NCBI RefSeq assembly: GCF_904846055.1
Contig: NZ_CAJGYV010000001.1
Span: forward strand, 1,178,001 to 1,242,000
Direction: 5' to 3'
From: Psychrobacter ciconiae
GTDB lineage: Bacteria; Pseudomonadota; Gammaproteobacteria; Pseudomonadales; Moraxellaceae
Length of the DNA stretch: 64,000 nt
The position numbers and the translations under genes were made by a program. The notes under the pieces were generated by a model, which was not told where the DNA came from, searched no databases, and worked only from the letters and a program-made list of their open reading frames with translations. This document shows positions 1 through 64,000 of the stretch, piece after piece; the first letter of the stretch is position 1, and every line of letters starts with the position of its first letter.

Positions 1-7
1 ATGATTG

Positions 8-1120
8 TTATTTTAAATTTGATTCTACAGTGACTACCCAAATCTCCGAGCGCGTCCCCAAACGAAACGGCAGCGCCCCAAAGCCAAACCCTGACGTTAC
101 CAAAAATTGTGTCCCATAAAACTGCTGGTGACCGTAAGCAATGGGTAATAGCAGCTTTATAAGCCAAGTTAACGGGAAAATTTGACCGCCATGGGTATGC
201 CCTGAAAAATGAATATCAACCGCGTTTTCGCCAATCTCGATCACTGAGCTTGGGCTATGCTCCAAAAATATCACTGGCTTATTATCATGAATAGCGCTTA
301 GTAAGTCTTGAGCAGCAGGGCGATTGGGATCGGTTTCATCCGAGCGACCAACAAGCCAAAGCTCATTATTTAGTAGCACTTTTTTATTATCGATGACCGT
401 AATTCCAGCGCTTTCAACGGCGCGGGCAATGGCAGCTTGGTTTCCTGAATAGTCATGATTGCCAAGGACGGCAAACGTGCCAAGCGGCGCTTTAATCTGG
501 GAAAGCGCTTGCTGCATTTGGTATTTTTCAAAATAATAGGTGCTGTCATTCATGATATCACCGGCAAATAGCACCGTATCCACATGATGACCATCAATCA
601 GGTTTGCCAGTTTTTTGAGCTGAGCCTTGCCAAACCAGCGCCCTAAATGGGTGTCAGAAACCAGCGCAATTTTCAGCGGTGCAGACATGGGCTTGTCCAA
701 AGTCATCGTTAAATATCGCGTGGTTGGTGAATACGCTGAAAATAACGCTGTGCCGACAATGGCGAAATAAATGACAAGAAAACTTAGACGAAAAATAGGC
801 ATTGATGCCAGATTAACCGTAGAGGTTTTATTTTTCTTAGTGTTAAAGCGCTTTATACCCCAGTTTATCAACATTAAAACAAAACAAATCATCACTGCAT
901 AAATTAAAAATCCTTGCAAAACGCTGATGACCAAATACACGTGAAACCGCTCACGCCAAAACTCACTTAAGCCATAACTAAGCGCTAAATTATTAGTTAT
1001 AAACACGGCAATGAAACAAGAAATAACTGTTAATCGGCGTTTTAATTGAAAAAGCCAACATAAAATAAGGCTGGTTGATATTACTAGCCCTTGAGAAATA
1101 AAAACAAACAACCAAATCAT
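8..1120 (-). CDS. membrane-anchored metallophosphoesterase (YkuE/YaeI-like)
   Basis: This 370-residue protein is a calcineurin-type metallophosphoesterase. About four hydrophobic segments fill residues 1-130, followed by a phosphoesterase domain. The metal-ligand motifs appear in family order: SDTHLG (155-160), GD (187-188), GNHD (220-223) and GHTHGG (307-312). The arrangement is that of the YkuE/YaeI group, some members of which act on UDP-diacylglucosamine or other phospholipid-linked substrates at the membrane. The substrate here cannot be told. An exact parS core lies 8 bases upstream of the start, within the likely promoter or leader. The gene is complete and is last in a minus-strand run. 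Confidence 0.85.
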   Translation of the reverse strand: MIWLFVFISQGLVISTSLILCWLFQLKRRLTVISCFIAVFITNNLALSYGLSEFWRERFHVYLVISVLQGFLIYAVMICFVLMLINWGIKRFNTKKNKTSTVNLASMPIFRLSFLVIYFAIVGTALFSAYSPTTRYLTMTLDKPMSAPLKIALVSDTHLGRWFGKAQLKKLANLIDGHHVDTVLFAGDIMNDSTYYFEKYQMQQALSQIKAPLGTFAVLGNHDYSGNQAAIARAVESAGITVIDNKKVLLNNELWLVGRSDETDPNRPAAQDLLSAIHDNKPVIFLEHSPSSVIEIGENAVDIHFSGHTHGGQIFPLTWLIKLLLPIAYGHQQFYGTQFLVTSGFGFGALPFRLGTRSEIWVVTVESNLK

Positions 1121-1127
1121 AAGGTAA

Positions 1128-1141
1128 GTTTCACGTGAAAC
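1128..1141. other. parS: parS-type site 1 (exact 14-bp core)
   Basis: An exact GTTTCACGTGAAAC palindrome lies between the metallophosphoesterase start and the broken TIGR01777 gene. It matches the core of the bacterial parS consensus TGTTTCACGTGAAACA bound by ParB/Spo0J. It is about 19 kb left of oriC. Confidence 0.8.
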
Positions 1142-1153
1142 AAAGCCACCTGT

Positions 1154-2131
1154 TTAATGAGTGTCAACTTCAAGCGCCTGCGCAATCGTTGGCTGATGAA
1201 ATTCAAATCCAGAATCCAGCAAAGCTTTTGGCAGCACCTTTTGACCGTCAAGCAGCAGCGTTGACATCTCACCAAAGCCGACTTTAAGAACGCTGGCAGG
1301 AACGCTCATGATGGTCGGTCGATGTAACCAATTTCCAAGCGCTTGCGTAAATTCAAGGTTGGTCACTGGATTTGGCGCGCTGAAGTTAAAAACTTTCGCA
1401 TTGATGTCATTGCCACTGTCGCCACTGTCACGCTCGTTGTCCACGCCTAGTGAGGGCTGCTCGGATAATTGATTGTTTATTACAAAAAGTGCCGCTCGAA
1501 CCTAGTCTTCACGGCTGATCCAGCTCATCATTTGCGCGCCATCGCCAAGTTTGCCGCCAAGCCCAAGCTTAAAGGGCATCAGTAAGCGCTTAACCATGCC
1601 GCCGTCTGGATGGATGACGATGCCGGTGCGAGCGATGGCTACCGGAACGCCAAACTCGGTCGCTTTGATGGCAAGCTGCTCCCAATCATCACAAAGCTTG
1701 TGCGCAAAATCAGGATTGGCATCGCTTGCCTCATCAAGTGGGGTGTCGCCTTGAATGCCGTACCAACCGACCGCTGACCCGCTCAGTAGCAGCTTCGGCT
1801 TGATGGCAGCTTTGGCGATAAATTCTAAAATCGCTTCGGTCGGCTTAATCCGGCTTGCCATAAGCAGCTCTTTGCGCTCCTCACTCCAGCGCGAATCAGC
1901 AATCCCCGCCCCTGCCAGATTGACAATCACATCAAATTGCGGCGCGGCTTGCGACCGTGCGGTTAGCTCGTCGTAAGTGAGGATGTCGATGGCGTCATCG
2001 TGGTTGTGATGGGCGTTTCGCGACAGCCAGGTGACATTAAGAGGGGCGCTTTGTTGGCGCGATTGCTCGATTAGAGCGTCACTTAACGCGCGACCCAAAA
2101 ATCCACTACCACCGCTGATTAATACGTTCAT
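1154..2131 (-). pseudogene. TIGR01777-family NAD(P)-binding epimerase-like protein, interrupted by one in-frame TAG
   Basis: Read on the minus strand from ATG at 2131 (AAGGA about 10 bases upstream), this gives an SDR-type protein with N-terminal GGSGFLG, the start of TIGR01777/YfcH-like proteins. At 1504-1502 the reading meets TAG directly after SWISRED. The same frame then stays open with VRAALFVINNQ and continues to a normal family C terminus (PKALLDSGFEF) ending at 1154. Family members usually read SWIH-DLVRA here, so the TAG probably replaced a Leu codon such as TTG. No frameshift is needed: 325 codons with a single stop. Either the gene is inactivated by a recent point mutation, or the base is a sequencing error. 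The N-terminal part (about 209 residues) keeps the cofactor fold but lacks the C-terminal DUF1731-like domain. Confidence 0.8.
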
Positions 2132-2306
2132 AGCTGCCATCCTTATTGATTGAACTGATTTTTTAATATTAATTTTTATCGTAAAGACAACAGTTTGACA
2201 AATAATCCAGCTTAATAACAAGAAGACAATTGTAGATATTTTTGTGAAACTTGACTTGAATTAACCATAAAAAATTATTAGCAACTGTGGCTTATTTTTC
2301 AAAATC

Positions 2307-2969
2307 TTAACGAATCAGCTCACCTGTGATGGCATCGCGAATTTGGCTGGGTAGCTTATAGTTTAAAGTGTCCCCTGAAAAATAAGCGACGTTTTGCGCG
2401 CTGATTGATGAATTAAAATAGCGTAGCGCATCATCTAAGCTCAGTGCCGGCGAATGACCGGTCGGGTTACAACTGGTCGATATCAAAAAGCCAAACGGAT
2501 TGGAATCACTGACAAGGGCGGCACAAAGCTTTTGGATTTTTAGGTGATTGATTACGCGGATGGCAAGGCTTTGATGAGTGCCGGTCACCCAATCTGGAAT
2601 TGCGGGCTTAAGATTTGGCGGAATCGGAAGCAGCCACGTTTTGGCGCGGGTTTGACTTGGATCGGCATTTGAGTTTAATTGCCAACTGTCAATAACTTGT
2701 TCACGTTGGGCAGCGGTTAAACCGGCTAAAAAAGGCTCAATCCGCGTGATATTGTCCGTTACGACGATTAAGCCTTTTGCCATCGGTCGCTGTTTTATGG
2801 TAAGCAAGCGCTGCACGGCGTTTTGGTTAAAAGGGTCGCAGCCAATGCCCCAAACGCTTTCGGTGGGATACGCCAATAAGTAACCGTCATTAAGCCAAGC
2901 GGCGGCTTGTAAGACGTCATCGGTGACCAAAGGGCAAGTGGTTGGCAAGTTGGTGTTTAAAAAAGTCAT
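2307..2969 (-). CDS. tsaC: threonylcarbamoyl-AMP synthase (Sua5/YciO/YrdC family)
   Basis: TsaC makes threonylcarbamoyl-AMP from threonine, bicarbonate and ATP, the first step of the t6A37 modification of ANN-decoding tRNAs. The 220-residue protein has the YrdC-fold signature: YPTES (34-38) and the KQRP loop (58-61) followed by a hydrophobic strand. The central region is slightly longer than the roughly 190 residues of E. coli TsaC. It lies 37 bases downstream of dprA on the same strand, the classical lysM-dprA-tsaC arrangement of gammaproteobacteria, so these genes are probably co-transcribed. Confidence 0.9.
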   Translation of the reverse strand: MTFLNTNLPTTCPLVTDDVLQAAAWLNDGYLLAYPTESVWGIGCDPFNQNAVQRLLTIKQRPMAKGLIVVTDNITRIEPFLAGLTAAQREQVIDSWQLNSNADPSQTRAKTWLLPIPPNLKPAIPDWVTGTHQSLAIRVINHLKIQKLCAALVSDSNPFGFLISTSCNPTGHSPALSLDDALRYFNSSISAQNVAYFSGDTLNYKLPSQIRDAITGELIR

Positions 2970-3006
2970 GGCAAAGCATCATGGTAAAAGGGCTATCATA
3001 CCACGA

Positions 3007-4209
3007 CTAAACGCGCAAATAGCGACCGCCCTGCTCTCGAATTGCCCCTAGCAGCTCAAGCTCCATCAGCTGACCGATGAGCTCTGGCGTGGTGATTTTT
3101 GTTGCCGTCAGTAACGCATCCAAATCTTGACCATGCCAATCAAGCCGCTCATAAATCGCGCTCAGATGATCAGGAACGCTCAAGCTTGGCGACAGCTCTT
3201 TTTTCACTTGATAGCTTACGCTTTTAGAGTCATGAGGCTTTTGCCCTACGGTTTGGCGTTTTGCTAATAAAGGTTGTTCTGGCGGCAAATATTGGGTCGA
3301 AATAGCGCTTGGCAATTGCAATTGAACATCCATCAATACTTGATCAGGATGATAAATAAGCGTGGCGCCCTCACGGATCAGATGATGGCAGCCTTCAGCA
3401 TTGACATTATCAATATGACTTGGCACCGCAAACACTTGCTTGCCCTGCTCGGAGGCAAGCCTTGCGGTAATCAGCGAGCCGCTTTTTAGTGCCGCTTCGG
3501 TGACGATCGTGGCAAGACTGAGCCCTGCCACCAAGCGGTTGCGGCGCGGAAAGGTATGTTTTTGCGGCGGGGTTTTAGGCAGCAGCTCACTGATGATGCA
3601 GCCGCCTTGGTCGATGATTTTTGCTATGAGATGGTCGTGGTGATTGGGATAGCAAACGTCAATGCCTGTTCCCATGACGCCAATGGTTTGACCTTGATGC
3701 TGCAAATCAGTTTGCGACAGCGCCCCTAGATGCGCGCATTTATCGACGCCCATGGCAAGACCGCTGGTCACCACAAATCCTGACTGCGCCAAATATTGTG
3801 CCAAATCAAAGGTGATTTTTTGAGCGTGAGCACTGGGCTTTCGGCTACCAACGATGGCTATTTGCGGCGCGGCTAGTCGCTTGACATCCCCTTGGTAAAA
3901 TAACAAAGGCGGCGGGTCAAACAGCTCGGTTAAGCTTTTTGGAAAATCAGCATGGTCGGCAAAAAGCAGCTGATACTTTTGCTGAGCAAGCCCATTTTCA
4001 ATCGTTTCGAGAAATTTAAGCGTGGCGGAGTTATCTTTATGGCGCGCAATATGAAGCTTATGAATGCCAAGCTGCTGCCAGTCCGCCGCACTTGCCCGCC
4101 AAGCGTTTACTGCCCCATTAAATCCTGCCATCAGCTTTTTGTAGCTGCTTAGCGAGCAGTTGACCTCAAACCAAAGCGCCAACACTGCGCGGTTATACGC
4201 CGTCATCAT
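3007..4209 (-). CDS. dprA: DNA-processing protein A (competence, RecA loader)
   Basis: DprA protects incoming single-stranded DNA during natural transformation and loads RecA on it. The Rossmann-like core is clear: GSRKPS near residue 121, SGLAMGVD near 149, GTGIDVCYP near 180 and the SGSLITARLA segment. A C-terminal winged-helix (DprA_WH) lies in the last 60 residues. Several in-frame ATGs are present. ATG at 4209 is chosen because AGGAGG lies 8 bases upstream; the ATG at 4215 would be only 2 bases from it. The Shine-Dalgarno overlaps the end of the upstream LysM gene, indicating translational coupling. Confidence 0.92.
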   Translation of the reverse strand: MMTAYNRAVLALWFEVNCSLSSYKKLMAGFNGAVNAWRASAADWQQLGIHKLHIARHKDNSATLKFLETIENGLAQQKYQLLFADHADFPKSLTELFDPPPLLFYQGDVKRLAAPQIAIVGSRKPSAHAQKITFDLAQYLAQSGFVVTSGLAMGVDKCAHLGALSQTDLQHQGQTIGVMGTGIDVCYPNHHDHLIAKIIDQGGCIISELLPKTPPQKHTFPRRNRLVAGLSLATIVTEAALKSGSLITARLASEQGKQVFAVPSHIDNVNAEGCHHLIREGATLIYHPDQVLMDVQLQLPSAISTQYLPPEQPLLAKRQTVGQKPHDSKSVSYQVKKELSPSLSVPDHLSAIYERLDWHGQDLDALLTATKITTPELIGQLMELELLGAIREQGGRYLRV

Positions 4210-4221
4210 TGCCATTGCCTC

Positions 4222-5319
4222 CTATAAATAAGGCGGCGGCAACAGTTTATCACCGACATTCAGTGGCAGCTCAGATTCTAAAACATAAGCATAGCTGATG
4301 TCATCAAAGGTATTAAAGACCATCACCATGCCGCTTGGCTCACTCGGCAGTCGAACGGGCGCGTCATTGTCGCGGATATCACGAATGAGCGCGCCTTTTT
4401 GATAAACGGTCAACACATCACCGGGCTTTGCGCCGTGACGACGACCTAAATTAATCGCAACCACACTGCCGCGAGCCGCTGAGCTGATGGAATCAAGCAC
4501 CCGAACAATCATCCCGCCGCGCGACACTTGCGCAGGCGCCGGATAAAATACCGGCGGAATGGCATGATCAAGCTCAACAAAGACGCGGTCGCCTTCGCGG
4601 ACTTCTTTGCCATAAGAGCCCGTTAACTGAAGACTGGTCACCCCATCGGTGTTGGCATCGGTCACAAGTCCGGTTGCCACCTGAGTCACCTCAAGACCGA
4701 TGACGCGCTGAGTGGTCGGGTCGACATAAGGCTGACCTTCGCGGTAAATGCCGTAGCGCTGACCGACAATCAGCGGAATGCCTTTGGCATACACCTTGTC
4801 GCCAGCACCGGTGATTAAGTTGCGGTTTTTGGAAGCCAAGATATAAGGCGTGGTGTTGAAGTCTTTTGGGTTTACGATGATGGTTTTATCGAGCCAGTGC
4901 TGAATAGCGGACCATGGAATAGGTGGAATGCTGTTTGCCGAACTGGTAACCGTCACCGCGGTTGTGACGGCAGTTCCTGTGAGCTGAGCCTCAACGCCAG
5001 CGCAGCCTTCACCCGTATCCACGCCCACTAACGTCTTACCTTGAATCACACACAAAATCAGCACATCATTGGGATAAATTAAGTTGGGGTTTTTAATTTG
5101 CTTATTGGTTGCCCAAATCTCTTTCCAGCGCCACGGGCTTTGCAAATAGCGCCCTGAAATGTCCCAAAGGGTATCGCCTTTTTTGACGATATAACGGTTG
5201 GGCGCGTCGGCTTTGATGGTCGGTGGTGGATTGTTTGCTGATGCCGGATTGATTAAAAGGACGCCGCCAACAAGTGCTGCTGTCAAAGCTTTGGTCAGCG
5301 TTGAGAAACGATTGGTCAT
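4222..5319 (-). CDS. LysM-domain secreted peptidoglycan-binding protein
   Basis: The protein has 365 residues. A signal peptide of about 28 residues ends at PASA/NN. One LysM domain follows (about 43-90, YIVKKGDTLWDISGRYL and NPNLIYPNDVL). The roughly 270-residue C-terminal part is the conserved tail found in LysM proteins encoded next to dprA in gammaproteobacteria. LysM binds N-acetylglucosamine in peptidoglycan, so the protein should sit in the periplasm. Its exact role is not established. It is the first gene of the lysM-dprA-tsaC run, and its stop lies within the dprA ribosome-binding region. Confidence 0.85.
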   Translation of the reverse strand: MTNRFSTLTKALTAALVGGVLLINPASANNPPPTIKADAPNRYIVKKGDTLWDISGRYLQSPWRWKEIWATNKQIKNPNLIYPNDVLILCVIQGKTLVGVDTGEGCAGVEAQLTGTAVTTAVTVTSSANSIPPIPWSAIQHWLDKTIIVNPKDFNTTPYILASKNRNLITGAGDKVYAKGIPLIVGQRYGIYREGQPYVDPTTQRVIGLEVTQVATGLVTDANTDGVTSLQLTGSYGKEVREGDRVFVELDHAIPPVFYPAPAQVSRGGMIVRVLDSISSAARGSVVAINLGRRHGAKPGDVLTVYQKGALIRDIRDNDAPVRLPSEPSGMVMVFNTFDDISYAYVLESELPLNVGDKLLPPPYL

Positions 5320-5522
5320 TAGTCATTCCATCTAAGTGATTTTAAGTCAGTTGCAAACGCAAGTCGCTTTTTGGAGGCAGGATAAAAACCGCTTATGGGT
5401 TAGCGCTGCAAACAATCCATAGTAAAAAGGGAAATTTTTGTTTGCCTACCATAACACAATATTAAACACTTTTTTACAAAAGCGTAACTTTTATTTGGAA
5501 TTTTTAATGCTTTAAATTAAAA

Positions 5523-5558
5523 AAAGCCTTTTTGTTTCACGTGAAACAAAAAGGCTTT
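5523..5558 (-). terminator. thrC terminator: perfect 36-bp palindrome centred on parS
   Basis: The two 18-base arms (5523-5540 and 5541-5558) are exact reverse complements. On the minus strand the stem is followed by a run of seven T, so it fits a rho-independent terminator for thrC, whose stop is at 5584. The centre of the palindrome is a full parS consensus. Confidence 0.8.
5534..5547. other. parS: parS-type site 2 (full 16-bp consensus)
   Basis: The 16-mer at 5533-5548, TGTTTCACGTGAAACA, is identical to the consensus ParB-binding parS. It forms the tip of the thrC terminator palindrome. Confidence 0.85.
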
Positions 5559-5583
5559 CAAGAAACTATTTAACTAATCAGTG

Positions 5584-7011
5584 TTAAGCTTTCACCGCGT
5601 TTGGTTTGACAAATTTTTTAATTTGCTCGGCAACTAAGCTGGCATCATTATCAAGGACAATCACCTTTTGTGGTAAGTCCTCCAACCCTTGGGTATGTTC
5701 AGGTCGCGGCATGTCAATCTCGCCGACTGCTTCGACAATCGTTTCGGCAAACTTGGCAGGAAGTGCGGTTTCCGCGCAAATAATGACCTCATTAGGCTGT
5801 TGCAATTCGCAAGCTACCTTAATGCCATCGGCGGTATGCGGGTCAACGAGGTCACCAAATTCTTCATAAACGCGCTTGATGGTGGCAAGGCGGTCTTGAT
5901 GTGTGGATTTTCCGGCGGCAAAACCGTAACGCTTATTGATTATTTGTTTTAAGCTCGACAAATCAAAGCCTTGACCAGATTTTACCCGATCAAACAGCTC
6001 GCTTACGCGTTTGCTGTCTTTATCAAGCAGCAAATACACAAAGCGCTCAAAGTTTGATGCTTTTGAAATGTCCATCGATGGGCTTGAGGTGACAAAAGTT
6101 TTGTCTGCTGAGCGAGGTTGGTAAGCACCTTGATTAAAAAAGTCGTTGAGCACGTCGTTTTCATTGGTCGCCACGATTAAGCGGTTAATCGGCAATCCCA
6201 TTTCGCGGGCGATGTGACCGGCACAAATATTGCCAAAGTTACCGGACGGCACGCAAAAGCTGACGCGATCGTCATTGCTATCGGTCACTGCAAAATAGGC
6301 TTTAAAATAATAAACGATTTGCGCCAAAATGCGACCCCAGTTGATGGAGTTGACCGTTCCTAAGTCATAATCAGCTTTAAACTTGGCGTCTTGTTGAAGC
6401 GCTTTAACAATATCTTGGCAGTCGTCAAACATGCCCTCAACGGCGATATTGTGGATATTATCATCCATCAGGCTGTACATTTGCGCCCGCTGAAACGCAC
6501 TCATTTTGCCGTTTGGCGACAGCATAAAGACTTCGATGTTGTCTTTACCGCGAAGGGCGTATTCCGCCGCGCTGCCGGTATCGCCGCTCGTTGCGCCAAT
6601 GATGGTCAAGCGCGCGCCTTTTTGTTTGAGAACGTACTCAAAGGCGTTGCCTAAAAACTGCATGGCAACGTCTTTAAAGGCAAGCGTTGGACCATTCGAC
6701 AGCTCTAAAATGTGCAAGTTTTCGCCCAACTTTCGGGTAGGAACGATATCTTTTGAGCCAAAAACGTCCGCCGTATAAGTGCGATCAATGATGTCTTTTA
6801 AATCGTCCTTTGGGATGTCGGTGGCAAACAGCGACATGATGGCAAATGCAAGCTCGGGGTAGCTCAGCTTACGCCAAGCATCAAGCGTCGCTGAATCAAT
6901 TTTCGGGTACGACTCAGGAAGCATCAAGCCGCCATCGGGCGCAAGTCCCATCAGCAGCACATCACTAAATTCCATCGGCTCGGTGTTACCACGGGTACTG
7001 ATATATTTCAT
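5584..7011 (-). CDS. thrC: threonine synthase
   Basis: ThrC converts O-phosphohomoserine to threonine with PLP, the last step of threonine synthesis. ATG at 7011 gives the family N terminus MKYISTRG and 475 residues; an upstream in-frame extension to 7032 looks spurious. The PLP-binding lysine lies in TLAFKDVAMQF at about residue 113, and the SGDTGSAAEYAL phosphate-binding segment follows. It is a long-form (fungal/gamma-type) enzyme with the GNFGNICAGH loop. The gene lies between the lysM-dprA-tsaC block and rsmB-fmt, where def is more usual. No homoserine dehydrogenase gene is adjacent. Confidence 0.93.
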   Translation of the reverse strand: MKYISTRGNTEPMEFSDVLLMGLAPDGGLMLPESYPKIDSATLDAWRKLSYPELAFAIMSLFATDIPKDDLKDIIDRTYTADVFGSKDIVPTRKLGENLHILELSNGPTLAFKDVAMQFLGNAFEYVLKQKGARLTIIGATSGDTGSAAEYALRGKDNIEVFMLSPNGKMSAFQRAQMYSLMDDNIHNIAVEGMFDDCQDIVKALQQDAKFKADYDLGTVNSINWGRILAQIVYYFKAYFAVTDSNDDRVSFCVPSGNFGNICAGHIAREMGLPINRLIVATNENDVLNDFFNQGAYQPRSADKTFVTSSPSMDISKASNFERFVYLLLDKDSKRVSELFDRVKSGQGFDLSSLKQIINKRYGFAAGKSTHQDRLATIKRVYEEFGDLVDPHTADGIKVACELQQPNEVIICAETALPAKFAETIVEAVGEIDMPRPEHTQGLEDLPQKVIVLDNDASLVAEQIKKFVKPNAVKA

Positions 7012-7068
7012 AGTCATCTCAGTAATCATCAAAGTAAAATAGGATAAAAAATTTCACGTGAATATAAA

Positions 7069-8541
7069 TTAATTTGCCGCCTGTTTTTGCAGCAAGGCAA
7101 AATAAAAGCCATCGCCGCCCAAATCATCTAGCGGCAAGCATTGGCGACCGATGCTTTGCGCCGTGCCAAAGCTACAATCGTCGCTAAATTTAATCGCGGT
7201 TGCAGTTTTATGGCGCTCCAAAAACGACTGCAATTGGTGCTCATTTTCTTGCTTTAGGATTGAGCAGGTCACGTAAAGTAAAATTCCGCCAGTCTTTAAC
7301 TGCGACCAAAGATTGTCCAAAATGTCCGCTTGCAATTTTACCGTTTGCGCAATATCACCTTCTTGCCGAAGCAGACCGATATCCGGATGACGGCGAATCA
7401 CGCCCGTTGCGGTACAAGGCGCATCAAGTAAAATGGCATCAAAAACGCCGCTATTGTTAGTATTGCGACTTGCCTGCCAAGTGGTCGCGTCAGCGCAGAT
7501 ATTTTGGACGTTGATTTTTTCTAAATCGGTTAATTGCAAGCGTTTAAGGTTGTCATCAACGCGCGCAAGTCTTTTGGCGTCATTGTCCAATGCGATTATA
7601 TCGGTTTGTTTCACGTGAAACTTTGCATTATCTTGGTTGAGTAAATCAAGCCAATGCGCCAATTTGCCACCGGGGGCGGCGCAAGCATCAAGGATTTGTA
7701 GCGTCTCAGGACGGTTTTTATTATCAGCCATTGATGATAGTAACGCGTGATGAATCATCGGCGCGGCAAGTTGAGCATGAACGTCTTGAATGCTGACTGC
7801 ACCCTCGCTAAACTTTGGCAACGCACTGACGGGCAGGCTCTGAGTTAACTGTAATGCTTCGGTTTGCACAGCGGTTTTATCATCAAAAGCGATAGTTTGA
7901 CAAATGGCGTCAAAGTCAATGTCGTTATCCGCCAGCGCTTTTTTATAATCGACCGCGCTTTCAACGACGGTATTGACTCGTAAAAACATGGGCGCAGGTT
8001 GGCGCAAACTTTGGGTTAACGCATCATAATCATCTGCCCAATCTTGCTTTAACTGATAGGCAAGCCAATTGGGCAGACTGTGATTTTTATCAGCTTTTTT
8101 ACGAAACTTATGAGGATTTTTGGCAACTTTTCGCAAAATGGCATTAATCAGTCCTGATGCTCTTGCCAACCCTAGCGCTTTGATCGCCTCAACCGTTTCA
8201 TGAATTGCCGCATGGTCGGCGACTTGCAAATAAAGCAGCTGCGATAAGCCCAATTGCAAAACGGTGCGAACTTCAATCTCATCTATCGGCTTGTCAGCCA
8301 AGCTGTCAATCAACCTTGACTGCGCGTGCCAGTTCCGCAAGGTGGTCAATAGCAGCGCATGGGCAAAGCTTTTGTCATGATTGTCAACGCGGGCAAGCAG
8401 ACCATCGAGCAGGCTTGATAGCGACTGACCGCGCTGAATGGCTATCAGCACCTCAGCGACTTGAGCGCGGGTGTTTTTTACGTCCATGTTGTTTTTTGAG
8501 TCCGTTTTGGTGTTTAAGTCCGATTTTAGGCTTTGGGTCAT
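7069..8541 (-). CDS. rsmB: 16S rRNA (cytosine-967 C5) methyltransferase
   Basis: RsmB methylates C967 of 16S rRNA. The N-terminal 150 residues form a NusB-like RNA-binding domain (AIHETVEAIKALG, SGLINAILRKV). The C-terminal half is a SAM methyltransferase with LDACAAPGGK (motif I), DAPCTATGVIRRHPDI (motif IV, PC) and VTCSILKQENE (motif VI, second catalytic Cys). The 490 residues exceed the 429 of E. coli because of several insertions. It follows fmt on the same strand. An exact parS core at 7608-7621 lies inside the coding sequence and reads as part of KFHVKQ. Confidence 0.92.
   Translation of the reverse strand: MTQSLKSDLNTKTDSKNNMDVKNTRAQVAEVLIAIQRGQSLSSLLDGLLARVDNHDKSFAHALLLTTLRNWHAQSRLIDSLADKPIDEIEVRTVLQLGLSQLLYLQVADHAAIHETVEAIKALGLARASGLINAILRKVAKNPHKFRKKADKNHSLPNWLAYQLKQDWADDYDALTQSLRQPAPMFLRVNTVVESAVDYKKALADNDIDFDAICQTIAFDDKTAVQTEALQLTQSLPVSALPKFSEGAVSIQDVHAQLAAPMIHHALLSSMADNKNRPETLQILDACAAPGGKLAHWLDLLNQDNAKFHVKQTDIIALDNDAKRLARVDDNLKRLQLTDLEKINVQNICADATTWQASRNTNNSGVFDAILLDAPCTATGVIRRHPDIGLLRQEGDIAQTVKLQADILDNLWSQLKTGGILLYVTCSILKQENEHQLQSFLERHKTATAIKFSDDCSFGTAQSIGRQCLPLDDLGGDGFYFALLQKQAAN
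7608..7621. other. parS: parS-type site 3, inside rsmB
   Basis: An exact GTTTCACGTGAAAC lies within rsmB. The flanks match 15 of the 16 bases of the full parS consensus. Confidence 0.8.
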
Positions 8542-8564
8542 GGGCTATGTTATCTTTTAAAAAA

Positions 8565-9614
8565 TTAATTTTCGGCGCGGCTATCATTGGCAAAGACATC
8601 GCCGTCACTGATTTGGTTGCCGTGGCAAATTTGCTCAGCGCTCATAGGCTTGCCGCCGGCAAATTGCAGTGCGGTGATGGCAAGGGCGGTTTGCTGAACA
8701 CCGTTACTGTTATTATTGGTATTATTGGCGTCTGTGCCACAAGCTACCAACACGGCTTTTTTACCAACGCTGATCACGCGACCAATCGGCGCTTGAGCTG
8801 AGCTGTTAAGCATCATCGGATACGCAGCTAAAATTTTAACCCGTTTGCCATTTAAAAAGCTAAAGGTTCCCGGCCAAGGGTTTAAACCGCGAATCTGCCG
8901 CTCGATAAGATGAGCGGACAAGTTCCAATCGATTAAGCCCTCGTCCTTGGTCAGTTTTTGGGCGTAGTTGGCAAGGGCATCATCTTGGGGTTTGGCATTG
9001 GCTTGATAATTTGGCAAATCGCTCAAAACAGTCACAATCGCCCCAGCGCCCAATTCTGCTAAGTGGTCATGAAGACTTGCGGCGGTGGTATCGGTGGCAA
9101 TTGGGCAGCTGACTTTATAGAGCATATCGCCAGTATCTAGCCCCTGATCCATCTGCATGATGGTAATGCCGGTTTCATTATCCCCTGCCAGCAATGCTCG
9201 GTGAATCGGTGCCGCCCCACGGTGGCGCGGCAGTAGCGAGGCATGAATATTTAAGCAGCCAAATTTGGGAATGCTCAGCACGCCCACTGGCAAAATCAAC
9301 CCGTAAGCGGCAACAATCATCACATCCGGCTGGTACGAGCGCAAGGTTTCGCGAGCGTTAAGTCCCTCGGTCACCGATTGTTTAAAGGTAGACGGCTGCT
9401 GAACGGCAATGCTATTTGCAAGCGCGACTTCTTTGACTGCTGATATGGCAAGCTTTTGACCGCGACCTGCTTTGCGGTCAGGCTGGGTGTAAACCGCAAC
9501 GATGTCAATATTTAGCTGCTCTTGCTGCTCAATCAGTACGCTCAGGCTTTTTGCAGCAAATTCTGGCGTTCCTGCAAATATCACCCGCAGTGGCGGCGTC
9601 ATTGGCGTGGTCAT
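8565..9614 (-). CDS. fmt: methionyl-tRNA formyltransferase
   Basis: Fmt formylates initiator Met-tRNA using 10-formyl-THF. The N terminus LRVIFAGTPEFA, HASLLPRHRGAAPIHRALLAGD (the catalytic N-H-D region) and TGITIMQMDQGLDTGDM are all present, with the C-terminal OB-type domain after about residue 210. ATG at 9614 is preferred because GAGAGG lies 5 bases upstream; an ATG at 9626 lacks this. The protein has 349 residues against 315 in E. coli. The extra length includes an Asn-rich stretch encoded near 8700-8735. It sits directly upstream of rsmB, as is common, but def is 40 kb away. Confidence 0.93.
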   Translation of the reverse strand: MTTPMTPPLRVIFAGTPEFAAKSLSVLIEQQEQLNIDIVAVYTQPDRKAGRGQKLAISAVKEVALANSIAVQQPSTFKQSVTEGLNARETLRSYQPDVMIVAAYGLILPVGVLSIPKFGCLNIHASLLPRHRGAAPIHRALLAGDNETGITIMQMDQGLDTGDMLYKVSCPIATDTTAASLHDHLAELGAGAIVTVLSDLPNYQANAKPQDDALANYAQKLTKDEGLIDWNLSAHLIERQIRGLNPWPGTFSFLNGKRVKILAAYPMMLNSSAQAPIGRVISVGKKAVLVACGTDANNTNNNSNGVQQTALAITALQFAGGKPMSAEQICHGNQISDGDVFANDSRAEN

Positions 9615-10082
9615 AGAGCCTCTCAAGGTTATTGTTATTGATTAAAGTGGGCGTTTAGCCGCCTTTGCCATACTTTTGATGATTGTCGCATGACTTTAAA
9701 AAAATGCTCAGATTTTGGCTTTACATTATAGGCAACTTTTGCAGCGGGCGCTATGAATGCCTTCATTTCTCAAGAGTTTATTTCATCATATCGCAAGCAA
9801 AACTGCGCGCCGCTCCCGATTGACGCGCCACTACTTTTATCAAGATTACGATTAATTGCTTTTAATCGGGCAGCTTACGCCTTTATCATAACACCTTGTC
9901 ATGAATGAGTATTGTGTTGCGATAAAACACGGTAAAATCAGGCGCTTCGGTGTTAAGATAGATTGTCAATTTAAAATATCGATCCTCTTAAGTTAGACCC
10001 TTTATTATGATGATCAAGACGAGTCCACTGATGGAGTCTCAAATTTGATTTATAGTGACCGCTGCTGTTAGGACAAGCTGCC
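9615..10082. other. divergent intergenic region fmt / histidine kinase, nothing recognised
   Basis: This 468-base gap between divergent genes should hold both promoters. I found no RNA gene, convincing terminator or repeat. No -10/-35 pair stands out enough to call. Confidence 0.4.
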
Positions 10083-12920
10083 ATGCCTAAGTTTCAGTCA
10101 TTACAACGCTTGCTAACTTTTTATTTAATGACGCTGGTTATGATGTTGGCGTTATATTACGCCATGATGGTCGTCTTGATTAAAAATATCAATCAAGAGC
10201 AAAGCTTGCAAGCTTTAGAAGCCTTCAAATTTGAAATTTTCAGTTTAGTCACGCCAAATGATGATGACATTGCCCAGATTCTTAAAAAGCCTGTGTTTCA
10301 GGAGTTAAGTTATCAGCTGATTTTTATGCTGCCCTCAGGGCAAACCTATGTCCACAGGGCAACACGACCTGATGAGCAAAAATTTGCCGCCGTTACCTTT
10401 CCGGTGCTTAGTCATCAGCATCATGATGAGCATAGCGCTTATACGCTGTCGGAGCAAACGCTGACCGCAACCCTTGATTTGAACAATAAAGCACAAGTTT
10501 ATTTGGTCATCAGGCACAAGCCCGTGCAAATCGAGTGGACGGCATATCCGTCTTGGCTGCCGCTGATGGTCGCCATTGCGTTATTTATTGGGGCGCTGCT
10601 GTTTATTTTAAAACGGCGAAACAATTGGGAGCAGCTGCTTGATTACGCGAATAATTTAACCCTCACTGCCAAAGATGGCTACACACCGCCGCCATTTGAT
10701 AAAGCCGACTCACCAATCGAGTTTTTACGCTTAGGGCATCTGCTCGGTCGAGTCAGTCACGACTTACGCCAAAAACAGCGGCAAATTAAACTGCTCAGCC
10801 ACCGCCTAGAGCGTTTGGTAGATAAAGCGCCGCTTCCTACGCTGATGATCACGCGCCAAGGTCAAATCAGCTTTTTTAACCAACGCTTTGAGCAAGCATT
10901 TACTACCCAATTTCAACGTGAAACCAGTTATAAACTCACGGATTTTGTCACGGGAAGTGATAAGCCCACCCAGCAGCTACTACAGCGCCTTGACAATCAA
11001 AAAGTCGCGCGCAGTCTGCTGGTCTTTGGCTTAGACGATAAGCTTGCCTATCAGCTGCATTTAACGCCTTGGTTTGGCGATCATGGTCAAATTCATGGTT
11101 TTACGGTCATGCTCAATAATATCGACCCGTGGCTACAAAAAACCAAAGCCCTTGAAACCGAAGTGGAGCTACAGCAGCAAAGTATTAAAGAAATGACGCG
11201 GCTTCGCTCCATGATTGGGCATGAGCTACGAACGCCGCTTAATGCCATTATTGGCACGCTGGATTTAATTGACGCTGAGCGCTTAACGGCAGATCAGCAA
11301 GATCTGCTTAAAACGCTATTACAATCGAGCCAATCGATGTTGACCTTGCTCAATGATATGCTTGAAATGGCAAAAATTGAGTCAGGGGCCGCCGTTATTA
11401 TTGATGAGCCGGTGGATATTTTTAAAGTCAGTCAACACGTTAGCACCTTGATGATTGGTGCTGCCAGACAAAAGGGGCTTGAGCTGATTTATGCGTTTAT
11501 GCCCGACTGCCCGCGCTATATCCATACGGACCACACAAGGCTTCGACAAATTTTATTAAATCTTTTGGACAACAGCATAAAGTTTACCGCCACAGGTCAC
11601 GTAGCGCTTGTGATTGATTTGATTTCTAGTGAAGAATTACAGCGCATTACTGATGACAAGCTACAAGAAAAACTCAATAAGCTTAACACTGCTTTAGGAG
11701 TGCAAACCGTCAGCGACCGCGATTTGACCACGCACCGCTGGCTTGAAGAGATGGCTCAAAAACAGCAGTCATGGATTCGCTTTCGGGTGATGGATACTGG
11801 TATCGGCATCAGCTTTGAGGAGCAGCAGCGATTATTCACCTATTTTAATCAAGCCAATAACCAAATCAGCCGTCAGTTTGGCGGCAGTGGTCTAGGACTT
11901 GCTATCTCCAGCAGCTTTGCCAAGCTTTTAGGCGGCTTTATTTTATTGACCAGTGAAAAAGATCACGGGAGCTGCTTTGATTTATTTTTGCCCAGTCAAA
12001 CGCCCAAGTTTAGACCGCTTTATTTGTCAAATCATAAATTTAGCCATTTGCAATTGATTGGCATTATTAATAATCGTCTGCGCGAGAGTTATTTGCAGCG
12101 CTTAGGCGAGCATTTGTCCTTGCCCACTCAGTTATATCATAAAATAGACCATCAAGTCCTTCAAGACATTGACCGCACCTTGTCACAGTTGCCATCAGCA
12201 AAATCGCCTGTACTGCTCATCGATTATGAATACTATGTGTCGGTTCAGGACAGCCCAGCCCAGCCCCTACTAAAACAGCTTATCGCTCAAAAATCTGTGG
12301 CTAAAATCCTGATGAGCATGAAGGCTGAGCGCGGTATTCCCTCGGCACTATTAGAGCAGTTTGATGGTTTTTTAAACAAGCCAATTGATGTTGCGCGTCT
12401 ATTGTCTGAGCTGACCCGATTAACCCAAGCTTTTCCTGAACTGACGCCCGATAGTCCAGAGCCTCAATCTAACGATGCCATCAACTTTGAGTCAAAAGCG
12501 CCGTCGCCACAAGACAATGCCCAGCCCAAAGCCGATGCAACCGCCCCGCCGCCACTGATTTTAATTGTTGAGGACAACATCACCAACCAAAAAATCACCA
12601 AAAAAATGCTTGAAAAACTGGGCTATCGCAGCCTTTTGGCCGAAGACGGTCAACAAGCCTTAGAGGTGCTTGCCGATCACCGCCAAGACATTGCGCTGAT
12701 TTTAATGGATTACCGGATGCCGGTGATGGACGGTCTTGAGGCAACCAAAGCCATCCGCGCGATGGGCGATGACATCATCATCATCGCCTTAACCGCCAAC
12801 AACAGCGATGAGGACAAAGCAGCTTGTTTGGCGGTCGGTATGAACGAGTTTTTAGCAAAGCCTGTCAATAAAGCTCAGCTGCAAACCGTTTTGGAAAAGT
12901 TATTGCCAAGCCAAAATTAA
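10083..12920 (+). CDS. hybrid sensor histidine kinase with C-terminal receiver
   Basis: The protein has 945 residues. Two membrane segments (about 10-33 and 157-178) flank a periplasmic sensor region of about 120 residues. A PAS-like segment (PLPTLMITRQGQISFFN) precedes the HisKA box GHELRTPLNAIIG with the phospho-accepting His. The HATPase domain has LNLLDNSIKFT (N box), DTGIGIS (G1) and GGSGLGLAIS (G2). A degenerate receiver-like segment (about 650-780) follows, then a true receiver (about 820-940) with VEDN, phospho-acceptor LMDYRMPVMDG, ALTANN and KPV. No Hpt domain is seen, so a separate phosphotransfer protein is expected. The architecture resembles GacS/BarA without Hpt. It is the only plus-strand gene left of oriC, and no response-regulator gene is adjacent. 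Confidence 0.9.
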   Translation: MPKFQSLQRLLTFYLMTLVMMLALYYAMMVVLIKNINQEQSLQALEAFKFEIFSLVTPNDDDIAQILKKPVFQELSYQLIFMLPSGQTYVHRATRPDEQKFAAVTFPVLSHQHHDEHSAYTLSEQTLTATLDLNNKAQVYLVIRHKPVQIEWTAYPSWLPLMVAIALFIGALLFILKRRNNWEQLLDYANNLTLTAKDGYTPPPFDKADSPIEFLRLGHLLGRVSHDLRQKQRQIKLLSHRLERLVDKAPLPTLMITRQGQISFFNQRFEQAFTTQFQRETSYKLTDFVTGSDKPTQQLLQRLDNQKVARSLLVFGLDDKLAYQLHLTPWFGDHGQIHGFTVMLNNIDPWLQKTKALETEVELQQQSIKEMTRLRSMIGHELRTPLNAIIGTLDLIDAERLTADQQDLLKTLLQSSQSMLTLLNDMLEMAKIESGAAVIIDEPVDIFKVSQHVSTLMIGAARQKGLELIYAFMPDCPRYIHTDHTRLRQILLNLLDNSIKFTATGHVALVIDLISSEELQRITDDKLQEKLNKLNTALGVQTVSDRDLTTHRWLEEMAQKQQSWIRFRVMDTGIGISFEEQQRLFTYFNQANNQISRQFGGSGLGLAISSSFAKLLGGFILLTSEKDHGSCFDLFLPSQTPKFRPLYLSNHKFSHLQLIGIINNRLRESYLQRLGEHLSLPTQLYHKIDHQVLQDIDRTLSQLPSAKSPVLLIDYEYYVSVQDSPAQPLLKQLIAQKSVAKILMSMKAERGIPSALLEQFDGFLNKPIDVARLLSELTRLTQAFPELTPDSPEPQSNDAINFESKAPSPQDNAQPKADATAPPPLILIVEDNITNQKITKKMLEKLGYRSLLAEDGQQALEVLADHRQDIALILMDYRMPVMDGLEATKAIRAMGDDIIIIALTANNSDEDKAACLAVGMNEFLAKPVNKAQLQTVLEKLLPSQN

Positions 12921-13003
12921 GCAAAAAGTAATGACGCCAATGATCAGTTACTAGCTAATAATCAATAGCCAATAAGTATTAGCCAGTAACCACTAACCAA
13001 TCG

Positions 13004-13666
13004 TTATTTTAAAAACCCATTTTCTGCCAAAAAAGATTCTGAAATCTTTGACTGCGGCGCACTTACCAACGCATCTTTATTGAGCAAGCGCTCTAAATAG
13101 CGGGCGACGATGTCCACCTCAATATTGACCAAGCTTCCTACTTGCCAATGTTTATCAATATTGGTCACCTGAGCGGTATGCGGAATGATGTTTAAGCAAA
13201 CGATATTGCCTTTCACCAGATTGGTGGTCAGGCTGATGCCATCGACAGTGATTGAGCCTTTGGTGGCAGTGAATCGTGCCAAATCGCTTGGGATTTCGAT
13301 TTCAAAATAAATAGATCGCGCGTCTTGCTGACGCTGTTTCACAACGCCAACACCATCCACATGACCGGCGACAATATGCCCCCCAAAGCGGGTGGTTGGC
13401 AGCATCGCTTTTTCTAAATTGACCATTGACCCTGACTTTAGCTCATTTAGCGCCGTTCGGGCGATAGTTTCACGTGAAACATCGACTGAATAACTTTGGT
13501 GATTGACGGCAACGACCGTCAAGCAGATGCCATTAGAAGCGATAGAGTCACCAAGCGCCACGTCACTAAAATCCAGTGTTGGTGCGTCAATGGTCAGGCG
13601 AATGTCGCCACCGGTGGGCTGAAGGGCTTTGACAACGCCCACACTTTCAATAATCCCAGTAAACAT
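13004..13666 (-). CDS. ribE: riboflavin synthase, alpha subunit
   Basis: RibE dismutates two 6,7-dimethyl-8-ribityllumazine molecules to riboflavin. The family start MFTGIIESVG and the two lumazine-binding repeats (SIASNGICLTV near residue 41 and ITVDGISLT near 140) are visible. The 220 residues are typical of the family. It is downstream of ribD on the same strand, but a 319-base AT-rich region with DnaA boxes separates them, so it may need its own promoter. An exact parS core lies inside the gene and encodes VSRET. Confidence 0.93.
   Translation of the reverse strand: MFTGIIESVGVVKALQPTGGDIRLTIDAPTLDFSDVALGDSIASNGICLTVVAVNHQSYSVDVSRETIARTALNELKSGSMVNLEKAMLPTTRFGGHIVAGHVDGVGVVKQRQQDARSIYFEIEIPSDLARFTATKGSITVDGISLTTNLVKGNIVCLNIIPHTAQVTNIDKHWQVGSLVNIEVDIVARYLERLLNKDALVSAPQSKISESFLAENGFLK
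13467..13480. other. parS: parS-type site 4, inside ribE
   Basis: An exact GTTTCACGTGAAAC lies within ribE and is read as VSRET in the protein; 15 of 16 bases match the full consensus. Confidence 0.8.
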
Positions 13667-13719
13667 ATTCGTTTTGCCCCATCAGGTTTATGAGTAATTC
13701 TATTAATAATTTGCTAATT

Positions 13720-13981
13720 TTTGGATAACATTGTGGATAACTTTTTAAAATAACCAAATCATTCTTAAAAAAAAGCTTAAATCAAGAGTTATCCACAGTG
13801 TTTCTATAATTTTATAATTTCAATGCCAACCTAAATTTACAACTAGGTCGTTGATTAATATAATAAAAATTTTATAAAATTAGTTTTTAGCTATTTTTGG
13901 TTTCATGTGAAACCAAGTTATCCACAGCTTTTAGGTTCCATGTGAAACCTATCAAAGTTATCCCTAGCTAACATTGGATAA
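13720..13981. other. second DnaA-box cluster between ribD and ribE
   Basis: Three perfect TTATCCACA boxes lie at 13732-13740 (reverse), 13789-13797 and 13918-13926. Weaker boxes occur at 13720-13728, 13958-13966 and 13973-13981. The stretch between 13800 and 13900 is very AT-rich. Two parS-like variants (13900-13913, 13935-13948) are interleaved. The composition is that of an origin or a DnaA-binding/titration locus rather than a leader sequence. No ORF is present. Confidence 0.65.
13900..13948. other. pair of degenerate parS-like sites (CATGTG centre)
   Basis: GTTTCATGTGAAAC (13900-13913) differs from the parS core at one base. GTTCCATGTGAAAC (13935-13948) differs at two. They flank the DnaA box at 13918-13926. 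Whether ParB binds them is unknown. Confidence 0.5.
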
Positions 13982-13985
13982 CTCC

Positions 13986-15059
13986 TTAAAGTGGTTTTAA
14001 TATGAATTTTAAGTCTTTATCTAGCTTTTCAATGCTTATTAAATTAAAGCAAATCTGCTCAGACAAGTGCTCAAAGGTCAAATCTACCATCGGTCGCCCT
14101 GTAGCGCCCAGCAAGCAAGGTGCTTGATAAACTATCACTTCATCGACCAATCCTTGCGCTAAAAAGCTTGCGGCAACGCTAGCCCCAGCTTCGACCAAAA
14201 TATCATAGCACTGATGCTCTTGAACCAAACTGCCAAGCAGAGCTTTTAAGTCATCGTTTCGGTAATAAAGCGTTTCAGGGTTTTGGCAAAGATGGTAAGG
14301 GGAGTTCTCAGCAAATCCTAGGCGCTCACGGCGGTCTAAAATTACCACTTTAGGCGTTGGAATGTCCTCAAGATTGACCCCCATCGGGGCAGTGCGCACA
14401 TTTAATTGCGGGTTGTCTTGAATGACTGTTTCGCTTCCGGTGATGATGGCGCCGCTTTTGGCGCGAAGGCTTTGCACATCAAGCCGCGCAGCCGTTCCGG
14501 TAATCCATTTCGACTCGCCGCTTTTCATGGCGGTTCGACCGTCAAGACTTGTGGCGATTTTTAGGCGAACATAAGGCAGGTTTTGGCGCATGGCTTTTAA
14601 AAAGCCTTGATTGAGCGCTTCTGCAAGTTCGGTTAATACACCGACGGTGACCTCAATGCCCGCGTTTTCAAGCAGTTTGACGCCGCGACCGGCAACTTTT
14701 GGGTTAGGGTCAAGCCCTGCAATGACCACGCGGCGAACACCGGCGTCAATCAGCGCTTTGGCACAAGGCGGCGTTCGACCGGTATGACTGCACGGCTCAA
14801 GGGTGACGTAGGCAGTAGCGCCGTTCGCTAACTTGCCTGAATCTTGTAGCGCAAAGACTTCAGCGTGCGGCATTCCTGCCTTTGGATGAAAGCCTTTGCC
14901 TATAACCTTATCTTCTTTGACGATCACGCAGCCGACCGCCGGATTGGGGCGCGCGGTAAATTGTCCAAGCTTGGCTTGCTCTATCGCCAGTGTCATAAAA
15001 TAATTATCACAAGCGGCGCGTGGGTCGGTTTTTTCAGTTTTGCCACTGGTAAACGTCAT
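13986..15059 (-). CDS. ribD: bifunctional diaminohydroxyphosphoribosylaminopyrimidine deaminase / 5-amino-6-(5-phosphoribosylamino)uracil reductase
   Basis: RibD carries out the second and third steps of riboflavin synthesis. The N-terminal cytidine-deaminase-like domain has the zinc ligands in PHAEVFAL and PCSHTGRTPPC, plus the ARPNPAVGCV substrate loop. The C-terminal half is a DHFR-like reductase (IATSLDGRTAMKSGESKWITG). ATG at 15059 is chosen because AAAGGA lies 7 bases upstream; the longer reading would need TTG at 15083. That gives 357 residues, normal for the family. It is 50 bases downstream of nrdR, the usual nrdR-ribD order. Confidence 0.93.
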   Translation of the reverse strand: MTFTSGKTEKTDPRAACDNYFMTLAIEQAKLGQFTARPNPAVGCVIVKEDKVIGKGFHPKAGMPHAEVFALQDSGKLANGATAYVTLEPCSHTGRTPPCAKALIDAGVRRVVIAGLDPNPKVAGRGVKLLENAGIEVTVGVLTELAEALNQGFLKAMRQNLPYVRLKIATSLDGRTAMKSGESKWITGTAARLDVQSLRAKSGAIITGSETVIQDNPQLNVRTAPMGVNLEDIPTPKVVILDRRERLGFAENSPYHLCQNPETLYYRNDDLKALLGSLVQEHQCYDILVEAGASVAASFLAQGLVDEVIVYQAPCLLGATGRPMVDLTFEHLSEQICFNLISIEKLDKDLKFILKPL

Positions 15060-15109
15060 AGTTATTCCTTTATTTAACGGCAAAGCTATCGCTGATTACA
15101 AAGTCGCCA

Positions 15110-15568
15110 TCAGCTTTTATCTGGGCGAATATTCGCAAGCTCTTGATGAAAGGCATCAATATCTTGAAAGTCGCGGTAAACGCTGGCAAAGCGAACGTAA
15201 GCGACATCGTCCAAGCTTTTAAGCTCGCTCATAATGATCTCCCCTAGCACCTTGCTGCTAATTTCGCGCTCGCCCATTTGCCGAACACGCTTTTCAATTC
15301 GGCTGATCATTGCCTCTTGCTCATCAATGGTGATGGGGCGTTTTTGCAATGGCAGCATGATAGAGCGGCGCAGTTTATCGCTGTCATAAGGCTCAATTTT
15401 GCTGCTTGATTTGATGATTCTCGGCATCACTACCTCGACCATCTCAAAGGTGGTAAAGCGCTCTTGGCAGCTGCTACAAACGCGGCGGCGGCGAACTTGA
15501 GCGCCTTCTGCGGCAAGCCTTGAGTCAATAACTTTGGTTTCTGACGCGTTACAATAAGGACAATGCAT
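15110..15568 (-). CDS. nrdR: transcriptional repressor NrdR
   Basis: NrdR is a zinc-ribbon/ATP-cone repressor of ribonucleotide reductase genes. The N-terminal ribbon has CPYC and CSSC (residues 3-34) with VIDSR and VRRRRVC. The ATP-cone follows (about 49-139). At 152 residues it matches the family length. It heads nrdR-ribD, a widely conserved pair, and likely shares a transcript with ribD. Confidence 0.95.
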
Positions 15569-15630
15569 CCTGCTGCTCCAAAAGAATGTGCTCCAAAAAT
15601 GGGGGCTTTAAAATAAGCCGCAATAGGATA

Positions 15631-17034
15631 CTATTTACCAATACAAAAGCTGCTAAAAATCTTGCCAAGTAAATCATCAGCACTAAACTCGCCAGTGATT
15701 TCGCCTAAGCTTAATTGCGCTTGCCGCAAGCTTTCGGCAACCAACTCGCCGGCTTGAAATACAGTCAACTGTTCGTGAGCTTGAGATAAATGCCCTGCGG
15801 TTCGTTTAAGGGCATCAATATGCCGCGTTCGAGCGATCAAGCTATTTTCTGGCGGATGAAAGCCGACTTTATCACAAAGCTTTTCGATTAAGACATCTAT
15901 CCCTGAATTGGTTTCACATGAAACATAAACCGGCGCAAGGGCATCTTTTTCAATATTCTCTTTATTTAATAGCTCAACATCTTGACTTAGTAAATCACTT
16001 TTATTAGCGACAATAAGTAAGCGTTTGGTATCCAAATCTTTGCCAAACAGCGCTTTTGCCAACTCAAGCGGCGAACCACCGGCAATATCAATATCGCCAG
16101 TAACATCATAAACCAGCAGCAAAATATCAGCCGAACCAATTGCCTGTCGCGCGCGTTCAATGCCAATGCGTTCGACCGTGTCACTGGTATCACGAAGCCC
16201 TGCCGTATCGGTCAGATGCAGCGTCAAACCATTTAACACCACCGTTTCTTGCAAGGTGTCGCGCGTTGTTCCGGCAACATCGGTCACGATAGCGCGCTCT
16301 TGACCTGCCAGCCGATTTAGCAAGCTTGATTTGCCGGCGTTTGGTCGTCCCGCGAGCACCACGTGGATACCATCGCGAAGCAGCTGACCCTGTTTTGCCG
16401 TGGCTAATATCTGCTCAATCTGCGCTTGAGCGGCTTCAAGTTTGCTTAAAATAACGCCATCGGATAAAAAATCCACATCCTCTTCATCAGGAAAATCAAT
16501 GGCAGCTTCCACATAAAGACGAAGTTCAATCAATTGAGATAACAGCGTATTAATTTTTTGGGAAAACTCACCGGTTAATGAGCGAATGGCGCTGTTTGCT
16601 GCCGCCACACTGGTCGCATCGATGGCATCGGCAATGGCTTCTGCTTGCACCAAATCCAGCTTATCATTATCAAATGCCCGATAAGAAAACTCCCCTGCCG
16701 CCGCCTGAACTGCGCCCAACTCAAACACCCGCGCTAGCAGCTGATTTTGCAAAATCATACCGCCGTGACCTTGGATTTCAATCACATCCTCGCCGGTAAA
16801 CGAGTTTGGCGCTTGAAAATAAAGCAGCAACCCTTCGTCAATGAGCGTACCATTATCACCATAACAGCGGCAAAAGTAAGCGTGTCGCGGTTTAAAACTA
16901 TCGCGACCGGTCAAGGCTTTGGCAATGGCTAGGGCTTTTGTTCCCGACAGTCGAATGACCCCAACGCCGCCGCGACCAATCGGCGTGGCAATTGCCGCAA
17001 TCGTCGGTAAACTTAAGCTTGCATCAATCATCAT
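15631..17034 (-). CDS. mnmE: tRNA modification GTPase MnmE (TrmE)
   Basis: MnmE works with MnmG to install the cmnm5 group at U34 of tRNAs. The N-terminal THF-binding domain begins with TIAAIATPIGRGGVGVIRLSG-type sequence. The G domain is inserted in the helical part: GRPNAGKSS (P loop, about 225), DVAGTTRD (G2), DTAG (G3) and NKSD (G4). The protein ends in the invariant CIGK. The start is one of two adjacent ATGs at 17034/17031; the GTG at 17043 is less likely. A parS-like variant at 15911-15924 lies inside the gene. Confidence 0.94.
   Translation of the reverse strand: MMIDASLSLPTIAAIATPIGRGGVGVIRLSGTKALAIAKALTGRDSFKPRHAYFCRCYGDNGTLIDEGLLLYFQAPNSFTGEDVIEIQGHGGMILQNQLLARVFELGAVQAAAGEFSYRAFDNDKLDLVQAEAIADAIDATSVAAANSAIRSLTGEFSQKINTLLSQLIELRLYVEAAIDFPDEEDVDFLSDGVILSKLEAAQAQIEQILATAKQGQLLRDGIHVVLAGRPNAGKSSLLNRLAGQERAIVTDVAGTTRDTLQETVVLNGLTLHLTDTAGLRDTSDTVERIGIERARQAIGSADILLLVYDVTGDIDIAGGSPLELAKALFGKDLDTKRLLIVANKSDLLSQDVELLNKENIEKDALAPVYVSCETNSGIDVLIEKLCDKVGFHPPENSLIARTRHIDALKRTAGHLSQAHEQLTVFQAGELVAESLRQAQLSLGEITGEFSADDLLGKIFSSFCIGK
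15911..15924. other. degenerate parS-like site inside mnmE (CACATG centre)
   Basis: GTTTCACATGAAAC differs from the parS core by one central base and matches the variants at 23867-23880 and, in reverse, 13900-13913. Confidence 0.5.
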
Positions 17035-17117
17035 CACGCCCACCCAAAGCCAAAACCCTTATTATAGTCGCCAAAACCCAACTCACCAAATAATCTTCAG
17101 CTTAAAAAATTTCCAAT

Positions 17118-17150
17118 AAAAAACCACCGCTAAAGCGATGGTCTTTTTTA
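17118..17150 (-). terminator. yidC terminator
   Basis: On the minus strand, after the yidC stop, an 8-base GC-rich stem (ACCATCGC/GCGGTGGT, one G-U pair) is followed by TTTTTT. It separates yidC from mnmE. Confidence 0.7.
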
Positions 17151-17163
17151 TTGAAGAATCAAA

Positions 17164-18849
17164 CTAATCGAGAACTTTTACCGTTCGGTGTTTTTGTTCT
17201 TCTTCCACTTTTCGGTTGACAATATACTGCTGAGTCATACTAAACAAGTTGTTCACCGTCCAGTAAAGCACAAGACCGGCTGGGAAAAACAGCATAAACA
17301 CGGTAAAGACGATCGGCAAAATCTTCATCACTTTGGCTTGCATCGGATCAGTCGGCTGCGGGTTAAGCTGCTGCTGAATGAACATCGAAGCACCCATAAG
17401 TAGCGGCAAAATAAACCAAGGATCCATGGCAGATAAGTCCTGAATCCATAAGATCCACGGCGCATGACGCAGCTCAATACTTTCAACCAAGACCCAATAC
17501 AGCGCTAAGAAGATCGGCATTTGCATCAAAATGGGCAAACAGCCTGCCATCGGATTGACTTTTTCTTCTTTATAGATGTTCATCATCTCTTGCGACATCT
17601 TCATGCGATCGTCGCCGTGCTCTTCTTTGAGCGCTTGCAATCGTGGCGCAATGGCACGCATTTTTGCCATCGAATAGTAGCTTTTGTTAGAAAACCACAT
17701 CAAGGCAATCTTAACCAAAATGGTGAGCACAATAATCGACCAGCCCCAGTTGCCAATCACCTTGTGAATGCCATCAAGTAGCGCAAACAAGACTTTTGAA
17801 ATTGGCCACAATAGACCGTAATCCACCGTTTTATTCAGTCCAACGGCGACATCTTTAAGCTCTGATTGAACTTTAGGTCCTGCATAAAGGGTCGCGCTAA
17901 GCGTTGCTTGCTTATTTGGCGCCACATTCATCGGTTGACTGTTAAAGCCGATAAAGTAATCACCTCCATTTTCGCGAGCAAAAAACTGACCCTTAAAGTT
18001 GTTCGGCGTCCAAGCAGAAACAAAATAATGCTGAACGATGCCCACCCAGCCTTTGTCGCTGGTCACGTTTAAATCGCTGCTGCCAAACTTACCAAATTTA
18101 AGCTTATTATAAGGATCATCGGGCGTTCCCCAAGCACCACCAAGATAAGTCGCCATACTCAGCGCGCCTTTGTCCGACATGCCAGGGTCTTTGCTGTCAT
18201 CGCGCTTTAACTGCGCGAACAGTTGACCTTGCCATGGCGACTGGCTGCGGTTTTGGATTTGGTAGCTGACATCAATGGGGTATTTATTTTGGGTAAAAGT
18301 AAAGGTTTTAACAATCGTGACGCCATCTTTTTCATAGGTTAACGGCACTGACAACGTTTGCTGATTCGGCTGCATGGTGTAGTTGCTTGCCGCATACTGA
18401 TAAGTTGCGCGACCTTCGGCGGTATCAATACCATTGACCCCAATCAACCCCGACTGCGCGACATAAACGCGGTTTTGGTCATTTTCGAGCAAGACAAACG
18501 GCGTGTCGCTATTGAGCGTCGCATCGTGCTGCTTAAGCGCGGCGTAAACAATGTCACCGCCTTCAGGATTGATTTTGATGTCATAGCGATCAGTCGTCAC
18601 CGTAATCAACCCGCCATCACGGGCAGTTTGAGCGACAACATCGGCGCTGCCTGCGCTAGGCTGTGACTGCGCTGGAATATCCCCTGTTGCCCCTTGGGTC
18701 GTTGGAATGTCTGAGCCTGCTTGAGTTACCGTTTGTTGCACAGCTTCTGTCGCTGGCGCATCGGCATAATCATCTCGCCACGCTAAAATCAGCAGATAAG
18801 CGGTGATGAGCATCGCAATGATGATCATAAGCCGAAGTATCTTTTGCAT
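17164..18849 (-). CDS. yidC: membrane protein insertase YidC (Oxa1 family)
   Basis: YidC inserts and folds inner-membrane proteins alone or with SecYEG. The 561-residue protein has an N-terminal membrane anchor (about 5-22), a large periplasmic beta-domain (about 60-340) typical of Gram-negative YidC, and the five-helix Oxa1 core at the C terminus with MSQEMMNIYKEEKVNPMAGC and LPILMQMPIFLALYW. The tail is basic. It lies downstream of rpmH-rnpA-yidD as in most gammaproteobacteria, with 192 bases between yidD and yidC. Confidence 0.95.
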   Translation of the reverse strand: MQKILRLMIIIAMLITAYLLILAWRDDYADAPATEAVQQTVTQAGSDIPTTQGATGDIPAQSQPSAGSADVVAQTARDGGLITVTTDRYDIKINPEGGDIVYAALKQHDATLNSDTPFVLLENDQNRVYVAQSGLIGVNGIDTAEGRATYQYAASNYTMQPNQQTLSVPLTYEKDGVTIVKTFTFTQNKYPIDVSYQIQNRSQSPWQGQLFAQLKRDDSKDPGMSDKGALSMATYLGGAWGTPDDPYNKLKFGKFGSSDLNVTSDKGWVGIVQHYFVSAWTPNNFKGQFFARENGGDYFIGFNSQPMNVAPNKQATLSATLYAGPKVQSELKDVAVGLNKTVDYGLLWPISKVLFALLDGIHKVIGNWGWSIIVLTILVKIALMWFSNKSYYSMAKMRAIAPRLQALKEEHGDDRMKMSQEMMNIYKEEKVNPMAGCLPILMQMPIFLALYWVLVESIELRHAPWILWIQDLSAMDPWFILPLLMGASMFIQQQLNPQPTDPMQAKVMKILPIVFTVFMLFFPAGLVLYWTVNNLFSMTQQYIVNRKVEEEQKHRTVKVLD

Positions 18850-19041
18850 AAACCTATCCTACAGTGAAAAATTTGAGCTTAAGCCAAGAACTATTAACAT
18901 CCGATCACAAATTGCCAGTTTGTATCTTAATCTTGTCCTAAAATGGTCGTTATTTTACTAAAATTTACCGTTAAATGATACTTATACAGCCTTTTGTCGC
19001 AATTTAGGTCGTAACATTTCTTGTCTAGCCCTTGAAAAACA

Positions 19042-19407
19042 TCAGCTTTTACTTTCTTGCCCAAGCCATAAATTCAGTTGTGCTTGATAACTGGTGTTGT
19101 CTTTAAGCACTCCCACGTGTATAGCCTGATTTTTTTTCACAGGATAATAAATAAAGCGATCTAGTGGTAATGGCACAAAATCAATCCCATGACCACCAAA
19201 AGGCTGACATCGTGCCAATCGCTTTAATAACAAACCACTACCTTTGATACCACCGTGCCAATCAAGCGCCTGTTTGCCATAATTGGAACAGGTTGGATAA
19301 TAACGGCATCGTGCAGGAATAATAGGACTAATAAAAAACTGATAAAAAACTATTGCTTTTTTAACAAAGACAAAAATATGTTTTTCTAAACTTTTTAAAA
19401 TTTTCAT
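19042..19407 (-). CDS. yidD: membrane protein insertion efficiency factor YidD
   Basis: YidD is a small membrane-associated protein linked to YidC-dependent insertion. The family core is clear: FYQFFISPIIPARCRYYPTCSNYGKQAL (residues 21 onward), then GGIKGSGLLLKRLARCQPFGGHG. At 121 residues it is longer than E. coli YidD (85 residues) because of a C-terminal extension. Its start lies 3 bases after the rnpA stop, so the two are translationally linked. Confidence 0.93.
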   Translation of the reverse strand: MKILKSLEKHIFVFVKKAIVFYQFFISPIIPARCRYYPTCSNYGKQALDWHGGIKGSGLLLKRLARCQPFGGHGIDFVPLPLDRFIYYPVKKNQAIHVGVLKDNTSYQAQLNLWLGQESKS

Positions 19408-19410
19408 TTA

Positions 19411-19806
19411 TTAATTTTTTTTAATTTTTTTAAATATATTATTTATTTGATTTTTTAATTCTTTATTATCTAAATCAGAAATGGAATTTTTAACAATAAA
19501 TACGATATCTTTATTATTAAGTTGGTGCGCCTGAAGCCGAAATTGCTCACGGATTTGGCGTTTTAAGCGATTACGAGCTACCGCTGTTGGAACACGGCGC
19601 TTAGTAATTGCCATACCAATACGGGGCATTTGAGCGTCATTTGGGCGAATAAATGCCATAAGATGACTTTGATGCAATTTACGCTCAGGCGCATCAAAGA
19701 CTGCTTTAAATTCAGTGCTGCTTAGTAGGCGCTGTGACTTAGTAAAGCGTGCGTCTACGCCATTTACAAGCGTTTTAGGGGCTATTTGATTGGAGGATTG
19801 AGGCAT
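19411..19806 (-). CDS. rnpA: ribonuclease P protein component
   Basis: RnpA is the protein subunit of RNase P, which matures tRNA 5' ends. The protein has the family core: FTKSQRLLSSTEFKAVF, RIGMAITKRRVPTAVARNRLKRQIRE (the RNR basic motif) and DIVFIVK. ATG at 19806, with AAGG about 8 bases upstream, gives 131 residues. A longer reading to 19911 would run through the terminator-like hairpin and is rejected. The 3' end is very AT-rich and codes for a Lys/Asn-rich tail. Confidence 0.93.
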   Translation of the reverse strand: MPQSSNQIAPKTLVNGVDARFTKSQRLLSSTEFKAVFDAPERKLHQSHLMAFIRPNDAQMPRIGMAITKRRVPTAVARNRLKRQIREQFRLQAHQLNNKDIVFIVKNSISDLDNKELKNQINNIFKKIKKN

Positions 19807-19865
19807 GATATCAACCTTGATGAAAGTAGTGGCAAAACTGACAATGGGTGAAGATTGTCGGAAGC

Positions 19866-19893
19866 AAAAAAAAGCGCCGAAATGGGCGCTTTT
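19866..19893 (-). terminator. hairpin between rpmH and rnpA
   Basis: On the minus strand, AGCGCC/GGCGCT pair around a 6-base loop and are followed by eight T. It fits an intrinsic terminator or attenuator that lowers rnpA-yidD expression relative to rpmH. Confidence 0.65.
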
Positions 19894-19994
19894 AAAATAA
19901 CAGTCTATCAAAATTAGGAATGACTAGGAGTAAGTTGAAACTATCCAATCGCAATGCTATGTGACAATGGCGGCGAAAAAGATGATCAGCAATC

Positions 19995-20129
19995 CTAGAC
20001 GGTCAAACGATGACGACCTTTAGCACGGCGGCGTGCTAAGACCTGACGACCTTTTTTAGTAGCCATACGAGCACGGAAACCGTGAGTACGCTTACGTTTA
20101 ATCACGCTTGGCTGGAATGTACGTTTCAT
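19995..20129 (-). CDS. rpmH: 50S ribosomal protein L34
   Basis: This 44-residue ORF reads [18 protein letters not shown] and then [20 protein letters not shown], ending HRLTV. That is a textbook bacterial L34 of normal length. It is the first gene of the rpmH-rnpA-yidD-yidC run and lies directly left of oriC. Its promoter should lie in 20130-20200. Confidence 0.97.
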
Positions 20130-20299
20130 AACTCACCTATCAAATAATGGGACTCAATTCGTAATAGCGCAAAATTATATCACGCGGCTTTTTTTTGGTC
20201 AATCAATTAAATTCTTGAATCCTAACCTTAAATTTCTTGTTTTTCATTGGAGTTTGAAAATCAACTGCTGATTACCATCTGTCAAAACCGTATTTTTTA

Positions 20300-20570
20300 G
20301 CTGAAATTTGTCAAAAAACGCGTTTTTCAATAATAATAAGGTTTATTAATATAATATATCTTGTTGTTGTTGGTACCTTGATTTTCTGTGGTTAAGTCGT
20401 TATTTCTATTAATTATCAAAAGGTTACGCTATGGGTAACCCTGTGGATATCTTGTGGATGAATTGTGGGTAACTCGACTTTTATTATTGACTGAAAGTTA
20501 TCCCCAAAGTTATTCACAGGGTTATCCCCAAGGTTATCCACAGAAAATGGCTATGTTATCCACAGGCAAA
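20300..20570. other. oriC: oriC: DnaA-box array with AT-rich segment between rpmH and dnaA
   Basis: Perfect TTATCCACA boxes lie at 20534-20542 and 20556-20564, with TTATTCACA at 20510-20518. Near-boxes TTATCCCCA are at 20498-20506 and 20522-20530. Reverse boxes are at 20442-20450, 20453-20461 and 20464-20472. An AT-rich stretch at about 20325-20372 is a candidate unwinding element. Position beside dnaA and the switch of gene direction support this as the chromosomal origin. The gap contains no gene. Confidence 0.88.
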
Positions 20571-20663
20571 TTATGCTAGATTGTCACGCCAAAATGCCTT
20601 ATGAGCTGATCAAAAAATGACAATTGCTGCTGTAATATTTGTACCGCTAAGGAAAGAGTTATC

Positions 20664-22079
20664 ATGATAGACACCACGCTAATTTGGGATAAATGCCTAG
20701 AAGACTTACGTTATAGCGTCAAAGATAATGTCTTTACTATGTGGCTACGACCCTTGTCTGCCAAGCAAGAAGGCAAAAATTTAATCATTCGTGCCCCTAA
20801 TGATTATTTTGTTGCTTATATCCAAAAGCATCACTTAGCCGACATCAAAACGCTTGCTCTCAAACACAGCCAAGGTGAGATTGAGGAGGTGATTGCTTGT
20901 GTTGATAACCATCAAAATGCAGCGCCCTTTGTTGAGGCTTCAGCTTACGATACTGAAGAGATTCCAAAGAATATCATTGATGATAAAGTTCCTAAAATCA
21001 ACGAGATAGACAGGAGTTTTGCTCAAGCGGTCGCTGATGATGCGGCAGAAGCCAAGTCGTTAAGCTATCTAAACCCAGAGTTTACTTTTGATACGTTTGT
21101 GACCGGAAAGTCCAACCAGCTAGCTTACAAGGCATGTTTTGAGTTGAGCAAACGTCAGCCAAAGAATCGCCACAATCCATTATTTATTTATGGACCTTCT
21201 GGATTAGGAAAAACGCATTTAATGCATTCAGTAGCAGATTGCTATGTCAAAATGAATAAGAGTTTTTATTATTTCACTTCTGAGAAATTTATTAATCAAT
21301 TGGTTTATTCATTAAGAAATAATAAAGTCGAAGCTTTTAAGAAAAAAATAAAAAAGGTAGATTTGTTAATTGTTGATGATATTCATGTCTTAGCAGGAAA
21401 AACCAAAAGCAGCAATGAGTTTTTAACTTTGTTTGCTGATTTTACGAGTGGTGATAAGCAGTTGATTTTGGCATCTGATCGCCATCCTTCACAAATGACA
21501 GAATTTGATGAGCGCTTTCGGTCGCGCTTTTCTTGGGGATTGACAGTTGCCGTTGAGCCGCCGGAAATCGATACGCGGATGCAGATTTTGCAAAAAAAGG
21601 CAGCACTGCATCAAATGGTGTTGCCAAGAGAGTGTGCGTTATTTATTGCGCAAAACGTGGTTTCTAATGTTAGGCGGCTTGAGGGGGCGCTCAATCAAGT
21701 ATTTGCCAATGCCAATTTGACCGGAGCGCCGATCACCCTTGAGATGGTTCAGTTTGCGCTCAAGGATGTGGTCGCGATGCGTGTTCAGGCGGTCAATATG
21801 GACAACATCCGTAAGGTGGTGGCGGAATATTACAATGTCAGTGTCAAAGACATCATGGGTCGCAAACGCACGCGGCAGATTGCTAGACCAAGACAGATTG
21901 CTATGGCGCTGGCTCGGGAGTTGACGGGGGATAGTTTTCCGGATATTGGTCAGTCGTTTGGCGGTCGTGATCATACGACAGTGATGCATGCTTGTGATAA
22001 AGTTGCCGAGCTGCGGGCTTGCGACCCGAACATTGATAAGGATTACAAAGCGCTGTCGCTCATGCTACAAGCAGGCTGA
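20664..22079 (+). CDS. dnaA: chromosomal replication initiator protein DnaA
   Basis: DnaA binds the boxes in oriC and melts the origin. The 471-residue protein shows the N-terminal DnaB/HobA-interacting domain, a linker (about 90-140), the AAA+ core with GPSGLGKT (177-184) and LLIVDDIHVL (Walker B, 234-243), and the C-terminal box-binding domain with GRDHTTVMHACDKV. AGGAAAGAG lies upstream of the ATG. The stretch 21170-21430, in the AAA+ core, is markedly richer in A and T than the flanks while the protein stays canonical. Confidence 0.97.
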   Translation: MIDTTLIWDKCLEDLRYSVKDNVFTMWLRPLSAKQEGKNLIIRAPNDYFVAYIQKHHLADIKTLALKHSQGEIEEVIACVDNHQNAAPFVEASAYDTEEIPKNIIDDKVPKINEIDRSFAQAVADDAAEAKSLSYLNPEFTFDTFVTGKSNQLAYKACFELSKRQPKNRHNPLFIYGPSGLGKTHLMHSVADCYVKMNKSFYYFTSEKFINQLVYSLRNNKVEAFKKKIKKVDLLIVDDIHVLAGKTKSSNEFLTLFADFTSGDKQLILASDRHPSQMTEFDERFRSRFSWGLTVAVEPPEIDTRMQILQKKAALHQMVLPRECALFIAQNVVSNVRRLEGALNQVFANANLTGAPITLEMVQFALKDVVAMRVQAVNMDNIRKVVAEYYNVSVKDIMGRKRTRQIARPRQIAMALARELTGDSFPDIGQSFGGRDHTTVMHACDKVAELRACDPNIDKDYKALSLMLQAG

Positions 22080-22110
22080 CGCAAGCTTTGTCATGGTATC
22101 CACGCAAAGT

Positions 22111-22142
22111 TTGCGCTTATTTTTGAAGCATTGTGCTATAAT
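22111..22142 (+). promoter_or_regulatory. candidate dnaN promoter (extended -10)
   Basis: A consensus TATAAT at 22137-22142 is preceded by TGC, giving an extended -10. A weak TTGCGC lies at 22111 with longer than ideal spacing. It sits 85 bases before dnaN, in the dnaA-dnaN gap. Confidence 0.45.
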
Positions 22143-22226
22143 TCAGGGTTAGCCAGTTGCTGTTAAAGGGTTGTTATAAAACCCTGTGTTCATTTCACCA
22201 AATGTTTATGATAAAGGGCTTGTCAA

Positions 22227-23432
22227 ATGCAGTTATCGATCAATCGAGAAGCGTTATTAAAAGCGGTTAATCTGATCGCAAAGGCGGCAGACCGGCGTCA
22301 TAATATGGTGATTTTAGGCAATATCAAGCTCGTGCTTACGCCTGAAAGGTTGGTATTAACGGCGTCTGATTTAGAAGTCGAGTTAAAAGCCACGCTTAAG
22401 CTGCCTGAAGGCGCTTGTATTCAAGAGGGGTCAACGACCCTACCTGCTATCAAGCTGGTAGAGATTTGTCGATCGATACCTAAAGACTCGGTGATTAATT
22501 TTCGCTCACTAGACCACGCCCGCTGCTTGATATCAAGTGGCAACAGTAAATTTACTTTAGGCTCATTACCTGCTGATGACTTCCCTCTTTTGGGCAGTCC
22601 TAATGAAATCACATCGATAAATATTCGCTTGACCACTCTTACAGATTTGATTCACAAAACTCAGTTTGCGATGGCGATTCAAGACGTTCGCTATTATTTG
22701 ACAGGAATGTTATTTGACATTATCAATGAGCAGCTCACCACGGTGGCAACTGATGGTCATAGATTGGCCTTAGCTCGTGGCGTGATTACCACTGATAATC
22801 CAACACAAATGCAAGCCATATTGCCTCGAAAGCCGGTATTAGAATTGCAGCGGCTCCTCGAGGGGATGGAACGCGAAATCAAAGATGAAATTAAAAAGAG
22901 AAAACTTACCGCTGAAGTTAATAGTGAATTGAAATTCAGCTTTGGTCGTGAGTTTTTACGGGCAGAAATTCCTTTTGGTGAGTTCAATGAGATGACTGAG
23001 TTAGGTGATGACCTTATCATCACGTTAACTGCCCGTTTGATTGATGGTAAATTTCCCGATTATAAGCGGGTCATTCCAAGCAGCAGCGATAAGCGGGCGC
23101 TATTGAATAAAGATACCTTAAGTGAGGTGCTGCGCCGCGTTGCTATTTTAAGTAATGAAAAATCGCGCGGGGTCGTTTTTAGTTTTGCCCCCGATGGTAG
23201 CGTTGAAGTTCGCGCCAATAACGCTGAACAGGACGAGGCGGTTGAGGTACTGCAAAGCAAGTATCAAGGCGAGGCTATTGAGTTGTCGTTTAACGCCGCT
23301 TATTTGCAAGATGTGCTTTCGGTCATCTCAGGCGATGTTCAGCTGCAAATGAGCCAATCAAATGCCTCAGTGCTCGTCAATCAGTTCGGCGATGAGTTGC
23401 ACCAGTTCGTTATCATGCCAATGCGCCTTTAA
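22227..23432 (+). CDS. dnaN: DNA polymerase III beta subunit (sliding clamp)
   Basis: The clamp tethers Pol III to DNA. The start MQLSINREALLKAVNLIAKAADRR, the middle SSGNSKFTLGSLPADDFPL and the C-terminal VNQFGDELHQFVIMPMRL are characteristic. The 401 residues exceed the 366 of E. coli. The extra material is a charged segment at about residues 215-260, between the second and third clamp folds, containing KDEIKKRKLTAE. It lies between dnaA and recF in the canonical order. Confidence 0.96.
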   Translation: MQLSINREALLKAVNLIAKAADRRHNMVILGNIKLVLTPERLVLTASDLEVELKATLKLPEGACIQEGSTTLPAIKLVEICRSIPKDSVINFRSLDHARCLISSGNSKFTLGSLPADDFPLLGSPNEITSINIRLTTLTDLIHKTQFAMAIQDVRYYLTGMLFDIINEQLTTVATDGHRLALARGVITTDNPTQMQAILPRKPVLELQRLLEGMEREIKDEIKKRKLTAEVNSELKFSFGREFLRAEIPFGEFNEMTELGDDLIITLTARLIDGKFPDYKRVIPSSSDKRALLNKDTLSEVLRRVAILSNEKSRGVVFSFAPDGSVEVRANNAEQDEAVEVLQSKYQGEAIELSFNAAYLQDVLSVISGDVQLQMSQSNASVLVNQFGDELHQFVIMPMRL

Positions 23433-23462
23433 TTAAACGATTGAAAAAATGGCGATGTGCTT

Positions 23463-24647
23463 ATGATTGAGCGCTTACAAATCAGCCACCTGCGCAATTT
23501 AACTCAGGTTCAGCTTGCCTTAAAATCATGCAATGTGATCATCGGCGCCAATGGCAGCGGCAAAACGTCGCTTCTTGAAGCCATTTTTTTATTATCACGC
23601 GGCAAAAGCTTTCGGCATCACCAGCCCAAACGCTATATTGAGCACCACCAAAGCTCGGTGACGGTATTTTCCAGCCTTGTAGATGGCTCAAGCCTTGCCA
23701 TTCAAAAACAGCTTGATGCAACCACCAGTTTGCGGATTAACTATAGCAACGTTTACAACCAAAGCGCTTTGACAGCAAAACTACCAACCTTGCTGATTGA
23801 CCCTTCCTCAATGGAAATGCTTGAGCAAGGCAGCACCAATCGGCGACAATTGCTCGATTGGCTCGTGTTTCACATGAAACCTGGCTTTCACCCGCAGTGG
23901 CTTGCGTATCAGCGGTTGCTCAAACAGCGCAATCAATTGCTTAAACAGCCCAAACCCTTATCCAAAGCGCAATTGAGCGAGCTTCGAGCTTGGGATCAAG
24001 GCCTTTCTAACCATGCCGCGCTGATTGACCATTATCGGCAACAAGTTTTTGAAGCTTGGCAGCCTTATTTTCAAGACATTATTGCCAAGCTTTTACCTAA
24101 ATATGCGGCGCAATTGAGCTTAAGCTATACGGCAGGATTTGATAGTCAGCTGCCACTTGATGAGCAGTTAGCTAAGCGCTTAGATCAGGACTTGAAGCTG
24201 GGATATTCTCGAATTGGCAGTCACCGCGCCGACGTTCATGTTCATTGGCACAGTAAAAGCATTGAAAAAAGTGAAGATAATGAGGCGCCAACGGTCACAA
24301 CTGAAACCAAAATTATTAAAGAACAAGCCGCCAACGTCCTATCACGCGGTGAAAAAAAGTTATTAATCACCGCGCTTAAACTGTCGCAATTGCCGCTGCT
24401 GACTCAAAATCCGGTCAAGGCGACCGAGCCAAGCGCTGTTCCCATGGTGTTAATTGATGATATTACCGCCGAGCTTGATGACCGCGCCATCCATATTCTG
24501 CTTGATACCCTATCAAAACTGCCTTGTCAGTTGTTTATCACCAGCCTGAGCGATGAGATATTGCCCTTAATCAAAAAATATTGCTCAGAGCCAAAATTGT
24601 TTCACGTGAAACATGGTCAAGTCAGTGACTTTTCACTCGATTCGTAA
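23463..24647 (+). CDS. recF: DNA replication/repair protein RecF
   Basis: RecF is an SMC-like ATPase that helps load RecA at gaps. The Walker A GANGSGKTS lies near residue 32, the signature VLSRGEKKLL near 295, and the Walker B VLIDDITAELD near 330. A low-complexity charged insertion precedes the signature. ATG at 23463 is chosen over GTG at 23457 to match the family start. Two parS-related sites lie inside: a variant at 23867-23880 and a full consensus at 24598-24613 near the 3' end, where it encodes LFHVKHG. Confidence 0.94.
   Translation: MIERLQISHLRNLTQVQLALKSCNVIIGANGSGKTSLLEAIFLLSRGKSFRHHQPKRYIEHHQSSVTVFSSLVDGSSLAIQKQLDATTSLRINYSNVYNQSALTAKLPTLLIDPSSMEMLEQGSTNRRQLLDWLVFHMKPGFHPQWLAYQRLLKQRNQLLKQPKPLSKAQLSELRAWDQGLSNHAALIDHYRQQVFEAWQPYFQDIIAKLLPKYAAQLSLSYTAGFDSQLPLDEQLAKRLDQDLKLGYSRIGSHRADVHVHWHSKSIEKSEDNEAPTVTTETKIIKEQAANVLSRGEKKLLITALKLSQLPLLTQNPVKATEPSAVPMVLIDDITAELDDRAIHILLDTLSKLPCQLFITSLSDEILPLIKKYCSEPKLFHVKHGQVSDFSLDS
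23867..23880. other. degenerate parS-like site inside recF (CACATG centre)
   Basis: GTTTCACATGAAAC has one central mismatch to the parS core and is identical to the variant in mnmE. Confidence 0.5.
24599..24612. other. parS: parS-type site 5, 3' end of recF (full consensus)
   Basis: The 16-mer at 24598-24613 is the perfect parS consensus TGTTTCACGTGAAACA. It is the exact site nearest the right side of oriC, about 4 kb away. Confidence 0.88.
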
Positions 24648-27557
<2,910 letters not shown>

Positions 27558-27590
27558 TCTTGATTTGCTAATTGTTAATTGAGTTTACCA

Positions 27591-27619
27591 AAGCCGCTTT
27601 TTCATAAAGCGGCTTTTTT
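27591..27619 (+). terminator. gyrB terminator abutting parS
   Basis: AAGCCGCTTT pairs with AAAGCGGCTT around a short loop and is followed by TTTTTT. The T run leads directly into the parS core at 27620. Confidence 0.8.
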
Positions 27620-27633
27620 GTTTCACGTGAAAC
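27620..27633. other. parS: parS-type site 6
   Basis: An exact GTTTCACGTGAAAC, preceded by T to give 15 of 16 consensus bases, sits in the gyrB-rlmF convergent gap right after the terminator. Confidence 0.82.
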
Positions 27634-27684
27634 TTACAGAGTTTAGCAGGCTTATAAAGATGTCAACCTAAAATGGTGTTACAA

Positions 27685-28749
27685 CTACGCGCTAACGTCA
27701 GTTTCAAAGCGCCAAGCGATAACCCGCGTATTTTTTTGACCTTGGCTCATCTCAATAATACGAACTTGCGTGGCTCCCAACTGCTTTAATAACAATTGCA
27801 GCGGTTTCACGTTTTCAGACTTTGATACCAACGAGGTAAACCAACCGACGTGCTCAGCAAAGTCTTGGCTCTCTTTTGCCATTTTGGTTAAAAACGCAAT
27901 CTCGCCGCCGTGGCTCCAAAGCTCCTGATGCTGACCGCCAAAGTTTAGGTTTTGCCGAGCATTTTTTGATTTAGACGAGCTTTGGCTGATTTGGCTATTG
28001 GCATTGCTCGCGCGATGGCGCTGCAAATTGAACTGCTTTCGGCTGTTGGCGTCCATGGCTTCGGCTAATGAGGCGTGAAACGGCGGGTTGCAAAGCGTCA
28101 CATCAAAATAGTCCTGACGACCAATGATATTTTTAAAAATAAACCGTGAGTCGGGCTGAAGTTTTACTTTAATGGCGCTTTTAAGCTTGGGATTGGTGTC
28201 ACAAATCAGCGCTGCCGTATTGACTGAAACCGGATCAATATCAGTGGCGGTAAAGCGCCAACCGTAGCTTTGGCTGCCGATGATCGGATAAATGACGCTT
28301 GCCCCCGTTCCGATATCTAAGGCATGAATGTTTTTGCCTTTAGGCGGCAAATTGTCGTCACTACTATGGGTAGTTTGCGCCAGCAAATCGGCAATATAAT
28401 GAATATAATCGGCGCGACCGGGAATAGGCGGGCACAAATAGCCTTCTGGAAGGTCCCAAAACTTGACGCCGTAATAATGCGCCAATAAGGCTTGGTTAAG
28501 GACTCGAACGGCATTGGCATCACTAAAATCTACCGTCGGCTCGCCTTTGGGATTGCTGATGGTGTAATCAGCAAGCTTTGGAAACGCTTGGGTCAGCACG
28601 GTAAAGTCATAGCGACCTTGGTGCGGGTTTCGCGGATGCAGCTTGCCAAGCTTCTTTTGAGTCTCAGGGGAGCGGTTTCTATGCTTATTGGTATTGGCGC
28701 GGCTAGTGGCTTGTCGTCGGCTTGGGTGTTGGTTTGGCTTACTGGTCAT
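27685..28749 (-). CDS. rlmF: 23S rRNA (adenine-1618 N6) methyltransferase
   Basis: RlmF methylates A1618 of 23S rRNA. The catalytic NPPF lies in [14 protein letters not shown] and the SAM motif in [16 protein letters not shown]. The N terminus carries a basic low-complexity tail followed by [12 protein letters not shown], typical of YbiN/RlmF. The 354 residues compare with 308 in E. coli. It is convergent with gyrB and divergent from guaA. Confidence 0.88.
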
Positions 28750-28892
28750 GATTTGGACTGCGATTTAGGAATATAATGGTCAAGTGTAGCAGATAACACT
28801 GAAAAACTGATAAAAATGAGCATCTAATAACCAATGCGCGATCGAAACTTGGTAAAATATGACCACCAAATTTTCTATTGATGGACTTTGCT

Positions 28893-30491
28893 ATGACCAC
28901 CCCCGCCAGTAATATTCCCGAAATCAAAGAAGACCGCATTTTAATCCTAGATTTTGGCTCGCAGTACAGTCAGCTCATCGCCCGCCGCGTCCGCGATTCC
29001 GGCGTGTTTTGCGAAATGTTCCCCTTTGACATTGAAAGTGACCGCATCAAAGACTTTGGCGCAAAAGGCATCATTTTATCGGGTGGCCCTGAAAGCGTTC
29101 ATATTGAAAACAGTCCGCGGATTAATGACGCGGTATTTGAGCTTGGCGTTCCGGTGCTTGGCATTTGTTACGGCATGCAGGCGATGGCAGAGCGCTTTGG
29201 CGGTAAGGTTCATGCCAGTGACATTCACGAGTTTGGCGCAGCAAGCATCAGCTTAACTCAAGACTCGGCGCTGACCCGCGGCATTGAAGATGGCAAAGCC
29301 AGCTTAAGCGTTTGGATGAGCCACGGCGACAAAGTCATTGACGCGCCTCAAGGTTTTGACATCATCGCCTCAACGCCTAGCTGCCCAATTGCCATCATGG
29401 CAGACGAGTCACGCCACTATTACGGTTTGCAATTTCACCCCGAAGTCACTCATACCTTGCAAGGTGAGGCGCTGCTTGGTCGCTTTGTTCACGAGATTTG
29501 CGGCTGCGCGGGTGATTGGACACCGGATAACATCATTGACTTGCGCGTTGATCAGTTAAAAGAACAAATCGGTGAAAAACAAGTTCTGCTTGGCTTATCC
29601 GGCGGCGTTGACAGCTCAGTGGTGGCAGCACTTTTGCATAAAGCCATTGGCGATCAATTGACTTGCGTATTTGTCGATACTGGACTACTTCGATTGCACG
29701 AAGGCGACCAAGTCATGCAAGTATTTAGCGAGAATATGGGCGTAAAAGTCATCCGCGTTGACGCTGAAGAGCGCTTTTTAACGGCGCTTGCAGGCGAATC
29801 CGACCCTGAAGCCAAACGCAAAATCATCGGCAAAACCTTTATTGACGTCTTTGCCGACAGCGCCCGCGACATCAGTAATAGCAGCGATGGTAAAGAAATC
29901 GAGTTTTTGGCGCAAGGGACGATTTACCCTGACGTGATTGAGTCTGCCAAGTCGCACCAAGGCAAGGCTCATGTCATCAAAAGCCATCATAACGTTGGCG
30001 GCTTGCCGGATGATTTGGCATTTAAACTGGTTGAGCCGCTCCGTGATTTGTTCAAAGACGAAGTCCGCAAGCTTGGCATCACCTTAGGACTGCCGCACAA
30101 AATGATTTACCGCCATCCTTTCCCAGGCCCCGGTCTTGGCGTTCGCATTTTGGGCGAAGTCAAAAAAGAATACGCCGATATTTTGCGCCAAGCGGATGCC
30201 ATCTTTATGCAAGAGCTTGAAAAATCCGGCTGGTATGACAAAACCGCGCAAGCGTTTGCGGTTTTTCAGCCGATCAAATCGGTCGGCGTGGTCGGCGATG
30301 GTCGCCGCTATGCTTGGGTGATTGCCCTTCGCGCCGTTGAAACTGTGGATTTTATGACCGCGCGCTTTGCCCATCTGCCGTATGAGCTGATTGAGACGGT
30401 ATCCAACCGAATCATGAACGAAATCAAGGATGTCTCACGCGTGACTTATGACGTGTCAAGCAAGCCGCCAGCGACGATTGAGTGGGAATAA
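28893..30491 (+). CDS. guaA: GMP synthase (glutamine-hydrolysing)
   Basis: GuaA aminates XMP to GMP. The class I glutamine amidotransferase domain has [15 protein letters not shown] (catalytic Cys) and [10 protein letters not shown] (His, Glu). The ATP-pyrophosphatase domain has [15 protein letters not shown] (PP loop), and the C-terminal dimerisation domain ends in [12 protein letters not shown] at 28893 with GGA 7 bases upstream is preferred to ATG 28881 and TTG 28878. Length is about 532 residues. guaB is not adjacent. Confidence 0.96.
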
Positions 30492-30524
30492 CGCGGTTAA
30501 TTTAACATAAGCTTGGGAGTTGTT

Positions 30525-31511
30525 ATGAAAGTTATCCACGTTGGTGATAATAATTGGGTATTTGAAGATGAAGTTAAGCAGCAAGCGCTCAAACAACTTC
30601 GTAAAAAACATGCCGCCGATGATAAAGAAATCGAGGTCTTTATTAAATCCCAAGTCGCGCTTGGTCGCGGCGTTGAAGATGTCATGGCTGAGGTCATGAG
30701 CAAACTGCAAGCTCGAATGCAGGCGGATTTTGCAGACTTAGACGATATGCCCATCACACCGTTTGAAGTCATTCAAAACGTTTGGCGCGATGAAGGCTTT
30801 GATGCCGCTATCTTGGCGGCTGAGTCTTATATTTTAAGCCATGAAGAGGATCCAGACGGCTACTTTAATTTGGCTTATCTTTATGAGGTTGCAGAAGAGC
30901 ATTTTTCAACGCTGCTTGCCAGTCGCGAGGCGGTTCGGCTTTATTTGCAACTGTTTCCTAAAAAATTTGATTGGCAAAAAAGTCAGCTGCCTTGGGGATT
31001 TTTCGAAAATCGCCCTTTTTTACGGGCGCTGTTTCAATTGGCGCAAGCTTATGCAAAAAACGGCGAGTACCAAAAAGCTTGCCATTACGCCGAAACGCTG
31101 TTAAAAATTTGCCCCGATGATAATATCGGCATCCGTGAATGGCTTGTGGAATGGTATATGAACACCCAAGACTACGAGCGTATTTTGCAAGTTTGCGCGG
31201 ATTATCCTGAGGATGTGCTTGCCAACGTTGTCTTTGGTTCAGTCATTGCTTATTGCTATCAAAATAAGTTGAATGCCGCCAAAGCTGCTTGGGGTGACGC
31301 TCGCGACAGCTTACCTAAAGTGGCTCACGAAATCTTAAAAAAGCGCCATTCAAGGCCGCGCGGCTATGATGACAACGCTTATGGAATGGAGATTGGTGGG
31401 GCGGATCAAGCTTATAGTTATTGGCAAGATATGGGTCAGTGGTGGGAGAAAAATGACACCGCTCAGGCACTGATTGAATTGATGCGCGCTGAAAAGGCTA
31501 CTAAAAAATAA
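30525..31511 (+). CDS. TPR-like helical-repeat protein of unknown function
   Basis: The 328-residue protein starts at ATG 30525 (GGAG 7 bases upstream). It has no signal peptide or membrane segment. The first 90 residues are charged. Residues from about 90 to 290 look like paired helices of TPR type (DPDGYFNLAYLYEVAEEHF, FLRALFQLAQAYAKNGEY, VVFGSVIAYCYQNKLNAAKAAW). The C terminus contains a Tyr/Trp-rich stretch. A cytoplasmic protein-interaction role is plausible, but I do not recognise a named family. It follows guaA by 33 bases and could be co-transcribed with it. Confidence 0.75.
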   Translation: MKVIHVGDNNWVFEDEVKQQALKQLRKKHAADDKEIEVFIKSQVALGRGVEDVMAEVMSKLQARMQADFADLDDMPITPFEVIQNVWRDEGFDAAILAAESYILSHEEDPDGYFNLAYLYEVAEEHFSTLLASREAVRLYLQLFPKKFDWQKSQLPWGFFENRPFLRALFQLAQAYAKNGEYQKACHYAETLLKICPDDNIGIREWLVEWYMNTQDYERILQVCADYPEDVLANVVFGSVIAYCYQNKLNAAKAAWGDARDSLPKVAHEILKKRHSRPRGYDDNAYGMEIGGADQAYSYWQDMGQWWEKNDTAQALIELMRAEKATKK

Positions 31512-31549
31512 GTCATCAATAAAAGTTAGCCTAAATGTTAGCGAAATAA

Positions 31550-31579
31550 AAAACACTCAATTAATTTGGGTGTTTTTTT
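31550..31579. terminator. bidirectional terminator between the TPR gene and the restriction gene
   Basis: AAACACTCAA and TTTGGGTGTT pair around TTAA, with A and T runs on both sides. It serves the convergent genes ending at 31511 and 31594. Confidence 0.7.
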
Positions 31580-31593
31580 GGTTTAAATAGGAG

Positions 31594-32445
31594 CTATTTT
31601 ACTTTTAAAGCAATACAAACCGCCGAAATCAGATGAACAGGATTGTTTGGGTCTTTTACTTTTACAAGTTTTTTCTCAAGAGTGCCTATCTGAACCAAGT
31701 TCTCAATCTCATGTAAAGTTTTTGCCTCAAAAGCCAAGTATTTATCCTCCGGAATAAGTAAAAACACTTGAAATTTTAACGTGCTGTCATAGTCAAACAG
31801 ATAATCAAACACCTTGATGGGTGGCTGAATCAACCACATGCCGCGAATTCGCATATTGGTGATTTTGAGCGGGTCAACGCGATTTAAACGCCCCAGTTCT
31901 TTGGTTTCGCTGAATTCTAAGGCAGGGTTGGTGGACAAAGTGTCGCCAATTTCATGTTTTATCGCTAAATAAATGTCCTCATCAGCCGCATAAAGGCTGC
32001 CATAAACGCACCATAACGACTTAAGGCTTTTATCATTTTTATCGACATGACCAATGGCATAAATGATATCGCGCTCCGACCAAGTTTCACAATCGCGGCA
32101 TATCTTATTGACAAAAGGACTGTCAGCATAAAGCTTGGATTTTGGATGCGAGCTATTAAGCTGCAATTCGGCAAATAAGTTTTCGGTCTTTTTGATTTCA
32201 ATAGCATCACCACCCCGAAGCATTAAATCAGGCGGCCGAGCGCTTGAGCCTTGGTAAGAAAACACCTCATTAAAAACGGTTAGCTTTTCCTGAATGGGTA
32301 AATCAAAGGTTCCTGCGATGGCTTCTTTAAGGTACTCTTCTAAGCCATCACCGACGTTATTGATTCGGTTGCTGCCTTTGTAAAGCGTATTTACTTTAAG
32401 GTCGGTGATTTTTGATAGGTTAATTAGTAGGTTTAATATGTTCAT
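31594..32445 (-). CDS. type II restriction endonuclease, NgoPII family (predicted GGCC)
   Basis: The 283-residue protein shows features I recall from NgoPII (GG/CC): RINNVGDGLEEYLK near the N terminus, GDAIEIKKTE (probable catalytic E-x-K), LNSSHPKSKLYADS, then ERDIIYAIGHVDK, FSETKELGRLNRVDPL and MRIRGMWLI. The match runs along most of the protein. It lies 15 bases after the methyltransferase on the same strand, so they form one operon with the methylase first. No controller-protein gene is seen. The predicted target is GGCC. Confidence 0.88.
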   Translation of the reverse strand: MNILNLLINLSKITDLKVNTLYKGSNRINNVGDGLEEYLKEAIAGTFDLPIQEKLTVFNEVFSYQGSSARPPDLMLRGGDAIEIKKTENLFAELQLNSSHPKSKLYADSPFVNKICRDCETWSERDIIYAIGHVDKNDKSLKSLWCVYGSLYAADEDIYLAIKHEIGDTLSTNPALEFSETKELGRLNRVDPLKITNMRIRGMWLIQPPIKVFDYLFDYDSTLKFQVFLLIPEDKYLAFEAKTLHEIENLVQIGTLEKKLVKVKDPNNPVHLISAVCIALKVK

Positions 32446-32460
32446 TGATGACCTTGGTGT

Positions 32461-33459
32461 TTAATTCGTTTCAATCTGCTGTTTGATTGACTTGGCTAAA
32501 TGATACGCCAGCTGCACCGGAACGGCATTACCAATCATCTTATAGCCAGAATTTACTTTGTGATAGTCAAAAATAAAATCATCAGGAAAGGTTTGAATTC
32601 TAGCGCACTCTCTGACCGATAGCCTGCGGTATAAGTGCTCTTGACCTTGAACAAACTCGCGTTTGTCCACGCCAACACTGACCATTTTGGGCGCTTGCGG
32701 ATGCAGCGGCGCGTGCCTGCCGCTGGCTTGGATGGTAAATGACGGCTCATCCCAACTTCTGACCCGATTGCGCGACATATAAATCGAAGAAAAGCCGCCA
32801 GTCATATATTCGTGATTGGGAATATTGCAGCCTTCTTTATTGGTATTTTGCAGCTCAAGCGCAGGAATGGCGCTATCTTTTAAATCGTCAATGGCGTCTT
32901 TTAAATTGAACCTCTCAGCAAGCGGCTCAGGGAAGGTAAAGGTGATTCCCAAATCGCGGCGAATTCCCACAAAAAACACCCGTTTGCGGTCTTGGGGAAC
33001 GCCAAAATCTACCGCATTTAACATGGCAAAGGACAAATCATAGCCAATCCCTGCATTTTTAAACATCTCTTTGATGTTATTTAACGCATCGTCATGGCGT
33101 TTAAACAGCATTCCGCTGACGTTTTCTGCCACAAAAAATTTCGGCTGCTTGGCGGCAAGGATTCTGATAAAGTCAAAAAACAGCTGACCGCGCTTGTCTT
33201 CAATGCCTTTTAGCGCGCCTGCCTCACTCCAGCTTTGGCAAGGCGGCCCACCGATGATGCCGTCGCAATCCGGAACATCATCGGCTTGAATTTCGGTAAT
33301 ACTGCGAGTATCCAAAATGGTATTGGGATGATTTAAGCGATACGTTGACCAAATTTCTTTATCAAACTCATTTGCCCAAATTACCTCAAATCCTGCTTTT
33401 GAAAATCCCAAATCAAGACCGCCTGCACCGGCAAAAAAAGACACAACTTTCAACATCAA
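32461..33459 (-). CDS. DNA (cytosine-5) methyltransferase, HaeIII/NgoPII type (GGCC)
   Basis: This is a canonical m5C methyltransferase: FAGAGGLDLGF (SAM, motif I), GGPPCQSWS (motif IV with catalytic Cys), AENVSGML (motif VI), QDRKRVFFVG (motif VIII) and GNAVPV (motif X). The target-recognition region MSRNRVRSWDEPSFTIQASG with LHPQAPKM closely resembles what I recall of M.HaeIII, supporting modification of the inner C of GGCC. The 332 residues match family length. It protects host DNA from the adjacent endonuclease. The first codon is preceded by another ATG; both fit. Confidence 0.93.
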   Translation of the reverse strand: MMLKVVSFFAGAGGLDLGFSKAGFEVIWANEFDKEIWSTYRLNHPNTILDTRSITEIQADDVPDCDGIIGGPPCQSWSEAGALKGIEDKRGQLFFDFIRILAAKQPKFFVAENVSGMLFKRHDDALNNIKEMFKNAGIGYDLSFAMLNAVDFGVPQDRKRVFFVGIRRDLGITFTFPEPLAERFNLKDAIDDLKDSAIPALELQNTNKEGCNIPNHEYMTGGFSSIYMSRNRVRSWDEPSFTIQASGRHAPLHPQAPKMVSVGVDKREFVQGQEHLYRRLSVRECARIQTFPDDFIFDYHKVNSGYKMIGNAVPVQLAYHLAKSIKQQIETN

Positions 33460-33541
33460 CCCCTAACTCATCACCCATTTAAAGAGTTGAAATTATACCA
33501 AGATTATAAGGCAGCTTATAAAATGCGAGTAAATTTAGCGG

Positions 33542-34177
33542 TTATTTTTCAGGCGCAATCACCGCAAAGTCTTCATTTACCATCGATTGCAGCAAGGGCG
33601 CGCCCTTATCATTGACCCGAAACAGGCCAAATTTTGCATTTTCAAAAGCCTTAGCATGACCTTCTTGAAAAAAAAACGCATTAGTTGCGATATAAATACT
33701 GCCGTCACGAATTTTGTAGCGCAGGGCGATTTCGTTGTTAGTTGTCTTGTCAGAATTATCCGCAAGCCTAGTAAAATGCCCGACGTGGTGCTTATCAAGC
33801 TGCAAAATCACAAAGCCGTTATAATGCCAAAACTGTTCAGGAAGGTTTGGTCGAAACCAAGTATCATTTGCTAAATCGCCCTCAATGTCCTCATCGGTCG
33901 CGGTCTTTTTGACCGATTGGCTAAGCGCTTCGGCAATGTCATCTTCAAGTTGATAATTGAGTACCATATAGTCGCCTTGCATGAGACTTCGCGGGTCAAC
34001 GGGCGCAAGCTTAAGCAATACCACACGACCATTTGCCAATTGCGACTCATATTTTGCAATCGAAATATTCACCGCGCTTAACGTGATAATAAGTCCAAGC
34101 AATGCCGCAAAAATTGCCAGTCCGCGCCGAGGGGCGGCTTCAGAGGTTGCCAAAAGCTTATTAAAAAATCGGCTCAT
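33542..34177 (-). CDS. GDYXXLXY-domain membrane-anchored protein
   Basis: The 211-residue protein has an N-terminal membrane segment (about 18-40) and then an extracytoplasmic domain carrying the family hallmark GDYMVLNYQL after LAPVDPRSLMQ. Its biochemical function is unknown. It is the last of three genes with 4-base ATGA-type overlaps (34174-34177, 35355-35358), so all three are one operon. Families DUF2157, DUF4401 and GDYXXLXY commonly occur together. Confidence 0.87.
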   Translation of the reverse strand: MSRFFNKLLATSEAAPRRGLAIFAALLGLIITLSAVNISIAKYESQLANGRVVLLKLAPVDPRSLMQGDYMVLNYQLEDDIAEALSQSVKKTATDEDIEGDLANDTWFRPNLPEQFWHYNGFVILQLDKHHVGHFTRLADNSDKTTNNEIALRYKIRDGSIYIATNAFFFQEGHAKAFENAKFGLFRVNDKGAPLLQSMVNEDFAVIAPEK

Positions 34178-35358
34178 AATTTGCCCCCTTGGTTGATTTG
34201 GTCTTTAAACCGCGGGCTAAAAATCAGCGCTCGCAGAAAAAAGCAGCCAAGGGCTAGAACAAGCAGCAGCGCCGATTTGATAAGTAAGGAAGTATCTAAT
34301 TGATAATAATACCAAAACCCATAGCAGACGAGCGCAGCAACCGAGACTGCTTGCAGCAAGCGCTCGCCATTGGCAAACGCAACTATCATCACCAAAGTAA
34401 TGGCCAGTAGCCCCGACGCCCAAACCGAAAGCGCGCCTACAGCAACGATAGCAATCACAATTAGCAAGGTCGGTGGCGACAGCAGCAGCGGCTGATAGCG
34501 CCGAAATAACGATAAAGCCGTTACGATGGCGACCAACACCAACAGCCCTTGAGCTAAAACGGGATGATAAGACTGAATAAAATAACTGCCTTCAGTCAAA
34601 CCAAATTCCCAAAAGCTTGCCGTCATGGTATTAGCAAATATTGCGGTCAGCATGAATACGAGCGCGGATGACCACTTGAGCGCCCGTAACATTGATATGC
34701 CACTGGCTAAAAACCGCTTTGGCAATCGGCTTAATAAGGGATAAGCAAAAACTGCCGCGCCAATAAAAATAACAGCAAAAAGCGCCAAAGTGGCCGATAT
34801 TAATCCTAAAAGCTGAAGCAAATAAAACAAGCTTGCCAGCATAACCGCGCTACTTATCAGCCGATAAAAAAAGCTTGGCATCACCACGGTCAATATCAGC
34901 TCAATAATGATTAGCGCGGCAACCTGTAATATCAAGTTGTCCGGATAATCCGTAAACGCCATAAGCAAATAGCCTTGAGCGCCAAGGGCTAAGCTCAATG
35001 CCAATCCTATGACAAAAGGCGCATCGTGGCTGACATGAGCCAACATAAAATAACCCAAACCGCTAAGGATGAGCGCCACGGTTATAAAAACTGTAAATGA
35101 AGCACCAATACCTGAAGCCATTAGCATCAACGCGATAACTACGAATAGCAGGGTACTAGCAAAAAATCCACAAACTCCAAAAAACAGCTGAATAAACCAA
35201 GGCGTGGCCTCTAAAGTGACTTCGTTTTGAAGATCAGCTGCTTTAAATTGGGCAAGGGCGCTTGAGGTTGGGTCAATCAGTCCTTCATCGATAAGCTTGT
35301 CAATGCTTGCGGTTATGTCAGCCTCAGCGAAACGGTCACGGTCAAAAGGGGTCATCAC
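34174..35358 (-). CDS. DUF4401 multi-pass membrane protein
   Basis: The 394-residue protein has a cytoplasmic N terminus (about 1-50) and roughly 10-12 hydrophobic segments to the C terminus. It belongs with DUF4401 on the basis of the helix pattern and its position between DUF2157 and GDYXXLXY partners. No catalytic motif is visible. It overlaps both neighbours by 4 bases, which points to coupled translation and probably a complex. Confidence 0.8.
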   Translation of the reverse strand: MMTPFDRDRFAEADITASIDKLIDEGLIDPTSSALAQFKAADLQNEVTLEATPWFIQLFFGVCGFFASTLLFVVIALMLMASGIGASFTVFITVALILSGLGYFMLAHVSHDAPFVIGLALSLALGAQGYLLMAFTDYPDNLILQVAALIIIELILTVVMPSFFYRLISSAVMLASLFYLLQLLGLISATLALFAVIFIGAAVFAYPLLSRLPKRFLASGISMLRALKWSSALVFMLTAIFANTMTASFWEFGLTEGSYFIQSYHPVLAQGLLVLVAIVTALSLFRRYQPLLLSPPTLLIVIAIVAVGALSVWASGLLAITLVMIVAFANGERLLQAVSVAALVCYGFWYYYQLDTSLLIKSALLLVLALGCFFLRALIFSPRFKDQINQGGKL

Positions 35359-36431
35359 GTTCTCCTAGCGCTTAGGCTTGCGACAAACAAGCGCCGCAGC
35401 CAGCCAACCGCAATCGCACTTATAATCAACAACACTATTGCTATAACAAAAAACGTCTCGATGTCCCAATCAAAATTAGTAAAGTTAATAAACCAAACCA
35501 TCACCAGCGCAATGATAGCTGCACAAAAATAGGTCAGCAGCAATAAATTAAGCCTAAGCCAATAAAACTGATACCAAATCAGCCCAAGCAAAATCAGCCA
35601 AATGCTGTGAGCAATGATTAAATTTGGCTCAGCTAGTTCGCCAATGACGCTATAGCAGGCAAGTATCGTAGCAAAGCTTATTGCCAATAGCCCAACCAAA
35701 TTGGTGCTCCAATGCAGCTCAATGACCGGCGCGGTTAGCTTTTTTTCATCAGAATTTGGCACTTGATTGACGGTCGGTAAGTTTGCTTTTTGCAAAATAG
35801 GCAAGCGCTCAGCAACCACCAGCCAAGCTAAAAAAGCGAAACCGTTAATTAACGTTAGCAGCAATATTTTGCTAAAGATTTGGTTGACAATAAAGAAAGT
35901 GAATAAGGCAGGAAGCCCGATAGCTGGTGCAAAACCAAGCATCACCGCCAAGTTTATCAGCCCAAGCCAAAGCATCCAAAGGATAGGGAATCGAGCAATC
36001 AATACCCAAGGCAAAATCAGCAGCGACCAAAGCGCAAACAGCTGCCATGAATCCGCGCCGGTTTGGTAAACTTGACCGACAAGCGCGAGCAGAGCGCCTG
36101 TAATCAGGCTTGCAGCAAGCAACAATAACTGCTGTAGTAACAAGGATTTTTTGAGGAAAACGAGAAGTAAATAGCCGCCAAGCGTAAGAATGAGCGCGCC
36201 TTCAACCAAGGCAAATTTGCCCAGTTTGCCTAGCTCAAGCCAGTTAAAGGCAATAAAAAATATCAAGCTAAAGGCAATCGCCACCACCCCTACGGTGGTC
36301 AGCAGCCGCTCAGAAAAGCGCCGCCAGTCCGCAACACTGGGATAACTGCCAAGCGCGAAGGCTGCCAGTTTTGCAAATTTTGCAGGTAAGACCCCTGCAG
36401 CAATCAACTGCTCAATGACGCGCTTTGACAT
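35355..36431 (-). CDS. DUF2157 multi-pass membrane protein
   Basis: The 358-residue protein starts with a cytoplasmic segment of about 45 residues (IEQLIAAGVLP, RFSERLLTTVGV) and then about ten membrane helices, the DUF2157 pattern. It heads the three-gene operon, with its start at 36431 and a free upstream region. Function is unknown. The N-terminal helical segment is shared in style with DUF4401 partners and may be a cytoplasmic interaction or sensing element. Confidence 0.82.
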   Translation of the reverse strand: MSKRVIEQLIAAGVLPAKFAKLAAFALGSYPSVADWRRFSERLLTTVGVVAIAFSLIFFIAFNWLELGKLGKFALVEGALILTLGGYLLLVFLKKSLLLQQLLLLAASLITGALLALVGQVYQTGADSWQLFALWSLLILPWVLIARFPILWMLWLGLINLAVMLGFAPAIGLPALFTFFIVNQIFSKILLLTLINGFAFLAWLVVAERLPILQKANLPTVNQVPNSDEKKLTAPVIELHWSTNLVGLLAISFATILACYSVIGELAEPNLIIAHSIWLILLGLIWYQFYWLRLNLLLLTYFCAAIIALVMVWFINFTNFDWDIETFFVIAIVLLIISAIAVGWLRRLFVASLSARRT

Positions 36432-36538
36432 TGTGCCACCCTTACCGTGATGGGATAAGAGTTATCTTAGCGAGATTTTTTGGCTTAATTTGTCAAAAAG
36501 TGTTAATTACCAATCAAATAAGTCAGCTTTAATAACAC

Positions 36539-36793
36539 TTAATAAAACTCAATCCGGCTTAAAATGTGCTCTTGAACCAAATACGCACAAGCATAAGCGC
36601 TTGGCCACGCCACCAAAAACGCCAAGCCCCAAGAGTGCAACAGCTCCATAAAAAAGCCATCAACAAAGCCAACTTTAATGAGCATAAGCACGGTTGAAAT
36701 AATCAGCGACATCATCAGCGCCATGAGTCCGGTAAACAGCAGGCGATAATATTTGCGCTGGGTTCGGATTTTAAAGGGTTTGTTTGTCGTCAT
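36539..36793 (-). CDS. DUF2798-type small membrane protein
   Basis: About 84 residues with two membrane helices (about 17-40 and 52-75), basic at the N terminus (KIRTQRKYYR). The pattern, including a conserved Trp-Gly and WPSAYACAYLV, fits DUF2798. ATG at 36793 is used; a TTG at 36811 is the alternative. Role unknown. It stands alone between the DUF2157 operon and the MATE gene. Confidence 0.7.
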   Translation of the reverse strand: MTTNKPFKIRTQRKYYRLLFTGLMALMMSLIISTVLMLIKVGFVDGFFMELLHSWGLAFLVAWPSAYACAYLVQEHILSRIEFY

Positions 36794-36869
36794 AAATATC
36801 GCGGTTTCCAAGTACTGATGATTGGTTTCATCAAGATGTTAATAAATAAAGCACCATTATAAGTAAAAT

Positions 36870-38438
36870 TTAACCGCGCGATTGCCGTTTAAGCCTTCTT
36901 TTTAACACCCGTCTTTGCAGTCGGCGCTGCAAGTTTTTAAGTCGGCGTCGTAGTGGAGAGCGCTTCCAAACGGTCGTTGGCATCAGCTCGCGACCAGAAG
37001 CACTGGTTCCAGTATTGACGCGAAACTCCTCTGAGCGCTGAGCCGCCTCTTCTGCAGGCAGGATTTTACCTTTTCGCCAGCCGCCGTACCAATACAGCGC
37101 GGCGCCCATCACCGCCGTTGCCACCATGCCGGCAGGAAACGACCACCAAAGCGCATCCTCACCAAGTATCGGATAAAGTCCAAATGCAAAGCCTAAGCGC
37201 ACCGGATACATGGAAATAATCATCACAATCAGCGGCCAAATCACGTAGCCGTTGGAGCGCATCGTCCCAAACAGCACTTGCGCCACCCCAAAAAACAGAT
37301 AACCCCAAGTGGCGACCAATTGAATATGCCGACCGATGGGAACCGCATCACTGTCGCTGCCAAGAAACAGCCCCAAAGCCGCTTCATCAAAGATGGTCAA
37401 CACCAGTATCAGCGCTCCGGTCAGAACAATATTAAAAATAAGTCCCCATTTTGTGATGTCGGGAACGCGGTGCCATTTATTAGCGCCGATATTTTGCGCC
37501 ACCATCGCACTTGCCGCCGCACTTAATGCCATGGCTGGCATCTGAACGTACGTCCAAAGCTGCTGGGTGGCACTATAAGCCGCGGTGGTTTGAACGCCTT
37601 CGCGGTTGATAAGGGTCAGCATCGTCAGCGCCGCCGATGAAATGACAATCATCTGAATCCCCATTGGCAAGCCTTTGGTGATCATCGACTTTAAAATCTG
37701 CGGGTCGGCACGTAAAAATTTCAGCTCAGGCAACCTCAGCGCCAGCATCGAGCGGCGTAAATATAAAGTGATGACCAAACCAATAAGCGCCACTAAGTTG
37801 GCAACGGCGGTGGCAAACGCTGACCCAAAAATGCCCCACTCAGGAAAAGGTCCAATCCCCAAAATAAGCACTGGTGATAACACAAGATCAATCAGCACCG
37901 ACAGCCCAATAAACCAAAGCGGCGTCGTCGAATCACCCGCGCCGCGAAGCGCCATCATGATAAGGGTAAAGGTTAAGGTTGCCGGCATGGCAATAAAAAT
38001 CACCCGAAGGTAGATTAGCGCAAGCTCAGCTGCACTTGCCGGCGTCCCAAGTAACTCAAGCAGCGCCGGCGAAAATACCCAACCTAAAACGGCAATCAAA
38101 ATACTCAGCGGAATGATACTCCCAAGCGCCGTCCCCATGGTTTTTTTGACCATCATCGGGTTGCGCCGCCCCATCGCTTGACCAATCAAAATGGTGGCTG
38201 CCATCCCAAATCCAAAAATAAAGGAAATCAGGATAAACATCACGATATTGCCGTTTGCGGTGGCGGCAAGGGCATCTTCGCCCAAAAACTGACCGACCCA
38301 AATGGCGTTAATCGAGCCGTTAAGCGACTGCAGCGCTGATGATCCAAGCGTCGGCAAGGCAAATAACAGCATCGTTTTGGCGATTGACCCTGTGGTCAGG
38401 TCACGCGATTTTTTGGGGGCGGCGGCAGTATCACTCAC
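36870..38438 (-). CDS. MATE-family multidrug/cation exporter
   Basis: Twelve hydrophobic segments in two halves, beginning SIAKTMLLFALPTLGSSALQSLN and continuing with FIFGFGMAATILIGQAMGRR, are typical of NorM/DinF-type MATE antiporters that expel drugs by Na+ or H+ exchange. The 522 residues are about 60 longer than usual. The extra part is a hydrophilic C-terminal tail that ends in a strikingly Arg/Lys-rich stretch (last 30 residues). Substrate unknown. A gap of about 300 bases precedes lip1. Confidence 0.9.
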   Translation of the reverse strand: MSDTAAAPKKSRDLTTGSIAKTMLLFALPTLGSSALQSLNGSINAIWVGQFLGEDALAATANGNIVMFILISFIFGFGMAATILIGQAMGRRNPMMVKKTMGTALGSIIPLSILIAVLGWVFSPALLELLGTPASAAELALIYLRVIFIAMPATLTFTLIMMALRGAGDSTTPLWFIGLSVLIDLVLSPVLILGIGPFPEWGIFGSAFATAVANLVALIGLVITLYLRRSMLALRLPELKFLRADPQILKSMITKGLPMGIQMIVISSAALTMLTLINREGVQTTAAYSATQQLWTYVQMPAMALSAAASAMVAQNIGANKWHRVPDITKWGLIFNIVLTGALILVLTIFDEAALGLFLGSDSDAVPIGRHIQLVATWGYLFFGVAQVLFGTMRSNGYVIWPLIVMIISMYPVRLGFAFGLYPILGEDALWWSFPAGMVATAVMGAALYWYGGWRKGKILPAEEAAQRSEEFRVNTGTSASGRELMPTTVWKRSPLRRRLKNLQRRLQRRVLKRRLKRQSRG

Positions 38439-38740
38439 GGTTTATCCTTTTGCGCGGTTTAAATTTATTATTGTTAATAGAAATATTATTATTAAAAAAT
38501 GCCAAAGCGTTTATCACAGCAAATGAAGCTAAAGCCTTTATCATAAAGGACAAAGCTTTTGCCGTCTTTATTAGAGCTGTAAGTCTTTGCGTTAAAAGGT
38601 ATAAGCCTTGATAAGCACTTGGTGATGACTTGATAAGTCAGGACTGGACGTTGAATCGCTCAATTTAAGCGGTAAACTGGACGTTTTAATTTTTGCAGCC
38701 GCCAAAGTTTTTGCTTATTGGCGGTTTATAAGGAAGTTTT
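38439..38740. other. divergent intergenic region MATE / lip1
   Basis: 302 bases, AT-rich near the MATE start. It should carry both promoters. No RNA gene, repeat or clear hairpin was found. Confidence 0.35.
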
Positions 38741-39685
38741 ATGCACTTGAAACGCTTAAGCCTTGCCATACTGTTTAGCTTGTCGTTAGTTGGCTGCACC
38801 ACGCCCAACCCTTTAACCATTGCCACCACTCAAAAGCTGGTCAATTTTGAGCGCAATAAATCAAGCCTTGAAACCAAGACCATGACGCTTAACTCTGGAG
38901 ATACTTTGGCGTATTTAGAAGGCGGCAATTTAAATGGCGAGCCACTGTTATTGATTCACGGCTTTGGCGGCAATAAAGACAACTTTACCCGAATTGCCGA
39001 TAAACTAGGCGAGTATCATTTACTGATTCCTGATTTGCTCGGCTTTGGCAATTCAAGCAAACCGATGGACGCTGATTACAGCAGTGACGCCCAAGCCTTA
39101 CGGCTTCATGAATTTTTACGCCAAAAAAATCTTAATAACGGCATTCATATCGGCGGCAACTCAATGGGCGGCAGCATCAGTGTGGCGTACGCGGCGATGT
39201 TTCCAAAAGAGGTAAAAAGCTTATGGCTGCTTGATAGCGCAGGATTTTGGTCGGCAGGATTGTTTGAGCGCTATCAAAACGCGACAGCGGACAACAATCC
39301 TTTGGTGATTGACAACACCAAGCAATATTTTGCGCTGTATCATTTGGTGATGAATAAGCCGCCGTTTATCCCAAAAACGGTGCAAGCGGTATTTGCGCAA
39401 GATAATATCAAGAATCGCGATTTACACCGTAAAATCATCGAGCAGGTCGTCACCGACAACGTCGAGGCGCGCGCCAAAGTGGTGGCAGCGCATCAAATCC
39501 CAACGCTTGTGGTTTGGGGAAAAGAGGATAAAGTCATCAAGCCTGAAACGGCGTATTTAATGAAGCAGCTCATGCCGCATGCCAAAGTGCTGCTCATGCC
39601 GGACGTCGGTCACGTGCCGATGATTGAGGCAGTAAAGCAGACGGCGGCAGATTATCAGCAGTTTCGGGCGGAGATTGACCGTTAA
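38741..39685 (+). CDS. lip1: alpha/beta-hydrolase lipoprotein, Lip1-like lipase (family V)
   Basis: The 314-residue protein has a lipoprotein signal ending in LVGC (Cys at about 19). The hydrolase fold shows LLIHGFGGNKDNF (oxyanion), the nucleophile elbow GGNSMGGSIS, and the acid and His regions VVWGKEDKVIKPETA and DVGHVPMIEA. The overall sequence closely resembles the cold-active lipase Lip1 of Psychrobacter immobilis as I remember it. The expected role is hydrolysis of acylglycerols at the outer membrane. The gene ends convergent with the next, sharing TTAA as both stop codons. Confidence 0.9.
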   Translation: MHLKRLSLAILFSLSLVGCTTPNPLTIATTQKLVNFERNKSSLETKTMTLNSGDTLAYLEGGNLNGEPLLLIHGFGGNKDNFTRIADKLGEYHLLIPDLLGFGNSSKPMDADYSSDAQALRLHEFLRQKNLNNGIHIGGNSMGGSISVAYAAMFPKEVKSLWLLDSAGFWSAGLFERYQNATADNNPLVIDNTKQYFALYHLVMNKPPFIPKTVQAVFAQDNIKNRDLHRKIIEQVVTDNVEARAKVVAAHQIPTLVVWGKEDKVIKPETAYLMKQLMPHAKVLLMPDVGHVPMIEAVKQTAADYQQFRAEIDR

Positions 39686-40665
39686 ATCAGTAAATCAACT
39701 TCTTTAAAAAAGCTTACCGCCGTCGTTGGCAACCAGCTTAAATCAAACTTTTTATCTTGATAGGTCAAAAAGCCAATATGACCGCCGTGAGCCGTGTCAA
39801 TCAAGGTCACCTCTTTTGACACGTCGCCTTTGGTGGCGGTGACCCCCAAAAATGGGTCATCTTTGGCACTGATCATCAAGGTCGGTTTGGCAATATGAAT
39901 CAGATGCGGCAGGGCAGAGGCTTTATAATAATAATCGTTTGCCGAGCGAAAGCCGTGACGCGGGGCGGTAAAAATATTGTCAAAGTCGCTCATTCGCCGC
40001 GCTGATTTAATCGCCGCGATTTCATCCTCGCTTAAATCATTGGCAAGCGCTTTTTCAATGATTGGGTTGAGTAAATACGGCGTATAAACGCGCCGTCCCA
40101 AAAAGCGCTCCATGGCAAGCGACGCCGAAAGCAAATCAACGGGCGCAGACGCCACCACTGCCGCCTTGCAAATAGCATCATCGCCAAAGTCGCTCATGTA
40201 TTTGGCAAGCGCATTACCGCCAAGTGATACGCCAACGGCAAAAATCGTCCGGTAGCTTTTGGCAAGGTGGCGCAGCGCATGGTCAATTTCAGCGGTATCA
40301 CCGGCGTTATAAAACACGCGACCTTTGACCGGAACGCCGCCGCAGCTGCGAAAATGAACCACCACAAAGTGCCAATCTTGAGCTTGCGCAGCTTTGGCAA
40401 GCACTCTGGCATAATGGCTTTGGCTGCTGCCTTCCATACCATGAAACAACACCAGCAGCGGCTTTTGAAACTGGTTTTCGCTTAATTGAATGTCGCTTGT
40501 GTCGACAAAATCGTAAGCCACTTCGCTCTCGTTCAATGAGTCTTTGACCAATTCGCGGCGATAACTGGGCGATTCAGGCGCAATAAATTTGGGTAAAATG
40601 GTTTGCAGGTGCGGGTTGGCAAGCCAAAACGGCGGTTTAAACGGTTGGTAATTAAAACTTATCAT
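39682..40665 (-). CDS. YheT-family alpha/beta hydrolase
   Basis: The 327-residue protein has FKPPFWLANPHLQTILPKF at the N terminus, a hallmark of the YheT/ABHD1-3 group, then LFHGMEGSSQSHYARVLA, the nucleophile elbow GVSLGGNALAKY, the acid in DDPFLG and the His in HGGHIGF. There is no signal peptide. Substrate unknown; related proteins act on esters or phospholipids. Its stop overlaps the lip1 stop. Confidence 0.88.
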   Translation of the reverse strand: MISFNYQPFKPPFWLANPHLQTILPKFIAPESPSYRRELVKDSLNESEVAYDFVDTSDIQLSENQFQKPLLVLFHGMEGSSQSHYARVLAKAAQAQDWHFVVVHFRSCGGVPVKGRVFYNAGDTAEIDHALRHLAKSYRTIFAVGVSLGGNALAKYMSDFGDDAICKAAVVASAPVDLLSASLAMERFLGRRVYTPYLLNPIIEKALANDLSEDEIAAIKSARRMSDFDNIFTAPRHGFRSANDYYYKASALPHLIHIAKPTLMISAKDDPFLGVTATKGDVSKEVTLIDTAHGGHIGFLTYQDKKFDLSWLPTTAVSFFKEVDLLI

Positions 40666-40705
40666 AAAGGGTCACAGCTTTTTTGGTTGCTTTTAATTTT
40701 TAAAA

Positions 40706-40719
40706 GTTTCACGTGAAAC
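40706..40719. other. parS: parS-type site 7
   Basis: An exact GTTTCACGTGAAAC lies in the gap between YigZ and YheT genes. The palindrome extends to AAGTTTCAC/GTGAAACTT. Confidence 0.8.
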
Positions 40720-40766
40720 TTAATATTTTATATAATTAAGTGGTTTAATCATCCCTAAATGATAGC

Positions 40767-41390
40767 TTAATTCTCATTTTCAATGCTTTGCTTGCTATTA
40801 TTGTCAATCACTTTGCCGTAAATTCCTAAGTTTTCTTTTAATGTAGCGATATTTTCATTAGCAACCGTAACCGGTAGCTGCACCGTTTGACTGTAATTGA
40901 CCTCACTAATTACGCCACCTAATTGCGCGGCAATATAGCGGCACTGGGCTTCATTGGCAAAGTCGGTTTCAATCATCAGCGTTGATTTGGGCACAAATTC
41001 AACCAGTTGCATTTCATCAACCGCCAATTGTGCCGATGCCGCATAAGCTCGCGTAAGACCACCTGCGCCAAGTTTAATGCCACCAAAATAGCGAACGACA
41101 ATAATAACCACGTTACCAATCGCTTTATGCTGCAAAACATTTAAAATCGGTCTTCCTGCCGTGCCGTTTGGTTCGCCATCGTCATCAAATCCCGCGCTTG
41201 TGGTGTTGTTGGGGTCGCCGATGATATACGCCCAGCAGTGATGGCGAGCATCAGGGAATTCAAGCCGCAATTGTTCCACATGAAACATTGCCTCGTCACG
41301 CGACGTGACCGGATAGGCAAAGGCGATAAATTGCGACTTTTTAATTTCTAAATCGGCGCGGACAGGTCGCTTTAGGGTTTGATAGCTCAT
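40767..41390 (-). CDS. YigZ/IMPACT-family protein
   Basis: The 207-residue protein has the UPF0029 N-terminal domain: KKSQFIAFAYPV, HHCWAYIIGD, DDGEPNGTAGRPIL and VVRYFGGIKLGAGGLTRAYA, all hallmarks of YigZ. A short C-terminal DUF1949 domain follows. Bacterial members may bind nucleic acid or ribosomes, but the function is unsettled. A parS-like variant (41273-41286) lies inside. Confidence 0.9.
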   Translation of the reverse strand: MSYQTLKRPVRADLEIKKSQFIAFAYPVTSRDEAMFHVEQLRLEFPDARHHCWAYIIGDPNNTTSAGFDDDGEPNGTAGRPILNVLQHKAIGNVVIIVVRYFGGIKLGAGGLTRAYAASAQLAVDEMQLVEFVPKSTLMIETDFANEAQCRYIAAQLGGVISEVNYSQTVQLPVTVANENIATLKENLGIYGKVIDNNSKQSIENEN

Positions 41391-41535
41391 AGCACATTGT
41401 TATCTTGATTAGGAATCGTTCAGCTTGCCAACCCAAATATGCTAAACTTGCGGCAAGTTAGGTCAAGTATCTGACCTATAATTTTTTAGTTTTTGAGTCA
41501 TCATTATAGCGATGATGATAACGGATGGGCAAATA

Positions 41536-42240
41536 ATGCGCTTAGATAAATTGATCAGTAAGGCCACCGAGCTGTCTCGAAAAGAGGCAAAAAGAATCCT
41601 GCACGCAGGCGAAGTCACCGTCAATGATGAGGTGGTCAAAGATCCCGGATTGCACGTTGATATTTTAAATGATGAAGTACTTTGGGCAGGCGAGCCGCTG
41701 TCAGTCGCGACCGGCAATCGCTATATTTTATTACATAAGCCCGAGGGCTTTGAATGCACCCTCAAAGCCAAAGAGTATCCCATCGTCACCGAACTGATTG
41801 CTGTTCCTGAATTGCAAAGCTTGCGAATCGCAGGGCGCTTGGATGTGGACACCACAGGGGCGCTGATATTAAGTGACGACGGTCAGTTTTTGCACCGAAT
41901 TACCAGCCCTAAGCACGAGCACCCAAAAGTTTACGCGCTTACCTTAGCTGACCCGATGGATGCCGATGCACAAGCTGATGCCGTTAAGCAAGTCGCAAAA
42001 GGCATTTTGCTAGATGGCGACTATGAGCCGACCAAACCTGCCACGCTTGAATTTATCGATGACACTCACGCCAAACTGACCTTAGTTCAAGGAAAGTACC
42101 ACCAAGTCAAACGCATGATGGGGTATTTTGGCAACAAAGTTATCGAGCTGCACCGCGAAAGCATCGGCAATATTACTTTAGAAGGGTTAGATAAAGGCGA
42201 CAGCCGATTTTTATCAGAAGAAGAAATCAGCCTGTTTTAA
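41536..42240 (+). CDS. rsuA: 16S rRNA pseudouridine-516 synthase
   Basis: RsuA converts U516 of 16S rRNA to pseudouridine. The N-terminal S4-like domain begins MRLDKLISKATELSRKEA. The catalytic Asp is in GRLDVDTTGALILSDDGQ, and KVYALTL and GKYHQVKRMMGYFGNKV follow. ATG at 41536 is used, giving about 234 residues like E. coli (231); the upstream GTG/ATG codons add nonconserved residues. Confidence 0.92.
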   Translation: MRLDKLISKATELSRKEAKRILHAGEVTVNDEVVKDPGLHVDILNDEVLWAGEPLSVATGNRYILLHKPEGFECTLKAKEYPIVTELIAVPELQSLRIAGRLDVDTTGALILSDDGQFLHRITSPKHEHPKVYALTLADPMDADAQADAVKQVAKGILLDGDYEPTKPATLEFIDDTHAKLTLVQGKYHQVKRMMGYFGNKVIELHRESIGNITLEGLDKGDSRFLSEEEISLF

Positions 42241-42516
42241 AGCACTTAGGTGAAAAAGAGCCGTCTTAAACTGTTTCTCGGGTCTTAATATTCGGTAGCC
42301 AAATTGCAAAATCCGCTGAGTTTGGGTTAAAAAGCAAATCAGTTATGATACAGTCATTCCCTGATTTAATTTACCTTTTTGCATCGTGTAAACTCTTTGC
42401 ATTGTATAAATAGCATAAAAGGTTGCGGTGACAGTATTTAAAACCGCCGCGCCATTTTTGCCAAACTCAATCGATTAATTACAAAATCGATTTATAATAA
42501 ATCAATAGGATTTGCT

Positions 42517-43554
42517 GTGAAACGACCTGTATTAGCCTTGACTCCTCTCCTTGCAGCCTTAACTGTGACCAGCGCTTGCGCTCAACCTGCGCCAGCGCCT
42601 GTACAAAAATCAACCATTGCTACTACCAGCGCTGCCGTGACGCCTGCTATTGATAGCAAATTGCGCCAAGTGCTCAACCAAGCCGGAATCAAGGCGCAAA
42701 TTTTAAGCATTACCTCATCAAAACTGCCCAACATGTTTCAAATCAGCCTTGCCGGTCAGCCGCCACTGCACATGACGGCAGATGGCAAATATGTCATCCA
42801 AGGCGAGCTGCAAAAAAATCCAAGCCCCAAGCGCAATAGCCAAATTCCGCCAAGAGCAAGTAGCGCGCAACTTGGAGCGCCAATTTCTGCCAGCGGCAAA
42901 AAAGTGCTCCTTGATAATATGAGCGCCCTTTCAAATATCAGCAGCAAAAACCCGTTTTTTTATACCGCCATTCCGGGGGTAATTTGGGGCGCATCGCTTG
43001 AAGGCGTGCCATTTTTAGTGAGTGATGATGGCGCTTATATCACTGATGGCGAGATTGCAGTCATTGAAAATGGTCAATTTACCGGTCTTGATAACACGTT
43101 TGAAAAACGCAAAAACCAAGCGGTATTTAAAACCCTCGATGAGTCGCAACTGATTTCTTATCCGGCAACGACGCCAGAAAAAGCGGTCGTTTATGTTGCC
43201 ACCGATGTGAATTGTCCGTATTGCCGCAAATTTCATGAAAAAATCCCAGAGCTCAATAAAAAAGGGGTCACGGTAAAAGCCATTGGCTATCCGATTTATG
43301 AGGAGTCGCCGCAGCAAATGCGCGCCATTTGGTCACAAAATAGCGACAGCGCGCGAAGGCTTGCACTAGATAACGCCATGCTCAAAGGTCAAATGCCAAC
43401 CGCCGTGACCAGTACCGATTTTGTCACCCCAAACCGTGATAAGGCGGCAGGGCTTGCGGTCGTGGCAACGCCGGCGATTTTCCGCGCTGATGGCGAGCTG
43501 TATCAAGCAAGCTTTGACAGCCCTGAATTTTTACAGTTTTTAGGGGTTCGCTGA
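42517..43554 (+). CDS. DsbC/DsbG-like thiol:disulfide isomerase with two N-terminal domains
   Basis: Start is GTG with AGGA 7 bases upstream. A signal peptide (1-22, ending SACAQ) precedes a DsbC-type dimerisation domain (about 45-100, MFQISLAGQPPLHMTADGKYVIQGEL). A Pro/Ser linker and a second segment of the same style follow (about 150-195, VIWGASLEGVPFLVSDDGAYITDGE). The thioredoxin fold comes last, with active site CPYC in DVNCPYCRKFH and the cis-Pro in VATPAIF. The 345 residues compare with about 236 in E. coli DsbC. Expected role: periplasmic disulfide isomerisation. dsbB is present at 53.2 kb. Confidence 0.85.
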   Translation: MKRPVLALTPLLAALTVTSACAQPAPAPVQKSTIATTSAAVTPAIDSKLRQVLNQAGIKAQILSITSSKLPNMFQISLAGQPPLHMTADGKYVIQGELQKNPSPKRNSQIPPRASSAQLGAPISASGKKVLLDNMSALSNISSKNPFFYTAIPGVIWGASLEGVPFLVSDDGAYITDGEIAVIENGQFTGLDNTFEKRKNQAVFKTLDESQLISYPATTPEKAVVYVATDVNCPYCRKFHEKIPELNKKGVTVKAIGYPIYEESPQQMRAIWSQNSDSARRLALDNAMLKGQMPTAVTSTDFVTPNRDKAAGLAVVATPAIFRADGELYQASFDSPEFLQFLGVR

Positions 43555-43578
43555 TCGGGCTTTATTTTAATAAGCTTC

Positions 43579-43610
43579 AAAAAAACCGCCTTAACTTAGG
43601 GCGGTTTTTT
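43579..43610. terminator. terminator downstream of dsbC-like gene
   Basis: AAAAAACCGCC and GGCGGTTTTTT pair around a short loop and can terminate both convergent genes. Confidence 0.8.
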
Positions 43611-43636
43611 GATTGAGTGTCAGCATTTTTAAGCCG

Positions 43637-44296
43637 TTATTTAGGTAAAGTCACATCCACGATTTTCCAAGTAATAAACCCTTGCCGCGCCATCTCAATG
43701 GTAACCGGATAGCCTTTGACCACGCCGCTGATGGTAAAGCAATTTACGCCGCAGTAGCTAAGCTTGGGCTTGCTGGCATCGGGCGTAGTTTTGGCGGTTT
43801 CGATGCGCTGAGCTTGGTTATTCATCACCAAGTTGACTTGTTTTTTTATGACCGCATCAATATCGCCGCGCTCAATGATCATGTCACGGATAAGCGATTT
43901 TAAGTTGATTTGGTTGCTGGCAATCGCCCAAGCTGCCGCAAGCTCTTTGGTCGCCATGTTGGCTTGACCTTGAGTGCTGACGATTTTTTCGACATTTTGC
44001 GGGGTGATGGCGCCATCGACGGCTTGCTCGATAAAACCGTTTGCCGCTTGAGTTAACGGCTCACCGCCAAGCTCAGCTACCGCCGGATAGTTCTGAAGGG
44101 TGTTGGCAAATTGGGCTGTTAACTGCGATTTGACGCTTGGCTTTAGCAAGTCATAATCAACCGCTGCCGCAATAACCGCGCCGTTTTTATCATCAAAGGC
44201 ATTTTTGAGCTGATAAGCGCGGTAATATGGCGAGGCGGCAAAAACCGTCACCAAAACAACCACCACAAGCAGCAGCAGTGAGGTCAGCTTTTTCAT
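43637..44296 (-). CDS. DUF2939 exported/membrane-anchored protein
   Basis: The 219-residue protein has a strong N-terminal hydrophobic segment (5-22) and then PYYRAYQLKNAFDDKNGAVIAAAVDYDLLKPSVKSQL, the DUF2939 signature. No catalytic motif is seen. A CxxxC-like pair (YCGVNCF) occurs near the C terminus. Function unknown; probably periplasmic and anchored. Confidence 0.82.
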   Translation of the reverse strand: MKKLTSLLLLVVVVLVTVFAASPYYRAYQLKNAFDDKNGAVIAAAVDYDLLKPSVKSQLTAQFANTLQNYPAVAELGGEPLTQAANGFIEQAVDGAITPQNVEKIVSTQGQANMATKELAAAWAIASNQINLKSLIRDMIIERGDIDAVIKKQVNLVMNNQAQRIETAKTTPDASKPKLSYCGVNCFTISGVVKGYPVTIEMARQGFITWKIVDVTLPK

Positions 44297-44713
44297 AAAT
44301 TCAATCCTATTTTTACCTGCACCGATTTTTTATTTGGCAAAAAAAATGGTGGCTCAATGCTCAAGGCAACCCCCAAAGCAGGAGCTAAATCTTATCATGA
44401 CTGCCAAAAAATCGATAGAAAAGAAAACTAGCGGCAACTATTTAGCGCGGCTTGATGGTGAAAAAAAGGATTCGTTCGTTTAGACTTTAAAATAACTGTC
44501 ACCAATGTCTTGATAATGGCTGTTTGAATCACCATTAATAGCGCAAACTTTTATTAATTGATTTGGTTACCAAGTTTCCTGCCATAACCTGTTTAATAAC
44601 TCCACTATTAAGGTCGACCTGTTTCACGTGAAACCAGATATTTGATTGGCGGCTGGTGTTGTGGTTAAGGTGGAAAAAGGTGGCGGCAAGCTTTGATGAC
44701 ATGAGGAGAGGCC
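44297..44713. other. divergent intergenic region DUF2939 / dnaJ with parS
   Basis: 417 bases holding a parS core at 44621 and the dnaJ leader. A 28-codon ORF at 44397-44483 has only a distant AGGAG and is not called. No heat-shock promoter is clear. Confidence 0.4.
44621..44634. other. parS: parS-type site 8, upstream of dnaJ
   Basis: An exact GTTTCACGTGAAAC, with 15 of 16 bases of the full consensus, lies 80 bases before dnaJ. Confidence 0.82.
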
Positions 44714-45850
44714 ATGAGTAAGCGCGATTTTTATGAGGTGCTGGGAGTCAGCAAAAACGCGGATACCAAAGAAATCAAACGGGCGTATCGCAAACTTGCA
44801 ATGAAATACCACCCCGACCGCAACTCTGATGACCCTGATGCCGAAGAAAAGTTTAAGGAAGCATCGCTTGCTTATGAGGTCTTAAGCGATGACAGCAAGC
44901 GCTCAGCTTATGACCGAATGGGGCATGCTGCCTTTGAAAATGGTATGGGCGGCGGCGGTTTTGGTGGCAGCGGCTTTCAGGATATTTTTGGCGACTTGTT
45001 TGGGCATTTTGGCGGCAACTTTCAAGATATTTTTGGTCAAGGTCGCAGCAATTCATCGCGCCCGCGCCGCGGTTCAGACTTGCGCTATGTGATTGAGCTG
45101 ACCCTTGAAGAAGCGGTTCGTGGCTGCAAAAAAGAAATCACCTTTAGTGCGCCCGCCCCTTGTGACACTTGTGACGGCAAAGGCACCAAAGACCCCTCCG
45201 ATGTGGTCACCTGCCAAACTTGCCAAGGCTATGGTCAAGTGCGAATGCAGCAAGGCTTTTTTGCCGTTCAGCAAACCTGCCCGCATTGCGGCGGCAGCGG
45301 CAAACAAATCAAAAACCCATGCCATGACTGTCACGGCAGCGGCGTCAAAGACAAATCACGAACCCTTGAAGTCACCATTCCGGCGGGCGTCGATGATGGC
45401 GACCGTATCCGCTTAAGCGGCGAGGGCGAAGCGGGCGGCACGGGCGTTCAAAACGGCGATTTGTATGTTGAAGTTCGCATCAAGCCACACGAGGTCTTTA
45501 AACGCCGCGGCGCTGATTTGTATATGGACGTTCCGGTCAGCATCTCAGATGCCGCCCTTGGCAAAGAAGTTGAAATCCCAACCCTTGATGGCAAAGTCAA
45601 AATCCGCGTCGCTGAAGGTACCCAAAGCGGTAAAATGCTGCGCGTTCGCGGCAAAGGCGTGACACCGGTTAAAACCACCATGAAAGGCGACCTCATTTGC
45701 CGAATCATCGTAGAAACGCCCGTGAACCTCAACCAAGAACAAATTGAGCTACTGCGCAAATTCCAAGACACCCTTGATGGCGACGGTCATCATCAGCAGT
45801 CGCCGCACAAGAAATCTTTTTTCAAAAAAATTGGCGAATTGTTTGATTAA
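44714..45850 (+). CDS. dnaJ: chaperone protein DnaJ
   Basis: DnaJ stimulates DnaK ATPase and delivers substrates. The J domain has YHPDRNSDD with HPD, then a Gly/Phe-rich segment, then a zinc-finger domain with four CxxCxGxG repeats ([32 protein letters not shown]), then the C-terminal substrate-binding domain. AGGAGAGG precedes the ATG. The 378 residues are standard. dnaK is not adjacent, unlike in many gammaproteobacteria. The gene ends in a terminator palindrome carrying parS. Confidence 0.96.
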
Positions 45851-45896
45851 TTTTTAAGCAAAAACTGTCATATTCTAAGCAATTTTGTCAGAGTTG

Positions 45897-45926
45897 ACCC
45901 AAAAGTTTCACGTGAAACTTTTGGGT
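45897..45926 (+). terminator. dnaJ terminator: perfect 30-bp palindrome centred on parS
   Basis: The 15-base arms 45897-45911 and 45912-45926 are exact reverse complements, followed by TTTTTC. The parS core forms the tip, as in the thrC terminator. Confidence 0.78.
45905..45918. other. parS: parS-type site 9, in the dnaJ terminator
   Basis: An exact GTTTCACGTGAAAC at the centre of the dnaJ terminator palindrome. Confidence 0.8.
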
Positions 45927-46061
45927 TTTTCATTTTTTTAAAATAACTTAATCAGTAAAAATAAGCTGCCCGCTATCAAGAAAGCAATTTAAAGTTTCAT
46001 GATATGATGTCAGCAGAAAAATTAATCTTAGTTTGATAAACATTTTTAAGGAAAGCCTGTC

Positions 46062-46907
46062 ATGACGACCACCAAGAATAACGACCAACACAACACCCTT
46101 GCCATTGGCATTATGGGCGCGGCAGGGCGAATGGGGCGAATGCTCATCGAAGCCGTTTTTGATAATCCTGATTGCCATTTAAGCGCTGCCATTGTCCGCG
46201 CTGATTCAAGCTTAATTGGTAGCGATGCCGGCGAAGTTGCCGGAATTGGTAAAAAAAATGTGGTCATTACAGGCGATTTAACCGCGGTTATTGATGACAT
46301 TGATGTGCTGATTGACTTTAGCTTGCCGGATGCAACCGCCGAGACGATGCAGCTTTGTGCAAAACAAGGCGTTGCCATGGTGATTGGCACCACTGGATTT
46401 AACGACAGCCAAGAGCAACTCTTAAATGAAGCAAGCCGCCAAACCCCTATCGTTTACGCTGGCAACTATTCAACGGGCGTCAATTTATCACTGAAATTGT
46501 TAGAAATCGCCGCCAAAGCGTTTGGCGATACCGCCGATGTTGAGGTCATTGAAGCGCACCATAAGCACAAAATCGACGCGCCATCAGGAACGGCGTTTAT
46601 GATGGCAGATGCCGTAGCCAGCGCTCGCGGTCAACACTTAAAAGACGTTGCCGTTTATGGTCGTGAAGGTCAAACAGGCGAGCGCAAATCTGGCAGCATT
46701 GGCATTCATGCGGTTCGCGGCGGGGAGATCATCGGCGACCATACGGTGATGTTTATTGCCGATGGCGAGATGGTCGAGATTACCCACAAGGCGCGCTCGC
46801 GGATGACCTTTGCCGCAGGCGCGGTTCGTGCGGCAATTTGGCTTAAAAATCAACCCGCTAGACGCTATGACATGCAGGACGTTTTGGGGTTGAACAATAC
46901 GAAATAA
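46062..46907 (+). CDS. dapB: 4-hydroxy-tetrahydrodipicolinate reductase
   Basis: DapB makes tetrahydrodipicolinate for lysine and meso-DAP synthesis. The N-terminal dinucleotide fold has [13 protein letters not shown], and DFSLPDAT and the catalytic [15 protein letters not shown] follow, with [22 protein letters not shown] near the end. AAGGAAAG lies upstream of the ATG. The 281 residues are typical. It lies downstream of dnaJ; carA, a frequent neighbour, is not here. Confidence 0.95.
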
Positions 46908-46942
46908 CTATCAAAATCAGGGTCAATCGGGCGGGAGTCGTC

Positions 46943-47785
46943 ATGCAGTTTATAACATCATTGATTAAAAAACGCTGTTATCAAGTGATAGTAATTGCGC
47001 TGATGACTTCTGCAGCTTTTACCGCTTTGTCAAAAACGGCGCAAGCAGCAAGCTTACAAACCTTTGTTATCGACAGTTATGGCGGCGCGGCACTGGTTGC
47101 GCCCGTTCAAGCGCTACTCAATCAAAGCCCAAACGGCGGTCGCGTGACAAGCTATCAAGACAAGCTGATTGTCACCACCACCCACCAAAATTACCAAGCC
47201 GTCACAAACTTGCTTGCGCAAATTGACGAGCAGCCAAAGCCATTGATTATTAACGTCCGCGTTGGCGGTGATGGCAGCCAATCTGGGCAAATCAATCAAG
47301 GTCAAGTGATTATCAATCAGCGCGGTATTTTTGCTCAAGGCGGCAGTTATCAGCAATCAAACCAATCACAATCGACTCAGTCCTACCAAGTGCAAACCTT
47401 ATCCGGCTATCCGGCAAGTCTCAGTACTGCCACGATTTTAGCGCTATCGCCGCAATTTGGTCAGCGCAGCGCTCATCAAATCGTTATCAACCAAATTGGT
47501 TTGGTTACCGCCGCCCAAGGCATTAAGGTGACGCCAATGCTGCTGAATAACAATCAAGTTGAAGTAATGCTTCAGCAAAACAATGACAAAGTAATCCAAG
47601 GCGCAAAATTTAGCGCGCCGATGATTCAGCAGCAAAGCTTAGCCAGTACATTAATTGTTTCACGTGGAACTTGGCAGAAAATTGGTGACATTCAGCAAAG
47701 CCAGATCACAAGCCAATCAACGTTTGGCAAAAGCGGTCAATTTTCGCAATCCAGCAATATACCGATTTGGCTGATGGTTCAATAG
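46943..47785 (+). CDS. secretin-like exported protein of unknown function
   Basis: The 280-residue protein has a signal peptide (about 1-33, ending TAQAAS). Residues 35-95 look like a secretin short N domain (YGGAALVAPVQALLNQSPNGG, DKLIVTTTHQNYQAVTNLLAQID). A Gln/Ser-rich stretch follows (about 110-150). The C-terminal half has secretin-like features (VVNQIG region, GIKVTPMLLNNNQVEVMLQ and STLIVSRGTWQKIGDI) but is far too short for a complete secretin pore. It may be a stand-alone periplasmic protein or assembly factor. It starts 35 bases after dapB. A parS-like variant lies at 47657-47670. Confidence 0.65.
   Translation: MQFITSLIKKRCYQVIVIALMTSAAFTALSKTAQAASLQTFVIDSYGGAALVAPVQALLNQSPNGGRVTSYQDKLIVTTTHQNYQAVTNLLAQIDEQPKPLIINVRVGGDGSQSGQINQGQVIINQRGIFAQGGSYQQSNQSQSTQSYQVQTLSGYPASLSTATILALSPQFGQRSAHQIVINQIGLVTAAQGIKVTPMLLNNNQVEVMLQQNNDKVIQGAKFSAPMIQQQSLASTLIVSRGTWQKIGDIQQSQITSQSTFGKSGQFSQSSNIPIWLMVQ
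47657..47670. other. degenerate parS-like site (one mismatch)
   Basis: GTTTCACGTGGAAC keeps the CACGTG centre and differs at one arm base. It is inside the secretin-like gene. Confidence 0.5.
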
Positions 47786-47811
47786 TTTTTAACATTAAAA
47801 AAGAAAGCACA

Positions 47812-47842
47812 AAAAAAGCGCTGATATCACCAGCGCTTTTTT
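47812..47842. terminator. bidirectional terminator
   Basis: AAAAAAAGCGCTG pairs with CAGCGCTTTTTTT around a short loop. It lies between the convergent secretin-like gene and the decarboxylase gene. Confidence 0.8.
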
Positions 47843-47885
47843 TATTTTAAAACATTTATTTAATCAAACGCTTTAACCAAAATTT

Positions 47886-49061
47886 TTAATCAATATAAAC
47901 CACATCAAGCGGCGGGAAGCCATTAAATTCAACCGATGAGTAAGAATTGGTATACGCGCCGGTGGTTAACCAATAAATCCGGTCACCAATTTCAAGCTCT
48001 TCTGGCAACTGATAACCAGCTTCTTCGTACATGATGTCGGTTGAGTCACAAGTAGGGCCTGCCAAAACGACCGTGCCTTCATCGGTGGACGTTTCCATTT
48101 TTGGGGTATAAACCGGATATTTAATCGCCTCGCCAAGCGTTTCAATCAAGCCCTGAAACAGCCCCACATCGGTATAGACCCAGCGCGTCAAATCGGTATC
48201 TGATTTTCGCGAAATCAGCACCACCTCGCTTACCAAAACGCCCGAACCACCAACGAGCGAACGCCCCGGCTCGAGAATAATATCCGGCATATCCTCGTCG
48301 TTATAATCATCAGTCAGATAGCTTTTGATTTCTTCCGCATAAACCTGAATCGGGTTGACCTCGCTGATATAATTGGTCGGAAAACCGCCGCCCAAATTAA
48401 TCATTCGCAGCTTAATGCCTTCTTCATTCAGCATCCAGTCAAACATATATTTAACCTTGGCTAAAGCATCATCCCAAGCTGCCACATCTTTTTGCTGACT
48501 GCCCACGTGAAACGAGATGCCGTACGGGTCAAGACCTAATTCTTTGGCTTGAATGAGCAAATCAATTGCCATATTTGGGTGGCAACCAAACTTTCGTGAT
48601 AACGGCCACTCCGCCGTTTCTGAGCCTTGAACCAAAATTCGCACAAATATTTTTGATTTTGGCGCAAATTTAGCGATATTTTTTAAATCCGCTTCAGAGT
48701 CGGTGGCAAACAAGCGAACACCTTTGTCAAATGCATATTTGACGTGCTCGGCTTTTTTAATGGTATTGCCGTAAGAAATCCGTGAGGCATCAACGCCGCA
48801 ATCAAGAACGCGGTCAAGCTCATAAATGGACGCGCAATCAAAGTTTGAGCCTAAATCGGCAAGTAAATTAATCACTTCAACTGCAGGGCTTGCCTTCATC
48901 GCGTAGTGAATTTTGGCAGTTGGGAACAGCTCAACCATCTCATGATATTTGGTTTTGATTCGGCTTAAATCCACCACCAAAAATGGCGTGGGACGACCTT
49001 CAGCCGCTTTGGTAAATTTTTGCCAGCTGGGGGCATCAAAGTATTGGTCAATTTTAATCAT
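47886..49061 (-). CDS. PLP-dependent ornithine/lysine-type decarboxylase (fold III)
   Basis: The protein (about 391 residues from ATG 49061) has the alanine-racemase-like barrel of eukaryotic-type ornithine decarboxylases: KIHYAMKASPAVEV (PLP lysine), FHVGSQQ, LGGGFPTNY (phosphate loop), EPGRSLVGGSG and the catalytic Cys in GPTCDSTD. Such enzymes make putrescine or cadaverine for polyamine synthesis. Substrate preference between ornithine and lysine cannot be decided by eye. It matches Pseudomonas SpeC-type length. No other polyamine gene is nearby. Confidence 0.88.
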   Translation of the reverse strand: MIKIDQYFDAPSWQKFTKAAEGRPTPFLVVDLSRIKTKYHEMVELFPTAKIHYAMKASPAVEVINLLADLGSNFDCASIYELDRVLDCGVDASRISYGNTIKKAEHVKYAFDKGVRLFATDSEADLKNIAKFAPKSKIFVRILVQGSETAEWPLSRKFGCHPNMAIDLLIQAKELGLDPYGISFHVGSQQKDVAAWDDALAKVKYMFDWMLNEEGIKLRMINLGGGFPTNYISEVNPIQVYAEEIKSYLTDDYNDEDMPDIILEPGRSLVGGSGVLVSEVVLISRKSDTDLTRWVYTDVGLFQGLIETLGEAIKYPVYTPKMETSTDEGTVVLAGPTCDSTDIMYEEAGYQLPEELEIGDRIYWLTTGAYTNSYSSVEFNGFPPLDVVYID

Positions 49062-49175
49062 CGTTATCAAAACCTTTTGGTGGTCATAAAAAAGAAGCCA
49101 AAATCATTAGGTTGCTCAAACTTTAAGCAAAATAATGGGTGAATCATTTAAGGGTTAGGCAACAGTTAAGTGGCG

Positions 49176-49721
49176 TTAGACGGTGACCGGCTGAGCTGCT
49201 TTTGCCTCATCAAGCTTTTCGCGGGCTTTGATGACTTTTTTAACTTTATCGCGCGCCCGTGACTGCTTCAGCCGTGATAAGTAGTCCACAAAAATGACCC
49301 CATTTAAATGGTCCATTTCGTGCTGAATACAAACCGCAAGCAGTCCGGTTGCCTCCATGTCAACTGCCTCGCCGTTTTCATCAAGGGCCTCGATACGCAC
49401 TTTGACTGGTCGCTCAACTTTATCATAAACATCGGGAACAGACAGGCAGCCTTCTTCATAAGGCTGTTTTTCGTCGATCAGCGGCGTGACTTTAGGGTTA
49501 ATAAACACCATCGGCGAATCTTTATCTTCAGACAAGTCCATGACAATCAGCTGAATATGGCGGTCGACTTGAGTTGCCGCAAGACCGATGCCTTGAGCGT
49601 CATACATGGTTTCAAGCATGTCTTTGATTAACGTTTTTACCTGATCATCAACTGCTTTTACCGGCGCGGCAATGGTTCGAAGTCGCGGATCAGGATAGCT
49701 TAAGATAGGAAGTAAGGCCAT
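49176..49721 (-). CDS. def: peptide deformylase
   Basis: Def removes the N-formyl group from new proteins. All three motifs are present: GIGLAATQV (motif 1), EEGCLSVP (motif 2, metal Cys) and QHEMDHLNG (motif 3, HEMDH). ATG at 49721 with AAGG 9 bases upstream is preferred to GTG at 49730. The length of about 181 residues is slightly above E. coli (169). It stands alone, about 40 kb from fmt, its usual operon partner. Confidence 0.95.
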
Positions 49722-49890
49722 TTGGCTCACCTTTTTAAATAAAATTGGCGAATTTAATCACAAATCCGCGCTAAAACTTGGCATATTATAAGATAATTGC
49801 GGTCAAAAGTAATGATTATCAATGGTTCGGTACGATATGAAACATTTTTTATAAAAAGCGTATCAGAGCATGGTTTTATTTTATTTCATA

Positions 49891-49921
49891 AAAAAGACCT
49901 TAACTAAATTAAGGTCTTTTT
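49891..49921 (-). terminator. terminator of the GlsB-type gene
   Basis: AAAGACCTTAA and TTAAGGTCTTT pair around CTAAA with flanking A/T runs, 30 bases beyond the stop at 49950 on the minus strand. Confidence 0.8.
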
Positions 49922-49949
49922 GCTTCAAGTAACTTGTTAATCGCTGTTG

Positions 49950-50204
49950 TTACACGTGGCGTTTGTTCATCACAAATTCATAGATGAATAGGAGAATAAT
50001 TGCGCCGATAACAGAGAAAATAAGCCCAGTAAAGCCGCCGTTAGCATCAATGCCAACCATACTTGCTAAGAATCCACCGATCAGTGCCCCAACGATACCT
50101 AAAACAATAGTCATAATCCAGCCCATCGGGTCACTGCCAGGTTTAATCGCTCGAGCAAGCAATCCAGCTACCAGTCCCACGATAATCATCCAAATAAAGC
50201 CCAT
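49950..50204 (-). CDS. GlsB/YeaQ/YmgE-family stress-response membrane protein
   Basis: 84 residues of transglycosylase-associated family: IWMIIVGLVAGLLARAIKPG, then GWIMTIVLGIVGALIGGFL, and a third hydrophobic segment before the KRHV tail. AGGAGA lies 6 bases before the ATG. Members are induced by stress, but their molecular role is unknown. Confidence 0.88.
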   Translation of the reverse strand: MGFIWMIIVGLVAGLLARAIKPGSDPMGWIMTIVLGIVGALIGGFLASMVGIDANGGFTGLIFSVIGAIILLFIYEFVMNKRHV

Positions 50205-50503
50205 AATCTTTCTCCTAAATTTTTTCTAATATTTAATTTTAATGAATCATCTTATTTGATAAGACCATTGTAAAATTAATGATAAGAAAAAAATAAGCGA
50301 AAAATGTTAGCTGTGTAGAGGGTGTGTGAGAAAAAATCGGTAATTGCTACGGCGTGAATAGATTCGGTAAAGGATAGGTTAACAAGGTAGTCGCTTAGAA
50401 AATTGCGTAACGAAATGGCTACTTTGATGACGTGATAAATCAATCTGCTAAAGCAATCAGCGCCAATATTGACTATAGGCGCTGATTAGAATTTTGCAAA
50501 ATC

Positions 50504-51988
50504 TTAAAGATCGTCAGTTACTAAAAGCTGGCTTAACAAGCGCTGATGAATGCCCTCAAAGCCGCCGTTTGACATGATGACAATGGCGTCTCCTGATTGA
50601 GCATGGGCAGCTAAATGCTCAATGATCGCCGCTGTTGAGTTTAACACCAGCTGCTCATTGTCAGTATTTGCGCTCAAAATAGCATCTTTAAGTCCCCATT
50701 CAAGCCCTGCCGGCTCAAACCAAATTGCCGTATCGGCAAGGCTTGCCGACGCTGCCAGCTCGTCTTGGTGGATTCCCATTTTCATGGTATTGCTTCGCGG
50801 CTCAATCACCGCCCAAATTTTGCGAGCGGTTAGTTTTTTCTTAGCGCCATCAAGGGTGGTGGCAATCGCTGTTGGGTGGTGAGCAAAGTCGTCAAACACT
50901 AAGATGTCATTCACGGTGCCGATATGCTCCATTCGGCGCTTGATTCCTGCAAAACTGCTGAGCGCCGCGCAAGCTTTTTCAATACTGACGCCCACATGAA
51001 ACGCGGCGGCAATGGCGACCAAGGCGTTATTGACGTTATGAATGCCGCTCATGCCCCAATTAACGCAACCTTCACCTTCGCCTTGACTGCTGTCTTGTAA
51101 GTTATTTTCACCATTAAACTTAACCAAAAACTGACTGCCATCCTCGCGAATCAATTGAGCTTGCCAATTGCTCGTTGGGTTTTGCTCAAGCGTTGCTGAG
51201 CTGCCAGCGGTCACTTCAGTTCGCCAAACCGGTGTCCAAACGCCTTTGGCAAGCGTGTCCTCAAGGCTTGAGGTTTGGTTTGGCATGATGATTTGCCCGC
51301 AACTTGGAATCATGCGAATCATATGATGAAACTGAGTTTGAATGGCGTTTAAATCCGCAAAAATATCAGCGTGGTCAAATTCAAGGTTGTTTAAAATCGC
51401 CGTTCGTGGTCGATAATGAACGAACTTTGAGCGCTTATCAAAAAACGCCGAATCGTACTCGTCCGCTTCGATGACAAAATAGCCGCTTGAACCATTGCAG
51501 GTGGCAGCGCCCAAATGACTGCTGTGGGCAAAGGCATGTTGCAGGCGCTCATCATCGGTATCAACCAGCGGCACGCCACCGATTAAAAAGCCGCTATCAA
51601 TGCCGGCAAACTGCAAAATCCAAGCCAGCATCGTCGTGGTCGTGGTTTTGCCGTGAGTCCCAGCGACTGCCAAAACGTGCCGCGATTGCAGTACTTCTTC
51701 GGATAAAAACTGCGGTCCTGAAGTGTAACGAATGTTTGAGTTGAGCAAATATTCAATGACCGGCATACCGCGCTTCATGGCATTGCCAACCACCACTAAA
51801 TCAGGCTTTGGCGATAAATGCTCAACCAAATAGCCCTCAAGGATGGAAACGCCCGCGTTTTCAAGCTGGGTTGACATCGGCGGATAAACATTGGCATCCG
51901 AGCCGGTCACCGTATGCCCAAGGCTTCGCGCAAGCAGCGCCAATGACCCCATAAACGTCCCACAAATCCCTAAAATATGAATGTGCAT
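50504..51988 (-). CDS. mpl: UDP-N-acetylmuramate:L-alanyl-gamma-D-glutamyl-meso-diaminopimelate ligase
   Basis: Mpl reattaches recycled murein tripeptide to UDP-MurNAc. The Mur ligase pattern begins MHIHILGICGTFMGSLALLAR and includes the ATP site AGTHGKTTTTTMLAWIL. FVIEADEYDSAFFDKRSKF is characteristic of Mpl, as are DDFAHHPTAI and ALVAIAAA. At 494 residues it is somewhat longer than E. coli (457), with a low-complexity insertion near residue 260. Confidence 0.94.
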   Translation of the reverse strand: MHIHILGICGTFMGSLALLARSLGHTVTGSDANVYPPMSTQLENAGVSILEGYLVEHLSPKPDLVVVGNAMKRGMPVIEYLLNSNIRYTSGPQFLSEEVLQSRHVLAVAGTHGKTTTTTMLAWILQFAGIDSGFLIGGVPLVDTDDERLQHAFAHSSHLGAATCNGSSGYFVIEADEYDSAFFDKRSKFVHYRPRTAILNNLEFDHADIFADLNAIQTQFHHMIRMIPSCGQIIMPNQTSSLEDTLAKGVWTPVWRTEVTAGSSATLEQNPTSNWQAQLIREDGSQFLVKFNGENNLQDSSQGEGEGCVNWGMSGIHNVNNALVAIAAAFHVGVSIEKACAALSSFAGIKRRMEHIGTVNDILVFDDFAHHPTAIATTLDGAKKKLTARKIWAVIEPRSNTMKMGIHQDELAASASLADTAIWFEPAGLEWGLKDAILSANTDNEQLVLNSTAAIIEHLAAHAQSGDAIVIMSNGGFEGIHQRLLSQLLVTDDL

Positions 51989-52077
51989 CAGCGTGACTCA
52001 CTTAAAAAACTGTCAAAATATGGGTCAACATTGTAAAGTAAAGCCCGACTGGCTGCCAATGCAATTCTTCGTCCCAC

Positions 52078-52102
52078 AAAAAAAGCCTGCCTAGAGCAGA
52101 CT
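52078..52102 (-). terminator. terminator of the NlpE-like gene
   Basis: On the minus strand AGTCTGC and GCAGGCT pair (one G-U) around TCTAG and are followed by seven T. Confidence 0.6.
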
Positions 52103-52223
52103 TGATAGGAGTTTTAAGATTAAACGTTTTGGTTAAAAGTTTTGATAAAAATCCTGAAAAAATAAAGAATCCTGAAAAATAAGCTTACTGGTGACCTAGC
52201 CATTAAGTCAGCTTGCCATCACG

Positions 52224-52805
52224 CTATTTTCTAGAAAGGATATAATCGGCGTCCGGCTGTTTGTTTTCATCAAGCATTAACAAATGATTGTCTTGAATTT
52301 CAAACGACTCAAGGGCTTTGTCTTCATAAACGATAATAATTTTATTATCATCTTGCCGGTAGACTCCCGATTGTACAGTTGGCTCTTTAGGCATCTCAGG
52401 CGCTTCAAAGATACTGATTTTGGTCACCGAGCCGTCAGAAAGTAAATTTAAAGTCACGGTCGTGCTTTCGCAAAATGAGCAAGGAACGACCCCTTCATAG
52501 TCGCCGATGAGGGTGGCATGAAGCGTATTGTCATTATTTTTATTATTTATAGCGGCAAGGTCGGTATCATCGATTTTTGCCGCGGCAAGTAGCGATTGAC
52601 CGCCCGTATCAGGCTCGATTTCAGCCGTATCGTTAGCGCTTTTAACTTCTTTTGGCGATTCACTTGGAGCTGCTGACTCTACTTGAGAATCTTGTTTTGC
52701 AGGCTCAATCACCGAAAACGTCGCCGACTGACTGTCACAGCCGCTGACCACCATAGCCAATACCGAAGCAAAGGCTGCTGCTAACAAAGGCTTTTTAACA
52801 GCCAT
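52224..52805 (-). CDS. NlpE-type N-terminal-domain lipoprotein
   Basis: From ATG 52805 the 193-residue protein has a lipoprotein signal ending VVSGC and a low-complexity acidic linker. The folded part begins GDYEGVVPCSFCESTTVTLNL: the conserved Tyr and CxxC of NlpE/copper-resistance N-terminal domains. NlpE senses surface or lipoprotein stress through Cpx in E. coli; here only that fold can be claimed. A longer start to 52898 would put about 31 charged residues before the signal and is rejected. The ribosome-binding site is weak. Confidence 0.78.
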   Translation of the reverse strand: MAVKKPLLAAAFASVLAMVVSGCDSQSATFSVIEPAKQDSQVESAAPSESPKEVKSANDTAEIEPDTGGQSLLAAAKIDDTDLAAINNKNNDNTLHATLIGDYEGVVPCSFCESTTVTLNLLSDGSVTKISIFEAPEMPKEPTVQSGVYRQDDNKIIIVYEDKALESFEIQDNHLLMLDENKQPDADYILSRK

Positions 52806-53205
52806 TGGCAATAAGCTTGAACGGTGATAAGCAAGCTGATCGCTAGAATCCGACCATAAAAAACGAAATTTCATCATAAGCGTCATAACTGTCGTCAATT
52901 AAAACGCAATTAACCCCGTCTCCTTGATGTGATTTAAAAGCGTTTATGAATGAATTGGTTTATTTCATCTGACGTTTAACCTCAAAGTGCCTATCAACAC
53001 TCAAAAAAATAACAAAATATAGGCGCTAATCTTAAAATTGGCATAATGAAAGTCAGAATATAAATAAGCAGAATAATGCGCTTAAGATAACAAACCTTAA
53101 ACTATGAAATGTACGCGTTTTGTTATTGAATGACAGCGTTTTGCAAGCAAGTCATGACGCTATAGTTCACTGATTTTATTAAAATTTTTCTCAAAACTTG
53201 AAAAA
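52806..53205. other. intergenic region NlpE-like / dsbB
   Basis: 400 bases without a supported ORF, RNA gene or repeat. It should hold the promoter for the NlpE-like gene. Confidence 0.35.
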
Positions 53206-53712
53206 CTATCGGAATTTGAAGATTTTCCAAAGTAAAATTATGTGAAGAATAAGTAATATCGAAAAGAAAATCAGCGCCTGCTCAGGAATGCTCAGTCCCA
53301 AAAAGCGCCAGTCAACGGTCGCGCACTCGCCTGAGCCTGACAATACCTCATGAAGCACTTGCTGCAAAGGCAAGGTATTAAGCCAATAGTCAAGCCCCGG
53401 ACCACAAGATGGCACTTGGTCAGCCGGCAAGTGCTGAAGCCAGATGTGGCGCGCGGCAACCCCTACCGACCATACTATTCCGGCAAAGCTTCCCGCCCAA
53501 AGCAGCAATCTTGCCCAAATCGCTTTTGGGTTGACTAGCGCCGCAATCAGCGCAAAACATCCCATCACAATCAAGCCGACCCGCTGAAAGACGCAAAGTG
53601 AGCACGGCGCAAACCCCATAAAACGCTGCAAAAATAATAGCGCAAATCCCATACCAAGAAGGGCGGCAACCGCCAAAATCCAGTTTAAACTGCGGTAAGT
53701 CAATCGGGACAT
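53206..53712 (-). CDS. dsbB: disulfide bond formation protein DsbB
   Basis: DsbB reoxidises DsbA and passes electrons to quinone. The 168-residue protein has four membrane helices. The first periplasmic loop holds APCSLCVFQR (CxxC) and the second has the Cys pair in VPSCGPGLDYW and GSGECATVDWRFLG. WRFLGLSIPEQAL is a family hallmark. It lies 54 bases from gshA on the same strand, so two thiol-redox genes are probably co-transcribed. Confidence 0.93.
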   Translation of the reverse strand: MSRLTYRSLNWILAVAALLGMGFALLFLQRFMGFAPCSLCVFQRVGLIVMGCFALIAALVNPKAIWARLLLWAGSFAGIVWSVGVAARHIWLQHLPADQVPSCGPGLDYWLNTLPLQQVLHEVLSGSGECATVDWRFLGLSIPEQALIFFSILLILHIILLWKIFKFR

Positions 53713-53766
53713 TTAAACTCTCGTTGTCAGTTTTATGAATGGTTTAATTAAGACGTAAAGCTTGCG

Positions 53767-55362
53767 TTACCGGTATTGCTGCAAAAAGTTTTTAAAATCT
53801 TCGGTGTCTGCCGCTTCAAGCTCAGCTTGTTGAAGCACCGACTTTTCAACCAAAACTTCATACTTGGCTTGGTCTTTGGGGCTAAGGGTTTGTTTTAATA
53901 GGCTTTGTTTGTGCTGATTGGCAAGCGTTGCCCCAAGTTGCCACATACCGCCTAAGCGCTTGCTGTCATCGATGACTTGCGCTGAGAGGGTCGAGTCACT
54001 ATGACCGGCTTTACCTTGCATCAAAGCAATCGCCGTTCGATAATCGTTGCCACCGTGATGAGCGTCAAGCAGCGCCGCAAGCGGCTGCATTTGGGTTAAG
54101 TGCGCAAGCATCCAGGCTTGTAAAGGCAGGTCCTTGCCATCGGCTAAAATTTGCAAGCCCTCAAGGCGACCTTGGTTGACCACCCGTTCTACGTTCACGG
54201 CAAGCTCTTCTTCCTCGGCAGGCAGTAGCAGCGGTGAGTCGCTCAGCAAACAATACAGCGCCATCACCTCCAAAAAACAAGCACTGGATAAGCGAATGCC
54301 AATATCACTATACGGATCTAAATCAATCGCGCGAAACTCCACGTAAGCTATCCCGCGCCGCTCTAACGCTTCGGTTGGTGCTTCGCCGCGCTCAGTGATT
54401 TGCTTTGGGCGAATCGGACTATAAAACTCATTTTCAATTTGCAAAATATGGTCGTTAATTTGAATCGGTTCGCCGCGGTCATCTTCAAGCCCTAATGCTT
54501 TAAAGCTGTCATGCGGCGTTTGAATCGCTCGGCGCAGTCCTGCCACATACTCTGGTAAATGGTTGTAGCGAATATCAAGCGACTCTTGAACGCTGTTGGT
54601 GTAGCCAAGCTTGCCCATGCGCAAACTGGTCGCAAATGGCTTGTAATAGGTGCGCTCGTTTAAAAGCTCCAAATCATGATGACGACCTTCAACAAAGCTT
54701 GCACAAACGCTTGGGCTTGCGCCGAGTAAATACAGCACAAGGCTGGTTAAGCGCTTAAAGTTGCGAATCAGCCCCAAATATTTATCGTTTTTAAAATCAG
54801 CAAGCAAATTATCATCTTGGCTACCTTCAGCGTCATTTTGCTTGTTTTCTTCGGCAAGCCAGCGCGAAAATAAATCATCACCAAAGGACAAATTATAATG
54901 CAGCCCTGCAATCGCTTGCATCCGCCGACCGTAGCGAATCCCAAGACCGCTTCGATAAAGGGTTTTTAAACGCCCAGAGTTCGACGAGCCATAATCGGCA
55001 AGCGGAATGTCCTCATCGTTCGCCGATTTCATACACGGCATGGACAATGGCCACATCAACTCATCGTCAGGGAGCGCTTGATAAACCAGCACATGAAGCT
55101 GTCGCAGCATTGCCAGCGTATCTTTTGGCGTGCTTTTAGGCTCGGTGATCAGCTCAAGTAAGTTTTCGGCGTAATCGGTGGTGATAAACGGGTGGGTCAG
55201 CTTTGAGCCAAGCTTTTTGGGGTGAAAGGTCTTTGCCAAATGACCATCCGCCAGTACCCGAAGCCCTTCTTTTTCAATACCGCGCAGCATTCCGGCAAAA
55301 TGATGGGGGGTCAGCCAGTCAGGGCAACTAAATCCAGAAAAATTTGCAACAAAATCACTCAT
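53767..55362 (-). CDS. gshA: glutamate-cysteine ligase (proteobacterial type 1)
   Basis: GshA makes gamma-glutamylcysteine for glutathione. The protein starts with GIEKEGLRV and shows HPFITTDYAENLLELITEP, LMWPLSMPC and YVEFRAIDLDPY, all family landmarks. The 531 residues are typical of the E. coli-type enzyme. It precedes dsbB on the same strand. About 310 bases separate it from the roadblock gene. Confidence 0.95.
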   Translation of the reverse strand: MSDFVANFSGFSCPDWLTPHHFAGMLRGIEKEGLRVLADGHLAKTFHPKKLGSKLTHPFITTDYAENLLELITEPKSTPKDTLAMLRQLHVLVYQALPDDELMWPLSMPCMKSANDEDIPLADYGSSNSGRLKTLYRSGLGIRYGRRMQAIAGLHYNLSFGDDLFSRWLAEENKQNDAEGSQDDNLLADFKNDKYLGLIRNFKRLTSLVLYLLGASPSVCASFVEGRHHDLELLNERTYYKPFATSLRMGKLGYTNSVQESLDIRYNHLPEYVAGLRRAIQTPHDSFKALGLEDDRGEPIQINDHILQIENEFYSPIRPKQITERGEAPTEALERRGIAYVEFRAIDLDPYSDIGIRLSSACFLEVMALYCLLSDSPLLLPAEEEELAVNVERVVNQGRLEGLQILADGKDLPLQAWMLAHLTQMQPLAALLDAHHGGNDYRTAIALMQGKAGHSDSTLSAQVIDDSKRLGGMWQLGATLANQHKQSLLKQTLSPKDQAKYEVLVEKSVLQQAELEAADTEDFKNFLQQYR

Positions 55363-55602
55363 AATATTGGCAACTGTTCATTATTATTGTCAAGCAAGGT
55401 CGACATTGGCGCCAAACGCTGCTTAAAAAAGGGGAAGAATGGGCTAAGTTTATCCCAAAGCCTTCGGAAACACCACGCGCGATTACAAATTGCGTAACCT
55501 TTGCTTAGACTGACTTTAGCGGCTTTAGCCATTGCGGATACTGGATTTAGGACGCCTTAATACTTGGTCGCTTTTTAGCCTAAATTACCTCGCCGCCCCA
55601 TG

Positions 55603-55633
55603 AAAAAAGCACCTACCATGACGGTAGATGCTT
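55603..55633 (-). terminator. terminator of the roadblock-domain gene
   Basis: On the minus strand AGCATCTACC and GGTAGGTGCT pair (one G-U) and are followed by TTTTTT. It lies in the 308-base gap between that gene and gshA, in which I see nothing else. Confidence 0.75.
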
Positions 55634-55670
55634 ATGATAAAAAGTCATATCAACATAATATTTACAGAAA

Positions 55671-56027
55671 TTATGAAAAATCAAGCTCAGTTTCAAAGCT
55701 TTTTAGGTTATGGCGCGCCATAGCAAGGTTTGATTTTTGACGGTCTAAAATCAAGTATAAAAATAAGTTATTATTACGAACCAATGGGCGCAGTAAGTGG
55801 TACTGCTTGCTCAAAGTAATCAAGATATCTTCAATATTTTCATCAAGACCAAGCGCGTCAGCTACTTTACGCTTAGCGCGAATCACTTCAGTGTTTCCGG
55901 CAGCGGCAAGCTCTAAATCGATGCCAGTACCAAGGGTCGCTAAAGCAAGACCAGATTCGCTATCCACCAACGCGGCGGCAACAAAGCCGTCGATTTCATT
56001 TAAAGGGTCAAGAGATAATTTTGCCAT
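55671..56027 (-). CDS. roadblock/LC7-like domain protein
   Basis: From ATG 56027 (AAGGA 8 bases upstream) the 118-residue protein begins [22 protein letters not shown] and continues with SGLALATLG and a helix-strand pattern to the end. This is the profilin-like roadblock/LC7 pattern of bacterial MglB-like or regulatory proteins. Partner and function are unknown, and no small GTPase gene is nearby. Confidence 0.72.
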
Positions 56028-56481
56028 GGGACAAGTCCTTTTATAAGTTCGATTTTGGCTTAGCTTTAAAATTAATGTTAAGCCAAGGATAAGTCGTCGC
56101 AACTTGTCAGCAAAGAGTTAACATTGCATTTTAAACAATAGAGCGGTGATAAATGACTGCCAAAATTGCTTAAAATCACGATGAAACACGGTAAGCTTGC
56201 AAATTACGCCTAAATCAGCAGCAAAAATTAACGGTAAATTATCACGTCGTTATTGAGTCAAAGCTTCATCTGACCGTTTAGCATTGATATCAACTTAGTA
56301 TTGCTATGAACGATTAATTTTTTTATTAATATTGCTGGCTTGATGGACTTTATATTTAACCACAACTAAAGAATTAAACAAGTATAAAAGCGATTAAATG
56401 CGCTTTGGCTCGTTTAATCGGTCAAAAAAGGCAAATTATCGAATGCTGACAGCAGCAACAATGCTGAATTAGGGTCAAAAA
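56028..56481. other. intergenic region erpA / roadblock gene
   Basis: 454 AT-rich bases. I find no ORF with a ribosome-binding site, no tRNA and no clear terminator for erpA. Confidence 0.35.
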
Positions 56482-56856
56482 TTAAATAGAAAACGATGAG
56501 CCGCAGCCGCAAGTGGTGGTGGCGTTCGGGTTTTGAACGACAAAGCGCGCGCCTTCTAAGCCTTCGACATAATCGACCGTTGAGCCTTGCAAGTACTGAT
56601 AGCTGAGCGAGTCAACGACTAAGGTGACATCGCCATTTTGAAAGTCGGCATCGTCTTCATCGACCTCGTTGGCAAAGTTAAAGCCGTACGAAAACCCAGA
56701 GCAGCCGCCGCCGGTCACGTAAACGCGAAGCATTAAGTCATCATCGCCTTCTTCTTCGCGAAGCCTTCGCACTTTTTGAGCCGCGCTGTTGGTTAGATTC
56801 AAGGCGGTTGGGTCAAGCTGTTCGGTGGGATTAAATACGGCGGCTGGTGCGGTCAT
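56482..56856 (-). CDS. erpA: iron-sulfur cluster insertion protein ErpA
   Basis: ErpA is an A-type carrier that delivers Fe-S clusters to apo-proteins such as IspG/IspH. The three conserved cysteines are in [10 protein letters not shown] and at the C-terminal [15 protein letters not shown]-like [11 protein letters not shown] and [23 protein letters not shown] fit ErpA. The 124 residues are normal; the N-terminal 20 are variable. Confidence 0.93.
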
Positions 56857-57089
56857 GATTACCTCAAAATATCAATCAGAGCATAACTGCCCGATGGTCA
56901 ATCGTTAGTATAGCATAATTGGGTCAGATTTTATTTTGTCAAGGGGATGATTGCCTATTGCTGGCGCGTTTGAAATAATAGCGCTCAATGGTGTTGAAAT
57001 CAGCTTTGTTGACCGTTTTGGCAGTTGGCTTTTTTAGCTTGAGCTTTAACAAAGCTGATTTTGACCGTCACTTTTTAAAAGATGAATTT

Positions 57090-59162
57090 ATGATTGAATT
57101 TAAAGAGGTCGCCGTTCGCCGTGATGGTCGGGTGTTGTTTAGTGGTGCTAATTTTCAGCTGCATCCCAATCAAAAAATCGGCTTAACTGGTAATAATGGC
57201 ACAGGAAAATCAACGCTCTTTGCGCTGATTTTGACCCAAATGCAAGCGCTTGGCAATGCTGATGGTCAAAGCGACGAGGTCAGCGTCGATAGCGGCAGCG
57301 TTGCTATTCCTGACAGCTGGCAGGTAGCGCATATGGCGCAAGAGGTGGCGGCAAGTAATCAGTCGGCGATTGATTATGTGTTAAGCGGTGATGAAGAATG
57401 GTTTGCGTTAAATAATAAGCTGAATGATCTTGAAGTACTGAGTGATGATGAGATAGCGCAGCTGCATCAACGCTTTGATGAGATTGATGGCTATAAAACC
57501 CCCACCAAAGCGGCGCAGATCATGGCGGGGCTTGGTTTTTTAAATCATCAGCATGGCTTAACGGTGTCGGAGTTTTCTGGCGGCTGGCGGATGCGATTAA
57601 ATCTTGCCAAAACCTTGATGAGCCGCGCCGATTTATTGCTTTTAGATGAGCCGACCAACCATCTGGACTTAGATGCGATTTTGTGGCTTGAAACTTGGAT
57701 TAATCAGTTTACAGGGCTGATTATTGTCATCTCGCACGATCAAGCGTTTCTTGATGCTACGGTGAATAATATCCTTCACGTGGAACATCAAAAAATCACT
57801 TTGTATTCAGGAAATTATCAGCAGTTTATCCGAACTCGAAGCGAGCGCTTAGCTCAGCAGCAACAAGCCTTTGAAAAGCAGCAAGCAACCCGCGCGCATT
57901 TGGACGACTTTATCCGCCGATTTCGCGCCAAAGCCAGTAAAGCAAAACAGGCGCAAAGTCGGATTAAGCAACTTGAGCGTATGAGCGAATTGACGCCCGT
58001 CATGGCGGACAATCCGTTTAGCTTTCAGTTTTATGCACCTACGCACATGAGCTCGCCTTTGATTGTGATGACGGATGCGAGCATTGGCTACGATAATATT
58101 CCGATGCTAAGCCGCGTGAATTTGCAAGTCACGCCGGATTCTCGAATTGGGCTGTTAGGGATTAACGGCGCAGGAAAATCAACGCTCATTAAAGCGCTCG
58201 TTGGTGAGTTGCCATTGATATCGGGGCAATATCGGGTGTCCGACACGCTAAAGCTTGGCTACTTTAATCAGCATCAAATGGACAGCCTTGATGAAAATGC
58301 CACCCCAATGCAAATGCTGCGCCGCTTGGCAGGATTGACTTCTGACGCCGATTTGCGAGCGTTTTTGGGCAGTTTTGACTTTCGTGGTGAGCGCATCGAT
58401 ACCCAAAGCCGGCTATTTTCAGGCGGCGAGCGGGCGCGGTTAACCCTAGCGCTGATTGTTTGGCAGCGCCCCAACGTCTTAGTGCTTGATGAGCCAACCA
58501 ACCATTTAGACTTGCAAATGCGGCAAGCGCTTACTTTTGCCCTGCAAAGCTTTGAGGGCGCGGTCGTTTTGGTATCGCATGACCGCGAGCTTGTGGCAAA
58601 CGTTTGCGATGAATTGTACCTTGTTCACGACGGCGCGGTTGATGAGTTTGACGGCGACATTCACGATTATGGCAAATGGATTAGCGAGAATAAAAAGCAA
58701 GTTTCACGTGAAACAAAGCAAAACTCGTCACTTGATTCTGGGCAAAAAAGCCGCATTGATTTAAAAGATACTAACAAATCGTCACCGAACCTACCATCAA
58801 GCCCAAATTGCCAAGCGTTACAATCAAACTCATCACCATCAGGCGCTAATAAAAACCAAGCCGAGGGCGAAAAGCTAAGCAAAGACGCTCAGCGTAAGCT
58901 TGCCGCCGAGCAGCGCAAATTGACCGCGCCCATTCGCCGCCGAATTGAAAAGGCTGAAAAGGCGCTAGAGGCGCTAGAAAATAACCTTGCCTTGATTGAC
59001 GAAAGCCTTGCCGACACTGAGCTTTATAATGAGGAGAGAAAAGGCGAGCTATTAGCGCTGCTGGATAACCAAGCAGCTTTACAATCCGAGCAGCTATCGC
59101 AAGAAGAAGAATTGCTTAGCGCCATGAGTGAGCTTGAGGAGATGGAGACCGGATTTGGCTGA
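57090..59162 (+). CDS. ABC-F ATPase (YheS/Uup-like)
   Basis: From ATG 57090 the protein (about 690 residues) has two nucleotide-binding domains with no membrane part. The first has GNNGTGKST, the signature FSGGWRMRLNLAK and LLLDEPTNHLDLDA. The second has GINGAGKST, FSGGERARLTLAL and VLDEPTNHLDL. The inter-domain linker and a C-terminal coiled coil are present. ABC-F proteins of this type act on ribosomes. An upstream start at 56988 would add a hydrophobic segment not found in the family. A parS core in the hydrophilic linker after NBD2 reads VSRET. Confidence 0.9.
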   Translation: MIEFKEVAVRRDGRVLFSGANFQLHPNQKIGLTGNNGTGKSTLFALILTQMQALGNADGQSDEVSVDSGSVAIPDSWQVAHMAQEVAASNQSAIDYVLSGDEEWFALNNKLNDLEVLSDDEIAQLHQRFDEIDGYKTPTKAAQIMAGLGFLNHQHGLTVSEFSGGWRMRLNLAKTLMSRADLLLLDEPTNHLDLDAILWLETWINQFTGLIIVISHDQAFLDATVNNILHVEHQKITLYSGNYQQFIRTRSERLAQQQQAFEKQQATRAHLDDFIRRFRAKASKAKQAQSRIKQLERMSELTPVMADNPFSFQFYAPTHMSSPLIVMTDASIGYDNIPMLSRVNLQVTPDSRIGLLGINGAGKSTLIKALVGELPLISGQYRVSDTLKLGYFNQHQMDSLDENATPMQMLRRLAGLTSDADLRAFLGSFDFRGERIDTQSRLFSGGERARLTLALIVWQRPNVLVLDEPTNHLDLQMRQALTFALQSFEGAVVLVSHDRELVANVCDELYLVHDGAVDEFDGDIHDYGKWISENKKQVSRETKQNSSLDSGQKSRIDLKDTNKSSPNLPSSPNCQALQSNSSPSGANKNQAEGEKLSKDAQRKLAAEQRKLTAPIRRRIEKAEKALEALENNLALIDESLADTELYNEERKGELLALLDNQAALQSEQLSQEEELLSAMSELEEMETGFG
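58701..58714. other. parS: parS-type site 10, inside the ABC-F gene
   Basis: An exact GTTTCACGTGAAAC, 15 of 16 full-consensus bases, about 38 kb right of oriC. It lies in the disordered linker coding region. Confidence 0.8.
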
Positions 59163-59301
59163 TAGAGCTTTGGTGAGACTTAGCTTTGGTATGAGTTGGT
59201 TTTGGCAAGAGTTGGTTTTAATGCCGCGATTTTAATGGTCAATCGATATTGATATCTTAAATAAATAACAACCGCGCTACTTTGATAAAAGGAATAATAA
59301 T

Positions 59302-60312
59302 ATGGCTGAAAAAAACTATTATGACATCTTAGGGGTCAGTAAAGACGCCTCAGACGGTGATATCAAAAAAAAGTACCGCAAGTTGGTTCGTCAATATCAC
59401 CCTGATGTCAGTGACGACCCCAACGCCGATGCCAAAATCGCTGAAATCAATAACGCTTATGAAACCTTGCGCGATAAAGACAAACGCGCTGAATACGACG
59501 CCATACTTGCCAACCCGTTTGCTGGTCAAGGCGGCTTTGGCGGCGGTGCCGGATTTGGTGGCGGTAACTTTGGTGGCAATGCGGGCGGCTTTCGTTGGGA
59601 GGATATCAAAGACCAATTTGGCGAGGGCGGCAGCTTTAATGGGGGCGCGGGCGGATTTCGTTTTGATGATATTTTTTCAGCATTTGGTGGCGGCGCTCGC
59701 GGTCGGCAGTCGCGCGGCGGCTTTGATGATTTTGGCGGCAGCTTTCAGCAAAACCAACAAGGTCAAGATCAACATGCCGAAATCAGCGTCGATTTGGCAT
59801 CGGTTTACACCGGTGACGACTACAGCATCAAGCTGAACGTCCCAACCCGAAACGCCATGGGACAGGTCGATTATGAAAACAAAACGTTAAAAATCAAAAT
59901 CCCAAAAGGCATCACCGAAGGCAAACAAATCAGGCTGTCCGGTCAAGGTGCGGCAGGAATGGGCGGCGGTAAAAACGGCGACTTATTTTTAAAAGTGAAA
60001 ATCACCCACCCAAGTAATATCCGCTTGGATGGCGCAAACGTTTATCAAACGGTGAACATTGCTCCTTGGGAGGCAGCGCTTGGCGATAAAATCAACATCA
60101 CTACCCCTGCCGGAACGCTTGGTGTGAGCATCCCAAAAAACAGCAAATCTGGCAGCAATTTACGCTTAAAAGGCAAAGGCATTCCGGCAAAACAAGCCGG
60201 CGATTTATTTTTAACCTTAAATATCGTCAACCCAGAGGTGAAAACCGATGATGAGCGCGCCGCTTTTGAGCAATTAAAGCAAGCGTTTAGCCACTCAACA
60301 ATCACGCGTTAG
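59302..60312 (+). CDS. cbpA: curved-DNA-binding protein / DnaJ-class co-chaperone CbpA
   Basis: CbpA is a DnaJ paralogue. The J domain starts MAEKNYYDILGVSKDASDGD with QYHPDVSDD (HPD). A long Gly/Phe-rich stretch (about 75-150) follows, then the two C-terminal beta domains without a zinc finger (GKQIRLSGQGAAGMGG, LRLKGKGIPAKQAGDLF). AAAGGAATA precedes the ATG. The next gene encodes its modulator CbpM, 90 bases downstream, which confirms the identity. Confidence 0.94.
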   Translation: MAEKNYYDILGVSKDASDGDIKKKYRKLVRQYHPDVSDDPNADAKIAEINNAYETLRDKDKRAEYDAILANPFAGQGGFGGGAGFGGGNFGGNAGGFRWEDIKDQFGEGGSFNGGAGGFRFDDIFSAFGGGARGRQSRGGFDDFGGSFQQNQQGQDQHAEISVDLASVYTGDDYSIKLNVPTRNAMGQVDYENKTLKIKIPKGITEGKQIRLSGQGAAGMGGGKNGDLFLKVKITHPSNIRLDGANVYQTVNIAPWEAALGDKINITTPAGTLGVSIPKNSKSGSNLRLKGKGIPAKQAGDLFLTLNIVNPEVKTDDERAAFEQLKQAFSHSTITR

Positions 60313-60403
60313 GCTACAGATTAAAACTATAATTATGTTAATAAAATCAATAGGTTGCTAATATAATATAGTCGATAACAAGAAAAATACGAGGACAATA
60401 ACG

Positions 60404-60727
60404 ATGAAGCACTCGCCAGAATTAACCGACATTATCATGGATTTGGATGAGCTGATTGCTGCTTGTGGTCAAGACCGGCAGTGGGTCATTGCCTTAATTG
60501 AAGAAAATATCATTGATTATGATGTCACTGAGCCGCGCGGCTTTTCAGGGTTTCAGTTGACCACCGTTCGCCGCGCTTCACGCTTGAGCCGTGATTTTGA
60601 TGCCAGTGTTCCTGCTATTGGGCTGATTTTAGAACTGCTTGATGAGCTTGAGCAGCTGCGCCAATTTAAACGCCAATGGCAAAGCGACCATCCGGTGATT
60701 GAAGTGGCAGTGACCACGCCAAAATAA
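60404..60727 (+). CDS. cbpM: chaperone modulatory protein CbpM
   Basis: CbpM (107 residues) inhibits CbpA by binding its J domain. The MerR-like helical pattern has LDELIAACGQDRQWVIALIEENII, FSGFQLTTVRRASRLSRDFD and a C-terminal Leu-rich segment (LILELLDELEQLRQ). GAGGAC lies upstream of the ATG. It is translated in tandem with cbpA. Confidence 0.9.
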   Translation: MKHSPELTDIIMDLDELIAACGQDRQWVIALIEENIIDYDVTEPRGFSGFQLTTVRRASRLSRDFDASVPAIGLILELLDELEQLRQFKRQWQSDHPVIEVAVTTPK

Positions 60728-60812
60728 CGCTTTGATAACTGTTATTAAAGTGCCTGTTATTAAGATAATGGCTATTAAAATGAATTTTAAAAATTACCTG
60801 AAATAAAATCAC

Positions 60813-60839
60813 AAAAAAGGGCAATGACGCCCTTTTTTA
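60813..60839. terminator. bidirectional terminator cbpM / sstT
   Basis: AAAAAAGGGC and GCCCTTTTTT pair around a short loop between the convergent genes. Confidence 0.8.
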
Positions 60840-60866
60840 TGTTCAATTCAAAACCGCTTAAGTAAA

Positions 60867-62084
60867 TTATGATGCCGAGTTGCGCGCAAATTTGGGGTCG
60901 GCAGCCGCGGTAAATAACACATCGGTTGATGAGTTAAGCGCCGTTTCGGTTGAGTCTTGAACCACACCAATAATAAAACCAATCGCCACCACTTGCATGG
61001 CAAGGTCGTTTGGAATACTAAATAAGCTGCTGGCAAGCGGAATCAGCAGCAGCGAGCCACCCGGGACGCCCGACGCACCGCAAGCGCTGATGGTCGCCAC
61101 CAAACTTAATAGTAGCGCTGACGCAAAGCTGACCTCGATCCCAAGCGTGTGTGCGGCAGCTAAAGTCAGCACGTTAATGGTAATTGCCGCCCCTGCCATG
61201 TTGATGGTTGCCCCCAGCGGAATGGTGATGGAATACGAGTCCTCTTGTAGCCCAAGCTTTTGCGCAAGGTTCATATTAACCGGAATATTTGCCGCTGAGC
61301 TTCGGGTAAAAAAGGCGGTGATTCCTGATTCTTTAAGGCAGGTAAACACCAGCGGATAAGGGTTTTTGCCAGTTTTGAAAAAGACAATCAGCGGATTAGC
61401 AATCAGCGCGATAAATGCCATACAGCCAACCAAAACCCCAAGAAGTCTTGCATAATCAGCAAGCGCTGAAAACCCAGTTTTGGCAACGACATTGGCAACC
61501 AGTCCCAAAATACCGATGGGCGCGAGCATAATGACCCACTTAACCACTTTGGTGATGGCGTCGGCAAAGTCGGTCACTACAAGGCGCGCGGTACCACTTG
61601 CTTGACGAAGCGCAAAGCCAATGATCGCCCCCCAAGCCAAAATTCCCATATAGTTGGCATTGGCAATGGCGTTGACCGGATTGGCAACGAGGCTTAAGAG
61701 GAGCTTGGTTAACACCTCTTGCAAATTTGCAGGGGGAATATGCTCAACCGTATCTTGAACCAAAACGAGCGTAGTTGGGAATAAAAAACTTGCCGCAACT
61801 GCCGTGAGTGCCGCCAAAAATGTCCCTACCAAATATAAAATGATGACCGGTTTGACAAACACTTCATTGCTGCTTTGGTGCTGACAAATCGCTGCGATGA
61901 CCAAAACAAACACCAAAATCGGCGCAACGGCTTGCAGCGCGCCAACAAACAGCGTCCCCAAAAGCCCAAGCGCAACTCCTGCGGCAGGCGCAAGCCAACC
62001 AATCAGCACGCCAAAGATTAACCCTAAAATAATCAGCGGCACCAGCCCAATGCGCTGATATGCTGCGAGGAATGATTGCATCAT
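60867..62084 (-). CDS. sstT: serine/threonine Na+ symporter SstT
   Basis: SstT imports serine and threonine with Na+ and belongs to the dicarboxylate/amino-acid:cation symporter family. The 405 residues have about nine membrane helices. [21 protein letters not shown] and [17 protein letters not shown] (NMxG) are the SstT forms of the family substrate/sodium motifs, and [17 protein letters not shown] is near the end. AGGGG precedes two adjacent ATGs. Single gene. Confidence 0.93.
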
Positions 62085-62172
62085 GTCGCCCCTGTTTGGA
62101 AGTCAAAATTCGAGTTGTGAAATTTTGAACTATCGTTATGCTAGATTTGCAGGGATGTTACCATTTTTTCTA

Positions 62173-62338
62173 GGGCGTGTCCTCATTTTAAAAATGAGAT
62201 AAATTGCCGCCAAACAAGGAAAATAGCGCAGTTCATATCAAGATATTAGCCCGCTATTTGACGGTGTTTGGCGAAACTTAGCCGTTTTTAGTCCATTTAG
62301 CTGTTTTTAGCTAAGAGGTTTGAATTGGGGTCACGTCC
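62173..62338. mobile_element. MITE-like nested inverted-repeat element flanked by TA
   Basis: The ends TAGGGCGTGTCCTCA (62171-62185) and, in reverse, TAGGACGTGACCCCA (62340-62326) agree at 12 of 15 bases and include flanking TA on both sides. An inner pair, 62208-62228 and 62252-62273, forms a second imperfect stem around CGCCAAACA/TGTTTGGCG and AAATAGCG/CGCTATTT. No ORF lies inside. This fits a non-autonomous MITE or a decayed IS remnant with a TA target duplication. It lies in the 367-base gap between sstT and holC. Confidence 0.55.
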
Positions 62339-62451
62339 TAAGGTTGGGCTAATAAAACAGTTGCCAGCGGATAAAAGGCACTATCTTAAAGGTGGTTTTG
62401 TCGATCATGAAAGCGTGGTCAAAAAAATTTTAAAACTTAGTATAAAACGGC

Positions 62452-62961
62452 TTAAACTTTAAAATGTTGCAGTTTGCAGCCTTGCTGCTGATAGGATTGG
62501 TATTTTTGCCGACCAAGAACGGTGCTTTGGTCATCAGGAAGTACCAATTCAAGAATTCGGGAAGGGTTTGAATTTTGTGAAGCTGAGTTTTGCAAGCTCG
62601 TTTCAGAATTTAAAATAAGCGCTTTGGGCGTTAAATTAATCACTGCGCCCAAAAAGCCATTAGGCAAAGCTTGGCTTAATAACACGCGCGGTAAGAGGTT
62701 TTTTGAAGTTGTCGCGGTATTGGCATGACTATTTTCGGAAGTCTCGCGGTCATCAATAATTTGATGGGGAATAAAGCTTGTCGCCTCAAAATCCCAAAGC
62801 GCGTCATCGATTTGCGAAAGCTGAGCACTGTCGTCACTTAAGATGATCAATGCTAAGTCACTTTTTTCAATGACGGTTTGGGTCAAGCTGCAAACAAAGC
62901 CCAAGAGGCCTTGGGCTTTAGTCTCACTTAACACATAAAAACTGACAGCAACTGGTGTCAT
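62452..62961 (-). CDS. holC: DNA polymerase III chi subunit
   Basis: HolC links the clamp loader to SSB. The 169-residue protein starts VAVSFYVLSETKAQGLLGF and has DALWDFEATSFIPHQI, the chi-family ALW-F...FIPH signature. It also has low-complexity Asn/Ser insertions (about 95-110 and 145-160), making it longer than E. coli chi (147). The start abuts the pepA stop, and pepA-holC is a classical pair. Confidence 0.88.
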   Translation of the reverse strand: MTPVAVSFYVLSETKAQGLLGFVCSLTQTVIEKSDLALIILSDDSAQLSQIDDALWDFEATSFIPHQIIDDRETSENSHANTATTSKNLLPRVLLSQALPNGFLGAVINLTPKALILNSETSLQNSASQNSNPSRILELVLPDDQSTVLGRQKYQSYQQQGCKLQHFKV

Positions 62962-64000
62962 TTATAAAGCTTCAGCGCTGTTTTTAAGGTATTGCATAAA
63001 TAACGGTACAGGACGACCGGTTGCGCCTTTGTCCTTTCCTGAGTTCCAAGCCGTTCCGGCAATGTCCAGATGCGCCCAAGCTTGACCGTCCTCAATAAAG
63101 CGCGCTAAGAAGCAAGCCGCAGTGACCACGCCAGCATCGCGACCGCCAATGTTTTGAATATCGGCAATCGATGAGTCCAATTGCGATTGATAGTCATCAT
63201 CAAGCGGCATATGCCAGATCAAATCGCCCGATTGACTGCTGGCGTTTTCAAGGGCAAAAAGCACGTCTTCATCATTGCTAAATACCGCTGAGCGAACGTG
63301 ACCTAAGGCAATGACGCAAGCGCCGGTAAGCGTTGCCACATCAATGATAGCGGCTGGCTGATAGCGCTGAACGTAGCATAAGGTGTCGGCGAGCACCAAG
63401 CGACCTTCGGCGTCGGTATTTAAAATCTCAACCGATTTGCCGTTCATGGCTTTGACGATGTCGCCTGGACGGGTGGCATCGCCTGACGGCATGTTTTCAG
63501 CGCAAGCCAAAGCGCCAACGACGTTAATGGGCAATCTTGATTCGCAAAGGGCTTTGATCGTTCCTAGCACGGACGCGGCGCCGCCCATGTCAAATTTCAT
63601 CTCATCCATACCCGCCGCCGGCTTGATTGAAATGCCGCCGGTGTCAAAGGTCACGCCTTTACCAACCAGCGCAATTGGCGCGTCGGGGCTGATGGTTTTG
63701 GTCGGGCTGTCCTCTTTTGCCGATTTCATGGGCAATTTGCTGGTGATGGCTTTAACCACGCCTGATTTGGTTTTGGCGCTGAATTTTGAGCGACCTTGGT
63801 ATTCTAAAATGACCAATTTGCCTTCTTTTTTTGAGCCTTGAGCGACCGCCAAAAAACAGCCCATGCTCAATTCTGTCATTTCGTCTTGACCTAACACATG
63901 AACGGTCAACACGTCGGAATGCGCTTTTGCCAACGCTTGCGCCTGCTCAGCAAGGTACTCAGGAAAGCAGATGTTCCCCGGTTCGTTAGCAACGTCTTGG
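62962..64000 (-). CDS. pepA: leucyl aminopeptidase PepA (5' end outside window)
   Basis: The gene continues beyond base 64000; the visible 346 codons are the catalytic C-terminal part. [15 protein letters not shown], the signature [14 protein letters not shown] (metal and catalytic residues) and [10 protein letters not shown] are clear. The upstream codons read [19 protein letters not shown], matching the start of the catalytic domain. PepA is a manganese/zinc hexameric aminopeptidase, and in some bacteria also a DNA-binding factor. It is followed directly by holC. Confidence 0.95.

What the first reader, a model, noticed from the sequence alone, without database searches (positions are those of the whole stretch)
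13720..13981. Second origin-like DnaA-box cluster inside the ribD-ribE gap
Three perfect TTATCCACA boxes plus weaker ones lie in a 262-bp AT-rich region with two parS-like variants, 6.7 kb from the dnaA-linked oriC. It interrupts a normally tight ribD-ribE pair. It could be part of a bipartite origin, a DnaA-titration site, or a regulatory locus coupling flavin genes to replication.
Basis: partly seen in the sequence, partly recalled or inferred. Interest (0 to 1): 0.72.

Follow-up and report, generated by a model that had tools for sequence, protein, structure and literature searches.

The report
Conserved DnaA–ParB site beside replication origin
A short stretch of DNA a few thousand bases from the replication start point of Psychrobacter carries a fixed pattern of binding sites for the replication-starting protein DnaA, laid against sites for the chromosome-moving protein ParB, and it is kept in nearly every relative examined in three neighbouring genera, so it probably helps time copying or moving of the chromosome.

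Summary
The 319-bp ribD–ribE spacer holds three perfect DnaA boxes, weaker ones and two imperfect parS sites, 6.4–6.8 kb from a normal dnaA-linked oriC. It is not chance: 99 of 100 Psychrobacter genomes keep an inverted box pair there, 57–59 bp apart in 97 of 98 measured; so do 23 of 25 loci of two sister genera. Box 2 sits in a conserved parS–box–parS cassette; an IHF-like site precedes box 3 in 71 of 99 (4 expected). A strict parS-abutting-box pattern hit 6 of 390 genomes of the order, all Psychrobacter, all at this locus, though not the window's own looser copy. Origin hallmarks are in the dnaA-linked region, not here. The array stays when ribE moves away, so flavin regulation is unlikely. 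Best reading: an origin-proximal control site where DnaA, IHF and ParB meet, like Caulobacter's DnaA-binding centromere and/or E. coli datA. No binding or mutant data exist; the mechanism is inferred. No paper on it turned up.

The parts
13973..13981 (-). weak DnaA box TTATCCAAT (2 mismatches), place of box 1
   Evidence: read; box 1 is perfect in many relatives
13958..13966 (+). weak DnaA-like box TTATCCCTA (2 mismatches)
   Evidence: read
13935..13948 (+). parS-like GTTCCATGTGAAAC (2 mismatches to GTTTCACGTGAAAC), 8 bp from box 2
   Evidence: cassette conserved in 99-genome alignment
13918..13926 (+). perfect DnaA box 2, between the two parS sites
13900..13913 (+). parS-like GTTTCATGTGAAAC (1 mismatch), 4 bp from box 2
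13844..13856 (-). IHF-like site AATCAACGACCTA (1 mismatch to WATCARNNNNTTR)
   Evidence: read; exact consensus in 71 of 99 Psychrobacter arrays against 4.0 expected
13789..13797 (+). perfect DnaA box 3 of the core pair
   Evidence: 1.98 bits of 2
13732..13740 (-). perfect DnaA box 4 of the core pair, 57 bp from box 3
   Evidence: 2.00 bits of 2
13720..13728 (-). DnaA box TTATCCAAA (1 mismatch), 12 bp beyond box 4
13986..15083 (-). ribD, whose 3' end borders the array
   Evidence: Pfam RibD_C and deaminase
13004..13666 (-). ribE (riboflavin synthase), next gene here, not always in relatives
   Evidence: Pfam Lum_binding; displaced in L131, L233
20323..20564 (.). dnaA-linked oriC: unstable AT-rich stretch and a run of DnaA boxes at 12-bp spacing
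20664..22079 (+). dnaA
   Evidence: Pfam Bac_DnaA, Bac_DnaA_C

Best explanation
The ribD-ribE spacer is a non-coding, origin-proximal control element, probably not an origin and not a rib promoter. Shown by sequence: DnaA-box positions in the order + - - + (read in the ribE direction), a rigid box3/box4 pair, an IHF-like site in the AT-rich stretch between boxes 2 and 3, and parS sites next to box 2. Inferred: DnaA binds boxes 3/4 and 1/2, IHF bends the DNA so the two pairs come together, and DnaA on box 2 helps or hinders ParB on the parS sites beside it. The element lies about 7 kb from oriC and doubles at once when the origin fires, so it would sense DnaA just after initiation and pass that on, by taking up or converting DnaA and by gating ParB loading on the new origin, so that initiation and origin segregation follow one another.
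For: Core pair (each box up to 1 mismatch) in 99 of 100 Psychrobacter genomes, spacing 57-59 bp in 97 of 98 measured, and in 23 of 25 sister-genus loci. Conserved bases fall on boxes and parS: 1.98/2.00 bits for boxes 3/4, 1.76-1.85 for the parS-box-parS cassette, mean 0.77 over 343 columns (boxes 3/4 were the anchor for picking the 99, the cassette was not). parS at up to 2 mismatches: 2-3 copies in 95 of 99 arrays; a loose half-parS within 4 nt of a box-like word in 86 of 99 and 14 of 23. One species (L048) has the 27-bp parS+box unit repeated. IHF consensus in 71 of 99 against 4.0 expected and 7 of 23 against 0.9. The strict parS/box word was found in 6 of 390 genomes of the order, all Psychrobacter (6 of 12 sampled), each once and about 290-350 bp before ribE. 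Box3-box4 spacing is 47-48 or 57-60 in the sister loci, about one helical turn apart, with two to three switches on a tree. One ParB_N gene and IHF-alpha-like genes exist. Precedent: C. crescentus DnaA binds its parS centromere, 8 kb from ori (PMC6667618, PMC6399470, passages).
Against: No binding, ChIP or mutant data. 5 of 23 sister arrays and 2 of 99 Psychrobacter arrays have no parS at this cut-off, so ParB cannot be needed for whatever the boxes do there. The array parS sites are imperfect (1-2 mismatches) while ten perfect parS lie elsewhere in the window. The window's own copy is looser than the genus norm: parS 4 and 8 bp from box 2, so the strict word misses it, and its IHF site has one mismatch. 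Sampled g10 genomes G108 and G122 also miss the strict word. L117 has lost the array and L130 and G096 lack box 4. The 99-genome counts are not independent. The best IHF-alpha match scored 115.6 bits, under the 120.25 cut-off.
Confidence: 0.5

Rival explanations
1. Pure DnaA-control site of the datA/DARS kind: IHF-bent DnaA boxes take up DnaA or switch its nucleotide state; the parS sites are there only because this is the ParB-rich origin domain.
For: Boxes are kept where parS is missing (5 of 23 sister arrays); DnaA boxes plus an IHF site is the datA recipe (PMC10950094, PMC4585315, passages); three of the genome's 33 perfect boxes are here.
Against: datA lies at 94.7 min in E. coli, far from oriC (recalled), not beside it; the parS-box unit is very regular in Psychrobacter for something incidental.
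Confidence: 0.27
2. Second module of a bipartite or looped origin: the distal array joins the dnaA-linked oriC across 6.4-6.8 kb, or itself unwinds.
For: The stretch at 13830 is as unstable as the oriC stretch at 20323 (99.8 and 99.6 percentile of the window); both clusters are conserved; one genome of another family has a box cluster after mnmE, and two putative origins were tested in P. aeruginosa (title in a reference list only).
Against: Runs of three or more same-strand boxes at 11-13 bp: 39 of 41 oriC gaps, 0 of 57 ribD-ribE gaps; TAR trios in 30 of 41 oriC gaps (8.9 expected) but 5 of 57 ribD-ribE gaps (10.2 expected). Known bipartite origins span up to about 2 kb and the unwinding element is never in the midst of a box cluster (PMC4285127, passages). 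The four-fold-site skew test gave no clear answer either way.
Confidence: 0.12
3. Relic of an ancestral box cluster behind mnmE, now without a job.
For: A box cluster follows mnmE in L250 (family f21), and here the array follows mnmE-nrdR-ribD.
Against: Near-invariant boxes in diverged DNA argue for present selection; 0 of 12 loci from other Moraxellaceae genera have a cluster of three boxes behind mnmE, so continuity is not shown.
Confidence: 0.06
4. DnaA-controlled expression of ribE or ribD.
For: Position before ribE in most genomes.
Against: ribE 4.4 kb away in L131 and on another contig in G145/L233, array kept; box4-ribE distance 26-685 bp; no - strand promoter or terminator match in 13500-14200; no Rfam match in the window.
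Confidence: 0.03

Closest known systems
Caulobacter crescentus DnaA-binding parS centromere (Mera et al. 2014; seen through passages of two later papers)
   Same: DnaA sites at parS, 7-8 kb from the origin; would link DnaA activity to segregation.
   Different: Another class of bacteria; here a fixed array of boxes with an IHF-like site and parS right beside a box; no segregation data.
E. coli datA (DDAH)
   Same: Several DnaA boxes plus an IHF site, non-coding, conserved.
   Different: datA is far from oriC and I know of no parS there (recalled); its box order was not compared here; no ATP-hydrolysis test.
E. coli DARS1/DARS2
   Same: Non-coding DnaA-box cluster; IHF sites in DARS2.
   Different: Core of three boxes and Fis sites in DARS2 (PMC4585315, passages); not compared by alignment here.
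Bipartite oriC (B. subtilis, H. pylori)
   Same: Two conserved DnaA-box clusters near dnaA.
   Different: 6.4-6.8 kb and several genes apart here; the array lacks two of three origin sequence features tested.
Box cluster behind mnmE in L250 (family f21, which I take for Pseudomonas-like); P. aeruginosa second putative origin (title only)
   Same: Second cluster on the same side of dnaA, next to mnmE.
   Different: No parS-like site there at up to 1 mismatch; orthology not shown.

Membership tests
DnaA-binding centromere (Caulobacter type) | DnaA boxes at parS within about 10 kb of the origin | tested here: met
   (parS imperfect)
DnaA-binding centromere (Caulobacter type) | DnaA binds there and is needed for segregation independent of replication | not testable with these tools
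   needs ChIP and DnaA depletion
datA | DnaA boxes with an IHF site between them | tested here: met
   71 of 99 arrays with exact IHF consensus; window's own site 1 mismatch
datA | box order and spacing of boxes 2, 3, 7 around the IHF site | not tested
   no E. coli datA sequence was aligned
datA | stimulates DnaA-ATP hydrolysis | not testable with these tools
   biochemistry needed
DARS | three-box core, ADP release from DnaA | not tested
   no alignment to DARS; biochemistry needed
oriC / bipartite oriC | runs of boxes at about 12 bp | tested here: not met
   0 of 57 ribD-ribE gaps have three or more; 39 of 41 oriC gaps do
oriC / bipartite oriC | DnaA-trio-like repeats | tested here: not met
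   5 of 57, expected 10.2
oriC / bipartite oriC | AT-rich unstable stretch | tested here: met
   99.8 percentile in window; three other places are less stable, so not specific
oriC / bipartite oriC | replication starts there | tested here: inconclusive
   four-fold skew test unclear
chromosomal parS | palindrome bound by ParB near oriC | tested here: inconclusive
   1-2 mismatches in the 14-bp core; the asymmetric CACATG form is the conserved one; no binding data

The most novel reading that the evidence does not exclude
A dedicated DnaA-IHF-ParB switch: one small DNA element, kept across Psychrobacter and two sister genera, in which the replication initiator and the centromere protein bind neighbouring, often touching, sites, so that occupancy by one reports on or blocks the other and origin firing is tied to origin segregation. 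It would be a gammaproteobacterial counterpart, in a new build, of the Caulobacter DnaA-binding centromere.
Probability: 0.4. Interest if true: 0.78.

Novelty: new variant of a known kind. Interest (0 to 1): 0.62.

Why it matters
How bacteria tie origin firing to origin movement is still largely open outside a few models. A conserved site where DnaA boxes and parS lie side by side gives one small, deletable piece of DNA on which that link can be tested in tractable cold-adapted bacteria. It also warns that origin prediction by box clusters alone could pick the wrong place in this family.

Tried and rejected
Flavin-gene regulation was rejected (arrays without ribE beside them; no promoter match). 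A structured RNA or riboswitch was not supported: no Rfam match in the window at gathering thresholds; I ran no covariation test on the spacer. A skew test of which cluster is the origin gave mixed signs by gene and decides nothing. I first thought that the second box pair 7 kb from oriC in Acinetobacter-type genomes was the same element; one search showed it lies on the other side of oriC, so it is separate. The box2-box3 distances show no clear helical phasing; only the box3-box4 jump does. Orthology with the cluster behind mnmE is only a lead. Names for unnamed genera and families (g10 Moraxella-like, g15 Acinetobacter-type, f21 Pseudomonas-like) come from no call; they are my inference. 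The reading frame behind that f21 cluster I take for MnmG by its start, untested. Motif consensus sequences for DnaA box, parS and DnaA trio and the base-stacking energies are recalled; the IHF consensus stands in PMC4585315, and I also allowed G at its sixth base. The named loci and the G genomes overlap, so they are not two independent samples. Left untested for lack of sequence: L132 (ribE contig without ribD) and L234 (contig ends inside ribD). G146 was not examined further.

Full report
What is there. Leftwards from dnaA (20664-22079, +) come rnpA, yidD, yidC, mnmE, nrdR, ribD and ribE on the - strand. Between ribD and ribE lie 319 bp with three perfect DnaA boxes (13732 -, 13789 +, 13918 +), one at one mismatch (13720 -), two at two mismatches (13958, 13973), and two parS-like sites at 13900 and 13935 on either side of the box at 13918, 4 and 8 bp from it.

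Is it more than chance? The genome has 33 perfect boxes; three within 322 bp has a chance of about 1e-8 at a given place (my arithmetic). In 24 Psychrobacter loci with both regions in view there are 71 perfect boxes in 11 kb of ribD-ribE spacer, 92 in 24 kb before dnaA and 40 in the remaining 454 kb.

Conservation in the genus. All 32 named Psychrobacter loci carry at least three boxes at up to one mismatch there, and none of the 48 other loci returned (46 Acinetobacter-type, 2 Pseudomonas) has a perfect box in the 800 bp before ribE. In 100 genomes of the genus (sequences; these include the window's own and overlap the named ones) an inverted pair, box 3 (-) and box 4 (+), each at up to one mismatch and 44-62 bp apart, was found in 98 within 720 bp of ribE and in 99 within 900 bp. 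The exception, G096, keeps boxes 1 to 3; in G080 the array lies further out (box 4 at -685). Spacing is 58 or 59 bp in 93, 57 in 4 and 45 in 1 of the 98. In an alignment of 99, boxes 3 and 4 carry 1.98 and 2.00 bits and the cassette GTTTCACATGAAAC-TGTGtATAA-cTTt-GTTTCACATGAAAC 1.76-1.85, against a mean of 0.77 over 343 columns. Boxes 3 and 4 were the anchor by which the 99 were cut out, so their score is a little favoured; the cassette was not. In most of these genomes box 2 reads TTATACACA or TTATGCACA on its own strand, which still fits the R-box consensus TTWTNCACA (PMC4585315); in the window it is perfect.

Sister genera. Of 25 loci of genera g10 and g7 with ribD and ribE in view, 23 have the pair; L130 lacks box 4 and L117 lacks the array. 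A MnmE tree puts g7, Psychrobacter and g10 on one side of a 100/100 branch and the two outgroup rows on the other, so the array was probably in their common ancestor, and L117 lies inside as a loss. In these sister loci the box 3-box 4 distance is 47-48 or 57-60, with two to three switches on the tree: about one turn of the helix, as expected if two bound proteins must face the same side. This rests on few events, and one Psychrobacter has 45.

Not tied to ribE. In g7 genome G150 (L131) the array stays behind ribD while ribE lies 4.4 kb further. In G145 ribE is on another contig, another reading frame follows, and the boxes (two perfect, two at one mismatch) and three parS-like sites remain behind ribD (L233). 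The box 4-ribE distance runs from 26 to 685 bp. A consensus scan of 13500-14200 found three promoter-like matches, all on the + strand (2.1 expected), and no terminator.

Not built like an origin. The region before dnaA has an AT-rich unstable stretch and runs of boxes at 12 bp. Over 41 oriC gaps and 57 ribD-ribE gaps (L117 included), runs of three or more same-strand boxes (up to 2 mismatches) at 11-13 bp occur in 39 and 0, and TAR trios in 30 (8.9 expected) and 5 (10.2 expected). Against this, the array's middle is as unstable as the oriC stretch (99.8 and 99.6 percentile), and a four-fold-site skew test did not settle the start point. I therefore lower but do not exclude a role in a split origin.

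IHF and ParB. WATCARNNNNTTR occurs in the 130 bp before box 3 in 71 of 99 Psychrobacter arrays (4.0 expected from shuffles) and 7 of 23 sister arrays (0.9); the window's own copy at 13844-13856 has one mismatch. parS-like sites (up to 2 mismatches) number 2 or 3 in 95 of 99 Psychrobacter arrays (none in 2) and 0-4 in sister arrays (none in 5 of 23). Of the window's 16 parS-like sites only these two start within 20 bp of a DnaA box; the next closest is 39 bp from a one-mismatch box. In L048 the 27-bp parS+box unit is repeated. The strict word GTTTCAYRTGRAAC + 0-6 nt + TGTGNATAA occurs in 6 of 390 genomes of the order (1 of 142 genera): six of the 12 Psychrobacter sampled, each once, just before ribE. 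It does not match the window's own copy (8 bp between) nor the two g10 genomes sampled, so it measures the Psychrobacter form, not the whole element. The genome encodes one ParB_N protein over the cut-off and IHF-alpha-like proteins, the best a little under the cut-off.

How it may work. Shown: the sites, their order, spacing and conservation. Inferred: binding by DnaA, IHF and ParB, bending, and the coupling. With box 2 and parS 0-8 bp apart, the two proteins could hardly ignore each other. The closest working precedent is C. crescentus, where DnaA binds the parS centromere, 8 kb from the origin, and is needed for partitioning (PMC6667618 and PMC6399470, passages; the original paper is not held). 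The closest build is datA, DnaA boxes with an IHF site (PMC10950094, PMC4585315, passages). Near-origin DnaA boxes are also held to favour titration in E. coli (PMC12371093, abstract and passages). I give 0.5 to a joint DnaA-ParB control site, 0.27 to plain DnaA control, 0.12 to an origin part.

Wider look. Of 20 dnaA regions (12 from other Moraxellaceae genera, 8 from other families; chosen by me from 44 genomes searched), 4 have a further cluster of three or more boxes (up to 1 mismatch) in 350 bp away from oriC: one Acinetobacter-type on the dnaN side, one of family f21 behind mnmE, and two others. None of these clusters has a parS-like site (up to 1 mismatch) in it. A second box cluster within several kb of oriC is thus not unheard of; this composite build was seen, in what I searched, only in the three genera.

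Novelty. Searches for bipartite oriC/DnaA box/Moraxella (9 of 9 papers listed), Acinetobacter/replication origin/DnaA boxes/oriC (11 of 11 listed) and Psychrobacter/DnaA box/parS (20 of 387 listed; the one with all three terms is on a plasmid) showed no title or abstract on this locus; I opened few of them, and most subscription papers are not held. I file it as a new variant of a known kind: a DnaA-box control element outside oriC, here fused with parS.

Noticed in passing
L151-L156, L160, about 570-720 bp downstream of gyrB: Some Acinetobacter-type genomes have another inverted DnaA-box pair about 7 kb on the opposite side of oriC, with repeated TTTAAATTYAAA words and no parS. Seven loci of that genus not chosen for it (L238-L244) lack the pair and the repeats; L240 has three perfect boxes further out.
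   Followed up: partly
L250, about 130-450 bp after mnmE: A genome of family f21 has four DnaA boxes at up to 1 mismatch (one perfect) between mnmE and a frame that looks like mnmG, the place that would correspond to an E. coli-type origin (correspondence recalled).
   Followed up: partly
G000:C1:2188060-2188362: The only ParB_N match lies about 1 Mb from the parS-rich origin region, whereas parAB is commonly near oriC (recalled).
   Followed up: no
window 13467-13480: A perfect parS lies inside the ribE coding sequence; ten perfect parS sites lie within about 58 kb around oriC, and at up to 1 mismatch to GTTTCAYGTGAAAC none was found elsewhere in the genome.
   Followed up: no
G146 (g10, one contig): A genome rated complete gave no ribE hit and only a weak partial hit for mnmE; it could test whether the array survives without both genes.
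   Followed up: no
L117, ribD-ribE gap: One g10 species has a 168-bp gap with no DnaA boxes, a nested loss on the MnmE tree; its oriC gap has six perfect boxes.
   Followed up: partly
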